In this document: piece by piece, positions 1-64,000 of the stretch | How the letters are laid out: the number at the start of each line of letters is the position of its first letter | Position numbering within the stretch: position 1 is the stretch's first letter | From: Rhodanobacter sp. DHG33 | GTDB taxonomy: Bacteria; Pseudomonadota; Gammaproteobacteria; Xanthomonadales; Rhodanobacteraceae | Assembly: GCF_014843005.1 (NCBI RefSeq) | Contig: NZ_JACYXM010000003.1 | Location: 124,001 to 188,000 of the forward strand | Reading direction: 5' to 3' | DNA: 64,000 nucleotides | Position numbers and translations under genes: made by a program | The notes under the pieces: generated by a model | What the model was told of the DNA's origin: nothing | What the model saw: only the letters and a program-made list of their open reading frames with translations | Databases searched by the model: none

Positions 1-1682
1 CCGACGTCCCATGCCACCTTGCCGTGGTCGGACAGGAAGCCGAAGCCCAACGTCAGCTGGCTGTCGGTAGCGATCTGCTGCAGTTCGGGCGTGAAAGAGA
101 ATGAAACGCGAGGCGAGGTATAGCTGAATCGGTGGCCGATATCGATGCCGAGCTTGATGTCGGTGAAAGCTGCCGGCAAAAGCGCCGAGTTCTTCAGATA
201 GTCCTGCCACTGCGCAAGGCTGCCCCGGTAGGCCACGTCGAAGAAATCGGTCATGGCCTCGAGATTGATCTGGAAATCGTGCTGTTCGCTGGCGGGCAGT
301 ATGCGCATGATGCCTACATAGCCTTCGGGCACAGGCAGCGCCAGCACCATAACCTCCGCATTGGCGAAGGACACCGGCCACGCGAACACCTGCCAGCGGC
401 GTTGCCAGCGGTCGGTGTGCGAAGCATCCAGCAAAGGCTTGCCCAGCGAAGTGGCCCTGATCTGCTCGGTGCCGATCGTGCGATGGATGAAGCCGGTCTT
501 GAGCAGCATGTCCATCAGCTTCTGGGGATCGCCGTAGAGCTGGGCAGCGGCGACATCGTCAGGCTTGCGCAGCAGGAACAGGATGTTTGCTCCGGCAAGG
601 TGCATGCTCGCAAAGCCGTTGTTGGCGAGCGGAAACTGCCTGCCTTGCCCGGACGCCGGGCTCCAAATGCCGGTGCTGCCGCGGTCGATAAGCGCCGGGG
701 TACTGCTCATGCGAACGGTGCTGTGCAACAGGCGATTGGAGCCGCTGCCGTTCGGGAACACCTTGTCCGGCTCTTTCGCCAGCAGGATCTTGAGCTGGCC
801 GTCCACATAGTCGCCCTGCAGCTTTTCGTAGCGCGCGAAGAAGTCGCCGAGACTCATGGGCAACGCAAACCGGGCCTTGAAGGTGTCGCTGTTGGTGGTG
901 TCGAACAGATCGAACTGGTAGGGGACGCGGCGATCGATCACCGCGGTGTTATCCGGTGCATCGAGCACGCCGCTGATCGGAAGCGCATAGTTGAGATTCT
1001 CGTTGGCGGACTTCATCAGCACCACGCCGATGACCTTGCCGTCCTTGTCCAGCAGCGGACCACCGCTGTTGCCGGGCGAGGCCGCCGCGGAGAAGCGCAT
1101 CCATTTCCATGCACCATCCTGCTCTTCCGGCGTGTCGGAGGTGTACAAGCCATCGCGGATCACCACCCCGGTGCCCAGCGCGTTGCCTACCGCATAGACG
1201 GCCTGGTTGAGCGCAGGCGTGCGGTCGATTTCCAGCGCGGCGTCGCCGGCCGGTTGCTGCGCCAGCGTGAACACCACGAAATCCTGCCGCAGCGAGAATT
1301 TCTCGACCTTGGCGATGGGATAGACGTGGCCCGCGCTGTCGCGCAGCTCGGGCGGACCCCACAGACTGTTCGCGCCCACCAGCAGCACATGGCCCGCCGT
1401 GACGTACTGGCCGTGGCCGATCGCAAAGGCCGTACCGATGGAGTGGTATTTGTCGGTGCGTTCTTGGTAAGGCAGCAGATCCAGCGGCAACGGCTTCTCG
1501 TAAACCGTCGGATCGTTGGCCGTCTTGGCCTGTACCACTTCAAAGGTGGCGGCCTGGATCTTCGGCAGCAGCGCGGCATCCAGGCTCTCCGCCTGCACCG
1601 TCGATACGCCCACCACCGACACCAGCGCCAGCATCCCGATCCGTCCGAGATGGCGGACCGCCCAATCGCACCAGGTACGCAT
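1..1682 (-). CDS. Secreted trypsin-like serine protease (3' end outside window)
   Basis: The frame runs leftwards off the window edge; about 560 codons are visible without a stop. The ATG at 1682 is preceded by a GAAGGAAA purine run and opens a signal peptide of about 31 residues ending in VQA, so export is likely. The triad of a chymotrypsin/DegP-like fold is visible: His98 in TAGHV, Asp134 in RQDFVVF and Ser206 in SPGNSGGP. The protease domain ends near residue 235. At least 320 further residues follow in which I recognise neither a PDZ repeat nor any other named domain, so this is not a standard DegP. It is divergent from lhr with about 160 bp between. The substrate is unknown. The protease call is firm and the role is open. 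Confidence 0.8.
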   Translation of the reverse strand, partial: MRTWCDWAVRHLGRIGMLALVSVVGVSTVQAESLDAALLPKIQAATFEVVQAKTANDPTVYEKPLPLDLLPYQERTDKYHSIGTAFAIGHGQYVTAGHVLLVGANSLWGPPELRDSAGHVYPIAKVEKFSLRQDFVVFTLAQQPAGDAALEIDRTPALNQAVYAVGNALGTGVVIRDGLYTSDTPEEQDGAWKWMRFSAAASPGNSGGPLLDKDGKVIGVVLMKSANENLNYALPISGVLDAPDNTAVIDRRVPYQFDLFDTTNSDTFKARFALPMSLGDFFARYEKLQGDYVDGQLKILLAKEPDKVFPNGSGSNRLLHSTVRMSSTPALIDRGSTGIWSPASGQGRQFPLANNGFASMHLAGANILFLLRKPDDVAAAQLYGDPQKLMDMLLKTGFIHRTIGTEQIRATSLGKPLLDASHTDRWQRRWQVFAWPVSFANAEVMVLALPVPEGYVGIMRILPASEQHDFQINLEAMTDFFDVAYRGSLAQWQDYLKNSALLPAAFTDIKLGIDIGHRFSYTSPRVSFSFTPELQQIATDSQLTLGFGFLSDHGKVAWDV

Positions 1683-1845
1683 ACGTTTCCTTCGCATGAA
1701 CGCACCGCCTGCGGACTCCCCTAGGCATCCTCACAGGCGGCGGTGATGCGCATCTTGGCACGTTGGCGCATCGGCGTGCATGGCGATTTTCGGGCAAGCC
1801 GGTGCGCGTAGAATCGGGCATTCCAGCATCAATTATCTTGCCTGC

Positions 1846-4800
1846 ATGCCCGCGGATGTTTCCCCGCTGACCGGTTTCCATTCCGCCGTCGCCACCTGGT
1901 TCGGGGGCCGCTTCGACGCGCCCACCTCGGCGCAGGCGCAGGCGTGGCCGGCGATCCGTGATGGCGGTCACGTGCTGGTGGCCGCGCCTACCGGTTCGGG
2001 CAAGACGCTCACCGCCTTCCTCGCCGCACTCGACGCATTGGTACGCGAAGGCGTGGCGAACGGCGGCACACTGCCGGACGAGACACGGGTGGTGTACGTG
2101 TCGCCGCTGAAGGCGCTTTCGAACGACATCCACGTCAACCTGGAAGAGCCGCTGGAAGGCATCCGCGGCGAACTGGAAAAACTCGACCTGCCCGAGGTGA
2201 CGATCCGCACCGCCGTGCGCACCGGCGACACGCCGCAGGTCGAGCGCGCGTGGATGCGCAAGACGCCGCCGCACATCTTGGTCACCACGCCGGAATCGCT
2301 GTACATCCTGCTCGGCTCCGCTTCCGGGCGCGAGATGCTGAAAAGCACGCGCAGCGTGATCGTGGACGAGATCCACGCCGTTGCCGGCAGCAAGCGCGGC
2401 GCGCACCTGGCGCTAACACTGGAACGGCTGGAGTCGCTGTGCCAGCGGCGCCTGCAGCGGATCGGCCTGTCGGCGACGCAGAAGCCGATCGAGGAGGTAG
2501 CGAAATTCCTGGTGGGTGCGGCTTCTGCTCCTCTCTGGGGAGAGCCCCTCCCTGAGTCCCCCGAAGGGGGGCGAAATGAAGGGCCGCACGCGCGATCCGC
2601 TGCCCTAGCATCTCCTCCTGGTGAAGCCTCCACAGATGCGCGTCCTTCACCTCCCTCCTCTCATCAGAAAGGAGAGAACGCAAGCGCGAAAAGCGACATC
2701 ACCATCATCGACACGGGCCACGTGCGGAAACGCGACCTCGCCCTCGAGCTCCCTCCGCTGCCGCTGGAAGCGGTGATGTCCAACGATGCGTGGGAGCTGG
2801 TCTACAACCGCATCGCGCAGCTGGTACAGGCGCATCGCACCACTCTGGTGTTCGTCAACACGCGGCGGCTGGCCGAGCGCGCGGCGCGACATCTTTCCGA
2901 GCGACTGGGCAAGGAAGCCGTGGCCGCGCATCACGGCAGCCTCGCCAAGGAACAGCGCCTCGACGCCGAGCAACGGCTGAAGCGCGGGGAGCTGTCGGTG
3001 CTGGTCGCCACCGCTTCGCTGGAGCTGGGCATCGACATCGGCGACGTGGATCTGGTCTGCCAGCTCGGATCGCCGCGCTCCATTGCCGCCTTTCTGCAAC
3101 GGGCGGGGCGCTCCGGCCACCACGTCGGCGGCACGCCGAAGGCACGCCTGTTTCCCACCACGCGCGACGACCTGGTGGAATGTTCTGCTCTGCTGGATGC
3201 CGTGCGCCGCGGCGAACTCGACGCGCTGGTGCAGCCGCCGCAACCGCTGGATGTGCTGGCGCAGCAGCTCGTCGCCGAAGTGGCCTGTCGCGAATGGGAC
3301 GAGGATGCGCTGTACGCGCTGGTGCGCGGCGCCCACCCCTACCGCACCCTGGCCCGCGCGGATTTCGACGCGGTGATACGCATGCTGGCCGAAGGCTTCA
3401 CCACCCGGCGCGGTGCGCGCGCCGCCTACCTGCATCGCGACGCGGTGCATCGCCAGGTGCGCGCGCGCCGTGGCGCGCGGCTGGTCGCGCTCACCTCCGG
3501 CGGCGCGATCCCCGACACCGCCGACTACCTCGTGGTGCTGGAACCGCAAGGCACCGTGATCGGTTCGGTGCACGAGGATTTCGCGGTGGAAAGCCTGGCC
3601 GGCGACATCTTCCAGCTCGGCAACACCAGCTACCGCATCCTGCGCGTGGAGCGCGACCGGCTCCGCGTGGAAGATGCGCACGGCGTGCCGCCCAGCATTC
3701 CATTCTGGCTGGGCGAGGCGCCGGGGCGCACGGATGAACTTTCGTTTGCGGTATCGCGCTTGCGCGAAGAAATCGAACTGCAACTCGACGAAGGCGGCCA
3801 GACGCAGGCGCTGGCATGGCTGCGCGACGGCCTGGGCCTGGGCGAAGCGGCTGCGCAGCAGCTGGTCGATTACTTCGCCGCGGCCAAGGCGGCATTGGGT
3901 GTGCTGCCCACGCAATCGACTTTGGTGTTCGAGCGCTTCTTCGACGAATCCGGCGGCACGCAGCTGGTGATCCACGCGCCGTTCGGCAGCCGCATCAACC
4001 GTGCGTGGGGCCTGGCCTTGCGCAAGCGTTTCTGCCGCCAGTTCAACTTCGAACTGCAGGCCGCGGCCACCGAGGACGCCATCGTGCTGTCGCTCTCCAC
4101 CAGCCACAGCTTTCCGCTGGAAGAGGTGGCGCGCTACCTGCATTCGAACAGCGCCGAGCACGTGCTGGTGCAGGCCCTGCTCGACGCGCCGCTGTTCCCT
4201 GCGCGCTGGCGCTGGAACGCGGTGACCGCGCTGGCGCTGCCGCGCTTCACCGGCGGCAAGAAGGTGCCCCCGCAGCTGCAACGCATGAAGAGCGAGGACC
4301 TGCTCGCCGCGGTATTCCCGGACCAGGTGGCCTGCCTGGAGAACATCGTCGGCGAACGGCAGATCCCCGATCACCCGCTGGTAGCGCAGACCCTGCACGA
4401 CTGCCTGCGCGAAGCGATGGACGTGGACGGCCTGCTGCACCTGTTGCGGCAACTCGAAAGCGGCGACATCCGCCTGGTGGCGCGCGACCTCGCCGCACCC
4501 AGCCCGCTCGCGGGTGCCGTGCTCAACGCCGCACCCTACGCCTTCCTCGACGATGCACCGCTGGAAGAACGCCGCACCCGTGCCGTGCGGCAAGGCGAGC
4601 CGGTGAGTGCGGGCGATCTCGGCCGGCTCGATCCCGACGCCATCGCCGCCGTTCGCGCCGAGGCTTGGCCCGAAGTGCGCAGCCCCGACGAAATGCACGA
4701 GGCGCTGGATGCGCTGGGCGGCATCACGGCGCACGAGGCGATGGCCAACGAAGGCTGGGACGACCGGCTGCATGCGCTGGCACGCGATCAACGTGCTACC

Positions 4801-6369
4801 CAGCTTGGCATCGTGTCCCAGGGTGTGTGGACCACCGCCGAAAAACTCCCGCTCTGGCAGGCTGTTCATCCGGCCGCGCCGCTGCAACCCGCCATCGCCG
4901 CGCCTGCCGAGTACGCCGCGCAAGCCTGGACGCGTGAAGACGCCCTGCGCGAACTGGTGCGCGGCCGGCTGCTCGGCCTCGGCCCGGTCACGGTGGATGT
5001 GCTGGCTACACCGCTGGGCGTGACTTCGTCCGAAGTGGAGGGTGCGTTGCTGCGGCTGCAGAGCGAAGGCTACGTAATCCAAGGCCGCTTCGATTCCGCA
5101 GTCGATGCAACGCAGTGGTGCGAGCGTCATCTCCTGGCGCGCATCCACCGGTACACGCTGGGCAGGTTGCGGCGCGAGATCGAACCGGTGAGCCGGCGTC
5201 AGTTGCTGCGCTTCCTGCTGGACTGGCAACACGCCAGTCCAGCCACGCAGCTGCGCGGCCCGGACGCGTTGCCGGCCGTGCTGGCGCAACTGGAAGGCTA
5301 CGAAGCGGCGGCCGGCGCGTGGGAAACGGAGATCCTGCCTGCACGCATCGCCGATTACTCGGCCACCTGGTTGGACGAACTTTGCCGTTCCGGCCGCACG
5401 GGGTGGAGCCGCCTGCGCTCGGGCGGCGGCAGCGGCCCGGTGCGCGCCACACCCATCGTCCTGCTTCCGCGCAGACAGATGGCCGTCTGGACGTCCATTG
5501 CACAAGAAGCGTCGCCGCAGCATGGGCTTTTGTCGTCGCGCGCACAGGCGGTGGTCGATGCGCTGCACCAGCACGGCGCACTGTTCTTCGACGAGCTGCA
5601 ATCCATCGTCCATCTGCTGCGTACCGAGCTGGAGGACGCGTTGGGCGAACTGGTCGCCGCCGGCCGCATCAGTGCAGACAGTTTCGCCGGCCTACGCGCC
5701 CTGCTTTTACCCGCGGCGAAGCGCGAGGCACCGCGGCACCGGCGCATGCGGCGGCACGTTTTCGGTGGGATCGAGGACGCCGGGCGCTGGTCGCTGATCC
5801 GTCCACCTCTTCGTGCCATCGGAGAGAGGACGTCCGCGGAAGCAGCATCCGATGTGGACGGCGACAAGAGTGATCCATCGCGCCCACCATCCCCGCAACG
5901 GAAAGAGGGCGACGGCAGCATCGAGCACGTGGCGCGTAGCCTGCTCGCCCGTTACGGCGTGGTGTTCTGGCAGCTGCTGGAGCGCGAGGCGCCATGGCTG
6001 CCTTCGTGGCGCGAACTGTTGCGCGTGTACCGAAGGCTGGAAGCGCGCGGCGAGATTCGCGGCGGCCGCTTCGTGGAAGGGCTGGTGGGCGAGCAGTTCG
6101 CGCTGCCCGAGGCGATCGCACCGCTACGCGCCATCCGCCAGCGCGCCGACGACGGCGAAATGGCCGTGGTGGGCGGCTGCGATCCGTTGAACCTCGTGGG
6201 CAGCGTGCTGGCCGGCGACAAGGTGCCCGCGGTGCCGGGTTCGCGCGTGCTGTATCGCGATGGCCTGCCGCTGGCGGCGCAGATCGCGGGCAAGTTCGTG
6301 CCGCTGGCCGAACTGTCCGCCATCGAAACGCAGGCGGCACGACAGGCGCTGCAATTGCGCGGCAGATAG
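1846..6369 (+). CDS. lhr: ATP-dependent helicase Lhr, long form
   Basis: Superfamily 2 DNA/RNA helicase of the Lhr family, associated with DNA repair. Walker [13 protein letters not shown] Walker B and a helicase C domain with QRAGRSGHH are all visible in the first 500 residues, followed by the large Lhr C-terminal region. With the ATG at 1846 the protein has 1507 residues, close to the roughly 1500 of the E. coli protein. I prefer this start over the in-frame ATG at 1780, because the family-like sequence begins here and a -10-like TAGAAT (1809-1814) lies between the two. There is no clear Shine-Dalgarno. Two low-complexity Ser/Pro/Glu-rich stretches interrupt it at about residues 228-281 and 1320-1360. 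They look like in-frame repeat insertions (listed separately) and the frame stays open through both. Confidence 0.9.
2526..2690 (+). repeat. In-frame palindrome-rich insertion inside lhr (first)
   Basis: About 160 bp with small inverted repeats such as CTCTCTGGGGAGAG, CCCCCGAAGGGGG and a CTCTC...GAGAG pair near 2660-2675. It encodes a Pro/Ser/Gly-rich linker between helicase motifs that are otherwise family-like. Composition and hairpins resemble the dispersed CTCCC...GGGAG intergenic repeats of xanthomonads. I infer an inserted repeat cassette that kept the reading frame. Confidence 0.5.
5800..5925 (+). repeat. In-frame palindrome-rich insertion inside lhr (second)
   Basis: A second low-complexity stretch in the lhr C-terminal region. 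CTCT/AGAG arms enclose a short loop at 5808-5827, and a related CCACCATCCCCG...GGAAAGAGGG motif closes the element near 5910. It translates to a Ser/Pro/Asp/Lys-rich spacer before a family-like segment resumes. Weaker inverted repeats than the first copy, so this call is less certain. Confidence 0.4.
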
Positions 6370-6399
6370 GCCTCTTCCTGTTTCTGACAGGAGGAGGCC
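6369..6399. terminator. Stem-loop between convergent lhr and GH20 gene
   Basis: Arms GGCCTCTTCCTGT (6369-6381) and ACAGGAGGAGGCC (6387-6399) pair with one mismatch around a 5-nt loop, starting on the last base of the lhr stop codon. There is no T-run, so it may act as a bidirectional roadblock or transcript-end stabiliser, not a classical intrinsic terminator. Confidence 0.5.
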
Positions 6400-6461
6400 G
6401 GAAGTGCGTGAGCACTACTGGCTGTCGCTAGACCTCCCGCGCATGCGGGAAGCGGAAAGCG

Positions 6462-8783
6462 TCAGGGCTTGCCTGCTTCCAGCGACACGTGCCCCACGCC
6501 GTACAACGGCCCGTCGACCGGCGTGGCGTAAGCCATGCACAGGCTGTGCACACCGCTTGGCGCGGAAAGCTTGGCTTCCAGCTTGAACCGACTGGGGCCG
6601 TGCGCGGGGTCGGGCAGCGGCATGCGGGCGAGCACGGCGCCATCGCAGCTGTCGGCATGCACCACCAGTTCGCCGAAGGGCGTGTCGTGCGGGCGCGCCA
6701 CCACCAGCTTCTCGTCGCCGGCAAGCGCGTAGTTGCGCACCAGGCGCACCGCATCCACGTGGATGGCAGTGACCCCGTCCATCAGCGTGGCGGGGAACAA
6801 TTGGCAGTTGTCGAAGATGTTCACCGCATACACCGGCTGCGTGCTGGTGGCATCGGGCGTGGGCTGCAGGCGCAGGCGGAAGTCGCTGCCTGCGCAATTG
6901 GCCAGCTCGGTGCCGGACAGGCTGAGCAGGGCAGCGTGATTCAGCGTGCGCATGCGCGCCGCGGCGAGTGCGTAACCATGGGCGGCGAAGCTTGCGGCGC
7001 GGACGGTGGTGGGCAACGTCACGTTGAACGGCGTGCGGTAGAGCGGCGAGGCCATCGTGGGTTCGCTGCCGTCCAGCGTGTAGTGGATCGCACCGAAGCC
7101 GGCCTGGTTCGACAGTGTCACCGTGGCGTTGCCGGTGGCCAGCGCCACGTTGCGGTCGGTGGCGATGTCCACGGCGAAGGCACTGTCGGCGACGGCGACG
7201 TGCTGCTCGCGCTGGCGTGCGAGCTCCGCCGGCAGGCGCTCGAGGAAACGGTGCCAGTCGTTGGTGGCGGCCGGCGACCACGCCACTTCGGCCAGCGCGT
7301 CCAACCGCGGGAAGGTGGTGTGCTCCACCAGCTCCATGGTCGGCAGATGCTCGGTCCACACGTTGGCCTGCACGCCCAGCACGTGCTTGGCCTGAGCCGG
7401 ACCCAGCACGTCCGGCACGGCTTGGAAGCCGTAGACGTCCTTCAGCGATTCCACGCCGAGGCGGCCGGCGAATTCGTCGGGCAGATCGCCCTGCACGTGG
7501 TCGAAGTACAAGTCGGGCGAGGGTGACATCACCACGTCGTGGCCGAGCAGCGAAGCCTTGATCGCGCCATCGATGCCGCGCCATGACATCACCGCGGCGT
7601 CGGTGGGCACGTTGTCGCCTTCGAGGATTTCGTCCCAGCCGATCAGCTTGCGGTTGTGCTTTTCGAGGTACTGGCCGATGCGTCCGATGAACCAGCCCTG
7701 CAGCGCGTCTTCGTCAGTGATGCCGAGCTGGCGCATTTTCGCCTGCACCGCCGGCGAGGCCTTCCATTGGTTCTTGATCGCCTCGTCGCCACCCACGTGG
7801 ATGTATTGCGATGGGAACAGCGCCATCACTTCGTCGAGCACGTTGTCGATGAAGGTGAAGGTGTCGTCGTTGACGTTGTACAGCCAGGGGTTCACGCCCC
7901 AGTCGACGGACACCTGCGGGCGCTGGCCGGTGACGCCGATCTGCGGATACGACGCCACCGCCGCCTGCGCATGGCCGGGCATGTCGATCTCGGGAACGAT
8001 GGTGACGTGGCGCGCGGCGGCGTAGGCGACCACGGCGCGGATCTGCTCCTGCGTGTAGAAACCGCCGTAACGCTGCGGCTCGCCGTCCCGGCCGGCATCG
8101 GGCGGCGTGCGCCATGCGCCGGTCTTGGTGAGCTCGGGGTAGCGCTTGATCTCGATGCGCCAGCCCTGGTCGTCGGTGAGGTGCCAGTGCAGCACGTCGA
8201 GCTTGAGCTGGGCCATCTGGTCGATCAGCTTCTCGACCTCGGCCACGCTCTGGAAATGGCGCGCGGAGTCCAGCATCAATCCGCGCCAGGCGAAGCGCGG
8301 CCAGTCGCGGATGGCCAGCGCGGGTACGTCCACGGGCCCTTGCTTGGCATCGGGAGCCAGCAGCTGGGCAAGCGTGATCGCGCCATGGAACAGGCCGGCA
8401 TCGTCGCGCGCCGTGACGCGAATGCCCTGCGGCGTGACGTCCAGCGCATAGCCTTCGGCCTGCGTCACGGCGACCTGCGGGTCGCGCTGCAGCACGATGG
8501 CATGTGCCGCGTTGCCGTCATCGGACAGCCGCAGGTGCAAGCCTCGCGTACGCGCCACGAGATCGATCAGGTAGGTCGCCGTCTGTTTGGTCGCGGCATC
8601 GCTGCCTGCGGCCACGATGGGCGTGTTTGCATCCACGGTGAAGCCGCCGTGCTGCAACTGCAGCTGCGCCGGCAATGGAATCAGGGAAGGTGTCGTCGTA
8701 TCGCTGGCCCATGCGGCACACATCGGCAACGCGGCAAGCGCGAGCAGCAGGCATGAACGGGACAGCAAGTGGCGGCGGATCAT
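6462..8783 (-). CDS. Glycoside hydrolase family 20 beta-N-acetylhexosaminidase
   Basis: Exo-acting hexosaminidase that removes terminal GlcNAc/GalNAc from chitobiose-like or glycan substrates. The signal peptide covers about residues 1-25 (AAWA then S), placing it in the periplasm or outside. A GH20b N-terminal domain is followed by the catalytic barrel with LHWHLTDDQGWR and the Asp-Glu pair Asp333-Glu334 in HVGGDEA. A chitobiase-like C-terminal part runs to residue 773. The ATG at 8783 is chosen because AGGAG sits 6 nt upstream; the ATG two codons earlier abuts that Shine-Dalgarno. The gene lies downstream of the TonB receptor and glucokinase genes on the same strand, but a strong terminator separates it from the receptor. 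It probably feeds sugar to the uptake system, though it may have its own promoter. Confidence 0.9.
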   Translation of the reverse strand: MIRRHLLSRSCLLLALAALPMCAAWASDTTTPSLIPLPAQLQLQHGGFTVDANTPIVAAGSDAATKQTATYLIDLVARTRGLHLRLSDDGNAAHAIVLQRDPQVAVTQAEGYALDVTPQGIRVTARDDAGLFHGAITLAQLLAPDAKQGPVDVPALAIRDWPRFAWRGLMLDSARHFQSVAEVEKLIDQMAQLKLDVLHWHLTDDQGWRIEIKRYPELTKTGAWRTPPDAGRDGEPQRYGGFYTQEQIRAVVAYAAARHVTIVPEIDMPGHAQAAVASYPQIGVTGQRPQVSVDWGVNPWLYNVNDDTFTFIDNVLDEVMALFPSQYIHVGGDEAIKNQWKASPAVQAKMRQLGITDEDALQGWFIGRIGQYLEKHNRKLIGWDEILEGDNVPTDAAVMSWRGIDGAIKASLLGHDVVMSPSPDLYFDHVQGDLPDEFAGRLGVESLKDVYGFQAVPDVLGPAQAKHVLGVQANVWTEHLPTMELVEHTTFPRLDALAEVAWSPAATNDWHRFLERLPAELARQREQHVAVADSAFAVDIATDRNVALATGNATVTLSNQAGFGAIHYTLDGSEPTMASPLYRTPFNVTLPTTVRAASFAAHGYALAAARMRTLNHAALLSLSGTELANCAGSDFRLRLQPTPDATSTQPVYAVNIFDNCQLFPATLMDGVTAIHVDAVRLVRNYALAGDEKLVVARPHDTPFGELVVHADSCDGAVLARMPLPDPAHGPSRFKLEAKLSAPSGVHSLCMAYATPVDGPLYGVGHVSLEAGKP

Positions 8784-8837
8784 CGGCATCTCCTGCGGTA
8801 GCGGCCACAGCATGCCATCGTCGCGACCTAGCCGGGC

Positions 8838-8871
8838 AAAAAGACGGGCCCGCAAAGTGAAGCCGGGCCCG
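8838..8871 (-). terminator. Intrinsic terminator downstream of the TonB receptor gene
   Basis: CGGGCCCG arms at 8864-8871 and 8845-8852 (read on the minus strand) enclose an 11-nt loop and are followed by TCTTTTT. This is a well-formed rho-independent terminator between the receptor gene and the GH20 gene. Confidence 0.75.
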
Positions 8872-8927
8872 CTCGGGGAGAGTGCGAGCCGTCCGTGGCC
8901 CGCGGGTTGTTTCAGTAAAGCGATGGA

Positions 8928-11870
8928 TCAGAACTTGAAGTTCGCCGTCAGGTAGTACTGGCGACCGTTCTGGTAGAACGCCTCGGGCACCTTGCCGAAG
9001 CCGAGGCCGGCCTGGTAGCCGTAGTCGTAGTAGCGCAGCTTCGGGTTGTTGAGGTTCATCGCGTCGAACGAGAAGCTCACGTTGTCGTTGAGCGTGTAGC
9101 CCAGCGAGAACGACAGATACCCCGTGCCCGCCTGGTAGTACGGCAGCAGCGGCATGGTGTTCGACTGGCCCGTGACCGTGTTGGACAGGGTGCCCGCCTG
9201 CACCGGCATCATGCCGTCGTAGAACGAGGAGCGGTACGTGTAGTTGATGCGCGCGTTCCACTGCTTGTCTTCGTAGAACGCCGACAGGTTGACCGTGTCG
9301 CGCGAGGTGCCGTACAGCGGACGGGTGCCCGCGGCCACGTTGTTCGCGAAGGTGCCGTCGGCGTTGTACAGATAGGTGCCGCCCGACGAATGGCCGTTCG
9401 CATAGGTGTAGCTGACCTGCGTGCCGAAGTGCTCGCCGATCGGCTGCACCCAGTTCAGCTCCACGCCCTTCAGGGTGCCGTTGACGTTCACCGGCTGGCT
9501 GATCAGGTACTGGCTGTAGATCGGCGCGCCGCTGGGGTTGTTCGTCTTGTTGAAGGTGAGGTAGCTGTTGAGGTACGTGCGGGTGACCGTGCCATAGTCG
9601 TAGTAGTTGTTGAGGTCCATCGCGTACACGCTGGCCGACAACAGGCCGCGCGGCGCGAAGTACCACTCCAGCGAGGCGTCGAAGTTGGTGGACACCAGCG
9701 GCTTCAGTTCCGGATTCGGGCCGAGGCCAGCGCCCATGGAACCCACCTTCTCCGGATCGGCCAGCGTCAGGAAGCCGGCCAGCTGGCCGTAATCCTGACG
9801 GGTCAGCGTCTGCGAAGCGGCGAAGCGTGCGATCAGGCTGCCGTCGCTATTGAGGTTGTACTTCAGGTTGAAGCTCGGCAGCGCCTTGGTGTAGTGGGCC
9901 TTGTAGAAGTTCCAGTACCAGCCGCCCGTGCCGGTGGTGGCGTCGCACGGATACCACGGCGAGTTGCAGTACGGGCCGCTGTAGTCGGCCTGCTGCGCCG
10001 AACCGGCGGTGTAGCCGATGTTCTCGTCCGTGCCTACCAGGCGGACACCCGCGTTGCCGCTCCAGTTGCTGCCGGCGAAGTTGACCTGCAGATAGGCGGC
10101 CTTGTTCGTCTCCGTCATCTGGTAGATGTCGTTCGGATAGAAGCGCGAATTCGGACCGCTGCTGGCGCGATTGGCGTAGGTGGCATCCAGCTGGGACAGC
10201 TGGCTGGGCGTCCAGTACCAGACATTGCCGAGGCCGCTGGCCAGGGGGTTGCTATAGCTCTGGGTGCTGGCGGGCCACAGGGTGGAGTTCGGGCTGAAGT
10301 TGATGGCCGAGGCCCAGTTGGGACCCTGGCTGATCGCGAACAGGCTGTTGTGCGTGTGGCGCGAATCGCGGATGCCGAACTGCAACGAAGACAGCGCGCC
10401 GGCATCGTCGAAGTCGTATTCGCCATCGGCCGTGAACCAGTTTTCCTTGTCCACCACGTGGATGCCCTGGTCGCCGAAGATCCAGTCCAGACCCACGGTG
10501 GCCGGGTTGTAGGTGCCGTTGTTGCCGCCCAGCGACACGCCCATCGGCGAGCTCAGGCCGTTCATCGAATAGCTGGAGGACGCGCCGTAGCCGGTGTCCA
10601 TCTCCATGATGTCCTGCACCGGCGTGTTGCCCGTGCCCTTGGTGGTGCCCAGCTGGAACTTGAAGTTCAGGTTCTGCGTGGCCTGCCAGTTGGCGTCCAG
10701 CGTGACGTACTGGCTGGACTCGCTTTCGCCTGGACGCGAGATCATGTCGTAGATGCCCTGCGACACGCCCGGCGCACCCGCCAGCGTGGCGCTGGTGAGG
10801 ATGTTGCCGTTGATGTCGTAGTTGGACAGCGTGCTGGTCGGCACGCGATCGCGCAGGCGCAGCATGTAGTTGCGGTTGTAGTCGGTGGCTTGCATATGGG
10901 AATAGAAGCCATCGAGGTTCAGGGTCAGGTTGTCCAGCGGCTTCCACTCGAGGTCGATCGAGCCACCCTTGCGCTTGCGCTCCTGGGTGAACAGCACGGA
11001 ACCCGGCAGGTTCGGGTAGAACACGCCTGTGCTGCCCGATGCGTGGTTGGGCAGACCCAGCTGCGTGGCGGCTGCCGAACCGGTGGGGATGTACGAATAG
11101 CCCAGCATTTCCTGGCCGTCGCGCTGCAGCTCGCGATCTTCGTAGAACACCTGGGCCAGCACGCCGAAGCTGTCGTCGTCGCTCTTCCAGTTGACCAGGC
11201 CGTTGAACTGCGGCTTGGTGCTGCTCGGCAGGCTGGAGTACACGCCGCCTACGCTGGCTTCGGCGGAGAACTGCTTGGAGAACTCCAGCGGCTTGCGCGT
11301 GATGATGTCGATGGTGCCGGCAGCGCCGCCTTCCAGCAGGCTGGCTTCGGAGGTCTTGTGCACCACCACCTGGCTGACGATTTCCGACGGCAGCATGGCG
11401 TAGCTGACGCTGCGGGTGCCGCCGCCGCCGGTGATGAACCAGTCGCCCGAGCCGATGTTGTGGCCGTCAACCGTGGTCAGGGTGAGCGAAGGCGCGCTGC
11501 CGCGCAGGCTGGCGCGGTCGGCTTCGTCGAAGCCGCCTTCGGAGCCCGCCGCGTCAGAAATGTTCACGCCCGGCAACTGCGCGATGGTGTCGGCCACGTT
11601 CTTGGCCGGCAGTTTGCCGATGTCGGTGGCGGAAACCACTTCGACGTGCGAGTCGGCGTCGCGCTTGGTGTCGATCGACAAGGCTTCGCTGTTGCGGATG
11701 CCGGTGACGGTGACCGCGTTGAGCTGCGTCACCTCCTTCTTGTTCGCCTTGCTGCCCTGGTTGGTCGTGGTGGTCTGCTGGTTTTGCGTGCTGTCCTGCG
11801 CGTACGCGCCGACGGACAGGCACAAGCCGGCGACGATGCTCGCGGCGAGCAGTGTCTTGCGATGGTTCAT
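8928..11870 (-). CDS. TonB-dependent outer-membrane receptor (sugar-regulon type)
   Basis: Outer-membrane barrel with an N-terminal plug that imports substrate at the expense of TonB energy. The ATG at 11870 has GGGAGG 4 nt upstream and opens a signal peptide of about 24 residues (GAYA then Q). The plug shows ADTIAQLPGVNISD and LRG motifs, and the chain ends in NFKF with a terminal Phe, as expected for a barrel. Length is 980 residues, within the size of the carbohydrate-type receptors of xanthomonads (TonB receptors typically with long extracellular loops). It lies 85 bp downstream of the glucokinase gene on the same strand. The GH20 gene, permease and LacI regulator nearby suggest GlcNAc-containing oligosaccharides or glucose as ligand; the ligand is inference. 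Confidence 0.9.
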   Translation of the reverse strand: MNHRKTLLAASIVAGLCLSVGAYAQDSTQNQQTTTTNQGSKANKKEVTQLNAVTVTGIRNSEALSIDTKRDADSHVEVVSATDIGKLPAKNVADTIAQLPGVNISDAAGSEGGFDEADRASLRGSAPSLTLTTVDGHNIGSGDWFITGGGGTRSVSYAMLPSEIVSQVVVHKTSEASLLEGGAAGTIDIITRKPLEFSKQFSAEASVGGVYSSLPSSTKPQFNGLVNWKSDDDSFGVLAQVFYEDRELQRDGQEMLGYSYIPTGSAAATQLGLPNHASGSTGVFYPNLPGSVLFTQERKRKGGSIDLEWKPLDNLTLNLDGFYSHMQATDYNRNYMLRLRDRVPTSTLSNYDINGNILTSATLAGAPGVSQGIYDMISRPGESESSQYVTLDANWQATQNLNFKFQLGTTKGTGNTPVQDIMEMDTGYGASSSYSMNGLSSPMGVSLGGNNGTYNPATVGLDWIFGDQGIHVVDKENWFTADGEYDFDDAGALSSLQFGIRDSRHTHNSLFAISQGPNWASAINFSPNSTLWPASTQSYSNPLASGLGNVWYWTPSQLSQLDATYANRASSGPNSRFYPNDIYQMTETNKAAYLQVNFAGSNWSGNAGVRLVGTDENIGYTAGSAQQADYSGPYCNSPWYPCDATTGTGGWYWNFYKAHYTKALPSFNLKYNLNSDGSLIARFAASQTLTRQDYGQLAGFLTLADPEKVGSMGAGLGPNPELKPLVSTNFDASLEWYFAPRGLLSASVYAMDLNNYYDYGTVTRTYLNSYLTFNKTNNPSGAPIYSQYLISQPVNVNGTLKGVELNWVQPIGEHFGTQVSYTYANGHSSGGTYLYNADGTFANNVAAGTRPLYGTSRDTVNLSAFYEDKQWNARINYTYRSSFYDGMMPVQAGTLSNTVTGQSNTMPLLPYYQAGTGYLSFSLGYTLNDNVSFSFDAMNLNNPKLRYYDYGYQAGLGFGKVPEAFYQNGRQYYLTANFKF

Positions 11871-11955
11871 GGGGCCTCCCCTCAGAGGTTGGATCGGTTG
11901 GTGTAACCGTGGTGTGGATGTCTTGCCTGGTGCGGTGTTCGGCGCCGTGTCGCTG

Positions 11956-13053
11956 CTAGAGCGGTGGCATGGTTTGTTCTCCCTGCCGCTCTTCCAGAAA
12001 CCAGCCGGCGGCGCCGATGACACCTAGCTGGCCGTGCTCAATCAGTCGTACGGGAACCTTTTGCAGATACGCGCGCATCACGCCCTTGTTGAAGTAGCGC
12101 TGGGCGAAACTGCTGGTGCGCAGGAAAGCGTGGATTTGCGGCAGGATGCCGCCGGCGAGAAACACCCCGCCGCTCGCGCCGTACAGCATCGCGAGGTCGC
12201 CGGTGAAGCTGCCGAGCAGGCCGCAGAACACCTCCAGCGCCTCCAGCGCCGCGGCATCGTGGCCGGCCAGCGCGGCGCCGGTGATTTCCGCCGGCGTCAT
12301 CAACGACACCGGGGTGCCGCGCAATTCGCACAGCGCGTGGTAGAGGTTGAGCAGGCCGGGACCGGAAAGCGCGTCCTCGCAGGAGACGTAGGCGCGGCCG
12401 CGCGCCAGCACGCGCAGGATCTCGATCTCGCGTTCGTTGCCGGGCGCCAGCGCGATCTGGCCGGCCTCGGTGGGCAGCACCTGCGCATGGCCGTCGCGCG
12501 GCAACAGCACCGCCGAGCCCAGGCCCGTGCCCGGCCCCATCACCAGCACCGGACCGTGCGACGCCGGCTGTGCGGTGTCGATCACCGGCAGCGTTTCGTC
12601 CGCGCCCAGGAACTGGGTGGCCCAGGCCACCGCCTCGAAATCGTTGATGACTTCCAGCTGCGCCAGCCTGAGCTGCTCGCGGAGCGCGCCGATGGATACC
12701 GGCCAGGGCAGGTTCTCGTTGACGATGCGGTCGTCCAGCACCACGCCGGCGCTGGCCACCACGCAACGGTGCACCCGCCCGGCCAGCGCGGCATGCCCGG
12801 CGGAAGGGAGTTGGCCCATGAAATCGCGCAGCACGCTGCCGAGGTCGGCCCAGTCGGCGCAGTGGTAACGGTGGTAGTGCAGCAGGCTGACCGGATACCG
12901 CTCGGTGGGCGTACCGAGCACCAGGCCGATGCGCGCGTGGGTGCCACCGACATCGGCGGCGAGAAACGGCTCACCGCGATCATGCGCTCCACTCGGTGCC
13001 GAAGACTGCGGCACCGGCTGCGCGACATGACGCTGGCTGGCGAACTCTCCCAC
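11956..13053 (-). CDS. glk: Glucokinase (Glk family)
   Basis: ATP-dependent hexokinase of the bacterial Glk family (not ROK), phosphorylating cytoplasmic glucose or a related sugar. The phosphate-1 motif AADVGGTHARIG, NDFEAVAWA and MGPGTGLGSA are visible. The GTG at 13053 is chosen because AAGGGGGA lies 7 nt upstream. It gives 365 residues with a short N-terminal tail of about 30. The in-frame ATG at 13149 is unlikely because it lies inside a LacI-type operator. It is divergent from the permease and shares its operator sequence. A second, unrelated glucokinase domain is encoded in the fusion at 38839-41148. In related sugar clusters this position can hold a GlcNAc kinase, so the substrate is not certain. 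Confidence 0.85.
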   Translation of the reverse strand: MGEFASQRHVAQPVPQSSAPSGAHDRGEPFLAADVGGTHARIGLVLGTPTERYPVSLLHYHRYHCADWADLGSVLRDFMGQLPSAGHAALAGRVHRCVVASAGVVLDDRIVNENLPWPVSIGALREQLRLAQLEVINDFEAVAWATQFLGADETLPVIDTAQPASHGPVLVMGPGTGLGSAVLLPRDGHAQVLPTEAGQIALAPGNEREIEILRVLARGRAYVSCEDALSGPGLLNLYHALCELRGTPVSLMTPAEITGAALAGHDAAALEALEVFCGLLGSFTGDLAMLYGASGGVFLAGGILPQIHAFLRTSSFAQRYFNKGVMRAYLQKVPVRLIEHGQLGVIGAAGWFLEERQGEQTMPPL

Positions 13054-13148
13054 GTGGATTCCCCCTTTGTCCGCTGCGGCCGACCGACGGGATACGCGCT
13101 GTGTGCGCGTCCATCGGAAGGCGAGTGCGGCGGAGTCTGGAATCGTCA

Positions 13149-13162
13149 TGACAACGTTGTCA
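13149..13162. promoter_or_regulatory. LacI-type operator upstream of glk
   Basis: Perfect 14-bp palindrome TGACAACGTTGTCA. On the minus strand it includes a consensus -35 TTGACA (13163-13158), 96 bp before the glk start. No convincing -10 follows at normal spacing. The 487-bp space between glk and the permease holds this site, the second operator at 13440-13454 and nothing else I can name. Confidence 0.75.
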
Positions 13163-13439
13163 AGTGGATGTCCCGAAATTTTCATCACGGGGCACGGAGC
13201 CATGCAACATGACCGTTGGCAGGGTCTAAGACATTGGATCGATTTAAATTTTTCGGCGCGGCCATTTTTGGCGCATCGGATCCGCTTGTCCGTTGTGGAA
13301 GGGACGAAAAGCACGGACGTCAGGGCCTTCCGTGCGAAGACGCCGCGCGCGTTGTCCGCGGTGAAGAGCCATCAGGCACGGCATGGCCCGTTGCAGGAGG
13401 CTCGATGTCCGGTTCGGGCAAGGCCGATGCGCCTGCCGG

Positions 13440-13469
13440 TTGACAACGTTGTACTTTGCGGCCAATAAA
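13440..13469 (+). promoter_or_regulatory. Permease promoter overlapped by a second operator copy
   Basis: TTGACAACGTTGTAC at 13440-13454 repeats 12 of the 14 bases of the operator upstream of glk, including the ACAACGTTGT core. The perfect -35 TTGACA is its left half, and AATAAA at 13464-13469 (spacing 18) could be the -10. Repressor bound here would cover the -35, so the LacI-family gene downstream is the obvious candidate regulator. Confidence 0.7.
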
Positions 13470-13540
13470 GAGCTTTCTTCTGGCGCCGCCTGTGCCGTTA
13501 TGCTCGCGGTCGTCCACGCCATTCCTCGGGGAGAGATTTC

Positions 13541-14818
13541 ATGGCAAGCACGCAGGCGGCCGCACCGTCCGGATCTTCTTACATCGGGCCGATGATCATC
13601 GTCGGCGTGCTGTACTTCATCATGGGCTTCTTCACGTGGATCAACGGCACGTTGATCAGCTTCGTGCAGGTCGCCTTCCAGGTTTCTCTGGCTTACGCCT
13701 TCCTGGTCACGTTCGCGTTCTACATCTCCTACTCCGTGCTGGCATTGCCATCGGCCGTGATCCTGCGGCGTACCGGCATGAAGAAAGGCATGGCGCTGGG
13801 ATTGTTCGTGATGGCCTTCGGCGCGGCGATGTTCGGCCAGTTCGCCACGATGCGCGTGTTCCCCGGCGCGCTGGCCGGACTGTTCGTGATCGGCGCCGGC
13901 CTCACCCTGCTGCAAACCGCAGCGAACCCGTACATCAGCATCCTGGGACCGATAGAGAGCGCTGCGCAGCGCATCGCCGCCATGGGCGTGTGTAACAAGT
14001 TTGCGGGCATCCTGGCGCCGATCGCCATTGGTCTCGTGCTGCACGGCATTGGCGATATCGCCGAGCAGGCAAAGAGCGCCAATCCAGCCGCCAAGGAAAT
14101 ATTGCTCAACGACTTCGCCGCCAAGGTCCATCTGCCTTACATGGTGATGGCGGCCGTGCTGGTCGCGATAGCTATCTGGGTAGTGCGTTCCACGTTGCCG
14201 GAAATCAAGCCGGCCGGCGCGAACGACGAACACGCGATCGGCCACACCGGCAACAGCATCTTCAGCTTCCCGCATCTGTGGCTGGGCGTGCTGTGCCTGT
14301 TCCTTTACGTGGGCGTGGAGGTGATGGCAGGCGATGCCATCGGCACCTACGGCCAGGGCTTCGGCCTGCCGCTGGATCAGACCAAGTTCTTCACCGCGTT
14401 CACGCTGGGTGCCATGTTGCTCGGTTATTTCGCCGGCTTGGTACTGATTCCGCGATTCATCTCGCAGCAGCGCTACCTCGCGGTGTCGGCCGTGCTGGGC
14501 GTAGTGTTCGTGCTGGGTGCGCTCGCCACCACGGGCTACATTTCGGTGATGTTCGTGGCCGCACTGGGTTTTGCCAACGCGATGATGTGGCCGGCGATCT
14601 TTCCGCTGGCGATCAAAGGGCTTGGCCGGCACACCGAAGCTGGCTCGGCCCTGCTCATCATGGGTATCGCAGGCGGCGCACTGATCCCGCAGGTGTTCGT
14701 ACATCTGAAGGACACGGTCAACTTCCAAAGCGCATTCGCATTGCTGATGGTGCCGTGCTACCTGTACATCCTGTACTACGGCCTGCGCGGACACCGCGTG
14801 GGCCAGCAGGCGGGCTGA
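13541..14818 (+). CDS. Sugar MFS transporter, FucP/NagP type
   Basis: Inner-membrane proton symporter of the fucose/glucose/GlcNAc permease family, with about 12 membrane segments in 425 residues. The family marker QTAANPYISILGP lies near residues 125-140, and GFFTWINGTLI is in the first helix. GGGGAGAG is placed 6 nt before the ATG. It is preceded by an operator-controlled promoter and followed, 101 bp later, by the LacI-family gene, probably in one transcript. The GH20 gene in the cluster favours GlcNAc as substrate, but no nagA or nagB is seen in the window and a glucokinase sits next door, so glucose remains possible. Confidence 0.85.
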   Translation: MASTQAAAPSGSSYIGPMIIVGVLYFIMGFFTWINGTLISFVQVAFQVSLAYAFLVTFAFYISYSVLALPSAVILRRTGMKKGMALGLFVMAFGAAMFGQFATMRVFPGALAGLFVIGAGLTLLQTAANPYISILGPIESAAQRIAAMGVCNKFAGILAPIAIGLVLHGIGDIAEQAKSANPAAKEILLNDFAAKVHLPYMVMAAVLVAIAIWVVRSTLPEIKPAGANDEHAIGHTGNSIFSFPHLWLGVLCLFLYVGVEVMAGDAIGTYGQGFGLPLDQTKFFTAFTLGAMLLGYFAGLVLIPRFISQQRYLAVSAVLGVVFVLGALATTGYISVMFVAALGFANAMMWPAIFPLAIKGLGRHTEAGSALLIMGIAGGALIPQVFVHLKDTVNFQSAFALLMVPCYLYILYYGLRGHRVGQQAG

Positions 14819-14919
14819 GCGACGCATGCGCTTGCGCCGTCATCCGCTAGACTTTGTCACCCGTCGGCACGGCCTCGCGGCCGTGCCTTGCGTTGTCCCA
14901 TTGCCCTGAGGATCAGCGG

Positions 14920-15969
14920 TTGCGCAGCGCCACCATCAAGGATGTAGCCGAGCAGGCGGGTGTTTCGCTCAAGACCGTCTCGCGCGTCATCAACAACGAG
15001 CCCTCGGTGCACGCGCGCACGCGCGAGAAAGTGCAGCGGGCGATCGAGGCGCTGGACTACCGGCCCGATCCTTCCGCGCGCAGCCTGCGCAGCACACGCG
15101 CCTACGCGGTGGGCCTGGTCTACGACAACCCCAACGCGCACTACGTCATCAGCATGCAGAGCGGCGTGCTGGCGGCCTGCCGCGCCAGCGGCTACGGCCT
15201 GCAGATCCATCCCTGCGACTCCACGTCGCCGCGGCTGGCCGAGGAACTGGTGTCGCTGGCCGCGCAGGCGCGGTTGGCCGGCATGGTGCTGGCGCCGCCG
15301 ATGTCGGAGAAGCCGGAGCTGATCCGCAAGCTGGCAGCGGCGAAGATTCCTTTCATGCGCATCATCTCCGCGCGCAAGGACCCGCGCGACGGCTACCCGT
15401 GCGTGTACGTGGACGACCGCGATGCGGCCTACGCGATCACCGAACACCTGATCCAGCTCGGCCACACCCGCATCGGCTTTCTGTGGGGCGGCCGCGACCA
15501 TCGCTCCAGCCCCGAGCGCTACCAGGGCTACGAGGATGCACTGAAGGACTACGGCATCGCGCTGGACCGCAAGCTGATCCTGCAGGGCGACTACTCGTTC
15601 GACGACGGCTTCCGCGGCGCGCGCAAGCTGCTGGCGTTGAAGGATCGCCCCACCGCGATCTTCGGCTCCAACGACGAGATCGCCGCCGGCGTGCTCGCCG
15701 CCGCGCATTCCAGCGGCATCAGCGTGCCGTGGGAACTCTCCATCGCCGGCTTCGAGGACAGCCCGTTCTCCAAGCAGTCCTGGCCCGCGCTCACCACCGC
15801 GCGCCAGGCCACCGAGGAAATCGCCCATCACGCCGCGCAGCGGCTGATCGGCAACCTGCAGCGCGAAGCCAACGGCGAGCCGCTGGAAGAAGGCAACGAG
15901 GGTTTCAGCCCGGAGCTCGTGGTGCGCGGTTCCACGGCGCCGCTGCGCGGGACGCCGACCAAGCGCTGA
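14920..15969 (+). CDS. LacI-family transcriptional regulator of the sugar cluster
   Basis: Residues 4-55 form the LacI helix-turn-helix (TIKDVAEQAGVSLKTVSRVINN) and hinge, followed by a periplasmic-binding-protein-like effector domain (GFLWGG, FGSNDEIAAG). The TTG at 14920 is preceded by TGAGGATC and gives the compact 349-residue length typical of the family. Another in-frame TTG at 14854 would add an unlikely 22-residue tail before the DNA-binding domain. It follows the permease gene in the same direction. It is the likely repressor acting on the twin TGACAACGTTGTCA-like sites between glk and the permease; this is inferred from position and operator symmetry. Confidence 0.88.
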   Translation: MRSATIKDVAEQAGVSLKTVSRVINNEPSVHARTREKVQRAIEALDYRPDPSARSLRSTRAYAVGLVYDNPNAHYVISMQSGVLAACRASGYGLQIHPCDSTSPRLAEELVSLAAQARLAGMVLAPPMSEKPELIRKLAAAKIPFMRIISARKDPRDGYPCVYVDDRDAAYAITEHLIQLGHTRIGFLWGGRDHRSSPERYQGYEDALKDYGIALDRKLILQGDYSFDDGFRGARKLLALKDRPTAIFGSNDEIAAGVLAAAHSSGISVPWELSIAGFEDSPFSKQSWPALTTARQATEEIAHHAAQRLIGNLQREANGEPLEEGNEGFSPELVVRGSTAPLRGTPTKR

Positions 15970-16003
15970 CCGGCGCCTGCGGGTTGCGTCGAAGGACGCG
16001 TGC

Positions 16004-16936
<933 letters not shown>

Positions 16937-17058
16937 TTAGCAAGAGCTGCCGTCGTTGCCGCCTTGGGAGGCCGCGCGTTAACTTGCACCGGATCGAATG
17001 CCTGAACGCTCGCCGCGCGCAAGCCTGGCCCGGTCCGCGCGCCTGCTACCCTTGGGTC

Positions 17059-18255
17059 ATGACGACACCGATGACCCCACTGGCGGTCAGCGCCAGCACC
17101 GTCAGTTCAGCACTCGGTTGCGGGCTGGCGGCGCAACGTGATGCGTTGCGGGAGGGCCGCAGTGGCTTGCGCCGCAACGATTTCGGCAGCGCGCCGTGGC
17201 TGGGCTGGGTCGGCCGCGTGGACGGCGTGGAAGCCGTAACGCTGCCTCCTGCACTGGTCGACTGGGATTGCCGCAACAACCGTCTCGCGTGGCTTGGGCT
17301 GCAGCAGGATGGCTTCGTCGACCGCGTGCAGGCTGCCCGCGAACGCTACGGCGCGCATCGCGTGGCGCTGTTGCTGGGCACGTCCACCGCCAGCATCGGC
17401 GCCACCGAGGAGGCGTATTGCCGGCTCGATGCCGACGGCCGCTTTCCGGTCGACCTGCGCCGCCCCGCACTGCACGCCCCGGATTCGCTGAGCGCGTTCG
17501 CCCGCGCGGCGCTGGCGCTGGAAGGGCCGAGCCTCACCCTCTCCACCGCCTGTTCGTCCAGCGCCAAGGTATTCGCCAGTGCCACGCGCATGCTCGCCCT
17601 GGGCCTGGCGGACGCGGTGGTGGTCGGCGGCGTGGACAGTCTGTGCGACAACGTGCTGTTCGGTTTCAACGCGCTGGAACTGATCTCGCCTGCCGCCTGC
17701 CGCCCGTTCGACGCGGCGCGCGACGGCATCTCGATCGGCGAGGCGGCCGGCTTCGCCCTGCTGGAACGCATCGACGCTGCTCCGCATGCACCGCGCCTGC
17801 TCGGCTACGGCGAGGCCAGCGACGCATGGCACATGTCGTCGCCCCATCCCGACGGCCACGGTGCGGAACTCGCGCTGGAAGCTGCGCTGGCGCGCGGCGG
17901 CCTGCGGGCATCTCAGGTCGATTACGTCAACCTGCACGGCACTGCCAGCCGCGCGAACGACGCGATGGAAGCCGCGCTGGTGGCGCGCCGTTTCCCCGCG
18001 GGCACGCGCGCAAGTTCCACCAAGGGCTGCACCGGCCATACGCTGGGTGCGGCGGGCATCGTGGAAGCCACCATCGCGCTGCAGGCGATCGAACACGGCT
18101 TCGTGCCCGGCAATGTCGGCGCCACCACGCCCGATCCTGCCTGCGGTGCGCAGTTCGCCTGGACATGCGAGGAACGCCCCGTGGACGTGGCGCTCAGCAA
18201 CTCGTTCGGCTTCGGCGGCAACAATGCCTGCCTCGTGTTCGGGCGCGCGCCATGA
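17059..18255 (+). CDS. Beta-ketoacyl-ACP synthase of an aryl polyene-type locus
   Basis: Condensing enzyme of the KAS I/II fold: nucleophile Cys165 in STACSSSAK, HGT motif in NLHGTAS and GHTLGAAG near residue 330. The 398-residue length fits a complete synthase. The ATG at 17059 has no Shine-Dalgarno; a further ATG lies at 17071. The stop overlaps the next start (ATGA), so translation of the next gene is probably coupled. With the GT2, acyltransferase, ACP and chorismatase genes that follow, it most likely extends the polyene chain of a xanthomonadin-like pigment rather than housekeeping fatty acids. Pathway assignment is inference from context. Confidence 0.85.
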   Translation: MTTPMTPLAVSASTVSSALGCGLAAQRDALREGRSGLRRNDFGSAPWLGWVGRVDGVEAVTLPPALVDWDCRNNRLAWLGLQQDGFVDRVQAARERYGAHRVALLLGTSTASIGATEEAYCRLDADGRFPVDLRRPALHAPDSLSAFARAALALEGPSLTLSTACSSSAKVFASATRMLALGLADAVVVGGVDSLCDNVLFGFNALELISPAACRPFDAARDGISIGEAAGFALLERIDAAPHAPRLLGYGEASDAWHMSSPHPDGHGAELALEAALARGGLRASQVDYVNLHGTASRANDAMEAALVARRFPAGTRASSTKGCTGHTLGAAGIVEATIALQAIEHGFVPGNVGATTPDPACGAQFAWTCEERPVDVALSNSFGFGGNNACLVFGRAP

Positions 18256-19043
18256 CGGCGCTGTGCCTGTACGTCGAAGGCATCGGCGTGTGGTCGCCGC
18301 ACCTCGGCGACTTCGCTGCACTGCGCGCCATGCTGGCTGGCCAAGCCACTGCCAAAAACGACGCGCCCGTCGCGGCGCTGCTGCCAGCGAACGAGCGCCG
18401 CCGCGCTCCCGAAAGCGTACGCCTCGCAGTGGAAGTAGCCGGACAGGCGCTCGCGATGAGCGGCCGCGACCCCACCACGCTGGCCTGCGTGTTCGCCTCG
18501 GCGCACGGCGACCAGTCGATCACGGATGCGATCTGCAGCACGCTGGTCGAAGCGCCCACCCAACTGTCGCCCACCCGCTTCCACCACTCCGTGCACAACG
18601 CGCCGGCAGGCTACTGGACCATCGCCACCGGCTGCCGCGCTCCATCCAGCGCGACATGCGCGGGCAGCCACACTTTCGGCGCCGCATTGCTGGAAGCAGC
18701 CACCCAGGCGCTGGCCGAACAACGGCCGGTGCTGCTGGTGTGCAGCGACATCGCAGGACGCGGGCCGCTGCTGGAGATGACCGGTTGCGACCGCGCCTTC
18801 GGCTGCGCACTGCTGCTGACGCCCGAGGCCGGCGTGAACACGCTGGCGCAGCTGCGGCTGCAAATCGCGAACGAACATGCCGCACCGACGCCGGCACCGG
18901 TGGCGCTCGCCGGCGATGCCGTCGGCAATCCGGCCACTGCCGCGCTACCCCTGCTCGCATCGCTCGTCGCCGGCGCTGGCGCCTGCCGCATCGGCTGCGC
19001 CACCGAGATGGATCTGCTCACGACCGTGGAGGCCGCCGCTTGA
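18252..19043 (+). CDS. Ketosynthase-like chain-length-factor protein
   Basis: A 263-residue protein resembling the N-terminal half of a ketosynthase, as in the 'beta-ketoacyl synthase chain length factor' proteins of aryl polyene clusters. The region that would hold the nucleophile reads GCRAPSSATCAG and lacks the ACSSS motif, so it is probably not a condensing enzyme by itself but a partner of the preceding synthase. Its ATG overlaps the upstream stop by 4 bp, and its own TGA overlaps the TTG start of the following glycosyltransferase. The three genes form a coupled set. Confidence 0.75.
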   Translation: MTALCLYVEGIGVWSPHLGDFAALRAMLAGQATAKNDAPVAALLPANERRRAPESVRLAVEVAGQALAMSGRDPTTLACVFASAHGDQSITDAICSTLVEAPTQLSPTRFHHSVHNAPAGYWTIATGCRAPSSATCAGSHTFGAALLEAATQALAEQRPVLLVCSDIAGRGPLLEMTGCDRAFGCALLLTPEAGVNTLAQLRLQIANEHAAPTPAPVALAGDAVGNPATAALPLLASLVAGAGACRIGCATEMDLLTTVEAAA

Positions 19044-19810
19044 ACGTCGCATTACCCCGCTGGTGCGTATTGATCCCCTGCCTCGACGAAGAGGCGGCGA
19101 TCCGTCACGTGGTCGAGTCCGTGCTCGCATTGAACGTCCCCGTGATCGTGGTGGACGACGGCTCGACGGACCGCACGCCGGACATCCTCGCCGCGCTGCC
19201 GGTGACCCTGATCCGCCATGCGCAGCGCCAGGGCAAGGGCCAGTCGCTGCGCGACGGTTTCCGCGAGGCGCTGCGCCAGGGCTACGAGGCCGTGCTGACC
19301 ATGGACGGCGACGGCCAGCATCTGGCTGCCGATATCCCGCGCCTCGTGGCCGCCGCCGCCGCGCATCCCGGCGAAATGGTGATCGGCGCGCGCCTGCTGG
19401 ACAAAGCGCAGCAGCCGAACGGCCGCCGCCGCGCCAACGCCGTCGCCGACTGGGGCATTTCCTGGGGCTGCGGCCAGCCGGTGGCCGATACGCAGAGCGG
19501 GCAGCGCTGGTATCCGCGCGCCGCGCTGGACCTGGTCGACCTGCCGGCACAGGACTTCGTGTTCGAGGCCGCCATCCTCATCGCGGCATCGCGCGAACTG
19601 CACATGGGCGTGGTGTCGGTACCCATCGCTTCGCGCTATCCGTCAAACGCGCGCCCCAGCCATTTGCGCCCGGTGCTGGATGTCAGCCGCATCACGCTCT
19701 ACACGATAGGCCGTGTGGTGCATTATGGACACATGGTGAAAAGCTACCGCCGCTCGCACACCGCACCACGCGTGCTCGACGACACGCGCCGGATTCAGCC
19801 GGCGCCGTGA
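19040..19810 (+). CDS. Family 2 glycosyltransferase of the aryl polyene-type locus
   Basis: GT-A fold transferase with VIVVDDGSTDRT and MDGDGQH, the nucleotide- and metal-binding motifs of family 2, in 256 residues. No membrane anchor is evident. The frame has no ATG before the conserved start; the TTG at 19040 overlaps the upstream TGA (TTGA), consistent with translational coupling. It probably adds a sugar or other group to the pigment lipid, as in related clusters; the donor is unknown. Its 3' end overlaps the convergent acyltransferase gene by 16 bp. Confidence 0.82.
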   Translation: MNVALPRWCVLIPCLDEEAAIRHVVESVLALNVPVIVVDDGSTDRTPDILAALPVTLIRHAQRQGKGQSLRDGFREALRQGYEAVLTMDGDGQHLAADIPRLVAAAAAHPGEMVIGARLLDKAQQPNGRRRANAVADWGISWGCGQPVADTQSGQRWYPRAALDLVDLPAQDFVFEAAILIAASRELHMGVVSVPIASRYPSNARPSHLRPVLDVSRITLYTIGRVVHYGHMVKSYRRSHTAPRVLDDTRRIQPAP

Positions 19811-20727
19811 CGTTCCGGCGCAGGCGGCTGTGCCCAGAAATCATGGAAGTTGAACCAGTTGTACGGTTCCACATGCACGTAATGCTCCAGCCGTGCGGCA
19901 TAGCGCGCCAGCAGGGCGTCCAGTGCAGGGCCCCGCTGCTCGCGCGGGATCGTCACGCATTCGGCAAACGGTTCGAACACCAGCCGGTAGCGGTTGCCGC
20001 CGAGATAAAGGCCGAAGCACAGCAGCACCGGCACCTTGAGCGCGGCGGCCAGCAGCCACGGCCCCACCGGCAGCGGCGCGGGCGCGCCGAGAAAATCCAC
20101 CGAGCGCTGCGCTTCGTGCTTGCCGGCGCGATCGGCCAGCAGCGCCACCATCGCGCCCTGCCGGCAGGCCTCGGCGGCGGTCAGCACCACGTGGGCGCCC
20201 CCATGCGAAGCATCGATCACGGCGTTGCCGACGCTGGGGGCCAGAGCTTCGAGCAGCTCGGTCATCGCCGGCGTCTTGCCCTTGTCCAGCACGACGCGCA
20301 GCTGCGCATCGGGGCGACGCGCGCCCAGCGCACGCAAGGCTTCGAAGCTGCCCTGGTGCGAGCCCACGAGCAACACGCCACGCTTTCCGTCAAGGCAACG
20401 TTCCAGTTCGGCCAGCCCTTCGACTTCGATGTCGAAACCGCGCTCGCCGTGCGCCAGCAGATAGATCCGATCCAGCGAGGTGACGGCAAAGCCATGGAAC
20501 TGGCGCAGCATCGCCCACACGCTCGGCGGACGGCCGAATACGCGCGTGAGGTATTGCCGCGAAGCGCGCCGCTCGGTGCCCCGACGCAGGAAGTAGTACA
20601 GCGTGATCGGATACAACAGCAGCCGGCCGAAACGGCGACCGCCATGCAGGGCCAATGTAAGAACCAACCACAGACCGAAGCGGCTGCCGCCTTCGCGTTG
20701 CTCGCGCCAGTGCGTGGCCTCCCCCAT
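19795..20727 (-). CDS. LpxL/HtrB-like acyltransferase of the aryl polyene-type locus
   Basis: Member of the lysophospholipid/lipid A acyltransferase superfamily. The HX4E motif is seen in GSHQGSFEAL, with an N-terminal hydrophobic helix (LWLVLTLALHGG) for membrane attachment. It has 310 residues. In aryl polyene and xanthomonadin clusters such enzymes move the aryl polyene from ACP to a lipid head. The ACP gene lies 14 bp upstream on the same strand. A housekeeping lipid A role is possible but less likely given the neighbours. Confidence 0.8.
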   Translation of the reverse strand: MGEATHWREQREGGSRFGLWLVLTLALHGGRRFGRLLLYPITLYYFLRRGTERRASRQYLTRVFGRPPSVWAMLRQFHGFAVTSLDRIYLLAHGERGFDIEVEGLAELERCLDGKRGVLLVGSHQGSFEALRALGARRPDAQLRVVLDKGKTPAMTELLEALAPSVGNAVIDASHGGAHVVLTAAEACRQGAMVALLADRAGKHEAQRSVDFLGAPAPLPVGPWLLAAALKVPVLLCFGLYLGGNRYRLVFEPFAECVTIPREQRGPALDALLARYAARLEHYVHVEPYNWFNFHDFWAQPPAPERHGAG

Positions 20728-20741
20728 GTGCAGTCGGCTCT

Positions 20742-21014
20742 TCAGCCGTGCGCGCGATGCGCTTCGACAAACGCGCTGAGTTCGCGCAGGCTGGCGAAGA
20801 TGCGTTTGTTGTCGGGATGGTCGGAACGCAGCTGGAAACCGTAGCGCTTGGATATCGCCAGCGCGATCTCCAGCGCATCGATGGAATCCAGCCCCAGTTC
20901 GCCGCCGAACAACGGCGCGTCCGGATCGAGCTTTGCGGGATCGACCGCTTCGAGGTTCAGACTTTCCACAATGAGGATGGCCAGCTCATGCTGGTCAGCA
21001 GTCAATTCGGCCAT
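20742..21014 (-). CDS. Acyl carrier protein of the aryl polyene-type locus
   Basis: Small acidic ACP with the phosphopantetheine serine in GLDSIDALEI. The ATG at 21014 gives 90 residues, normal for an ACP, and starts where family similarity begins. A longer form from ATG 21074 has a better Shine-Dalgarno (AAGGA, 4 nt) but adds 20 residues unlike an ACP, so the start is uncertain. It is likely cotranscribed with the acyltransferase and divergent from the chorismatase gene. It would carry the 3- or 4-hydroxybenzoyl starter and growing polyene. Confidence 0.85.
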   Translation of the reverse strand: MAELTADQHELAILIVESLNLEAVDPAKLDPDAPLFGGELGLDSIDALEIALAISKRYGFQLRSDHPDNKRIFASLRELSAFVEAHRAHG

Positions 21015-21102
21015 GCGCGCGAAAACTCTGGAAACGTCGTCGAAACGGTGGAAAGCGTCGGCAAAGTGTAACATGGCGTCCTTGTCATTCCTGGTTGCGA
21101 GC

Positions 21103-22095
21103 ATGATCGAGGGTCGTGAAAGCAGGAGGGTCGGGAACGACCCGGTGCGTGCGCCACGCATTTCCTATCGCATGGACGACGCCCCTGCTCTGCTTGCCGA
21201 GCCTGGCACACTGGCCGTGCTCGGTTTCGGCGGCCATGCCGCCGGCAGCGACGATCCGCGCTGGCTGCGCGTGCCGCTGGAAGCTTTCGACGCACCCGCC
21301 AGCTGCGAGCTGTGGCAAGTGGATGGTCCCGTCCAATGCGGCAGCCACGGCGCGTTGCACTGGTCGGCTGGCGGCGGCTGGCTGTTCGCCGCGCTGGAAC
21401 TGGACGAACGCGAGCACGGCGGCCCGGCGGGCGCGGCCCGTACCGCCTACGCGCACCTGCGCGACTTCATCCGCGGCCGGGACGAACAACAGGTGCTGCG
21501 CATCTGGAACTACCAGGGCGCCATCAACGAGGGTGCCGGCGACACCGAGCGCTACAAGCTGTTCTGCGACGGCCGGGCCGAAGGTTGCGGCGACTGGTTC
21601 GCCCAGGGCTACCCGGCCGCCACCGCGATCGGACACCACGGCAACCCGCACCTCCTGCAGATCTATATGCTCGCCAGCGCGCACGCCGGCACGCCGGTCG
21701 AGAACCCGCGCCAGGTCAGCGCCTGGCGCTACCCGCGCCAATACGGCCGCACTTCGCCCGGCTTCGCCCGCGCCATGCGCCTGCCTGCGCAGGACGCACT
21801 GGCGATCTCCGGCACCGCCGCCGTGGTGGGTCACGCCTCCGCGCATGAGGGCGATACCGCCGCGCAGCTGGACGAAATCCTCGTCAATCTCGAAGCCCTG
21901 CTCGCCAGCGCCGGCATGCCGGCCGGCTTCGATACCCACGCGCCGCTGAAAGCCTACGTGCGGCACGGCGCCGATGCGGCGCACGTGCGCGAGAAACTCC
22001 AGCAGCGCCTGCCCGGCGTGCCCGTGCTGCTGCTGCACGGCGACGTGTGCCGCAGCGAATTGCTGGTGGAACTGGATGGGTGGCGTTACGCCTAG
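21103..22095 (+). CDS. xanB2: Chorismatase, XanB2-like (hydroxybenzoate-forming)
   Basis: Resembles the chorismatase/pteridine-dependent-dioxygenase-like family, which converts chorismate into 3- and 4-hydroxybenzoate. In Xanthomonas, XanB2 supplies 3-HBA for xanthomonadin and 4-HBA for ubiquinone. Visible family-like stretches are RIWNYQGAINEG, RYKLFCDGRAE, SAWRYPRQYGR and GTAAVVGHASAHEGD. The ATG at 21103 gives 330 residues but has no Shine-Dalgarno. A GTG at 21145 and an ATG at 21172 are alternatives, the former 14 nt after an AGGAGGG. It is divergent from the ACP gene, which supports a pigment-precursor role. Confidence 0.82.
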   Translation: MIEGRESRRVGNDPVRAPRISYRMDDAPALLAEPGTLAVLGFGGHAAGSDDPRWLRVPLEAFDAPASCELWQVDGPVQCGSHGALHWSAGGGWLFAALELDEREHGGPAGAARTAYAHLRDFIRGRDEQQVLRIWNYQGAINEGAGDTERYKLFCDGRAEGCGDWFAQGYPAATAIGHHGNPHLLQIYMLASAHAGTPVENPRQVSAWRYPRQYGRTSPGFARAMRLPAQDALAISGTAAVVGHASAHEGDTAAQLDEILVNLEALLASAGMPAGFDTHAPLKAYVRHGADAAHVREKLQQRLPGVPVLLLHGDVCRSELLVELDGWRYA

Positions 22096-22104
22096 CCGGC
22101 GCGA

Positions 22105-22134
22105 TTCCATCCGCCACGACGTGGGCGGGAATCA
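22105..22134. terminator. Stem-loop between convergent chorismatase and glmU genes
   Basis: GATTCC and CCGCC on the left pair with GGCGG and GAATC on the right around an ACGACGTG loop, with a 2-nt bulge. It occupies the short space between two convergent stop codons. No T-run, so termination is only suggested. Confidence 0.35.
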
Positions 22135-22152
22135 CGCAAGGCGCGGCCTATA

Positions 22153-23526
22153 TCACGGCTCTTTCTTCGTCGGCCGAGTCCATCCCACCAGCGTGAGCTG
22201 GCGACCGCGCGCCACGGTGAGCTCGCCCGCGGGCGCGTCCCGGGTAATCACCGAACCGGCGCCGATGGTGGCCTGCGCGCCGATGGTCACCGGCGCCACG
22301 AGGGAGCTGTTGGAGCCGACGAAGACGCCGTCTTCGATGTAGGTGACGAACTTGTTCACGCCGTCGTAGTTGCAGGTGATGGTGCCGGCGCCGACGTTGA
22401 CGCCGCGGCCGATCACGGTATCGCCGAGATAGGTGAGGTGGTTGGCCTTGCTGTTCTCGCCGATGCGGGTCTTCTTGGTCTCGACGAAGTTGCCCACGTG
22501 CACGCCGGCGTCGAGTTCGGTACCGGGGCGCAGCCGTGCGAACGGACCGATGGTGCAGGGGCCGTGGGTGACCACGCCTTCCAGGTCGCAATGCGCCAGC
22601 ACCACGGTGCCGGCGGCCAGCTTGACGTCCTTCAGCCGGGAGAACGGGCCGACGCGCACCTCGTCGCCGAGGCTCACTTCGCCTTCGAGGATTACGTCGA
22701 TGTCCAGCTCCACGTCGCGGCCGTGGCTCACTTCGCCGCGCACGTCGACGCGCGTGGGATCGGCAAGGCGCACGCCGGCCAGCATCAGCGCGCGCGCGGC
22801 GCGCTGGCGGTATTCGGTCTCCAGCCCGGCGAGCTGCAGGGCGTCGTTCGCGCCCGAGGCTTCCACCGGATCGCTGCATTCCACGCTGAGCGCGGGGCGC
22901 ACTTCGCCCGCGGCCATCGCGAAGATGTCGGTGAGGTAGTACTCGCCTTGCGCGTTGTTGCGGTCGAGCTGGCCGATCCACTGGCGCAACGCGGCGGCCG
23001 GGGCGACAAGAATGCCGGTGTTCACCAGATCGATGGCGCGCTGCTCGTCGCTGGCGTCCTTCTCCTCGACCACGCTGCGTACGTGGCCGTTGCCGTCGCG
23101 CAGCACGCGCCCGTAGCCGCGCGGGTCGGCGACGCGAATCGCCAGCAGGCCGAAGCCACCTTCCACCTGCACCAGCTTTTGCAGGGTCTCGGCGCGGGTC
23201 AGCGGCACGTCGCCGTACAGCACCAGCACCTGCGCGCCGTCAGGCACGTCGGGCAAGGCCTGCTCCACCGCATGGCCGGTGCCCAGGCGCTCGGCCTGCA
23301 GGACCCAATGCAGGTCGGCCTGACCCGCGAATGCGGCTTGCACCTGGTCGCCGCCGTGACCGTACACCACGTGCACCGCGGCCGGCCGCAGCGCGCGCGC
23401 GGTGGCCAGCACATGCCCCAGCAGCGGCCGACCGGCCAACGGCATCAGCACCTTGGGGCGCGTGGATTTCATGCGCGTGCCGGCGCCGGCGGCGAGGACG
23501 ATGACGTGGAGAGGTGCCTGGTTCAT
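22153..23526 (-). CDS. glmU: Bifunctional GlcNAc-1-P uridylyltransferase / GlcN-1-P acetyltransferase
   Basis: Makes UDP-GlcNAc for peptidoglycan and lipopolysaccharide in two steps. The N-terminal half has the pyrophosphorylase signature [17 protein letters not shown], and VLYGDVPLT supplies the metal Asp. The C-terminal half is a left-handed beta-helix of hexapeptide repeats ([24 protein letters not shown]). The 457-residue length equals that of complete GlmU proteins. It lies downstream of the atp operon in the same direction, an arrangement shared by many gammaproteobacteria. A lipoprotein gene lies between it and atpC. Confidence 0.96.
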
Positions 23527-23619
23527 GCGTGTCGGCCGTGACTTATGTTGACCGGGAAGTCTATCAGCCCCTCCTGTCGAACTCCGGCCGCGCGCATGAC
23601 GGCAGACTGGCGCGCCGGT

Positions 23620-24156
23620 TCAGCCTCGGGCCGGTGCGGACGACACCGTCGCCTTGCCGGCGCGGCATTCGAAACGGAACGCATACACCAGGCTGAACGG
23701 CTTGGTCTCGCTGTCCACTTCGTGGGTGTTGCCGTCCGCATCGGCTGCCCAATGGCTGATCTGCAGCGGCGCGAACTGCCATTGCATCACTGCCGTGCGC
23801 ACGGCATCGAAAAACTGCGGCGGAATGGATGCGCCCGGGTCCCCGGCCGGCGGATAGTGCCGCACGTCGCTCGCCATGCCTGTGGCACCCACGATCACCT
23901 GCGCCTGCACGTCCACGACCGGCTGGCACGCGGCGAGCAGTGCCGGCGGGTAAACCGGCAACACGCGCTGGATCGTCCCGCCGCCCGTCGCTACATCGCC
24001 CAGGGCCAGCTTGTAATGCACCATCTGGCCATCGTCGATCATGTGATAGCTGGCCGAGCCCTCGTTTGGGGCCTTGACGGGCGGTTTGGCGACAGTGGCG
24101 CAACCCGCGATTCCTGCCGCGAGCAGGCCCGGAAACAGCGAATGCTTGCGTGTCAT
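23620..24156 (-). CDS. Putative lipoprotein with a TonB C-terminal-like region
   Basis: 178 residues starting MTRKHSLFPGLL, with lipobox IAGC at about residue 18, so probably a diacylated lipoprotein. The central part (VQAQVIVGATGMASDVRHY, then AVRTAVMQWQFAP) resembles the C-terminal domain of energy-transducer TonB-like proteins, without a transmembrane helix or proline-rich spacer. I do not recognise a specific function. It follows the atp operon terminator on the same strand and precedes glmU. Confidence 0.65.
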   Translation of the reverse strand: MTRKHSLFPGLLAAGIAGCATVAKPPVKAPNEGSASYHMIDDGQMVHYKLALGDVATGGGTIQRVLPVYPPALLAACQPVVDVQAQVIVGATGMASDVRHYPPAGDPGASIPPQFFDAVRTAVMQWQFAPLQISHWAADADGNTHEVDSETKPFSLVYAFRFECRAGKATVSSAPARG

Positions 24157-24255
24157 GCCGATCCGTCTCCATGGGGCGAATACAGGAGACGCTATCAGAT
24201 TACATTTGTAATTTAAAGCGCCGGTCGCGCCTCGCGGCAAAAGAGCCCGGACACG

Positions 24256-24278
24256 AAAACGCCGGCACGAGGCCGGCG
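24256..24278 (-). terminator. Terminator of the atp operon
   Basis: CGCCGGC and GCCGGCG arms (24260-24278) around a 5-nt loop, followed on the minus strand by GTTTTC. Located 120 bp after the atpC stop. Confidence 0.65.
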
Positions 24279-24327
24279 CTCTTTATCCGCAGTGTCCATC
24301 GAAGCCACAGCTTCTTTTTGAAAGCAC

Positions 24328-24341
24328 GGCCATGGATGGCC
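24328..24341. repeat. GGCCATGGATGGCC hairpin repeat
   Basis: Palindromic element with a GGCCA stem, TGGA loop and TGGCC arm, flanked by AGCAC...ACTGCT. The same design recurs in two other gaps of the atp operon (26422-26469 and 29050-29067), so it is a dispersed repeat family, not a unique terminator. Confidence 0.65.
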
Positions 24342-24398
24342 ACTGCTTGATCCTGCTCTGCGCCCAGAAAGAAGCGCACGAGCAAACAGCAAGCAACC

Positions 24399-24821
24399 TC
24401 AGTGCTTGAGGTTCTTGCGCAACCGCTCCAGCGCCTGCAGCTGGGCCATCGCCTCGGCCAGCTTGGCCTGCGCCTCGGACACTTCCAGCGCGTCGGTGCG
24501 GTTGGCCAGCGCGTCCTCGGCTTCCTTCTTGGCGCGCTGTGCAGCGGCCTCGTCCAGGTCAGCCGCGCGGATCGCGGTGTCGGCCAGCACGGTGACCACC
24601 TGCGGCTGCACTTCGAGGATGCCGCCGGATACATAGAACTGCTGGCGCTCGCCAGCAGCCAGCACCACCTCGACGTGACCGGGCTTGAGGCGGGTGATCA
24701 GCGGCGCATGGCGCGGCGTGATGCCCAGCTCGCCCAGCTCGCCAGTGGCGACGAGCATCGTGGCCTCGCCGGAGAAGATCTCGGCCTCGGCGCTGACGAT
24801 GTCGACTCGGAGGGTGGTCAT
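24399..24821 (-). CDS. atpC: ATP synthase F1 subunit epsilon
   Basis: Central-stalk subunit that couples rotation and inhibits ATP hydrolysis. The 140-residue protein has the beta-sandwich N-domain ([31 protein letters not shown]) followed by a two-helix C-domain rich in Ala/Glu/Lys. Last gene of the operon, 97 bp after atpD. Length and motifs match the proteobacterial epsilon subunit. Confidence 0.96.
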
Positions 24822-24918
24822 GGTTGGTTACTCGTCACGTTCGCGGGAAACGATGGGGTGGGTAAAGGCTCGAACCGCGGCGCCTTGGCCGGCATGTCCA
24901 TGCCTTTGCGAAAGCCGC

Positions 24919-27398
<2,480 letters not shown>

Positions 27399-27460
27399 GT
27401 GTGCCTCAACCTGTCGGGTCTGTGCAATGCCGGCTCAACACCGGCGTGCCGTTCCGGGAA

Positions 27461-29011
<1,551 letters not shown>

Positions 29012-29049
29012 GGGTCGATATCCTGAAATTTGAAAGCTTTTTTAAGAGT

Positions 29050-29067
29050 CCGGCCATGGTTGGCCGG
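29050..29067. repeat. CCGGCCATGGTTGGCCGG hairpin repeat between atpH and atpA
   Basis: Stem CCGGCCA/TGGCCGG with a TGGT loop. Third atp-operon gap holding this repeat design. On the plus strand it is followed by CTTTTGCTCTTTT, but the atp genes are read on the other strand, so it is not an operon terminator. Confidence 0.6.
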
Positions 29068-29103
29068 CTTTTGCTCTTTTGCGAAATGGATTTCGCTTGA
29101 AAC

Positions 29104-29634
29104 TTAAATTAGGGCGCTGCCCAGGCGTTCCAAACGCCCGCGCGCGGAACCGTCGATCACTTCGCTGCCGGTATCGACCACCACGCCGGCCAGCAGCGAG
29201 GCATCGACCGATGTTTCCAGTTCGATCTCGCGCTTGAAGCGGCGCTTCAGCGATGCCTTGAGCTGTTCGGCCTGCGTCGCGTCCAGCGCCATCGCGCTGG
29301 TCACCTTGACCAGCAGCTGCGACTCGGACTCGCGGCGATACTGCTCGTACAGCGCCGCCACTTCCGGCAGCAGGGCCATGCGGCGGTTCTCGGCCAGTTC
29401 GCCCAGGAAATGCGCAAACGGCGCATCCGCCGGCATGCCGGCGGGCAGGTGCAGCGCCACGAGCTGGTCGGGCTGCACGCGCGGGTCGGTGCCGAGCACG
29501 GCCACGCGCGCGTCCTGCGCCACCGCCGCGGCGAACGCCAGCGCCTGCGACCACGCGGGCAGCGTGCCGCCGGCATGGGCCAGCTCGAATGCGGCGCGGG
29601 CGTAGGGACGGGCGAGGGTGATTGCCTGGGCCAT
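29104..29634 (-). CDS. atpH: ATP synthase F1 subunit delta
   Basis: Peripheral-stalk subunit joining F1 to the b subunits. 176 residues, starting MAQAITLARPYARAAFELA, with the C-terminal family stretch ETSVDASLLAGVVVDTGSEVIDGSARGRLERL. It starts 3 bp after the atpF stop. Confidence 0.96.
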   Translation of the reverse strand: MAQAITLARPYARAAFELAHAGGTLPAWSQALAFAAAVAQDARVAVLGTDPRVQPDQLVALHLPAGMPADAPFAHFLGELAENRRMALLPEVAALYEQYRRESESQLLVKVTSAMALDATQAEQLKASLKRRFKREIELETSVDASLLAGVVVDTGSEVIDGSARGRLERLGSALI

Positions 29635-29637
29635 GGA

Positions 29638-30108
29638 TCAGACCTCGGCGGCGAGCTGGTCGAGCAGCGCCTTGTGCGTGGAGGCATCCACCTCGCGCTG
29701 CACGATCTTCGAGGCGCCCTGCACGGCCAGCGCACCCACGCGCTCGCGCAGCTGCTCGCGCGCCTGCTGCGCCATCGCGGCGATGTCGTCCTGCGCCACG
29801 GCCTTCAGGCGGTTGATCTCGACGATGGCGTCGGCGCGGGCCTTGTCGAGGATGCCGTTGGCCTGCTGCTGCGCCTTGTCGATGATCTCCGACGCCTGCT
29901 GGCGCGCCTTGCGGATCTCGTCCGCCACCTTGGTGTCGGCGTCCTTCAGCTCGGCATGCGCGCGCTCGGCGGCGCTGAGGCCCTCGGCGATCTTGATCTG
30001 CCGTTCCTCGATGGCCTTGTTGATGTGCGGCCAGATGAACTGGACGCAGAACCAGATGAGGATGGCGAAAGCAATCATTTCGCCGATCAGAGTGCCGTTG
30101 GGAAGCAT
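29638..30108 (-). CDS. atpF: ATP synthase F0 subunit b
   Basis: Stator subunit: one N-terminal membrane helix (residues 7-27) followed by a long Ala/Lys/Glu-rich coiled-coil helix to residue 156, the standard length. Immediately precedes atpH. Separated from atpE by a 96-bp gap with a strong stem-loop. Confidence 0.96.
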   Translation of the reverse strand: MLPNGTLIGEMIAFAILIWFCVQFIWPHINKAIEERQIKIAEGLSAAERAHAELKDADTKVADEIRKARQQASEIIDKAQQQANGILDKARADAIVEINRLKAVAQDDIAAMAQQAREQLRERVGALAVQGASKIVQREVDASTHKALLDQLAAEV

Positions 30109-30168
30109 CGCTGCGTTACCTGTAACGTGGATTTACGAGTACGGGCGCCAAAGCTCCCGCACGAGGCA

Positions 30169-30192
30169 ACGGCGCCGCCGGGACGGCGCCGT
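30169..30192 (-). promoter_or_regulatory. Strong intercistronic stem-loop between atpE and atpF
   Basis: A 9-bp GC-only stem (ACGGCGCCG / CGGCGCCGT) with a 6-nt loop, 13 bp after the atpE stop and with no T-run. A plausible RNA processing or stability element, since c subunits are needed in about ten-fold excess over most others. Function is inference. Confidence 0.5.
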
Positions 30193-30204
30193 GAGCCAGG
30201 GCGA

Positions 30205-31359
<1,155 letters not shown>

Positions 31360-31725
31360 TCAACCCTTGAATCTGAATGCCACCAGATAAACCGTATAGG
31401 CAGCCACCAGCCCCGTCACGGCAGCCAGCGGCGGCAACTTGTACTTGAACAGGATCAATCCGAGCCCGCCCACGACCACTGCCCATTTCAGCAGCATGCC
31501 GAGCAGCAGCCGGAAGAAAGCCACCGCACCGCCGACCAGTCGACCGAAGGTCTGCACGGACAACAGCGCGGTACCCAGCGCTACCGTGAAACCTGCGGCG
31601 GCGGCCGAAACCGCCTCCCGATGTCCCTTCAGCAGGAACACCGCGCCAACCAATGCCGACACCACGAATTGCAGCAGAACAATGCGCAACGCGAGGCGCC
31701 GACCGGCGTCGAGACTGTTGAGCAC
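31360..31725 (-). CDS. atpI: ATP synthase subunit I (assembly/ion-transport accessory protein)
   Basis: Four-helix membrane protein at the head of the atp operon, thought to help c-ring assembly or Mg2+ supply. The GTG at 31725 is preceded by GGAGG 6 nt upstream and gives 121 residues; the ATG five codons earlier (31740) overlaps that Shine-Dalgarno and is less likely. Sequence is poorly conserved in this family, so the call rests on position, length and topology (LALRIVLLQFVVSALVGAVF, MLLKWAVVVGGLGLILF). Confidence 0.82.
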   Translation of the reverse strand: MLNSLDAGRRLALRIVLLQFVVSALVGAVFLLKGHREAVSAAAAGFTVALGTALLSVQTFGRLVGGAVAFFRLLLGMLLKWAVVVGGLGLILFKYKLPPLAAVTGLVAAYTVYLVAFRFKG

Positions 31726-31793
31726 GCGACCCCTCCGCATCGGCCCCGCCAGGCGGCACCGATACCAGCCACGAACGCGATCCAATCCGTAAA

Positions 31794-31823
31794 AGTATAT
31801 CAGCGCCCCGCTTGTAGCGACAA
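31794..31823 (-). promoter_or_regulatory. Candidate sigma-70 promoter of the atp operon
   Basis: On the minus strand TTGTCG (31823-31818) and TATACT (31799-31794) are separated by 18 bp. This puts the transcription start near 31787, about 60 nt before the atpI GTG. TATACT matches 5 of 6 consensus bases; the -35 matches 4 of 6. Confidence 0.6.
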
Positions 31824-31890
31824 CCCACGAACGCCGTCCAGGCTTGTCCGCAACCGGTCGACCGGCTGTCGTCGCCCGCTTGATTCGCCA

Positions 31891-31925
31891 AAAGAAAAGG
31901 GCCGGACTTGGGGAGAGTCCGGCCC
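31891..31925 (-). terminator. Intrinsic terminator of the phasin gene
   Basis: GGGCCGGACT and AGTCCGGCCC (31899-31908 and 31916-31925) form a perfect 10-bp stem with a 7-nt loop, followed on the minus strand by TTTTCTTT. It isolates the phasin gene from the atp promoter just downstream. Confidence 0.85.
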
Positions 31926-31972
31926 TTGCTGCCGCGCGGGAGGGGAAACCGACGGCAGGATGCTGCTTGAAC

Positions 31973-32353
31973 TTACTTGGCGGCCTTCTTGGCCACCGGC
32001 GCGGCTACCGCTTCGTTCGCGGCCTGACGCTGCTCCTGCGCGAGCGCCTGCAGCGACTCCGCAGTCTTCTGCGCCACGGCGACGATTTCCTGCGAAACGG
32101 CCACGGTGCGCTCGGCCTGCTCGCGGCTCAGCGTGGTGCCCTTTTCCCACAGACCACGCAGCGCTTCGGCGTCGCGGGTCTCGAGCACTTCGGCCACGAA
32201 CGCGGCCGAATCACGGGCCTGCTGTTCCAGCGCCTTGAGCTGCAGGCCGGCAACGGCCTCCAGGCCCTTCAGAGCCAGCGACTGCGCCTTGAACGCATTC
32301 TCGGTGGCCTGCTTGGTGTAAGCGAAAAACTGGTTGTTGAGCTGCTGAGTCAT
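31973..32353 (-). CDS. Phasin family protein
   Basis: 126-residue amphipathic, almost wholly helical protein (QLNNQFFAYTKQATENAF, then Ala/Gln/Glu-rich helices) ending in a basic PVAKKAAK tail, as in phasins that coat polyhydroxyalkanoate granules. ATG 32353 is preceded by GAGGGC. It is monocistronic, with a strong terminator behind and an AT-rich promoter region ahead. No PHA synthase is in the window, so the granule role is family knowledge and a general surfactant-like role is possible. Confidence 0.82.
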   Translation of the reverse strand: MTQQLNNQFFAYTKQATENAFKAQSLALKGLEAVAGLQLKALEQQARDSAAFVAEVLETRDAEALRGLWEKGTTLSREQAERTVAVSQEIVAVAQKTAESLQALAQEQRQAANEAVAAPVAKKAAK

Positions 32354-32391
32354 GAGCTTGCCCTCGCTGGGGTGTGCGGTTAGTGGAAGCC

Positions 32392-32421
32392 ACTCTAGCA
32401 AGCTTTTTTGTGCGATGCAAT
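32392..32421 (-). promoter_or_regulatory. Possible phasin promoter in an AT-rich stretch
   Basis: On the minus strand TTGCAT (32421-32416) and TAGAGT (32397-32392) are 18 bp apart, about 40 nt before the phasin ATG. The upstream bases 32421-32480 are unusually AT-rich for this GC-rich window, which would suit an UP element or regulator site. Confidence 0.4.
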
Positions 32422-32506
32422 ATATTTTTTGCTGAACGACCAGACCAGTGTTGAAATATTTATGTAACACAATACTTTGCGCAAACGAAACTCTCGTCGC
32501 GTCGCG

Positions 32507-32869
32507 TCAAACCGGTGTCCGGCGATAGCTGGCGCCGGAGGTGCAGGTCTCGTGCACCACCACCTCGTCCAGGCCCGGCAGGCGCGGCGCGAGCCGCTGG
32601 AAGATCCAGCGCGCCAGCATTTCGCTGGTGGGGTTCTCCAGGCCTTCGATGTCGTTGAGATAGTGGTGATCGAGCTGCTCGAACAGCGGCGCGAAAGCCG
32701 ACTTCACATCGGCGAAGTCCATCACCCAGCCGCTGTGCGCATCGGGTTCGCCCGCCACGTGCACTTCCACGCGGAAGGAATGCCCGTGGAGACGCGCGCA
32801 TTTGTGCCCAGGCGGCACGTTGGGCAGACGGTGGGCCGCTTCGATCTGGAAAATCTTGAAGATACGCAT
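32507..32869 (-). CDS. queD: 6-carboxy-5,6,7,8-tetrahydropterin synthase
   Basis: Zinc enzyme of queuosine/7-deazaguanine synthesis acting on dihydroneopterin triphosphate. Zinc ligands are the His of EAAHRLP and the two in LHGHSF; the catalytic Cys is in GHKCARLHGH and the Asp/His pair in LDHHYLND. 120 residues, as usual. The ATG at 32869 has no Shine-Dalgarno but sits 7 nt after a TACAAT -10-like box (32882-32877), hinting at a leaderless message. It is just downstream of the GH57 gene on the same strand. Confidence 0.93.
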   Translation of the reverse strand: MRIFKIFQIEAAHRLPNVPPGHKCARLHGHSFRVEVHVAGEPDAHSGWVMDFADVKSAFAPLFEQLDHHYLNDIEGLENPTSEMLARWIFQRLAPRLPGLDEVVVHETCTSGASYRRTPV

Positions 32870-32897
32870 GGCGCGCATTGTAAGCGCTGCGGACATC

Positions 32898-34142
32898 TCA
32901 CGCCGGCCGCGGTGCCGGCGCCCCCACCCGTTGCGCGAGATCGGCCAGCACGTTCATGTAATTGATGCAGGCGTCGTAGGGCGATTCGAACGGGCTGAAA
33001 TACTGGTGCACGTCACCGTCGGCCCAGTGTTTGGTGGACATGTAGTAGGCGTGGTCGCTGGTGAGCAGCCGGCGCCAATCCTCCACCACGCGCACCGCAT
33101 CCGCCGCATGGCGCGCATGGTGCCGGCGCACGAACGGCTCCAGCGCGAAGGCTTCGGCCAGCGCGGCGCGCTGGATCGCGTTGCCGTCCCATGCGGAGGT
33201 ATCGCGCTCCAGGTCCGCCCAGGACACCGGATCGGGCAGGCTCAACGTCGCTGCGCCCACAGGCACCCGCGCCAAGGCTTGCGAGGGTGTGATGAAACGG
33301 AACCCGCCCCGCTTAAGCAGCTCGCCCGGCAGCGCACGCATGAAATCGAAGATGCCGGTATCGGCCCACTGGTGCTCGCCGAAGGTTTCGTAGTCCATGA
33401 ACAAGCCGAGAAAGCCGCGGCCATCAGCCTCGGGCGGCAGCGCAGCGGCTTCGCCCTGCAGCCAGTCGGCGTAACGCTCTACACCGAGCGGCCAGGCCGC
33501 CCATTGCCGGTCGGAGAAACGGAAAGCGATGTCGTCGCTGAGCCGGTAGTGCCGGGGCAGCGCCACCAACGACAGCGCCGCGGCATAGCGCCACGGCGCG
33601 GCCACGTTGCGCGTGCCGAACAGGCGGTCGGCGCCTTCCAGGCACAGGCCGCTGTAGCCCAGCGCCGCCACCTGGCTCGCCACCGCGTCGCTCACGATCA
33701 GCTCGGTGTTGCGAAATACGCGGCCGGGTGCGCCAAGCAGACGGCGGCACACCGCACGGTGGTGCCGTACCTGCGCGGCGAATTCGCGCGGGCTGTAGAG
33801 CGCGGCCAGGCTGTGGTGCGAGGTTTCCGCCAGCAGCTCCACCTGGCCGGTGGCGAGCAGGCGGCGGAACGACACCAGCACCTCGGGCGCGAACGCGGCC
33901 ATCTGCTCCAGTGCGGTGGCGGTGACCGAGAAGCTGACGCGGAAATGCGGGCGATGGCGCGCGATCAGTTTCAGCAGCAGGGCGTTCATCGGCAGGTAGC
34001 ACTTCTCGGCCACCCGCCGCAGGATCCGTGCATTCGCTTCGTCGTCGAAATAATCGTGCCGACGGCCGACGTCGCGGAACGGGTAGGGCCTCAGCCGCCA
34101 TGGCTGATGCACCTGGAAATAGAAGCAGACATCCAGACTCAT
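32898..34142 (-). CDS. Glycoside hydrolase family 57 (alpha-glucan-acting)
   Basis: Retaining alpha-glucan hydrolase or transferase of family 57, 414 residues. FYFQVHQPWRLR opens the barrel; Glu147 in FRNTELIVSD is the expected nucleophile and Asp250 in LFMDYETFGEHQW the acid/base. The ATG overlaps the stop of the upstream glycosyltransferase by 4 bp (ATGA). No signal peptide, so cytoplasmic. Family members are amylases, amylopullulanases, branching enzymes or 4-alpha-glucanotransferases; the sequence alone does not tell which. Its place after a glycogen-synthase-like gene suggests action on an internal glucan. Confidence 0.88.
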   Translation of the reverse strand: MSLDVCFYFQVHQPWRLRPYPFRDVGRRHDYFDDEANARILRRVAEKCYLPMNALLLKLIARHRPHFRVSFSVTATALEQMAAFAPEVLVSFRRLLATGQVELLAETSHHSLAALYSPREFAAQVRHHRAVCRRLLGAPGRVFRNTELIVSDAVASQVAALGYSGLCLEGADRLFGTRNVAAPWRYAAALSLVALPRHYRLSDDIAFRFSDRQWAAWPLGVERYADWLQGEAAALPPEADGRGFLGLFMDYETFGEHQWADTGIFDFMRALPGELLKRGGFRFITPSQALARVPVGAATLSLPDPVSWADLERDTSAWDGNAIQRAALAEAFALEPFVRRHHARHAADAVRVVEDWRRLLTSDHAYYMSTKHWADGDVHQYFSPFESPYDACINYMNVLADLAQRVGAPAPRPA

Positions 34143-35437
34143 AGGCCACCCCCGGCGAGGGTAGCCAGATCGACGCCGGCCACATGCGCATAAGCCTCCG
34201 CGATGCGCTGCGCCGACTCGTCCCACGACAACCGCGCCAGCTGCGCCTGTCCTTCTTCCACCAGCTGCCGCGCCAGCACCGGCAGGCGCAGCACCGCGAG
34301 GATCTGGTCGGCCAGTTTTTCGTGGTCCCAGAAATCCACCTGCAGGCTGTGCCCCAGCACCTCGCGCACGCCGGATTGCCGCGACAGGATCACCGGCGTG
34401 CCCGCACACAACGCTTCCAGCGCGACCAACCCGAACGGTTCGGACACGCTGGGCATCACCAGCAGGCTGGAGCGCGCCAGCAGCCGGTCCACTGCGCCCG
34501 GGGCGAGGAAGCCGCGGAATTCCACGCGGTCGGCGATGCCCAGCTCGCCGGCCTGCCGCTTCAGTGCGTCCAGCATGTCGCCGGTGCCGCAGATCAGGTA
34601 ACGGGCGGCGGGATCGAGCCGCGCCACCTCGGCGGCTGCGCGCAGGAAATGGTCCGGCCCTTTCTGGAAAGTGAGCCGGCCGAGGAATACCACCCATGGC
34701 TGGCGGATTTCCGACCCCGATGGAGGCGCCGGCGGCAGCGCGTCCTCGTCCGGCGCGTTGTAGACCACACTCACCTTGGCCGGATCGATGCCGTAGCGCG
34801 CCAGCAGCAGGCCGCGTGTGTAGTCGCTCACCGCGAACACGTGGTCCGCGCGTTCGCAGGCGATGCGCTCGATCGCCGCGATGTCGGGATTCGCTCCGTC
34901 GCCGCTGCGGTCGTATTCGGTGGAGTGCACGTGCAGGAATAGCGGCAGGCCATGCCGGTCGGCGGCGGCCATCGCGGCGGGGAAAGTCATCCAATCGTGC
35001 GCGTGCACGACATCGGCCTGCGCATCGTCGGCGATCGCCGCCACGCGGGCAGCGAAAGAAGCCACTTCGTGACCGAGGTCGCTGCCGTACAACGCTGCCG
35101 CATCGCCGGAGCCGTACGCATCCACATCACGCGCTGTTCTCTCCGAAGGTCGCGCATAAGGCTGCAGCCTGGACGTCACGCCAAGCCAGCGCGGCACGCG
35201 CTCCCCCCGTGGCGTGGCGCCGTGCTCGAGCAGCCATTCCCGCGCGCCGCTGACCTGCAGCCGCGTCTCGCCCTGCGCCTTGCGGAAACGCGGGAGCACG
35301 AACAGCACGTCCGCACCGAGGTCGGCCAGGCCACGCGCGATGCCCTGGCTGGCCTTGCCCAGGCCACCCACGTAGCGCGGCGGATACTCCCAACCAAGCA
35401 TCAGCACGCGCACGGAACCGTGGCGTTGCGAAGTCAT
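34139..35437 (-). CDS. Glycogen-synthase-like glycosyltransferase (GT4/GT5 type)
   Basis: GT-B fold transferase of 432 residues. The N-terminal GWEYPPRYVGGLGKAS matches the glycine-rich motif of glycogen/starch synthases and related GT4 enzymes. The C-terminal VMPSVSEPFGLVALEALCAGTPV contains the EX7E nucleotide-sugar motif. ATG 35437 lies 37 bp after the GH15 stop. The stop overlaps the GH57 start. It probably elongates an alpha-glucan from a nucleotide-glucose donor; a maltosyl or trehalose-related product cannot be excluded. Confidence 0.85.
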   Translation of the reverse strand: MTSQRHGSVRVLMLGWEYPPRYVGGLGKASQGIARGLADLGADVLFVLPRFRKAQGETRLQVSGAREWLLEHGATPRGERVPRWLGVTSRLQPYARPSERTARDVDAYGSGDAAALYGSDLGHEVASFAARVAAIADDAQADVVHAHDWMTFPAAMAAADRHGLPLFLHVHSTEYDRSGDGANPDIAAIERIACERADHVFAVSDYTRGLLLARYGIDPAKVSVVYNAPDEDALPPAPPSGSEIRQPWVVFLGRLTFQKGPDHFLRAAAEVARLDPAARYLICGTGDMLDALKRQAGELGIADRVEFRGFLAPGAVDRLLARSSLLVMPSVSEPFGLVALEALCAGTPVILSRQSGVREVLGHSLQVDFWDHEKLADQILAVLRLPVLARQLVEEGQAQLARLSWDESAQRIAEAYAHVAGVDLATLAGGGL

Positions 35438-35474
35438 GCGTATGCGTTCCGTTCGTTCGTTGCGCGCAGCCTGC

Positions 35475-37799
35475 TCATCCGTCTTTGGTTGCCGCCAGCG
35501 GCAACAGCAGGAGCGGCCAGTTGCGTCCTTCCCAGCCACGTTCGTCGAGGAAGCGGCGGGTGAACTCCAGCGTGCGCTGCGCACCCAGCGCCGCCACGTC
35601 CAGCTGCACGCCATGCAGCCCGAAGCCGATGGGTTGGCTGGGGTGGTCGTCCACCTGTTTCCAACCGTCGCGCCCCAGGTGCAGCACGAAGGGCGCGTCG
35701 GCTTCGACCAGCAGCGTGCCGTCGCGCTTCACCGTGCGGCAGGGCGCCTGCTCGCGCCAATGCGTCACCGCCGGCACGCGGGGCGCGGCATAGCGGTCGG
35801 CCACTGCGCGCAGGCGGTCCACCGGGCGGCCGAGGCGGATCGCGGCGACCAGCTTGATCAGTTCGGCATGCGCCCACGCCAGCGGCATCGCGCTGCCACT
35901 GGGGCGGCCGGGTTCCAGGCCGCGTTCGGGAATCGGCGCCGCATCCCACACCTGCTCTGGCAACATGCCTCCCTGGCTGGCGGAGGCGAGTATCGCGGCG
36001 AGGTAGGGCTTGGGATCCTCGCCGGCGAGCAGCGCGCAGAGCCCACGCTCGCCGCTGAGCAGCGGCCAAGCACGGCCTACGCCCTCGCCGTCGAAGGCAC
36101 GGCCGTCGTCGTGTTCGCCGTAACCGTCCTCGTTGTAGCGGTGGTAGTACGGGCCGCCGGGCAGGTCCACGCGCAGCACGGCATCGACCAGGCGGGTGGT
36201 GTCGCGGATGCGCGGATCGTCCGGCGCGCGCAGGCCCATGCGCACCAGGTAGAGGTATTCCAGACCCAGCAAATCCTTCGCGGCCACGGTTGCGCGACCG
36301 CGGTTGCGCAGGGCCACGTCGCCGTCCTGCGCGGTCTGCCCGGGCGGTGCAATGCGCACGTAATGGCCGCGCGTGCCGTGCTGGCGATCGAGCTCGGTGT
36401 CGCGCGCGTAGGTCCATGACTCGATGCGAGCATTCCAGTCGTCGGCCAGCGACAGTGCGTGCTCCGCATCGTCCGCGTCGAGGAAACCGTGCGCGGCGCC
36501 AGCGACCAGCGCCGAGATGGCGACGGCGAGGGTGAACGGATTGATGCCGGGGTTTTCCTCCCAGCGATCCTGGGCGCTGAAAGGGCCGGTACGCGCCACG
36601 AAACCGAGGGCGCGGCGCACCATGGCGATGGCCTGCGGACGCAGGTCACCGAGTTCGTCGATCTCGTCCAGCCTCGCTGCCAGCAGCACCGGAAAGGCTG
36701 CCTCGTCGAGTTGTACGCCGCCCCAATAGGGACGTCCGTCGGCGTAGAAATTCTGCAGCCAGTGCCCATCCGGCTGCTGTGTGGCGATGAGATACGCGAG
36801 CAGCGCGCGTGCTTCCGCATGATGGTCGCAGGCCAGCATGGCGAAGCCCGATTCCACCGCATCGCGCGGCCACACCAGGTGATAGCCGCCGGGATCGTCG
36901 TGCGTATCGCCCCACGGCACGCTGAGGCTGGCGATCATCGCGCCGGGAAAGTCGCGGTCGCCATGGGTCTTGAGCACCATGGCAGCGCGGCGCACCGCCT
37001 CTTGCAGCGTGGGTTCGAGGCCGTCGCACCGGATGTTTTCCGACCAGCGCTGCCAGCCGTCGATGAAATCCGTACGCGCCGCCTCGAAACCGCAGGCCAG
37101 CGATGAGAGTGCCAGCGTGCGTGCGCCTTCCACGGTGCCGGCAAAGCCGAGCGCAAGCACGCCATCGTTGCCGGCCAGTTCGCCGACCAGCGCCACGTTG
37201 CCGTTGGACGCGGTGTCGTACTGCCAGGTCATCGCACCGTTTCGCTGGAAGTCCTGCCAGCCATCCGACGCACCCACATAGCCGGCGCTGGCGCGAGTGA
37301 AACCGCGGTCGGCCGCGAGCAGCAACGCGGCGCCGGGCTTCATCGCGGCCAGGCCCTGCGCTTGCACCTCGGCGGTATTGCCGTGGCCGGAGCCGTCCAG
37401 GTGTGGCGCCAGCAACGCGTAAAGCTTTAGGCCTTCGCCATCCAGCCGATAGCGCACCAGCACCACGTCGCGCTGCGGATCGGCCAGCACTTCCAGTTCC
37501 AGCCGGTAACGCTCGTGCTGGTGGACGATTTTCGGCAGCGGCAAATCAGGCGCAGGCGTGGTCAGCTCATACCGGTTCGCACGCTTCACCTCGGCCCAGA
37601 AACCGTCGCCCGCGACGATGAAGCCGAGGTCGCGGATCTGCGGCGTGCTGCACGAAGGCCAGTACACCTCGTCGAGGATGCCGCGGCCCAGCGTGTACCA
37701 GACGCGCGCCGGGCCGAGCGCGGTACCGACCAGGTCCTTGTCGCTGCTCGCCCAAGTAGGCGACAGCCCCGGCCAGCCCGGTGCGTTGGCGATGTTCAT
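35475..37799 (-). CDS. Glycoside hydrolase family 15 (glucoamylase/glucodextranase-like)
   Basis: 774 residues: an N-terminal beta-sandwich (about 1-260) typical of bacterial GH15 enzymes, then the (alpha/alpha)6 catalytic barrel. HLVWPRDAVESGF, the acid region DRWEENPGINPFT and the base Glu615 in MLPEQVWD are visible. No signal peptide, so it acts on intracellular glucan or maltodextrin, releasing glucose from non-reducing ends. The ATG overlaps the gnd stop by 4 bp (ATGA). Trehalase or glucan-lyase activities also occur in this family. The upstream kinase-isomerase fusion would use the glucose it frees. Confidence 0.9.
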   Translation of the reverse strand: MNIANAPGWPGLSPTWASSDKDLVGTALGPARVWYTLGRGILDEVYWPSCSTPQIRDLGFIVAGDGFWAEVKRANRYELTTPAPDLPLPKIVHQHERYRLELEVLADPQRDVVLVRYRLDGEGLKLYALLAPHLDGSGHGNTAEVQAQGLAAMKPGAALLLAADRGFTRASAGYVGASDGWQDFQRNGAMTWQYDTASNGNVALVGELAGNDGVLALGFAGTVEGARTLALSSLACGFEAARTDFIDGWQRWSENIRCDGLEPTLQEAVRRAAMVLKTHGDRDFPGAMIASLSVPWGDTHDDPGGYHLVWPRDAVESGFAMLACDHHAEARALLAYLIATQQPDGHWLQNFYADGRPYWGGVQLDEAAFPVLLAARLDEIDELGDLRPQAIAMVRRALGFVARTGPFSAQDRWEENPGINPFTLAVAISALVAGAAHGFLDADDAEHALSLADDWNARIESWTYARDTELDRQHGTRGHYVRIAPPGQTAQDGDVALRNRGRATVAAKDLLGLEYLYLVRMGLRAPDDPRIRDTTRLVDAVLRVDLPGGPYYHRYNEDGYGEHDDGRAFDGEGVGRAWPLLSGERGLCALLAGEDPKPYLAAILASASQGGMLPEQVWDAAPIPERGLEPGRPSGSAMPLAWAHAELIKLVAAIRLGRPVDRLRAVADRYAAPRVPAVTHWREQAPCRTVKRDGTLLVEADAPFVLHLGRDGWKQVDDHPSQPIGFGLHGVQLDVAALGAQRTLEFTRRFLDERGWEGRNWPLLLLPLAATKDG

Positions 37800-38842
37800 T
37801 TCGCGGGTTTTTCGTCGTGGCCGCCAAAGGCGTGACGCATCGCCGACATCACCTGGTTGGCGTATTCGTCGTTGCCGCGCGAGGTGAAGCGGCCGAACAG
37901 CGCCGCCGTGAGCACCGGCGCGGGCACGCCTTCCTCGATGGCGGCGAGTGCCGTCCAGCGCCCCTCGCCGGAGTCGGACACGCGACCCGCGTAATGCTGG
38001 AGCGTGGGGTCCTTGCCCATTTCGATCGCGGTGAGGTCGAGCAGCCACGAGCCGATCACGCTGCCGCGGCGCCACAGTTCCACCACCTCGCCCAGCGGGA
38101 ACTCGTACTGGTAACGCTCGGGGTATTCCAGCGGCGAGGTCTCGGCGTCGGCGACCTGCTCCTGCTTGCCCACGTTGGCGCCATGCAGGATGTTGAGGCC
38201 CTCGGCGTAAGCCGCCATCAGGCCGTATTCGATGCCGTTGTGCACCATCTTCACGAAGTGGCCGGCACCGTTCGGACCGCAGTGGAGATAACCCTGCTCG
38301 GCCGGCGTGGGCTCGCCGGTACGGCCAGGCGAACGCTCCGCCGTGGCCACGCCGGGCGCCAGCGCGGCGAAGGCGGGCTCGAGGTGCCGGTAGGCTGCAT
38401 CCGGGCCGCCGATCATCTGGCAGTAACCGCGCTCGCGGCCCCACACGCCGCCGCTAACACCCACGTCCACGTACTGGATGCCCTTCTCGTCCAGTGCCTT
38501 GGCGCGGCGCAGATCCTCGACGTAATGCGAGTTGCCGCCGTCGATCACCATGTCGCCCGGGCTGAGCAGCGGCACCAGCGTGTCCAGCACCTTGTCGACC
38601 ACGGCGGTGGGCAGCATCAGCCACACGGCACGCGGGCTGGACAGCTTGCCCACCATCGCCTCGATCGAATCGGCGGCCTGCGCACCCGCTTTGGCGGCGG
38701 CGGCGCGCGCATCGGCATTGGTGTCGAAGGCCACGCAGTCGACGCCGGCCGCCTGCATGCGGCCCACCATGTTCAGGCCCATGCGGCCCAGGCCGACGAA
38801 ACCCAGTTGCAGCTTGCTATTTGCATCCGTTGTCATGCTCAT
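37796..38842 (-). CDS. gnd: 6-phosphogluconate dehydrogenase, decarboxylating (short form)
   Basis: Converts 6-phosphogluconate to ribulose 5-phosphate with CO2 release. The Rossmann motif [10 protein letters not shown], substrate-binding GGNSHY, the catalytic [16 protein letters not shown] and the [24 protein letters not shown] stretch are visible. The 348 residues match the short GndA-type forms, about 120 shorter than E. coli Gnd; that type often prefers NAD+. ATG 38842 overlaps the fusion gene stop by 4 bp. ATG 38836 two codons later has better spacing to GAGG and is an alternative. No zwf or pgl is present in the window. Confidence 0.92.
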
Positions 38843-41148
38843 GCCTCGTTGTTCCAAAGTCGAAATCCGCCGATGAAAGCGTTGGTGTTGTCGCCGCGGC
38901 GCACGCCTTCGGGCAAGGTGTCCAGACGATCCACGTTGCCGCCGCCGAGCACCACGTAATCGGGTTCCAGCGCGGCACGCAGGGTCTCGATCTCCTCGAG
39001 CACGTGCGCGCGCCACTTCTTGCCGCCGCGGCGCTCGCGGGCGGCCTCGCTGACGTAGTACTCGTAAGTGTGTTTGCGGTACGGCATGTGCGCCAATTCC
39101 ATCGGTTCGACCAGGCCATCCACGACCATCGCAGAACCTAGCCCGGTGCCAAGGCCGAGGAACAGCATGCGGCCGCCTTCGTAGCTGCCCAACGCCTGCA
39201 TCGCGGCGTCGTTGACCAGCTTCACCGGGCAGCCGAAGGCCTTGGCGAAATCGAAACCCACCCAGCCTTTGCCGAGGTTGGCCGGCTCATGCACGATGCG
39301 CCCGTGCGCCACCGGCGCGGGGAAGCCGATGCTCACCGCGTCGTATTTCCAGCCGCGCAGGCTCTTGCGCAGGCCAGCGACCATCTGCTCGGGCGTCATA
39401 TCCGGCCCGGAAGGGATCTTCACTTCCTGCTTGCGCCCGGTGCACATGGCCTTGACGTGGGTGCCGCCCACGTCGAGCACCAGCACGCGCCGGCCCGTCG
39501 CCGTCGTACCGGCTGCCGGTGTCTTGCCGCGTGCTCGGCGGTACCAGCGGATCGCCGCGTTGGTGGATGCATCGTGCGCCAGCGGCTTGCGCGGCGATTC
39601 GATCTCCTCGGCCACGCGCAGCGCGAGCTGCTTGCCCAGTTCCACGCCCCACTGGTCGAACGGATTGATGTCCCAGATCGCCGCCTGCACAAAGACGCTG
39701 TGCTCGTACAGCGCCACCAGCGCGCCCAGCGCAGCGGGCGTGAGCCGCTCGGCCAGCAGCAGGCTGGACGGCCGGTTGCCTTCGAACACCTTGTGCGGCG
39801 CGAGCTTGGCCGGCACGCCTTCCGCCTTCACCTCGGCCAGCGTCTTGCCCATCGCCAGTGCCTCGGCCTGGGCGATGACATTGGCCAGCAGCAGATCATG
39901 ATGGTTGCCCAGCGGATTCAGTGCCGCGCCGAAAGCGATGAAGTCGCACGGAATGAGCTGCGTACCCTGGTGGATCAGCTGGTAGAACGAATGCTGCCCG
40001 TTGGTGCCTGGCTCGCCCCAATAGACCGGCCCGGTGGCGTAGTCCACCGCCTTGCCTTCCAGCGTGACGTGCTTGCCGTTGCTCTCCATCGTGAGCTGCT
40101 GGAGATAGGCGGGGAAGCGCTTGAGGTATTGCTCGTAGGGCAGCACCGCCACCGTGGCGGCATCGAAGAAATCGGCGTACCACACGCCGAGCAGGCCCAT
40201 GATCGCGGGCAGATTGCGCTCGAGCGGCGTGGTGCGGAAGTGCGTGTCCATGGCGTGGAAGCCGGCCAGCATCTCGCCGAACGCCTCGGCGCCGATCGCG
40301 ATCATGGTGGACAGGCCGATCGCCGAGTCCATCGAGTAGCGCCCGCCCACCCAGTCCCAGAAGCCGAACATCTGCTCCGTGGGAATACCGAAGGCGTTCA
40401 CCGCTTTCTCGTTGGTGGACAGCGCGATGAAGTGCCGGCCCACCGCCTTCGCGTTCTTCTTGCCGGCCGCGGCCAGCAACCAGTCGCGTGCGGTGTGCGC
40501 GTTGGTCATCGTTTCCAGCGTGGTGAAGGTCTTGGAGGCGACGATGAACAGCGTCTCCTCCGGACGCAGGTCGCGCACGGCCTCGGCGAAATCGGTGCCG
40601 TCCACGTTGGAGACGAAGCGGAGCTGCAGTCCGCGGTCGCTGTAGTGGCGCAGCGCCTCGTAAGCCATCACCGGACCGAGGTCGGAACCGCCGATGCCAA
40701 TGTTGACGATGTTGCGGATCGGCCGGCCGCCATAGCCCTTCCACTCGCCCGCGCGGATCGCGCCGGCGCATTCACCCATGCGCTTGAGTGTTTCCTGGAC
40801 TTCCGGCACCACGTTCACGCCGTCGACCAGGATCACGCTGTCGGCCGGCGCGCGAAGCGCCACGTGCAGCACGGCGCGATGTTCGGTGCTGTTGATCTTC
40901 TCGCCGGCGAACATCGCGTTGCGCTTCGCTTCCAGCCCGCGCTCGCGGGCCAGCGCGAACAGGCGCTTCATGGTGTCGGCGGTGATGCGATGCTTGGAAT
41001 AGTCCAGCCGCCAGCCGGCGCCTTCGGCCGTGAAGCGTTCGGCCCGCGCCTCGCCCTTGGCGAACAGCTCGCGCAGATGGAGCTTCGACACCGATGCGTA
41101 ATGGGACTGCAGCGCCTTCCAGGCCGGGCTTGCGCGCAGCGGGCTCAC
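38839..41148 (-). CDS. pgi: Glucose-6-phosphate isomerase fused to a C-terminal ROK glucokinase
   Basis: A single open frame of 769 residues. Residues 1 to about 535 are a complete phosphoglucose isomerase ([70 protein letters not shown]). After a short Gly/Thr/Arg linker a ROK kinase begins near residue 550: [13 protein letters not shown] phosphate loop, [11 protein letters not shown] with the catalytic Asp, and [15 protein letters not shown]. The kinase half resembles polyphosphate/ATP glucokinases. The fused protein could convert glucose to fructose 6-phosphate. The GTG at 41148 has GGGGAGA 7 nt upstream and overlaps the stop of a 28-codon ORF. I know of transaldolase-isomerase fusions, but not of this pairing as a described enzyme. 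Confidence 0.9.
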
Positions 41149-41231
41149 GCGGCTGTCTCCCCGACCCGGCGGATCGCGTCCGGCTCCCATACCCAGCCAT
41201 GCCACCTCGATGTGAAGATCATGCCTTGCAT
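41145..41231 (-). CDS. 28-residue leader ORF coupled to the isomerase-kinase gene
   Basis: ATG at 41231 follows a near-perfect Shine-Dalgarno AAAGGAG at 7-nt spacing. The ORF encodes a 28-residue Trp-rich peptide (starting [19 protein letters not shown]) and its TGA overlaps the GTG of the fusion gene as GTGA. That geometry and the strong ribosome site argue that it is translated. It could set translation of the downstream gene or be a small protein in its own right; I do not recognise the sequence. Two TTGACA/TTGACG hexamers lie upstream at 41364-41359 and 41343-41338 as possible -35 elements, without clear -10 boxes. Confidence 0.55.
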
Positions 41232-41413
41232 CGCAAAACTCCTTTCAGCGCAGGTTTGCAAAGCCGGTGCGTCGACGGCTCCGGCCATCGATGGAATCTT
41301 CGCGGGATACGTGAAGTTGTGCCAGCGTCACCGTAGCCGTCAAGCCTGTCAGCGCCGATGTCAACTGCAAATGAATGGAGTGCGGCTGAGCCCGTTTCTG
41401 CTGCGGGCAACAA

Positions 41414-41440
41414 AAAAGCCCATGCGCTGCATGGGCTTTT
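41414..41440 (-). terminator. Terminator of the tRNA-Met gene
   Basis: Perfect 12-bp inverted repeat AAAAGCCCATGC / GCATGGGCTTTT with a GCT loop, immediately downstream of the tRNA. The arms supply the T-run in both directions. Confidence 0.85.
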
Positions 41441-41451
41441 CCGGAATTGCA

Positions 41452-41528
41452 TGGTGGCTATGGGTGGACTCGAACCACCGACCCCAGCATTATGAGTGCT
41501 GTGCTCTAACCGGCTGAGCTACATAGCC
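41452..41528 (-). tRNA. tRNA-Met(CAT), elongator type
   Basis: 77 nt including an encoded CCA. The acceptor GGCTATG pairs with CATAGCC. D-loop AGCTCAGCCGGTTAGAGC, anticodon loop CTCATAA (anticodon CAT), and T-loop GGTTCGAGTCC are present. The first base pair G1-C72 and the overall sequence match the elongator, not the initiator, methionine tRNA. A tRNA-Ile with modified CAT is less likely from the body sequence. Confidence 0.93.
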
Positions 41529-41710
41529 ATGGGGCGGTCGCCGTGCCGGATCGCAACGATGCCGGAGGCGGGGCGCGGCAGTTTAATGGCGCGCACGCCC
41601 ATGTTCAAGCCGTCCGGCTTGCCGCGGTCCGGCCTGCGTGGTTGAATCGGTCCATCGCCTCGCACGCACCGGCTGCCGCCGTTGCGCGGCTTGGCCACAG
41701 GATTGACGAG

Positions 41711-42271
41711 ATGATCGACGTCGATGGCTACCGTCCGAATGTGGGCATCGTGCTGCTGAATGCAGACGGCCGCCTGTTCTGGGCGCGCCGCATCAACCGC
41801 GACGGCTGGCAGTTCCCGCAAGGCGGCATGCGCAGCGACGAAACGCCGCTGGAAGCCATGTACCGCGAGCTGGAAGAGGAAACCGGGCTGGCCCCCGAGC
41901 ACGTCGAGGTGCTGGCAGCCACCCGCGGCTGGCTGCGCTACAAGCTGCCGCAGCGCTACGTGCGCCAGCACCAGCGCCCCACCTGCATCGGCCAGAAACA
42001 GGTGTGGTTCCTGCTCAAGCTGGTCGGCGCCGAAGATACGCTGCGCCTGGATGCGAGCGAAAAGCCGGAATTCGACATCTGGCGCTGGGTGGACTTCTGG
42101 TACCCGGCCGCCCACGTGGTGAACTTCAAGCGGCAGGTGTACGAGCGCGCCCTGCGCCATTTCGCGCCGCTGGTGGAAGGCCTGTGCCAGGTCGAACTGG
42201 GCAACGCGCCGCCGCGCGAGGCCGGCGACGAGGCGCCCGGCGAAGCGGACCACGGCTGGCGGGTTGCCTGA
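41711..42271 (+). CDS. rppH: RNA pyrophosphohydrolase (Nudix)
   Basis: Removes pyrophosphate from the 5' end of triphosphorylated RNAs and so starts mRNA decay. The start [15 protein letters not shown] is typical of RppH, and the Nudix box [20 protein letters not shown] spans about residues 38-60. The 186-residue length is slightly longer than in E. coli because of an acidic tail. ATG 41711, with AGGA 8-11 nt upstream. Follows the tRNA region divergently. Confidence 0.95.
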
Positions 42272-42300
42272 ACGGCGCGGAATCGGCGCCCTCCGTACAG

Positions 42301-42329
42301 TTGACAATCATTCGCATTTGCGTTCTTAT
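42301..42329 (+). promoter_or_regulatory. bfd promoter with Fur-box-like sequence
   Basis: TTGACA (42301-42306) and TCTTAT (42324-42329) at 17-bp spacing. GACAATCATTCGCATTTGC (42303-42321) matches the 19-bp Fur consensus at about 12 positions and lies between and over the promoter elements, as expected for iron repression. The predicted start falls on the bfd ATG, so the message may be leaderless. Confidence 0.55.
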
Positions 42330-42336
42330 GCGCGGC

Positions 42337-42534
42337 ATGTACATCTGCCTGTGCAACGCCGTTACCGATCACGACATCCGCCGCGAAGTCGCGGACGGCG
42401 TGCGCTCGTTCGGCGAACTGCAGGCGCGCACCGGTTGCTCGGATTGCTGCGGTTGCTGCGAGTCCGAGGCCCGCGCCTGCCTTTCGCAGGCGCTAGAGCA
42501 AACCGCCCTGCCCGCCTTCGTCGCGGTCGCCTGA
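42337..42534 (+). CDS. bfd: Bacterioferritin-associated ferredoxin
   Basis: Small [2Fe-2S] protein that helps release iron from bacterioferritin. 65 residues with the four-Cys pattern CLC near the N-terminus and CSDCC in the middle (MYICLCNAVTD, TGCSDCCGCC), plus extra cysteines. ATG 42337 fits the family start; an ATG three codons earlier is possible. Neither has a Shine-Dalgarno. It precedes bfr on the same strand and has a Fur-box-like promoter, so low iron should raise its expression. Confidence 0.92.
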   Translation: MYICLCNAVTDHDIRREVADGVRSFGELQARTGCSDCCGCCESEARACLSQALEQTALPAFVAVA

Positions 42535-42638
42535 CCTCTGCAGCGCCGTTCGTGCGCGCGAACCATTGCCATTAGCGTTCCGCCGCAGCCCCGGTGAACT
42601 TCGTATAGTCGCTCCTTCCCCTGCACACGGAGACGGCC

Positions 42639-43109
42639 ATGAAAGGCGACGCCAAGGTCATCGAATTCCTCAACAAGGTGCTCTACAACGAGCTGACCGC
42701 GATCAACCAGTACTACCTGCATTCCCGCATGTTCAAGAACTGGGGCTACGGTGAGCTGGCCGAGCACGAGTACAAGGAATCCATCGAGGAAATGAGGCAT
42801 GCCGATCGCCTGATCGAGCGCATCCTGTTCCTCGAAGGGCTGCCCAACCTGCAGCATCTCGGCAAGTTGCGCATCGGCGAGAACGTGCCGGAATGCATCC
42901 AGGGCGACCTCGACCTGGAGCTGGTGGCCTCCAAGGACCTGCGCGAAGCGATCGCATACAGCGAAGGCATCGCGGACTACATCAGCCGCGACCTGTTCAA
43001 GGGCATCCTGCACGACGAGGAAGAGCACATCGACTGGCTGGAAACCCAGCAGAGCCTGATCAAGGACATCGGCACGGAGCGCTACCTGCAGAGCAAGATG
43101 CAGAGCTGA
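42639..43109 (+). CDS. bfr: Bacterioferritin
   Basis: Haem-containing iron-storage cage protein. The 156 residues give a four-helix bundle with ferroxidase residues in [31 protein letters not shown] and [20 protein letters not shown] precedes the ATG. A TATAGT box at 42604-42609 could be its own -10. It sits directly after bfd, the standard pairing. Confidence 0.97.
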
Positions 43110-43186
43110 CCCGGGCGAGAGTTCATGCCATCGCAAGGCGGGCGAAGTATCCTTGTACCGCCCGCCAGCATCCCCATGTGAGTGCC

Positions 43187-43564
43187 ATGGATACCGTCGT
43201 TCCGTTCCCCACCGTCCCCGATTACCGCAGCAGCGGCGCACCGCTGGTGTTCACCGAGGCGGCCGCGCGCAAGGTGCACGAGCTTATCGCGGAGGAAGGC
43301 AATCCCGGTCTGAAGCTGCGCGTGTACATTTCCGGCGGCGGCTGCTCGGGCTTCCAATACGGCTTCACCTTCGACGAGGCCCAGGCCGAGGACGATTTCG
43401 CGCTGGAGCGCGAGGGCGTGACCCTGCTGTGCGACCCGTTGTCGCTGCAGTATCTCACCGGCGCCGAGATCGATTACAGCGAAAGCCTCAATGGCTCGCA
43501 GTTCGTGATACGCAACCCGAACGCGAAGACCACGTGCGGCTGCGGCTCCTCGTTCTCGACCTGA
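43187..43564 (+). CDS. erpA: Iron-sulfur cluster insertion protein ErpA
   Basis: A-type carrier that delivers Fe-S clusters to apoproteins. 125 residues with the three conserved cysteines in [11 protein letters not shown] and [33 protein letters not shown] and [10 protein letters not shown] fit ErpA better than IscA. ATG 43187. Lies between bfr and nudC, so the local theme is iron and redox handling. Confidence 0.95.
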
Positions 43565-43577
43565 GCGCCGCATACCC

Positions 43578-44543
43578 ATGTCGGCGACGCCGCCCAATAT
43601 CTTCGCCGGACTCAGCCTGATCCTCGACCGCATGGCCGAACGCCGCGACGACGCGGCATGGCTGGCGGCGCAGGCCGAAGCTCCGACAGCCCGCTACCTG
43701 CTGCTCGATGCCACGAGTCGCGCCTTCCTGCATGCCGACCGCGATGCCTTGCGCTGGCTGGATGCCGCGGAACACCAGCGCCTGTGCGCCGACGTGACGC
43801 CCTACCTGCTCGGCATCGCCGGTGACCGCCCGTATTTCCTGCTGACGCTGGAAAACGACATTCACGCCGACGCGCTGGCCACCGAACTGCACGCACGCCG
43901 CGCCGGCCTGCGCGAGACCGGCCTGCTGCTGGCCGCCGACGAGGCGGCCCTGTTCGCCTACGCCAAGGGCCTGGCCCATTGGCATCGCGAGACACGGCAT
44001 TGCGCGTACTGCGGTTCGCCGCTCCTCGTCGTTTCCGCCGGCCACCGCCTGCATTGCACGAACGCCGCCTGCGGCCGCATGCATTTTCCGCGCACCGACG
44101 CGGCGATCATCGTGATCGTGGAGCACGAAGGCGCCTGCCTGCTAGGTCGCCAGAGCGGCTGGCCGCCAGGGCGCTACTCCACATTGGCGGGCTTCATCGA
44201 GCCGGGCGAAGCCCTGGAAGATGCCGTGCGCCGCGAGGTGCTGGAGGAGTCCGGCGTGCGCGTGGGCGCGGTGCACTACCACTCCTCGCAACCCTGGCCG
44301 ATGCCGGCTTCGCTGATGGTGGGCTTCACCGCCGTGGCGCTCGACCCCACGATCCGCCTGCGCGACGGCGAACTGGAAGAGGCCCGCTGGTTCACGCCGC
44401 AGCAGATCGCCGACGGCATCGCTGATGGCAGCTTCATACCTTCCCCCCCTTTGTCGGTGTCCTACCGACTGCTGCAGCACTGGCTGCGCGAACGTGCCGG
44501 CATGGAACTGGACGCGCTGGCCGCTGCGCGCGCAGCCATGTGA
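43578..44543 (+). CDS. nudC: NAD+ diphosphatase / RNA deNADding enzyme NudC
   Basis: Nudix hydrolase that splits NAD(H) and removes NAD caps from RNA. Zn ribbon CAYC...CTNAAC at about residues 141-160, Nudix box GFIEPGEALEDAVRREVLEESGV and the NADH-pyrophosphatase motif SSQPWPMPASLM are visible. 321 residues. It starts 13 bp after the erpA stop. With rppH in the same neighbourhood, two RNA 5'-end processing Nudix enzymes lie within 3 kb. Confidence 0.94.
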   Translation: MSATPPNIFAGLSLILDRMAERRDDAAWLAAQAEAPTARYLLLDATSRAFLHADRDALRWLDAAEHQRLCADVTPYLLGIAGDRPYFLLTLENDIHADALATELHARRAGLRETGLLLAADEAALFAYAKGLAHWHRETRHCAYCGSPLLVVSAGHRLHCTNAACGRMHFPRTDAAIIVIVEHEGACLLGRQSGWPPGRYSTLAGFIEPGEALEDAVRREVLEESGVRVGAVHYHSSQPWPMPASLMVGFTAVALDPTIRLRDGELEEARWFTPQQIADGIADGSFIPSPPLSVSYRLLQHWLRERAGMELDALAAARAAM

Positions 44544-44594
44544 CGGCAAGACGCCTCGCATACAATGCGAGGCGATTTCACGGAGTCCCCGCGC

Positions 44595-45464
44595 ATGGCC
44601 CTTCGTCTGCTCGCCGCCCTGATCGCCCTTGGACTGCTGCACTGGCAGCCGCGCCTCGCGCATTGGCGCAACGATGGCGGCTTCCGTCGCTGGGTCGCGC
44701 AGTTGAGCGATACCGCCGGAGCCGGCCGCGTGACGCTGGCGCTGCTGCTGCCTTTGCTGCTGTGCGCGCTGGTGATGTGGCTGCTGCGGCACTCGCCGCT
44801 GTCCGACCTGCTGGAACTGCTGTTCGTGCTGGCGGTGCTGCTGTTCTGCTTCGGTCCGCACGCATTCGAGGCCGATCTTGAAGCGATCCTCCATGCCCCG
44901 GACGGCGCCACCCGCGAAACCGCCGCGCAGGCGCTGTCCGAGGACGGCGAGCACGTGCCGTGGCGCGCGATCGAGCTGGGCGAGGCCACGGTCTACGCCG
45001 CGTTGCGCCGGCGCTTCGGCGTGCTGTTCTGGTTCTTCCTGCTCGGACCGCTGGGCGCATTGCTATATCGGCTGACGCGCGCTCTGGCCCACGACGACGC
45101 GTTGCGGCTGGACACCGAAGCGCGAGGCATCGCCCGCCAGTTCGCCAACGCACTGGACTGGATCCCTGCGCAACTGATGGTGTTCACGTTGGCCCTCGTG
45201 GGCCATTGGGATGCGGTGATCGGCGCGTGGCGCCGCTGGCAGCAGCAGGCCCTGCCGAACAGCTGGCTCAACGAGGGTCCGGGCTTCCTCGGCGCCGCGG
45301 CGCGCGCGGACATCCAGGTCGACATCGAAGGCGGCGAAGGCTATGCGGAAGAACGCAGCGACGCCCTGCTGGAATTGCGCCGCCTTCGCGGCACTCTGCT
45401 GCGCGCACTGTTGGCGTGGCTGAGCGTGGTGGCACTGATCGTGATCGGTGGCTGGCTGCACTAG
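44595..45464 (+). CDS. AmpE-like (CobD-related) inner-membrane protein
   Basis: 289-residue protein with about four membrane segments (LLAALIALGLLHW, VTLALLLPLLLCALVMWLL, LLELLFVLAVLLFCF, LLRALLAWLSVVALIVIGG). The ALRRRFGVLFWFFLLGPLGALLYRLTRAL stretch resembles AmpE/CobD-family membrane proteins. AmpE is linked to beta-lactamase induction with AmpD; no ampD is in view here. CGGAG lies 10 nt before the ATG at 44595. Family call moderate, function uncertain. Confidence 0.72.
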   Translation: MALRLLAALIALGLLHWQPRLAHWRNDGGFRRWVAQLSDTAGAGRVTLALLLPLLLCALVMWLLRHSPLSDLLELLFVLAVLLFCFGPHAFEADLEAILHAPDGATRETAAQALSEDGEHVPWRAIELGEATVYAALRRRFGVLFWFFLLGPLGALLYRLTRALAHDDALRLDTEARGIARQFANALDWIPAQLMVFTLALVGHWDAVIGAWRRWQQQALPNSWLNEGPGFLGAAARADIQVDIEGGEGYAEERSDALLELRRLRGTLLRALLAWLSVVALIVIGGWLH

Positions 45465-45496
45465 GCAATACGCAGGAACGCTCCTACCGCGGCACG

Positions 45497-47371
45497 TCAG
45501 GCCATCTCGCCGCGCAACACACGTACTCGCGCCTCCAATGCCGCCGCACTGGCGCATTCCGGCGGCAGGGGCGCGTCCACCACCAGTTCCACGCGGGCGC
45601 GGAAGCGCCGCGGCAGGCGGGCGCGATGCAAGGCGGAGTCGCGCCGGCTCCACATGCTGCCCCAGAGTCCCCGCAGCGCCATCGGCACCACCGGCACCGG
45701 ACGACGCGCAAGGATCCTTTCCACGCCGGATCGGAACGATGCGATCTCGCCATCCTGAGTAAGCGCGCCTTCGGGGAAGATACACACCAGTTCCCCGTCG
45801 GCGAGCGCCGCGTCCACTGCGTCGTAAGCCTGCTGCAGCACCGCCGGGTCTTCCTTCTGCCCCGCGATGGGAATGGCCTTGGCCGTCTTGAACAGGAACT
45901 TCAGCAGCGGGATGTTGAAGATCCTGTAATACATCACGAAGCGCGCAGGACGGCGCAGGTTAGCCATCAGCAGCAAGGGATCCACGTAGCTGACGTGGTT
46001 GCACACCAGCAGCGCCGGGCCTTCCTCCGGAATGTGCCGAAGCCCGTCCGCACGCACGCGATACAGCGTGCTGGTGAGCAGCCAGGTGACGAAGCGCAGG
46101 ATGAACTCGGGCACCAGGGTGAAGATGTAGGCTGCCACCAGCACATTGAGCAGCGCCGCGACGAGAAAGATCTGCACGGCATGCAGTCCGAGCGCACCGA
46201 GACCCATGCCGAAGAGCGCCGCGGCCACGATCAGCACCGCGTTCATGATGTTGTTGCCGGCGATGATGCGCGAGAGCTTCTCGCGTGGCGCACGCGCCTG
46301 CACGAAGGCGAACAGCGGCACCACGTACAGTCCGGCGAAGGCGCCGATCAGGGTGAGGTCGAGCACCACGCGCCAGCTGCCTGCCGTATGCAGAAAGCCG
46401 AGCCAGTTCAGTCCACGTACGGATGCGAAGCCGTGCCGCGCGAAATACAGGTCCACGCCGAACGCGGTGAGCCCGAACGCGCCCAGCGGCACCAGGCCGA
46501 TCTCCACGCGGCGGCTCGACAGTTTCTCGCACAACAGCGCGCCGATGCCGCTGCCCACGGAAAACAGCGTGAGCACCAGGGTGTAGACCGAGCCATCGCC
46601 TCCCAGCGTCTGCCGCGTGTAATTCAGCAGCTGCGCGATCAGCACGGTTCCAAAGAACCAGAACCAGGAGATGCCCAGCACCGCATTCCATACGGTGCGA
46701 TCGGCACGCGTGATATCGATGACGCGCGCCGTCTCGCCGAAGGGATTCCAGTTGATCTTGAGTTCCGGCGCGGTCGCTGGCGCCGGCGGAATCGCGCGGC
46801 TGGCAAGATAGCCCACCACCGCAACCGCGATGGTCGCGGTGGCCGACAGCCACGGCCCCACATGCGCCGCACTCATCAGCACGTTGCCAGCGATCATGCC
46901 AAGCAACATCGCCAGCTGCGTGCCCATCTCCACCAGGCCGTTGCCGCCCACCAGCTCGGCCGGCTTCAGCGCCTGCGGCAGGATCGCGTACTTGATCGGC
47001 CCGAACACAGTGGAGTGCAGGCCCATCATGAACAGCACCACCAGCAACAACGTGATGTGATGGGTGATGAAGCCGACCGCCGCGATCGTCATTGCGGCAA
47101 TCTCGAACAGCTTCACCCAGCGAATGATGCGCGTCTTCTCGAACTTCTCCGCCAGTTGCCCCGCGCTGGCCGAAAACAGGAAGAACGGCAGGATGAACAG
47201 CGCCGGGGCGAAATTGGCGTACAGGCCCGCAACGCGATCGTTCGATCCGAGCTGGAATCCCACCAGCATCAGCAACGCATTGCGAAACGCATTGTCGTTG
47301 AACGCCGCCAGCGCCTGCGTCCAGAAGAACGGCGCGAATCGGCGCTGGCCGAACAGGGCGAACTGGCTCAT
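45497..47371 (-). CDS. LplT-like lysophospholipid transporter fused to a PlsC acyltransferase
   Basis: Residues 1 to about 410 are an MFS-type transporter like LplT (FFWTQALAAFNDNAFRNAL, HSTVFGPIKYAILPQ). Residues 430-624 are a 1-acyl-glycerol-3-phosphate acyltransferase with NHVSYVD (HX4D) and FPEGALTQDGE. Together they would flip lysophospholipid inward and re-acylate it. The acyl-ACP synthetase part of E. coli Aas is absent, so the acyl donor must come from elsewhere. Convergent with the AmpE-like gene and followed by a weak CGCAGGAACG/CTCCTACCG motif. Confidence 0.88.
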   Translation of the reverse strand: MSQFALFGQRRFAPFFWTQALAAFNDNAFRNALLMLVGFQLGSNDRVAGLYANFAPALFILPFFLFSASAGQLAEKFEKTRIIRWVKLFEIAAMTIAAVGFITHHITLLLVVLFMMGLHSTVFGPIKYAILPQALKPAELVGGNGLVEMGTQLAMLLGMIAGNVLMSAAHVGPWLSATATIAVAVVGYLASRAIPPAPATAPELKINWNPFGETARVIDITRADRTVWNAVLGISWFWFFGTVLIAQLLNYTRQTLGGDGSVYTLVLTLFSVGSGIGALLCEKLSSRRVEIGLVPLGAFGLTAFGVDLYFARHGFASVRGLNWLGFLHTAGSWRVVLDLTLIGAFAGLYVVPLFAFVQARAPREKLSRIIAGNNIMNAVLIVAAALFGMGLGALGLHAVQIFLVAALLNVLVAAYIFTLVPEFILRFVTWLLTSTLYRVRADGLRHIPEEGPALLVCNHVSYVDPLLLMANLRRPARFVMYYRIFNIPLLKFLFKTAKAIPIAGQKEDPAVLQQAYDAVDAALADGELVCIFPEGALTQDGEIASFRSGVERILARRPVPVVPMALRGLWGSMWSRRDSALHRARLPRRFRARVELVVDAPLPPECASAAALEARVRVLRGEMA

Positions 47372-47467
47372 GCAGATCCATGGCGGCGGAGTCGGCGATC
47401 AGCTTAGCCGATGCGCCGAGTCCCACAGCGACCCCCCGCCCGCAAGGGGGGGCGTCCACCCGCGAAC

Positions 47468-48223
47468 TCAGTTGCGCGACTGCAGCTTCGACAGCAGGCG
47501 CAACATTTCCAGATACAGCCACACCAGGGTGACCACCAGCGCGAAGGCACCGTACCACTCCATGTACTTCGGTGCGCCCGCGCCGACACCTTGCTCGATC
47601 ATGTCGAAGTCCAGCACCAGGTTCAGCGCCGCGATCGCCACCACGACCAGGCTGAACAGGATGCCGACGCCGCTGCTGGCGCCTATGAAGCCGAAGGAAT
47701 GGCCGAAGAAGCCCATCACGAAGCTGGCCAGGTACACCAGCAGCACCCCACCGGTGGCGGCGACCACGCCTGCGCGGAACTTGTCGGTGACGCGGATCAG
47801 CCCGCTGCGATAACCCAGCAGCAGCACCGCCATGGTGCCGAAGGTCAGCGCCACCGCCTGCATCACGATGCCCGGGTAGCGCATCTCGAAGACCGCCGAC
47901 AGCGCACCCACGAACACGCCCTCGGCCAGCGCGTAGAGCGGTGCGGTAACCGGCGCCCAGGTTTTCTTGAACGTGGTGACCATGGCCAGCACGAAACCCA
48001 CCAGCGCACCGGCGAGCACCAGCGGCCCCAGTGCGGGCAGGCTGGCCGGGCCGGCGAAACGGCTCCAGCTGAACATCGCGCCGATCACCACGAGCGCCAG
48101 CAGCAAGCCGGTCTTGTTGACCGTGCCGTTCAAGGTCATCGCGTTGCCGTCGCGACTGAACACCGCGCCGCTGGCCGCGTCGAGGAAGATGTTCTTGTTG
48201 AGTGCGGGATTTCCGCTTTGCAG
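47468..48223 (-). CDS. Bax inhibitor-1 / YccA family membrane protein
   Basis: Seven-helix membrane protein of the BI-1 superfamily (Ca2+ leak/stress proteins). The helix 2-7 motifs LSAVFEMRYPGIVMQAVALT and LVLDFDMIEQGVGAGAPKYMEWYGAF are clear. Conserved N-terminal sequence (QSGNPALNKNIFLDAASGA) is readable upstream of the first ordinary start codon, GTG 48163. No ATG, GTG or TTG precedes it in frame after the last stop; the CTG at 48223 is the best candidate. Either a CTG start is used or a base is altered here. A protein from GTG 48163 would lack about 20 family residues (231 instead of 251). Confidence 0.82.
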   Translation of the reverse strand: MQSGNPALNKNIFLDAASGAVFSRDGNAMTLNGTVNKTGLLLALVVIGAMFSWSRFAGPASLPALGPLVLAGALVGFVLAMVTTFKKTWAPVTAPLYALAEGVFVGALSAVFEMRYPGIVMQAVALTFGTMAVLLLGYRSGLIRVTDKFRAGVVAATGGVLLVYLASFVMGFFGHSFGFIGASSGVGILFSLVVVAIAALNLVLDFDMIEQGVGAGAPKYMEWYGAFALVVTLVWLYLEMLRLLSKLQSRN

Positions 48224-48344
48224 TCGTGCTTCTATTGGGCTTTCGTCATCCTGGCCGGCTGCCAGACTCTTGCAGGCGGCTACTTCGCCTGCACGCTGCG
48301 GGTGCGAAGATGAGGGACATCATCAACTGACTGAGATCGCCACC

Positions 48345-48557
48345 ATGAGCTCGCAGTTCCACGTCGGCGACCACGTGCGCTGGAATTCCGAGGCCGGCTA
48401 CGTCACCGGCCGCATCGTGAAGGTGCACACGGCCGACACACTGTACAAGGGCTACCCGCGCCATTGCAGCCCGGACGACCCGCAGTACGAGATCAACAGC
48501 GACCGGACCGATCACATCGCCATGCACAAAGGCGCTGCGCTCCAGAAAATCACGTGA
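48345..48557 (+). CDS. DUF2945 small protein (hypervirulence-associated TUDOR-like)
   Basis: 70-residue basic/polar protein with HVGDHVRWNSEAGYVTGRIVKVHT and DDPQYEINSDRTDHIAMHK, the hallmarks of the DUF2945 TUDOR-like family. Function unknown; the fold suggests nucleic-acid or protein binding. The stop overlaps the GTG start of the following DUF488 gene by 4 bp (GTGA), so the two are probably coexpressed. Confidence 0.85.
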   Translation: MSSQFHVGDHVRWNSEAGYVTGRIVKVHTADTLYKGYPRHCSPDDPQYEINSDRTDHIAMHKGAALQKIT

Positions 48558-49102
48558 ATACCCCCTCTCCCGCCACGATCTGGACGATTGGCCACTCCAC
48601 CCGCACGCTAGAGGAATTCCTCGCCCTGCTCGTGGCGTACTCCATCGAGGCAGTCGCCGACGTACGCCGCTTTCCCGGCTCGCGTCGCTGGCCGCAGTTC
48701 GCGCGCGACGCGCTGGCCGCCAGCCTGCCCTCGCACGGCATCGGATACCAATGGTTTCCCCAGCTCGGAGGACGCCGCTCGGTGCAACCGGATTCGCCGA
48801 ACACCGCCTGGCGCAATGCCGCGTTCCGCGGCTACGCCGATCATCTCGCCAGCACCGAATTCGCCCAAGGGCTGGCCGAGCTGCTGGCATTCGCGGCAAA
48901 GCAACGTACCGCCGTGATGTGCGCCGAAGCGGTGTGGTGGCGCTGCCACCGTTCGATCATCGCCGACGTGCTGAAGCAACGCGGCATTGAGGTGATCCAT
49001 ATCCTCGATCTGCGCCACAGCACGTTGCATCCGTGGACATCGGCCGCGCATGTCGAGAACGGCGAGCTGAGCTACGCGGCGCCGCAAGCGACGCTGCTGT
49101 AG
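48554..49102 (+). CDS. DUF488 domain protein
   Basis: 182 residues with the family motifs TIGHSTRTLEEF near the start, VADVRRFPGSRR, and CAEAVWWRCHRSIIAD. The conserved Cys and His residues suggest a metal or redox site, but no activity is established. The GTG start overlaps the upstream stop (GTGA). A distant DUF488 relative is at 54959-55327. Confidence 0.85.
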   Translation: MNTPSPATIWTIGHSTRTLEEFLALLVAYSIEAVADVRRFPGSRRWPQFARDALAASLPSHGIGYQWFPQLGGRRSVQPDSPNTAWRNAAFRGYADHLASTEFAQGLAELLAFAAKQRTAVMCAEAVWWRCHRSIIADVLKQRGIEVIHILDLRHSTLHPWTSAAHVENGELSYAAPQATLL

Positions 49103-49106
49103 CGCT

Positions 49107-50093
49107 TCAGCGCGGTGGTCCCTGGTATGCGCCCTGGGCCAGCTGCAGCAGGATCTTCATCTCTTCGCGCAGCGGCAGCGGCGCGATCACCTCGGCATCC
49201 GGACCGTACTTGAGCACGTCCATCAGCAGCTCTTTCGAGTTGGAATAAGGCAGCTGCAATTCGTAGCGGCCGTCCGGCAGCCACGCGCCCTTCTGCTGCG
49301 AATGCCAGTGTTCGTCGGCCACCCAGCGCGCGGCATGCGAGGAGAAGCGGATGGTGGCCCAGGCCTTGGGCTGGCCGGCGAATATGCCGTAGCTGGAGGC
49401 CAGTGCCTGATCGAGTTCCGCCTCTGGCACGTCGCGCGCAGACGCGTCCAACGCCTGAGCCTCCGCGATGCGATCCACCGCGAAGCTGCGCAGCGCTTCG
49501 CGGTCGTGGTCCCACACGTCAAGGTACCAGTTGTCGCGGTAATGCGTGAGCCGCTGCGGCGACACGGTACGGCGGCTGTCGGAACCGGTGGTGCGCGCGC
49601 GATAACGGAAGCGAAGTTGTTTCCGCTCCAGCACCGCGCCGGCCACGATACGGAATGCTTGCTGGTCGAGTTTGCGCGCACCCCACGGAATCACGCGGAT
49701 GCGTTCGATGGGCAGCGCCTTGCCGCTGCCGCGATCCGACAGTAGGTGCTCGATGCGCGACTTGAACGGAGCCAGCGCCCCGGCCAGCACGCCGGGGCCG
49801 CTGCGGCCGATCAATTCATTGAGCGCGAGCAGTGCAGCCAGCTCGTCGGAAGTGAGCCACAGGCCCGGCAATTCGAAGCGCTCGCCTTCGACCTGCTCGT
49901 AGCGCCAGGCGGCATTCTGCTCGCTGCCGACGCTCTCGATAGGGGCGCCCAGCGCATCGCGCAGGAAACCAATGTCGCGATACACCGTGGCACGCGAGCA
50001 CCCAAGTTCCTCCTTGAGCCTGTCCAGCGACACGGGGTAATGCGCCGACTTCAGCAGACGATGCAGGGTGAGGGTGCGTTCGTAGCGATCCAT
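49107..50093 (-). CDS. WYL-domain transcriptional regulator (YafY/DeoR type)
   Basis: N-terminal winged helix (DRYERTLTLHRLLKSAHYPVSLDRL, CSRATVYRDIGFLRDALG) followed by a WYL domain (SPQRLTHYRDNWYLDVWD, LRSFAVDRI) and a C-terminal WCX-like extension, 328 residues. WYL regulators often sense nucleic-acid or nucleotide ligands. A 7-7 inverted repeat (50131-50150) just upstream of its start is a good autoregulatory operator candidate. Divergent from an unknown membrane-protein gene. Confidence 0.9.
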   Translation of the reverse strand: MDRYERTLTLHRLLKSAHYPVSLDRLKEELGCSRATVYRDIGFLRDALGAPIESVGSEQNAAWRYEQVEGERFELPGLWLTSDELAALLALNELIGRSGPGVLAGALAPFKSRIEHLLSDRGSGKALPIERIRVIPWGARKLDQQAFRIVAGAVLERKQLRFRYRARTTGSDSRRTVSPQRLTHYRDNWYLDVWDHDREALRSFAVDRIAEAQALDASARDVPEAELDQALASSYGIFAGQPKAWATIRFSSHAARWVADEHWHSQQKGAWLPDGRYELQLPYSNSKELLMDVLKYGPDAEVIAPLPLREEMKILLQLAQGAYQGPPR

Positions 50094-50130
50094 GGGGGCT
50101 CGGCAGTCACGGCGGGCAGATAGGAACTAT

Positions 50131-50150
50131 GGGTACGCCAGGTCGTACCC
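50131..50150. promoter_or_regulatory. Inverted repeat GGGTACG-N6-CGTACCC upstream of the WYL gene
   Basis: Perfect 7-bp arms around CCAGGT, 38 bp upstream of the WYL start and 66 bp before the divergent membrane-protein gene. Spacing and symmetry suit a dimeric winged-helix regulator. It could equally serve the divergent gene. Confidence 0.5.
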
Positions 50151-50215
50151 GCAAGCCTGCCGAACGTTCGCATGGCTTACTCTTGAAACCCCCATCCTCT
50201 CGAACGGATCCGTCC

Positions 50216-51127
50216 ATGCAGCCTACCCGCCTGCAGCCCGCCGCGGTCGACGCCGAATCGATAAGGGCGGCACCAGCGATGGATCATCCTTCGCGGGGCA
50301 CCGTACTGCTGCAGGTGCTCGCGATCGGTGGCTATGGCATGTGGTTGTGGCTGGGCCTGTCCCTGCTGCTGGGCTTGAGTCCGTTGGGGCGCCGTGGAAC
50401 CCTGATACCGCTGGCGCTGAGCGCGGCGCTGGTGGGCATCGGCCTGCTGCTGGCCCGTCCACGCCTATCCGAGTCGACGACCCGGCATGGCCAGAACACA
50501 GCTTCGGACCATCGCCCACCGCGCTCCATGCCGATGGCGCTGGCGACATGGCTGCTGATGCTGGCGGCGGCCGCGCTGGCACAAAGCAGCAACAGTTTCT
50601 GGATCACCCGGCTTGCCGGCGCATTGCTGATGCTGTGCAGCCTCGTCAGCCTGCTGCAGGCTACTCATGACGATCGCACCCGCCTGCCTACCCTGCTGCA
50701 ACGCGCCACCGCGCTGTTGCCGGCCTGCCGTATCACCACGGCGGCTTATGCCGGTGGCCTCTGGCTGTGGCTGAGCGTGCTGGCGCAGGGCAAGTTCGTC
50801 AGCGACCACGGCACTTACCTGTGGATCCTGCTGCTGTTGGCGTTGGCGCTCGGACTGGGGCTGCTCGAAAGCGCGCTATGGCAATCGCTGCGCGAACCCG
50901 AGGCATTCGCCGGCGAGACGACACCCGACCGCGGTTGGCTCCCGACACGACTCGTGGCGGCGCTGCTGACCTACGCACTGCCTTGCACGGCATTGCTGCT
51001 GGGCGGCATGACGGGCAACCTGCCGGTCGCCGCGATCGCCGCACCGGGCTGTGCCCTGGGTCTGGCGCTGGAGCGCCACCTGTATCAGTTCACATTGGCG
51101 ACCACGATCAGCCCGCAACGTGCCTGA
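50216..51127 (+). CDS. Unknown polytopic membrane protein
   Basis: 303 residues with about eight hydrophobic segments (for example AIGGYGMWLWLGLSLLLGL, YLWILLLLALALGLGLLE, VAALLTYALPCTALLLGGM) and a polar N-terminal tail. I recognise no family motif. ATG 50216 is chosen because the upstream ATG at 50129 overlaps the inverted repeat and would sit almost at the divergent promoter; no Shine-Dalgarno is clear for either. Divergent from the WYL regulator, which may control it. Confidence 0.6.
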   Translation: MQPTRLQPAAVDAESIRAAPAMDHPSRGTVLLQVLAIGGYGMWLWLGLSLLLGLSPLGRRGTLIPLALSAALVGIGLLLARPRLSESTTRHGQNTASDHRPPRSMPMALATWLLMLAAAALAQSSNSFWITRLAGALLMLCSLVSLLQATHDDRTRLPTLLQRATALLPACRITTAAYAGGLWLWLSVLAQGKFVSDHGTYLWILLLLALALGLGLLESALWQSLREPEAFAGETTPDRGWLPTRLVAALLTYALPCTALLLGGMTGNLPVAAIAAPGCALGLALERHLYQFTLATTISPQRA

Positions 51128-51232
51128 AAAATGTCTGCCCGGTGAACAGATTCCCCGGATTCATTTGCAAATTCAAACGGTTCCGTTTTAAGGTCACGAC
51201 TTACATCTGCTTAACAAATGGAAGCCCTACCG

Positions 51233-52072
51233 ATGAAGAAGACTCTGATGGTCTCCCTCCTGGTGCTGGCCTGCGCCAGCTTTGCCGCACATGCCCAGGA
51301 TGCAGGCAATGGCAGCAGCAGCTCCGATTCCAGCTCCAGCTCCAACTCCAACAACGGTGGCTGGACCGGCTCGGGCGAGTTCGGCTACGCCTCGGCCACC
51401 GGCAACACCCGCTCGCAGAACGTCAACGCCAAGCTGGGCCTGAACCAGGAAAACGAGCAGTGGAAGAACAATTTCTTCCTCGACGTGCTGCGCACCAAGG
51501 TGCAGGAGAAAGTGGTCACTCCGGCCGGCAACACCATCGACCAGTTCGATACCACCGCCAACCGCTACGACGGCGGTGCCTCGGTGGGCTACAAGCTCGA
51601 CCCGCGCAGCTACATCGTGGGTGCGGCGCGCTATGACCACGACGACTTCGGCGCCAACCTGTGGCAGGGCGTGGTTTCGCTGGGCTACGGCTACATCGCG
51701 GTGAAGGACGCGCGCAACGAGCTGTCGTTCGAAATCGGCCCTGGTTACAAGGAATACCGCCCAGCGGAACTCCCCATCCTCGTCAATGGCGTCACCGTCA
51801 ACCAGACGCAGCCGGTGGAACACGAAGCAATCGCCCGTGGCCTGGTCAACTACAAGCTGCGCATCACCGACAACACCTCGTTCGAGGACACGTTCCTCAC
51901 GGAAGCGGGCTCCAAGGACACCTACATCCAGAACGATGCCGGCCTGGCCGTCAGCATGACCAAGAAGCTGGCGCTGAAGGTGGGCTTCCAGGTGCGCCAC
52001 AACAGCACCGTGCTGCCGGGCATCAAGAAGACCGACACGCTGACCACCACAAACCTGGTCTACAACTTCTGA
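51233..52072 (+). CDS. DUF481 (YdiY-like) outer-membrane protein
   Basis: 279 residues: signal peptide of about 21 (SFAAHA then Q), a Ser/Asn-rich linker, then a beta-barrel domain of the DUF481/YdiY salt-induced outer-membrane family (GWTGSGEFGYASATGNTRSQN, NELSFEIGPGYKEYRP) ending in LVYNF with a terminal Phe. GGAAG lies 8 nt before ATG 51233; the ATG at 51218 overlaps that site. Followed by a strong terminator. Physiological role unknown. Confidence 0.88.
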   Translation: MKKTLMVSLLVLACASFAAHAQDAGNGSSSSDSSSSSNSNNGGWTGSGEFGYASATGNTRSQNVNAKLGLNQENEQWKNNFFLDVLRTKVQEKVVTPAGNTIDQFDTTANRYDGGASVGYKLDPRSYIVGAARYDHDDFGANLWQGVVSLGYGYIAVKDARNELSFEIGPGYKEYRPAELPILVNGVTVNQTQPVEHEAIARGLVNYKLRITDNTSFEDTFLTEAGSKDTYIQNDAGLAVSMTKKLALKVGFQVRHNSTVLPGIKKTDTLTTTNLVYNF

Positions 52073-52110
52073 AGCCTCTTCGGTGGCGATGAGTCGCCCC
52101 GCGCATGCGA

Positions 52111-52143
52111 AACGGCCCCTGCACACAGGGGCCGTTTTCTTTG
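52111..52143 (+). terminator. Terminator after the DUF481 gene
   Basis: 11-bp stem AACGGCCCCTG / CAGGGGCCGTT with a CACA loop followed by TTCTTT. Lies between the convergent DUF481 and hemC genes and may also stop hemC transcription. Confidence 0.85.
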
Positions 52144-52162
52144 CGCAACATCATTTGGGCGT

Positions 52163-53080
52163 CTAAACGTTTGCACCAAGAAATTTGGCCGCCCCTTGTG
52201 CGAACAGCTCATCGGCTACAGCTCGACCCAGTGCCTCGGCATCTGTGCCTTCCGCCTGCGCGCGCAGCAGGTGGCCGCTCGATGCATCGCCTACGAGGCC
52301 GCACAGATGCAGGCCGTGCTCGGTAACCGTGCACCATGCACCCACCGGCACCGTGCAGCTGCCGCCGAGCGCCTGGTTCATCGCACGCTCCGCGCTTACC
52401 TCCAACCGGGTGTCGGCATCGTCCAGCGCTGAAAGCAGAGTCAGCACATGCAACTGGTCGGCACGCGCCTCAATGGCGATGGCTGCCTGACCCGGCGCCG
52501 GCAGCCAGCCCGGCGCGGCGAGGCGGCTGCGGATGCGCGCAGCGAGATCCAGCCGTTCGAGTCCTGCGCAGGCCAGCACGATCGCGTCGTAATGACCGGC
52601 GTCCAGCTTGGCCAGACGCGTGCCTACGTTGCCGCGCAGATCCAGCAGCTCCAGGTCCGGCCGCAGCGCGCGCAACTGCGCTTGCCGGCGCAGGGAGGAC
52701 GTACCCACCTTCGCGCCATACGGCAAATCGGCGAGACCGACATAGCGGTTGCTGACGAAGGCATCTGCCGCATCAGCACGCGGAAGGATCGCCGGCAGCA
52801 CGAAGCCCGGCTCCAGCTCCGCCGGCACGTCCTTCAGCGAATGCACGGCCAGATCGGCGCGGCCCTCCAGCATCGCCACTTCCAGTTCTTTCAGGAACAG
52901 ACCTTTGCCACCTATCGTCGCCAGTGGCTGATCGATGATCTCGTCGCCGCGCGTCGTCATCGGTACCAGCGTCACCGCCAGTCCCGGATGCGCCGCACGC
53001 AACAACGCCGCCACGTGCTCGGCCTGCCACAGCGCGAGCGGGCTCCGACGGGTGGCAATGCGCAGCGTGTTGGGGATCAT
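52163..53080 (-). CDS. hemC: Porphobilinogen deaminase (hydroxymethylbilane synthase)
   Basis: Links four porphobilinogens into hydroxymethylbilane. The dipyrromethane-bearing Cys242 in [12 protein letters not shown] falls at the same number as in E. coli. [22 protein letters not shown] and [14 protein letters not shown] are family motifs. 305 residues from ATG 53080, with TGGAG 5 nt upstream. It follows algR by 67 bp, matching the algZ-algR-hemC order of Pseudomonas. hemD is not adjacent here. Confidence 0.96.
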
Positions 53081-53147
53081 GCGGGCTCCAGGAAAGGATT
53101 CGTGCGCCATTGTCGCCCATGCCGCAACCGATGCGCAGACAGGGCAC

Positions 53148-53852
53148 TCAGCCCATGCGCAGCAGCTTGCGCAGCGCAGGCAGGTTGCGGCGGCTCACTT
53201 CGGGGCTGAAGTCGGTGCCGGCGAGGCGCGCGAGTACGCGGCCGTCGGCCAGAGACTTCAAGCCCAGCAGGCGCGCGGGCGGCACGAGGCAATTGCGATG
53301 CAGGCGGATCAGCTGGTCGGGGTAGGCATCCTCCAGCTGACGCAGCGATTCGTCGATCAGCAGTTCACCGCCGGCATGGCGCACACGCACGTATTTCTCT
53401 TCGGCGAGCAGACAGATGACTTCGTCCAACGCCACGCGCACCTGCTCGTCGCGCACGCGCGCGTGCAGCCATGCCGTGGCGGTGCGTGGCGCGTCCGCCA
53501 TCCGTTTGCGCGCGCGCTGCAATGCTTCGCGCAGGCGTTCCAGTCGCACCGGTTTCAGGACGTAGTCCACCGCGTCCAGCTCGAAGGCGCGCAGAGCGTG
53601 GTTTTCGTAGGCGGTGCAGAACACCACCTGAGGGCGGCCGTGGCCAGCCAGACGCTCGGCCAGCGCCATGCCGTCCAGCCCTGGCATGTTGATGTCGAGC
53701 AAGAGCAGGTCCGGCTTCAGCGCGGCGAGAGCCGCCAACGCGGCTTCGCCGTCGCCCACGCTGCCGGCGAGCTCGGCACCTTCGCACTCGCCCAGCAACG
53801 CGGCCAGGCGAAGGCGTGCCAGGGGTTCGTCATCGACGATCAGTACGCGCAT
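53148..53852 (-). CDS. algR: LytTR response regulator, AlgR type
   Basis: Receiver domain ([14 protein letters not shown], phosphoacceptor Asp in [13 protein letters not shown], Lys in [11 protein letters not shown]) joined to a C-terminal LytTR DNA-binding domain ([40 protein letters not shown]). 234 residues. Overlaps the sensor gene by 23 bp, so the pair is translated together. AlgR controls exopolysaccharide and surface behaviour in Pseudomonas; targets here are unknown. Confidence 0.93.
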
Positions 53853-54900
53853 CGTCCTTTCCCTTGTCTGGCAGCGGCAGGCGCAGGCTCACCACGTAGC
53901 GCTCGCCTTGCGGCCCGGCCTGCACCGCGGCGCGCGGACCGTAGCGGAAAGCCACGCGCCGGCGCACGCTGTCCAGGCCATGGCCGTGGCCGCCGCGGGT
54001 CGGCGCAGACGGCAGCGGGTTGGCGATTTCGATCACGATGGCGTCGCTTTCGCGCAGTCCTCGCAGGCTCACCACGCCACCTTCGCGCAGCGGCTGGATG
54101 CCGTGATGCACGGCGTTCTCCACCAGCGGTTGCAGCAGCAGGCGCGGCAGCGGGAACTCCTGGGGCAAGCCTTCCAGTTCGCGCTGCACATGCAGGCGCG
54201 CGCCAAGGCGCAGCTGTTCGATGGCCAGATAGCGGTCGAGCAGCGTCAGCTCTTCGCCCAAAGTGCCGTCGCCTTGCTCGTGCTGGCCCAGCGCGGCGCG
54301 GAACAGTTCCGCGAGGTCCTCCACCGTGCGCTCCGCCGCCGCCGGGTCGAGCGGGATCAGCGCCGCCACGGTGTTCATGCTGTTGAACAGGAAGTGCGGA
54401 CGGATGCGCGCCTGCAACGCCTCCACCTGCGCGCGCGCCACCGCGGCGAGGCGCAGGCGCCACTGCGCGGCCACGTAGAAGTAGCGCAGGATCGCCGCAC
54501 CGAGCAGGGCGGCGATCAACACGTTGTCGCGCACGAAGACCGCCATGCCGTCGCCCACCAGACTCATGTGCAGGGCGCCGTCCAACCCGTGCGCCACCCA
54601 GCTCGCCATGCCCACGATCGGCATGATGAGCAGCCACGCGACGAGGTAGGGCAGGTGGCCCGGCAACCGCTGCAACGATGTCCGCAGCAGGCACAGCACC
54701 ACGACGATGGCCAGCACCAACCAGCTCACGAACAAGATGCCCACGCTGTAGCCGGAAAGATCCCGATGATCGCCCACGGCCAGCCACATCACGGTGGCCG
54801 CTAGCGCGCCGGTCACCAGCAAGGTGAACAGCACCGGGACGCTGCAGAAATCCGGCAACGGGCTGGGTTCGTCGGTGGTGCCGAAGGCAGGCAGGCGCAT
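53830..54900 (-). CDS. algZ: LytS/AlgZ-type sensor histidine kinase
   Basis: About four membrane segments in the first 150 residues (VLFTLLVTGALAATVMWLAV, ILFVSWLVLAIVVVLCLL and others), then a His_kinase domain with phosphoacceptor His in RIRPHFLFNSMNTV, N-box LVENAVHHGIQPL and G-box GHGHGLDSVRRR. The ATG at 54900 gives 356 residues; an in-frame ATG at 54933 would add 11. A CATACT box lies 6 nt before ATG 54900, so a near-leaderless start is possible. It forms a two-component pair with algR. Confidence 0.92.
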   Translation of the reverse strand: MRLPAFGTTDEPSPLPDFCSVPVLFTLLVTGALAATVMWLAVGDHRDLSGYSVGILFVSWLVLAIVVVLCLLRTSLQRLPGHLPYLVAWLLIMPIVGMASWVAHGLDGALHMSLVGDGMAVFVRDNVLIAALLGAAILRYFYVAAQWRLRLAAVARAQVEALQARIRPHFLFNSMNTVAALIPLDPAAAERTVEDLAELFRAALGQHEQGDGTLGEELTLLDRYLAIEQLRLGARLHVQRELEGLPQEFPLPRLLLQPLVENAVHHGIQPLREGGVVSLRGLRESDAIVIEIANPLPSAPTRGGHGHGLDSVRRRVAFRYGPRAAVQAGPQGERYVVSLRLPLPDKGKDDARTDRR

Positions 54901-54958
54901 GCGCGCAGTATGCCGCAGGGCCCGCCACGGCATGCGGGGTGTGCGGCTGATGAAGGCG

Positions 54959-55327
54959 CTAGCGCGGCCCGTGCGTGCGCAGCCAGTTTTCCAGGTAGGA
55001 CTTCAGCACCACTGCGTTGTTGTGTTCTTCGTCGCGGGCCGCGTAGAGCAGGGTGACGGGATGTTTCGCCGCGCGTTCGGCGAGCGGCCGCCAGTGCTGG
55101 CCACGCTTGTCCAGCTCGCCGGCGTAGCGCTGGCGAAAACCTTCCCAGCGCGCAGGATCGTGGCCGAACCACTGGCGCAACTCCGCCGAGGGCGCGAGTT
55201 CCTTGACCCATAGATCCAGCGGCACGTCGTCCTTCTTCAGGCCGCGTGGCCACAGGCGGTCGACCAGCACGCGGTAGCCGTCGGACCTGGCCGGCGGCTC
55301 GTAGACACGCTTGATGGTGATGCTCAT
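54959..55327 (-). CDS. DUF488 family protein (YeaO-like)
   Basis: 122 residues starting MSITIKRVYEPP, with the family motifs YRVLVDRLWPRGLKKDD, WVKELAPSAELRQWFGHDP and VTLLYAARDEEHNNAVVLK. Function unknown. Distinct from the longer DUF488 protein at 48554-49102. ATG 55327 is preferred over an in-frame start 11 codons earlier because the similarity begins here. Confidence 0.88.
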   Translation of the reverse strand: MSITIKRVYEPPARSDGYRVLVDRLWPRGLKKDDVPLDLWVKELAPSAELRQWFGHDPARWEGFRQRYAGELDKRGQHWRPLAERAAKHPVTLLYAARDEEHNNAVVLKSYLENWLRTHGPR

Positions 55328-55392
55328 GAGCGCAGGTCCCGCAAGGGATGCACCCAGCATACGCTTCCATGGTCACATGGGCGTGATGCGGC

Positions 55393-56109
55393 TCAGATCT
55401 CCTCGACCTTCGTCACCTTGCCGCGCCGCATCAGCCACGCCACGCCGCGCAAGTCGGCCAGACCCACCCACAGGCGATCCAGCATGCCGTACTTGGAAAC
55501 ACCCGCGGTGCGCGGACGATGGCCCACCGGCACGCTGGTGCTCTGGAAGCCGGCGCGCTTCACCAGCGCGGGCAGGTAGCGGTGCATGTGGTCGAAATAG
55601 GGCAGGCGCAGGAATACCTCGCGCTCGAACAGCTTGAGCCCGCAGCCGGTATCGGGCGTGGCGTCCCTGAGCATGCGCGAGCGCACCGCATTGGCGATCT
55701 TCGAGGAGATGCGCTTGTTGAAACTGTCGCGCCGCGTGGTGCGCCAGCCGGCGAACAGCTTCGTTTCCGCCGCAGCGGCATCGCGCGCGGCCAGCAGTTT
55801 CGGAATGTCGGCGGGGTCGTTCTGGCCGTCGCCGTCCAGCGTGGCGATCCAGGTGCCACGCGCCGCGCGCACGCCGTTCCACACCGCCGTGCTCTGGCCG
55901 CTGCGGGTGACGTGGTGCAGTACGCGCAGTTCGGGATGCTGCGCCTTCTGCGCATTCAGCACGGCGCGGCTGTCGTCGCTGGAATCGTCGTCGACATAGA
56001 CCACTTCGTAGTCGACCTTGCCGCGCAGGGCCGCGGCGATCTCGGCAAGCAGCGGCGGGATGTTGTCGCGCTCGTTGAACACGGGGACGACGACGGAGAG
56101 CTGGGGCAT
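55393..56109 (-). CDS. Family 2 glycosyltransferase (dolichol-phosphate-mannose-synthase-like)
   Basis: 238 residues with the GT2 motifs SVVVPVFNERDNIPPLL, VYVDDDSSDDS, TLDGDGQNDPADIPKLL and a C-terminal region typical of polyprenyl-phosphate sugar transferases, but without the two membrane helices of ArnC/GtrB. Probably makes a lipid-linked sugar. Lies downstream of parAB in the same direction with a 77-bp gap; no cognate flippase or lipid-A gene is next to it. Confidence 0.85.
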   Translation of the reverse strand: MPQLSVVVPVFNERDNIPPLLAEIAAALRGKVDYEVVYVDDDSSDDSRAVLNAQKAQHPELRVLHHVTRSGQSTAVWNGVRAARGTWIATLDGDGQNDPADIPKLLAARDAAAAETKLFAGWRTTRRDSFNKRISSKIANAVRSRMLRDATPDTGCGLKLFEREVFLRLPYFDHMHRYLPALVKRAGFQSTSVPVGHRPRTAGVSKYGMLDRLWVGLADLRGVAWLMRRGKVTKVEEI

Positions 56110-56186
56110 GGGAGAGCCTTTGCGGAGACAGATGCCGCGATGCGACGGCAGGGGCGCATTTTAACCCGGTGCGCGCCGAAGCAGCT

Positions 56187-57053
56187 TCAGCGCAGTTTGC
56201 CGAGGATGCCTTCCAGCTCGTCGTTGCTGTGGTAGTGGATCACCAGCTTGCCGCGGCCGCCGCTGCCGACGGCGAGTTCGACGCGGGTGGCGAAGCGTTC
56301 GGCCAGCTCGCGTTCCAGCGCGGCGATGTTGGGGTCGCGCGCAGGGGCACGCTTGGCCTTGCCCTTGGGGGCGGCCTGGGCGCGGCGGGCGGCGTCCTCC
56401 AGTTCGCGCACCGACCAGCCTAGCGTCGCCGCCTGGCGGGCGAGCTGCACGGCGACGGATTCGTCGAGGGTGAGCAAGCAGCGCGCATGCCCCATCTCCA
56501 GCTTGCCTTCGTCGAGCAGCTTCTTGATCGACTCGGCCATCTCGGTGAGACGCAGCAGGTTGGACACCGCGGCGCGCGAACGGCCCACCGCATCGGCAGC
56601 CTGCTGATGGGTAAGTTCGAAGTCCTCGATCAGGCGCTTCAGCGCATCGGCTTCTTCCAGCGGAGTGAGGTCCTGGCGCTGGATGTTCTCGATCAGCGCC
56701 ATCGCCGGCACCGCGACTTCCGGCACCTCCTTCACCAGCGCGGGGATCTCGGCGAGCTGGGCGCGCTGCGAGGCGCGCCAACGGCGCTCGCCGGCGATCA
56801 GTTCGTACTGGTTCTTGCCGATGGCACGCACCACCACGGGCTGGATCAGGCCCTGCGCCTTGATCGAGGCGGCGAGCTCGTCCAGCGCCTCGTCGTTCCA
56901 ATGGCGGCGAGGCTGGTACTTGCCGGGCTGGATCTGCTGGATCGGCAGCGTGCGCAGCTCGCCCTCCTGCTCCAGCACCGGCGCGGCGGCGCCTTCGCCA
57001 CCCAGCAACACGTCCAGTCCGCGACCCAGCCCACGCTTCTTTGCAGCAGCCAT
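56187..57053 (-). CDS. parB: Chromosome-partitioning protein ParB
   Basis: Binds parS sites and spreads on DNA near the origin as a CTP-dependent clamp. The N-terminus KKRGLGRGLDVLLG contacts ParA. GERRWRAS and ENIQRQDLTPLEEA belong to the CTP/ParB domain, LTHQQAADAVGRSRAAVSNLLRL is the helix-turn-helix, and a C-terminal dimer domain ends in YHSNDELEGILGKL. 288 residues. It starts 2 bp after the parA stop. No obvious parS was seen nearby. Confidence 0.96.
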   Translation of the reverse strand: MAAAKKRGLGRGLDVLLGGEGAAAPVLEQEGELRTLPIQQIQPGKYQPRRHWNDEALDELAASIKAQGLIQPVVVRAIGKNQYELIAGERRWRASQRAQLAEIPALVKEVPEVAVPAMALIENIQRQDLTPLEEADALKRLIEDFELTHQQAADAVGRSRAAVSNLLRLTEMAESIKKLLDEGKLEMGHARCLLTLDESVAVQLARQAATLGWSVRELEDAARRAQAAPKGKAKRAPARDPNIAALERELAERFATRVELAVGSGGRGKLVIHYHSNDELEGILGKLR

Positions 57054-57055
57054 GC

Positions 57056-57937
57056 TCAATCCTGATGGTTGGCGGCGGGCGCCTTGAGCGCCATGCCATG
57101 CACGCCCGGCTTGGGCGGCTCGGTGATGTCGTCGGCTTCGACCGCCTCGCCGGCGTCGACCGGCGCCGGCGGCAGGCCGCGTTCGCGGCGGATGATCTCG
57201 CCGGCCAACCCGATATAGGCGATCGCGCCGCGCGAACTGCGATCGTAGAGATGGATCGGCTGGCCGTGGCTGGGCGCCTCGGCGAGGCGGATGTTGCGCG
57301 GGATGATGGAGCGCAGCACCTTGTCGCCGAAGTGCGCGGTGAGCTGCGCCGACACTTCGTTGCCGAGGTTGTTGCGCACGTCGTACATGGTGCGCAGCAA
57401 GCCTTCGATTTCCAGCTTGGGATTCAGCCGCTGACGCACCGCCTTGACCGTTTCCAGCAGGCTGGAAAGGCCTTCCAGCGCAAAGAATTCGCACTGCACC
57501 GGGATCAGCACGCCGTCCGCCGCGGTGAGCGCGTTGAGCGTGAGCAGGTTCAGCGTGGGCGGGCAATCGACCAGGATGGTGTCGTAGCGGCTGGCCACCG
57601 GGGCCAACTGTTCCTTCAGGCGATGCTCGCGCGCCAGCGTGTCCATCAGCTTCAGCTCGGCGGCGGTGAGGTCGCCGTTGCCGGGCAGCAGGTCGTAATG
57701 GGCGTCGGTGGCGACCACCGCATCGGCCACTGTTGCCTCCTCCAACAGCACCGCGCAGCCGTTGGGCCGCGCCTCGTGCTTATTCACGCCGGAGGCCGTG
57801 GTGGCGTTGCCCTGCGGGTCGAGGTCGACGAGCAGCACGCGGCGCTTCGCCGCGGCCAGCGCTGCCGCGAGGTTCACTGCCGAGGTGGTCTTGCCGACGC
57901 CGCCCTTCTGGTTGGCGACAGCGATGATGCGTGCCAT
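57056..57937 (-). CDS. parA: Chromosome-partitioning ATPase ParA (Soj)
   Basis: Deviant Walker ATPase that moves ParB-origin complexes. Deviant Walker A AVANQKGGVGKTTSAVNLA, DLDPQGNATTASGV and VDCPPTLNLLTLNAL are visible. 293 residues including a C-terminal extension of about 35 residues beyond the usual end. It overlaps nothing and is followed at once by parB. Confidence 0.97.
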   Translation of the reverse strand: MARIIAVANQKGGVGKTTSAVNLAAALAAAKRRVLLVDLDPQGNATTASGVNKHEARPNGCAVLLEEATVADAVVATDAHYDLLPGNGDLTAAELKLMDTLAREHRLKEQLAPVASRYDTILVDCPPTLNLLTLNALTAADGVLIPVQCEFFALEGLSSLLETVKAVRQRLNPKLEIEGLLRTMYDVRNNLGNEVSAQLTAHFGDKVLRSIIPRNIRLAEAPSHGQPIHLYDRSSRGAIAYIGLAGEIIRRERGLPPAPVDAGEAVEADDITEPPKPGVHGMALKAPAANHQD

Positions 57938-57984
57938 GTCGTCGTTTCGTGTGCGCGAAAGGGGACCTAGATTAGCAGCCGGAT

Positions 57985-58620
57985 TCAGCTTGCGCTGCGA
58001 CCGAGCACCACCAGGCTGCGCTCGGCGTCCAATCCCGGCACGGCGAGCGCGTGGATGCCGCGCACCGCGAAGCCGGGCGGCACGCCGGGCAATTCCTCGT
58101 CCGGCGCCTTGCCCTTCATCGCCAGCCAGATGCCGTCCGGCGCCAGCAGGTGGCCGCCCCAACCGAGCATGTCGGCGAGGCTGGCGAAGGCCCGCGCGGT
58201 GATGCAGTCGAACCGGCCTTCCACTTCTTCCACCCGCGACTGCACGGCACGCACGCCGTCGAGCTTCAGCGCACGGATCGCCTCACGCAGGAAGCGCACC
58301 TTCTTGCCGTTGGAATCCACCAGCAGGATCTGCCGTCCAGGTGCCGCGATGGCCAGCACGATGCCGGGCAGGCCGGGGCCGGTGCCGAGGTCGGCCAGCG
58401 TTTCGCCCTGGACGTAAGGCAGGATCGCCAGCGAGTCGAGCAGGTGCCGGGTGATCATCTCCGCCGGATCGCGGATCGCGGTGAGGTTGTAGGCCGCGTT
58501 CCAGCGCTCCAGCAGGGCCTGATAGTCCAAGAGGCGCTCCACCGCTTCTGCCGGCAGGACAAGGCCGAGCGCGGCGATGCCCTGTTCCAGACGTTGCTGC
58601 AGGGCGGCGCGGGCGGTCAT
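57985..58620 (-). CDS. rsmG: 16S rRNA (guanine-527-N7) methyltransferase
   Basis: SAM-dependent methyltransferase of G527 of 16S rRNA. LADLGTGPGLPGIVLAIA is the SAM motif, with LVDSNGKKVRFLREA and ITARAFASL following. 211 residues from ATG 58620, with AAGGGA about 8 nt upstream. First gene of [12 protein letters not shown]; in many bacteria mnmG precedes it, but here it does not. Confidence 0.95.
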   Translation of the reverse strand: MTARAALQQRLEQGIAALGLVLPAEAVERLLDYQALLERWNAAYNLTAIRDPAEMITRHLLDSLAILPYVQGETLADLGTGPGLPGIVLAIAAPGRQILLVDSNGKKVRFLREAIRALKLDGVRAVQSRVEEVEGRFDCITARAFASLADMLGWGGHLLAPDGIWLAMKGKAPDEELPGVPPGFAVRGIHALAVPGLDAERSLVVLGRSAS

Positions 58621-58753
58621 GGGGTGTCCCTTGAAACGGTGATGGGTGGGCAAGTATCCAGGGTCGCCCGGGAAAAATCGCCTGCAACAGCCGCCACGTC
58701 GAGCCAGCGATGGCCGGAAGGGCTGTTGCCGAAGATGGCGGCAGCAGACAAGG

Positions 58754-58775
58754 AAAACCCGCCGGGCGGCGGGTT
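58754..58775 (-). terminator. Terminator downstream of the SPFH gene
   Basis: AACCCGCC / GGCGGGTT stem with a GGGC loop (58756-58775) followed on the minus strand by TTTTCC. Separates the SPFH gene from rsmG. Confidence 0.7.
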
Positions 58776-58841
58776 CAAGGCTTGCTCAACTCCCCTGTGC
58801 GCGGGCGCTCTCGGGCGGCCCTGCGCGACACGGCATCGGGC

Positions 58842-59300
58842 TCAGGCGGCGAGATCCAGCTCGACGCGGGTCACCATCACGCCGCGCGGACGCAGCATAC
58901 CGTTGAGACTCTGCTTGAGCTGCTGGCCCAGCATCCGCTGGTCGCCGGTTGCCTCGACCTTGCCCTGCAGCGCCTCCACGGCACCACGGCGGATCAGCTG
59001 GTCGGCCTGTTCGATCACGGCGTCGGCGCGCTCGGGTTCCAGCACCTGCCAATACACCGTGCCGCGTACGTCGCCCGCCTCGGCCATCGGCTCCTCGAAA
59101 CGCAGCACGCGGCCACCGAGATCGATGCGATGCCCTACCCGGTCCAGCAACGGCAGCACCAGGTGGATGCCCGTCTGCAGCAGCCGTACCGGCTTGCCGC
59201 GGCGGTACAGGCTGTAGACCTGGCCGGCCGGCACGCGCTTCACCGTCACGACGGCGAACAGGGACAGGCAGACGATGGCGGCAAGAATCAGGGCAAACAT
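58842..59300 (-). CDS. Small single-domain SPFH/band-7-like membrane protein
   Basis: 152 residues: an N-terminal membrane helix (FALILAAIVCLSLFAVVTV) followed directly by a short band-7-like domain (VPAGQVYSLYRRGKPVRLLQTGIHLVLPLLDRVGHRID, RGTVYWQVLEPERADAVI, LKQSLNGMLRPRGVMVTRVEL). It lacks the long coiled-coil tail of flotillins and HflK/C. Function unknown; possibly a membrane scaffold. Preceded by an AT-rich gap and followed by a terminator, so probably monocistronic. Confidence 0.75.
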   Translation of the reverse strand: MFALILAAIVCLSLFAVVTVKRVPAGQVYSLYRRGKPVRLLQTGIHLVLPLLDRVGHRIDLGGRVLRFEEPMAEAGDVRGTVYWQVLEPERADAVIEQADQLIRRGAVEALQGKVEATGDQRMLGQQLKQSLNGMLRPRGVMVTRVELDLAA

Positions 59301-59654
59301 GGCTCGAAAAATCAGTGAGTTATCTATGAATTGTTGCGCTTTGACTAGAGGTTCAGGATACAGCCAATTGAAGCTCGAAGATTAATTTTTATTTAACGCC
59401 TATGCCGGGTCATTTGCAAGCCCCTGAAATCGCGACTTTTATCGTCGCCGGCTGGCCCAATCCAAAGGCAAGCATCAGTCGTACCAGCGGGCACCATCGA
59501 AGGCGGCTATCACCGGGGCTAACGCCTGAACCGGGCTGGCAGCTGGATGTCGCGCATCGATCCGGTTTGCTTTTCCCACCGCCAAAGCCGCATCTGCATG
59601 CGCGCACGGCCAAGCCCCGGCCAGCATGGCCGGGGCAATGACGGACACGGGGCG
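59301..59654. other. 354-bp gene-free gap with an AT-rich core
   Basis: Separates the SPFH and pirin genes. The part nearest the SPFH start (59310-59400) is markedly AT-rich for this window and includes an AATTAATTTTTATTTAA-like run, a likely promoter region although no consensus pair stands out. The rest is ordinary GC-rich sequence with one stem-loop (59615-59635) behind the pirin gene. No convincing short ORF or RNA gene seen. Confidence 0.5.
59615..59635 (-). terminator. Stem-loop after the pirin gene
   Basis: CCCCGGCC / GGCCGGGG arms with an AGCAT loop, 19 bp after the pirin stop. The following bases contain no strong T-run, so termination is likely but not certain. Confidence 0.5.
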
Positions 59655-60488
59655 TCAGAATTTGCCGGCGCGGAAATCGGCGATCGCTTCGTGGATCTGC
59701 TCGGGCGTGTTCATCACGAACGGCCCGTAGCGCGCCACCGATTCGCCCAGCGGCCGGCCCGCGACCAGCAGCACGCGCGCCGGGGCCTCGCGGCCGCCGA
59801 TGCGCACGCTCTCGCCCGGCGACAGCACCGCCAGCTCGCTGCGCGCAAGCTTGTCGCCGGCCACCTGCGCATCCGTACCGTCGAACACGTAGGCAAAGGC
59901 ATGGTGACCTGCCGGCAGCGGGATCTCGACCTGCGCGCCCGGCTCGACCGCGATGTCCAGGTACACCGGGTCGGTGACGATGCCGGCCACCGGACCGGTG
60001 GCGCCGGCCAGTTCGCCCGCGATCACTTTTACTGCCACGCCATCCGCCGGGTGCACCGTGGGGATGCGTTCGGGCCCGATGTCCTGATAGCGCGGCGCGG
60101 CCATCTTGTCGCTGGCAGGCAGGTTCACCCACAGCTGGAAGCCCCACATCAGGCCGTTCTCCTGCTGCGGCATTTCCGAATGCAGGATGCCGCGCCCGGC
60201 GGTCATCCACTGCACGCTGCCGGGCACGAGGTCGCCGCGGTTGCCATGGTTGTCGCCATGTTGCATGTGGCCGGCCAGCATGTAGGTGACCGTCTCGAAG
60301 CCGCGGTGCGGGTGCTCAGGGAAGCCGGCGATGTAGTCGTCTGCGCTGTCGGAACGGAACTCGTCCAGCAGCAGGAAAGGATCGAGCATGTCCAGCCCGG
60401 GCTGGCCGATGACGCGCTTCAGCTTCACGCCCGCGCCGTCGGCGGTGTCGATGCCGCGGATGCGGCGGAGGATGCGGCGTTCGCTCAT
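59655..60488 (-). CDS. Pirin family protein
   Basis: Bicupin of 277 residues. The metal-binding pattern is visible in FPEHPHRGFETVTYMLAG and GRGILHSEMPQ. Some bacterial pirins oxidise quercetin or modulate pyruvate dehydrogenase; nothing here distinguishes these. ATG 60488. Located between two unknown-function genes with no operon partner evident. Confidence 0.92.
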   Translation of the reverse strand: MSERRILRRIRGIDTADGAGVKLKRVIGQPGLDMLDPFLLLDEFRSDSADDYIAGFPEHPHRGFETVTYMLAGHMQHGDNHGNRGDLVPGSVQWMTAGRGILHSEMPQQENGLMWGFQLWVNLPASDKMAAPRYQDIGPERIPTVHPADGVAVKVIAGELAGATGPVAGIVTDPVYLDIAVEPGAQVEIPLPAGHHAFAYVFDGTDAQVAGDKLARSELAVLSPGESVRIGGREAPARVLLVAGRPLGESVARYGPFVMNTPEQIHEAIADFRAGKF

Positions 60489-60588
60489 GACGATGCTCCG
60501 GTTGATGGAATGCCGCCTAAGATGCGCGCGCGGCGCGCATTACCCAAGCGCCACGCCAGGAACGGATCGTTCCCCCGGTGCGACGATC

Positions 60589-61335
60589 TCACCCCAGCCA
60601 GCGGAACGCGCGGCGTACCTCCGCTTCGGCGTTCTCCGGATAGCAGCGGCCATGGGCAAGGATTATCCGCCGTGGCCGCCAAGCCATGACCTGTTGCAGG
60701 CAGGCGCGGGCACGGGCCTTGTCGCGGAAGGTGAAACGCATGTCCAGCGGCGTCTTGCCGTCGGGATCGAGCACGCCACCCAGCCTTGCGATCCAGCGCA
60801 TCGCAAGGCCCAGCTTTGCCGGCTCGAAGTTCTCGATCAGGTCGGCGAGGATCAGCGTGCCGCTGGCGCGGTGCAGGAACACCACTTCCTCGATCGCGCG
60901 GCTGCCGCGGAAATGCAGCTGGTCGAGATCCGCGGCCCATGCCGGCTCGGGCAGGTCGCCCAGATCGGCATCGAAGGCAACCTCGATCTTCTGGCTTGCC
61001 GCGCGTTCGCGTACGCCGGGCGAGGCCCAGGCAACCGCGTCGGGATAGCGCCGCTTCCACGCGGCGATATGCGCGTAGTGCAGCTTGTTCGGCGAGACCA
61101 GGTGGCGCACGGGGCCCAACGCATCGATCTCGGCGAAAAGCGTCGCGTCGGGCGCGATCGGCGAATGGCACCACAGGCCGCCGTCGGTCAACCGCGCCAC
61201 GGTCATGCGGGTGGGGAACGGCGCGCTGCCGCCCAGCGCGGCCATGTGCACGATGGGGCCGTCGGCGATCCACAGTCCTGGCGCGACCGACTTCAGCGTA
61301 TTCAGCGGCTCGTAGAGTGGTGAGGCGACGTGCAT
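60589..61335 (-). CDS. DUF4336 domain protein (beta-lactamase-fold-like)
   Basis: 248 residues with LWIADGPIVHMAALGG, RHLVSPNKLHYAHIAAWK and FLHRASGTLILADLIENFE, which match the DUF4336 family, thought to be a degenerate metallo-beta-lactamase fold. The ATG at 61335 follows GGAGG by 11 nt; GTG 61353 is an alternative. Function unknown. Confidence 0.82.
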   Translation of the reverse strand: MHVASPLYEPLNTLKSVAPGLWIADGPIVHMAALGGSAPFPTRMTVARLTDGGLWCHSPIAPDATLFAEIDALGPVRHLVSPNKLHYAHIAAWKRRYPDAVAWASPGVRERAASQKIEVAFDADLGDLPEPAWAADLDQLHFRGSRAIEEVVFLHRASGTLILADLIENFEPAKLGLAMRWIARLGGVLDPDGKTPLDMRFTFRDKARARACLQQVMAWRPRRIILAHGRCYPENAEAEVRRAFRWLG

Positions 61336-61363
61336 GCGTCTGTTCACCTCCACGTATCGGGGA

Positions 61364-62050
61364 TCAATGCACCCAATGCCCGCTGCGCTGGCGCGGTGCC
61401 GTACCGTCGTGGCCGGCCGGCTCGTCGTGCCGCTGCACCATCGCTTCCAGTTCGGCCTCGGTGACGGGCTTGGCCTGCCAGTACTGGCCGACGGCGTCGA
61501 GCACGGCGGGAATCTGCGCGAGGCAGTCGTCGTATTCCTCGTCGCTGAGCTTCTCGAACTCGGCCTCGGCGCTGAGCACGCCGTCGTCCACCGCCAGCGC
61601 CATCACCGGGCCCAGCAGTTCCATCAGTTGCGGATCGTCGGCGAGGCGGCTTTCCCACAGTGCGGCGCGCAGGTCGATGCCGCGGCTGAAACCCTCGCAC
61701 CAGCCGGCAGCGGAGAGCGCAGGACCGGCATCCGTATCGACCTCGCCGAGGATGGGTTCGTAGGCATCCACGTCGAGTTCGGCGCTGATGGAATCGTTGA
61801 GCTTGGCCAGCAGCGCCAGCACGCGGTTGCCTTCCGCCTCGTCATCGAAGGGTTCGTGCAGCACCTCGGGCAGCCATTCGTCCGGCAACACCTGCAGCGG
61901 GCCGATCACCAGCGCGCTGAGCAGGCCGTGCACGCCATCCAGCAGCAGGCGGCCGTCACCCTCCTGCACATGGGCGCGCAGGTAGCGATCCAATTCGTCG
62001 AGCTCTTCGTCGGTGAGCGAGCTGGGCCAGTCGGACTTGCTTGTGTTCAT
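61364..62050 (-). CDS. UPF0149 (YecA/YgfB-like) protein
   Basis: 228-residue acidic helical protein: WPSSLTDEELDELDRYL and LLLDGVHGLLSALVIGP open it, GWCEGFSRGIDL is the conserved centre, and a short basic tail (RQRSGHWVH) ends it without the SEC-C zinc motif. Its ATG shares one base with the stop codon of xthA (TGATG), implying coupled translation. Role unknown; YgfB homologues affect gene regulation in Pseudomonas. Confidence 0.83.
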   Translation of the reverse strand: MNTSKSDWPSSLTDEELDELDRYLRAHVQEGDGRLLLDGVHGLLSALVIGPLQVLPDEWLPEVLHEPFDDEAEGNRVLALLAKLNDSISAELDVDAYEPILGEVDTDAGPALSAAGWCEGFSRGIDLRAALWESRLADDPQLMELLGPVMALAVDDGVLSAEAEFEKLSDEEYDDCLAQIPAVLDAVGQYWQAKPVTEAELEAMVQRHDEPAGHDGTAPRQRSGHWVH

Positions 62051-62826
62051 CAGATATCCAGTTGCAGCGTCACCGGCGTGTGGTCGGAAGGCCGTTCCCA
62101 GCGACGCGGTTCGCGGTCGATCGCCGCGGTGGTGGCGACGGGTTTCAAGATCTCGCCAAGCAGGATCAAATCGATGCGCAGGCCCATGTTGCGCCGGAAC
62201 GCGGCCTGCCGGTAGTCCCACCAGCTGAAGTGGCCGCCCTCCGGCTGGAACAGCCGGAAGCTGTCGTGCAGCCCGAGATCCGTGATGGCCTTGAGCGCGG
62301 CGCGTTCGGGCGGCGAGCAGAGGATGTCCTCGCCCCAGGCGGCGGGATCGTGCACGTCGCGGTCGTCGGGCGCGATGTTGAAATCACCCAGCACCACGAG
62401 CTTCGGATGGCGTGCAATCTCGCCCGCGAGGAATTCGCGCACGCGCTCCAGCCAGTGCAGCTTGTAGGCGTATTTCTCGTCGCCCACCGCCTTGCCGTTG
62501 ACCACGTAGAGATCGACGATGCGCAGGCCGCCCACGGTGGCGGCAAGAATGCGCCGCTGCGGGTCGTCCAGCCCCGGGATGTCGGTGACCACGTCGGCGA
62601 AATCGCCCAGTTCCTCGCGTGCGAGGATGGCCACGCCGTTGTAGGTCTTCTGCCCCGAGAACACCGTCCGGTACCCGGCCGCAGCGAGTTCGGCGGCAGG
62701 AAACTTGGTGTCCTCCAGCTTGGTTTCCTGCAGCGCCACGATGTCCGGGCTGGCGTCCTCCAGCCACTGCAGAAGCTGCGGCAGGCGCACCTTCAGCGAG
62801 TTCACGTTCCACGAGGCGATCTTCAT
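62050..62826 (-). CDS. xthA: Exodeoxyribonuclease III
   Basis: AP endonuclease / 3'-5' exonuclease of base excision repair. [18 protein letters not shown] (catalytic Glu), [15 protein letters not shown] and the final SDHTPVTL are all present in 258 residues. No Shine-Dalgarno, but a TACAAT box (62838-62833) lies 6 nt before the ATG, so the transcript may start at the ATG. Overlaps the UPF0149 gene by one base. Confidence 0.95.
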
Positions 62827-63005
62827 GCGGATATTGTACGGGATGCCTCGCGGCTGAACCGATGGGAGCCACAACCGTCGCCGCGCGCGTTTTCCATGTA
62901 TGCTCGCGACGGCAAGAGCCGGGGAGGACTCGGATTTCCTGCTCCATGTTGCGGTCAGGCACACCCGCCAGGCCGCGATTCATTCATGTTTCAAAGGTAT
63001 GTGTC

Positions 63006-63215
63006 ATGTCGGAACGTCAGAGCGGTACGGTCAAGTGGTTCAACGATGCCAAGGGCTTCGGCTTCATCACGCCGGAAAGCGGTGAAGACCTGTTCGTGCA
63101 TTTCCGCGCGATCCAGGGCAACGGCTTCAAGTCGCTGCAGGAAGGCCAGCGCGTCACTTTCGTCGTCACCAAGGGCCCGAAGGGCCTGCAGGCCGAGGAA
63201 GTGCAGAAGGCCTAA
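63006..63215 (+). CDS. Cold-shock-domain protein
   Basis: 69-residue single CSD protein with RNP1 KGFGFITPE and RNP2 LFVHFRAIQ, binding single-stranded RNA/DNA as a chaperone. AAAGG lies 9 nt before the ATG. About 180 bp of untranslated sequence separates it from divergent xthA, enough for the long 5' leader usual in cold-shock genes; I could not identify a cold box. Followed by a strong terminator. Confidence 0.95.
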
Positions 63216-63242
63216 GCCTTCGGTACTCCGCCGCCTGGGAAG

Positions 63243-63268
63243 GCCCGCCGCAAGGCGGGCTTTTTCTT
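63243..63268 (+). terminator. Terminator of the cold-shock gene
   Basis: GCCCGCC / GGCGGGC stem with a GCAA tetraloop (GNRA type) followed by TTTTTCTT. Confidence 0.88.
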
Positions 63269-63321
63269 TGGCGGCAACACGACATGCCGGGACATGCACC
63301 GGACAGCGCGGCAGGCGACAT

Positions 63322-63894
63322 TCAGCGCAGCGGCCTGACCATATGCTCGTGGCGGCGCCCAGCCAGCATGCGCTCGCCATCCACGGCGAAACCGAGTTTC
63401 TCGTAGAGCCGCTTCACGCCTGGCTTGGCTTCGTCCACCAGCAGGCCGATGCGCGCATGCCCGGCGCCCAGCGCTTCGGCGCACATCGCCTCGATCATCT
63501 GTGCGGCGACGCCACGGCCGCGCTGCGACGGGGCCACCGCCAGCGCGTCGAGGTAGTACTCGTCGGGAGCGCTCTCCGGCTCGTACGGCAATACACGCGA
63601 CGGATCACGGCCGCGCAGCAATGCCCGCGTCGCCGCGAACAGCGCCGGCTCGTCGCGGCCGGGATAGGCGAGGATCGCGGCCACTGCCCCGCCACCTTGA
63701 TCCAGCACCCGCACATGCGCGTGGCTGTAGCGGTTGTCGCGCCCCACGAACAGCTCGCGGAACAGTGGCCACGCCGCGCGCAACGACCCCGCGCCAGCCA
63801 GTTGCAACGCCTGCGCATCCATCGCCTCCACCAACAGCGGCACCGCTGCATCGGCGTCTTCGGGGTGCGCCTGGCGCAACAGCGGCTCCGGCAT
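63322..63894 (-). CDS. GNAT family N-acetyltransferase
   Basis: 190 residues with the acetyl-CoA loop LAVAPSQRGRGVAAQMIEAM and the C-terminal AKPGVKRLYEKLGFAVDGE typical of GNAT enzymes. Substrate unknown. Starts 1 bp after the stop of the M3 peptidase gene, so it is probably cotranscribed with it. Confidence 0.88.
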   Translation of the reverse strand: MPEPLLRQAHPEDADAAVPLLVEAMDAQALQLAGAGSLRAAWPLFRELFVGRDNRYSHAHVRVLDQGGGAVAAILAYPGRDEPALFAATRALLRGRDPSRVLPYEPESAPDEYYLDALAVAPSQRGRGVAAQMIEAMCAEALGAGHARIGLLVDEAKPGVKRLYEKLGFAVDGERMLAGRRHEHMVRPLR

Positions 63895-63895
63895 G

Positions 63896-64000
63896 TCAGT
63901 CCAGCAGGCCGTGGCTGCGCAGCAGCGCCTCCGGCTCGGGCTTGCGGCCGCGGAAGGCGGTGAAGCTTTCCAGTGCGGGGCGGCTGGCGCCCACGGAGAG
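63896..64000 (-). CDS. C-terminal end of an M3 family metallopeptidase (5' part outside window)
   Basis: Only the last 34 residues are visible: LSVGASRPALESFTAFRGR and a tail ending ALLRSHGLLD. The RPALESFTAFRGRKPEPEALL pattern is the usual C-terminus of oligopeptidase A / dipeptidyl carboxypeptidase enzymes. Assignment rests on this short tail alone. Confidence 0.6.
   Translation of the reverse strand, partial: LSVGASRPALESFTAFRGRKPEPEALLRSHGLLD

Follow-up and report, generated by a model that had tools for sequence, protein, structure and literature searches.

The window, a 64,000-nucleotide stretch of DNA from Rhodanobacter sp. DHG33, carries on its minus strand a gene in which phosphoglucose isomerase (PGI) is joined in frame to a short sugar kinase of the ROK type. 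The gene, its parts and its neighbours are as follows.

38839..41148, minus strand: pgi::rok fusion gene, 769 amino acids, GTG start at 41148, stop at 38839-38841
39529..41148, minus strand: phosphoglucose isomerase half, residues 1-540 (PF00342 full profile; 3nbu alignment; Foldseek target TM 0.95)
39487..39528, minus strand: linker, residues 541-554 (14 residues), with the lowest model confidence at 547-551
38842..39486, minus strand: ROK-type short sugar kinase half, residues 555-769 (PF00480; 3lm2; 1woq; conserved motifs)
37796..38842, minus strand: gnd, NAD+-type 6-phosphogluconate dehydrogenase, 348 amino acids (TIGR00872, 387 bits, above the cut-off of 297)
35475..37799, minus strand: GH15 glucoamylase-like enzyme with a glucodextranase N domain, 774 amino acids (PF09137, PF00723)
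34139..35437, minus strand: GT4 glycosyltransferase, glycogen-synthase-like (TIGR02149, 117 bits, below the cut-off of 302)
41455-41528, minus strand, that of the fusion: tRNA gene, upstream of the fusion

The minus-strand frame is free of stop codons from 41205 down to the stop at 38839, and a domain search of the 769-residue protein places PF00342 and then PF00480 on one polypeptide. Together, the open frame and the domains bear out what an earlier note on this DNA had claimed, namely a complete isomerase and a kinase in one uninterrupted frame. The length it gave, 769 residues, also holds with the GTG at 41148 as start, which corresponds to the MSALR... beginning common to the homologues and has GGGGAG eight bases upstream. 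The gnd ATG overlaps the fusion stop (ATGA) and the GH15 ATG overlaps the gnd stop, so the fusion-gnd-GH15 run looks like a tight operon. A scan of positions 41100-41600 for promoters and terminators found none. The GH15 protein scores 576 bits with TIGR01535 (glucan 1,4-alpha-glucosidase), under its cut-off of 742, and no N-terminal signal was seen in it by eye. The GT4 gene lies in a frame open from 35614, with the ATG at 35437 (MTSQRHG...) as its presumed start.

The isomerase half is covered by PF00342 over positions 1-486 of the 486 in the profile (E 5.8e-212, 705 bits, cut-off 22), and a score of 822 bits with NF001211, whose cut-off is 492, places it in the PGI family. Its motif stretches align with those of solved PGIs. 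Six PGI motifs, among them GGSDLGP and SK(T/S), are present in all 29 fused proteins compared, and the tail pattern HD..TN is present in 28. The usual PGI C-terminal tail is retained: the half aligns to 3nbu through the last residue of that structure, whose tail at the aligned C-terminus reads HDSSTNGLINRYKAWRG. The architecture presents the picture of a complete PGI, its stop lost, ahead of a complete kinase. In a search that scored at most five candidates per genome and included some genomes less than 90% complete, 27 of the 29 genomes that carry the fusion in a single frame have no PGI match besides it, the exceptions being the window's genome and G077. This sole-PGI status argues for isomerase activity.

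The kinase half belongs to the ROK family by PF00480 (E 2.9e-07, 30.8 bits against a gathering score of 22.9). It falls well outside the named glucokinase groups, with 66.5 bits against a cut-off of 250 for polyphosphate glucokinase (NF045942, PolPhglucPhase) and 19 bits against 260 for ROK glucokinase (TIGR00744). Two unfused relatives of the kinase score 66.1 and 66.5 bits with NF045942, likewise far under the cut-off. The closest solved relative is 3lm2, labelled 'Putative kinase' (E 9.1e-82), followed by the polyphosphate/ATP glucomannokinase 1woq (E 3.1e-15). The resemblance to polyphosphate/ATP glucokinases proposed in the earlier note therefore stands as kinship, but it is a distant one. 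Seven kinase motifs, including ND, GLGTGLG and EL(A/S)H, occur in 29 of 29 fused proteins; strict versions of these patterns match 8-12 of 29 standalone rows, most of which are distant relatives. The motifs that the note had named for both halves are found in the fusion, and we take the PGI and kinase motifs to be active-site stretches of their families. Among plasmid-borne relatives, 35 of the 40 listed (60 in all) are annotated 'ROK family protein' and five carry no annotation. The kinase half looks like a member of an unnamed ROK subfamily. It probably acts on glucose. In PMC4252912, the aspartate of the connect-1 motif is described as believed essential in related polyphosphate glucokinases. 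The window also holds a second glucokinase at 11956-13053, which is of another family (PF02685), as the note had said; it reaches 178 of 920 bits with NF010701, under the cut-off.

The linker ranges from 9 to 19 residues and is variable in sequence among the 29 fused proteins. An AlphaFold model built from 97 rows (mean pLDDT 92.6, pTM 0.73) has two domains and a weak spot at 547-551, in the linker; an earlier model from 24 fused rows was poor (pLDDT 65.4) and was set aside. Foldseek matched the model to solved PGIs with a target TM of 0.95. The 50 matches listed, out of 245 at E <= 0.001, are all PGIs, so the evidence for the kinase fold is its similarity in sequence to 3lm2 and 1woq. Over six pairs, NG86 estimates of dN/dS are 0.02-0.16 for the PGI half and 0.08-0.35 for the kinase half, the kinase value being the higher in every pair, in one of them barely. 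By these estimates both halves are constrained, the kinase less so.

The fusion lies in one frame on one contig in 29 of 197 genomes of the family Rhodanobacteraceae (L003-L031), and none of the 29 has a stop codon between the halves. In one of them, G077, a contig end cuts off the PGI N-terminus; in G119 and G187 contig ends cut elsewhere, and the junction is read through in both. A search with the kinase alone found matches in 36 of 233 family genomes. Five of these are distant (~40% identical; G003, G011, G029, G045 and G058) and are not joined to PGI, and 31 are close and are all fused. By genus code, the 31 are distributed as 4 of 15 genomes in g1, 16 of 16 in g18, 1 of 1 in g23, 6 of 13 in g25 and 4 of 5 in g13. 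Of the 16 g18 genomes with the fusion, 15 have no other PGI match, and in G187 the gene is in two pieces on two contigs. Named relatives (80 of 576 confirmed loci) include Rhodanobacter glycinis (86% identical), Dyella flava and Dyella choica. Wider searches gave 32 genomes with a match among 299 of the order, 12 of them at fused length and all 12 in Rhodanobacteraceae; 9 among 369 of the class, with fused length in the window's own genome and G880; and 16 among 398 of the phylum, with fused length in the window's own genome only. The kinase sequence of G880 is that of L069, a Natronospirales MAG. "Natronospirales" MAGs are a second lineage with the fusion, and the junction is open there as well.

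GC-rich DNA has many long open frames, and the halves could in principle be separate genes in life that chance read-through or an assembly error has joined. The earlier note had pointed to a frameshift or assembly error near 39480-39560 as one event that would undo its claim. However, 31 of 31 genomes read through the junction, and the linker, which differs in length and sequence from protein to protein, has no ATG in common. We give this explanation virtually no credence, and it is rejected at the level of DNA. By eye, the junction DNAs of the 29 genomes have no ATG in common that could be a hidden internal start for a free kinase. GTG codons are common at the first kinase strand, and an internal GTG start giving a free kinase may therefore exist.

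Seventeen distinct fused loci were inspected with their flanks, and four zwf-like genes among them were checked by Pfam. In 15 of the 17 loci the fusion is followed by gnd, and at 14 of these 15 zwf comes after gnd, the window being the exception. In the window, gnd and GH15 overlap by four bases (37796-37799), and the absence of zwf is clean, with no broken gene. The genome has two zwf genes elsewhere, one of them adjoined by an ordinary second PGI and a PGM-like gene. Since an ordinary PGI and two zwf genes are available elsewhere and the operon has no zwf, the fusion may be partly redundant in this genome. GH15 is present in nine fused loci (L063, L064, L068, L069, L071, L143, L144, L145 and L150) and absent from five that bear gnd (L065, L066, L146, L147 and L148, from a Dyella-type genus and G023); in one (L067/L149) its position is beyond the contig end. 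Because 5 of the 15 loci with gnd have no GH15, glucan feeding is not general. GT4 is found in the same nine loci as GH15, partially in L071. This gene (34139-35437 in the window) travels with GH15 in the cassette, and its product might be the glucan that GH15 breaks down. Two g13 loci, L151 and L152, have the fusion without gnd, zwf or GH15, and in L151 its neighbours are a DUF489 gene on one side and a TPR/sulfotransferase gene on the other.

Standalone relatives of the kinase were examined at 37 loci, a part of all matches, in a stretch reaching at most ~12 kb from the kinase. Among these loci, 23 have one or more of gnd, zwf, GH15 and PGI within the stretch; the other 14 have no such partner gene there, and some of the contigs are short. 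The order GH15-gnd-zwf-kinase occurs at 11 of the 37 (L158, L193-L198, L200 and L210-L212), where L195 and L211 are near-copies and the partner genes of L158 are matched in fragments. Martelella, Pantoea and Allorhizobium have unfused kinases in operons of this order, and Deinococcus gobiensis has zwf-kinase-GH15. In another gammaproteobacterial family, kinase, PGI, gnd and zwf follow one another as separate genes (L227:9379-14148), the gene set of the fused cassette in its pre-fusion state. Elsewhere, in genus g4 (L154:1708-5202), a 1164-residue frame combining GH18, polysaccharide deacetylase and GT2 directly precedes gnd and a distant standalone kinase.

The fusion probably arose when a PGI with its normal C-terminal end intact was joined to the kinase of a gnd-zwf cassette that already existed. 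In a PGI tree made by a quick method from 90 of 113 PGI rows (rows less than 62% identical were dropped, and the fused MAG rows L064, L068, L069, L071 and L219 were left out), 29 of 29 fused rows fall on one side of a branch with SH-aLRT 79. The ordinary PGI of the window's genome groups with other Rhodanobacter PGIs. In a first kinase tree (58 rows, 29 fused), standalone kinases nest among fused ones under starred branches, and a single fused clade is not rejected (p-AU 0.143); in a second tree (62 rows, 34 fused, with 9 distant rows dropped), p-AU for a single fused clade is 0.345. The kinase trees are compatible with a single fusion event, and two independent fusions may also account for them. 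One unfused PGI, in G006 (L153:9379-10992), groups with the fused PGIs at 74% identity and has sulfate permease and UreD genes nearby; it may represent kinase loss or a state before fusion.

The fusion is patchy in genus g1. The relatives nearest to the window by gnd are G069 and G174, whose gnd genes are 91% and 90% identical to that of the window, and both have an ordinary-type PGI match. G069 matches the NUDIX-tRNA part and gnd, including the tRNA stretch at 41455-41528, which is conserved, and is without the fusion, GH15 and GT4. G174 keeps gnd, and the same three genes are absent. In G069, a short QueD-like gene, identified by eye, occupies the place of the fusion between the tRNA and gnd (L213:8934-9411).

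Judged from sequence and gene context, the fusion is very probably a bifunctional active enzyme in which both halves work. A flexible tether would join the PGI and a glucose kinase on one polypeptide. GH15, where present (9 of 14 readable operons), perhaps frees glucose from an alpha-glucan, and the kinase half would convert that glucose to G6P. The PGI half would interconvert G6P and F6P, either turning F6P that comes back from the non-oxidative branch into G6P again or letting G6P pass on to glycolysis, and Zwf and the NAD-type Gnd would oxidise the G6P. Both halves would then serve one pool, G6P. Convergence of the two halves on G6P is the likelier arrangement because both the operon and the unfused relatives link the kinase with zwf and gnd, in many cases together with GH15. 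On balance, we lean toward supply of G6P for the oxidative pentose phosphate route as the main role. The open frame, its domains and conserved motifs, the neighbouring genes, the conservation and the sole-PGI status in most carriers are direct observations, whereas we infer both activities, glucose as the sugar, the direction of flux and a cytosolic GH15.

The fusion might instead be a glycolytic entry enzyme, in which G6P made by the kinase is handed on as F6P by the tethered PGI, with or without channelling. The two reactions are indeed consecutive, as the earlier note had observed in proposing that glucose is channelled through G6P to F6P, and in g13 the fusion has no pentose phosphate genes alongside. 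Moreover, most carriers show no PGI match besides the fusion, so in these it must also take part in glycolysis or gluconeogenesis. Channelling as its purpose fares less well, however: the gnd and zwf neighbours point to the oxidative pentose phosphate route, with gnd after the fusion at nearly all inspected loci, and across phyla zwf, gnd or GH15 lie beside kinases that are not fused. PGI works near equilibrium, so there would be little gain from channelling. Glycolytic entry as the main role thus seems rather unlikely to us. We find it more doubtful still that the kinase half lacks glucokinase activity and is a ROK domain, either regulatory or acting on another sugar, that is carried along by PGI. 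Scores far under every curated ROK or polyphosphate glucokinase cut-off that the half matched are consistent with such a domain, as are the bare 'ROK family protein' names of the plasmid relatives, the noncommittal label of 3lm2 and the higher dN/dS of the kinase half. Nevertheless, the ND, phosphate and sugar-contact motifs are kept throughout the fused proteins, and the presence of zwf, gnd and GH15 nearby speaks for glucose and G6P.

Supply of G6P to the oxidative route can be taken further, to a 'G6P hub' that we offer as speculation and consider unlikely as a whole. Two tethered G6P-producing activities, one using glucose from stored glucan and the other recycled F6P, would come together with Zwf and Gnd to form a machine that runs the oxidative pentose phosphate route as a cycle. 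If the kinase, from its unnamed ROK subfamily, also uses polyphosphate, stored glucan and polyphosphate would yield reducing power without ATP.

If both halves work, the protein is a naturally occurring and evolutionarily stable fusion of enzymes that act at the main branch point of sugar metabolism. It suggests a function for the kinase subfamily to which 3lm2 belongs and points to a cassette, common to proteobacteria and a Deinococcus, that leads from sugar into the pentose phosphate route. In addition, it provides a natural case for asking whether tethering matters with a near-equilibrium enzyme.

We found no description of a PGI-kinase fusion in the open-access full-text literature, which misses most subscription journals, and the words 'fused' and 'fusion' are absent from the first 300,000 of the 383,257 characters of PMC12965863. 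Fusions of sugar-phosphate enzymes are already known, since transaldolase-PGI has its own NCBIfam model, and the pairing of PGI with a ROK kinase is a new variant among them. In that bifunctional transaldolase/phosphoglucose isomerase (NF007080), PGI is likewise fused to an enzyme sharing its sugar phosphates, but the partner is a transaldolase and not a kinase; only the PGI half of our fusion matches the model, at 68.7 bits against a cut-off of 712. The bifunctional glucokinase/transcriptional regulator (NF010701) is also a fused glucokinase, although of the other glucokinase family and with a regulator as partner, and it is matched by the window's second glucokinase and not by the fusion.

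In protozoa, a fused G6PD::6PGL enzyme reportedly exists (PMC10819308) that similarly joins enzymes acting where the pentose phosphate route begins, but it is eukaryotic and made of different enzymes. Among single kinases, 1woq and the polyphosphate glucokinase family NF045942 share with the kinase half ND, phosphate and ELxH stretches that align, whereas they are not fused to PGI and their similarity is distant, below the family cut-off. The structure 3lm2 resembles the kinase half over nearly its whole length, and differs in being a standalone chain of 226 amino acids with no function assigned in its listing.
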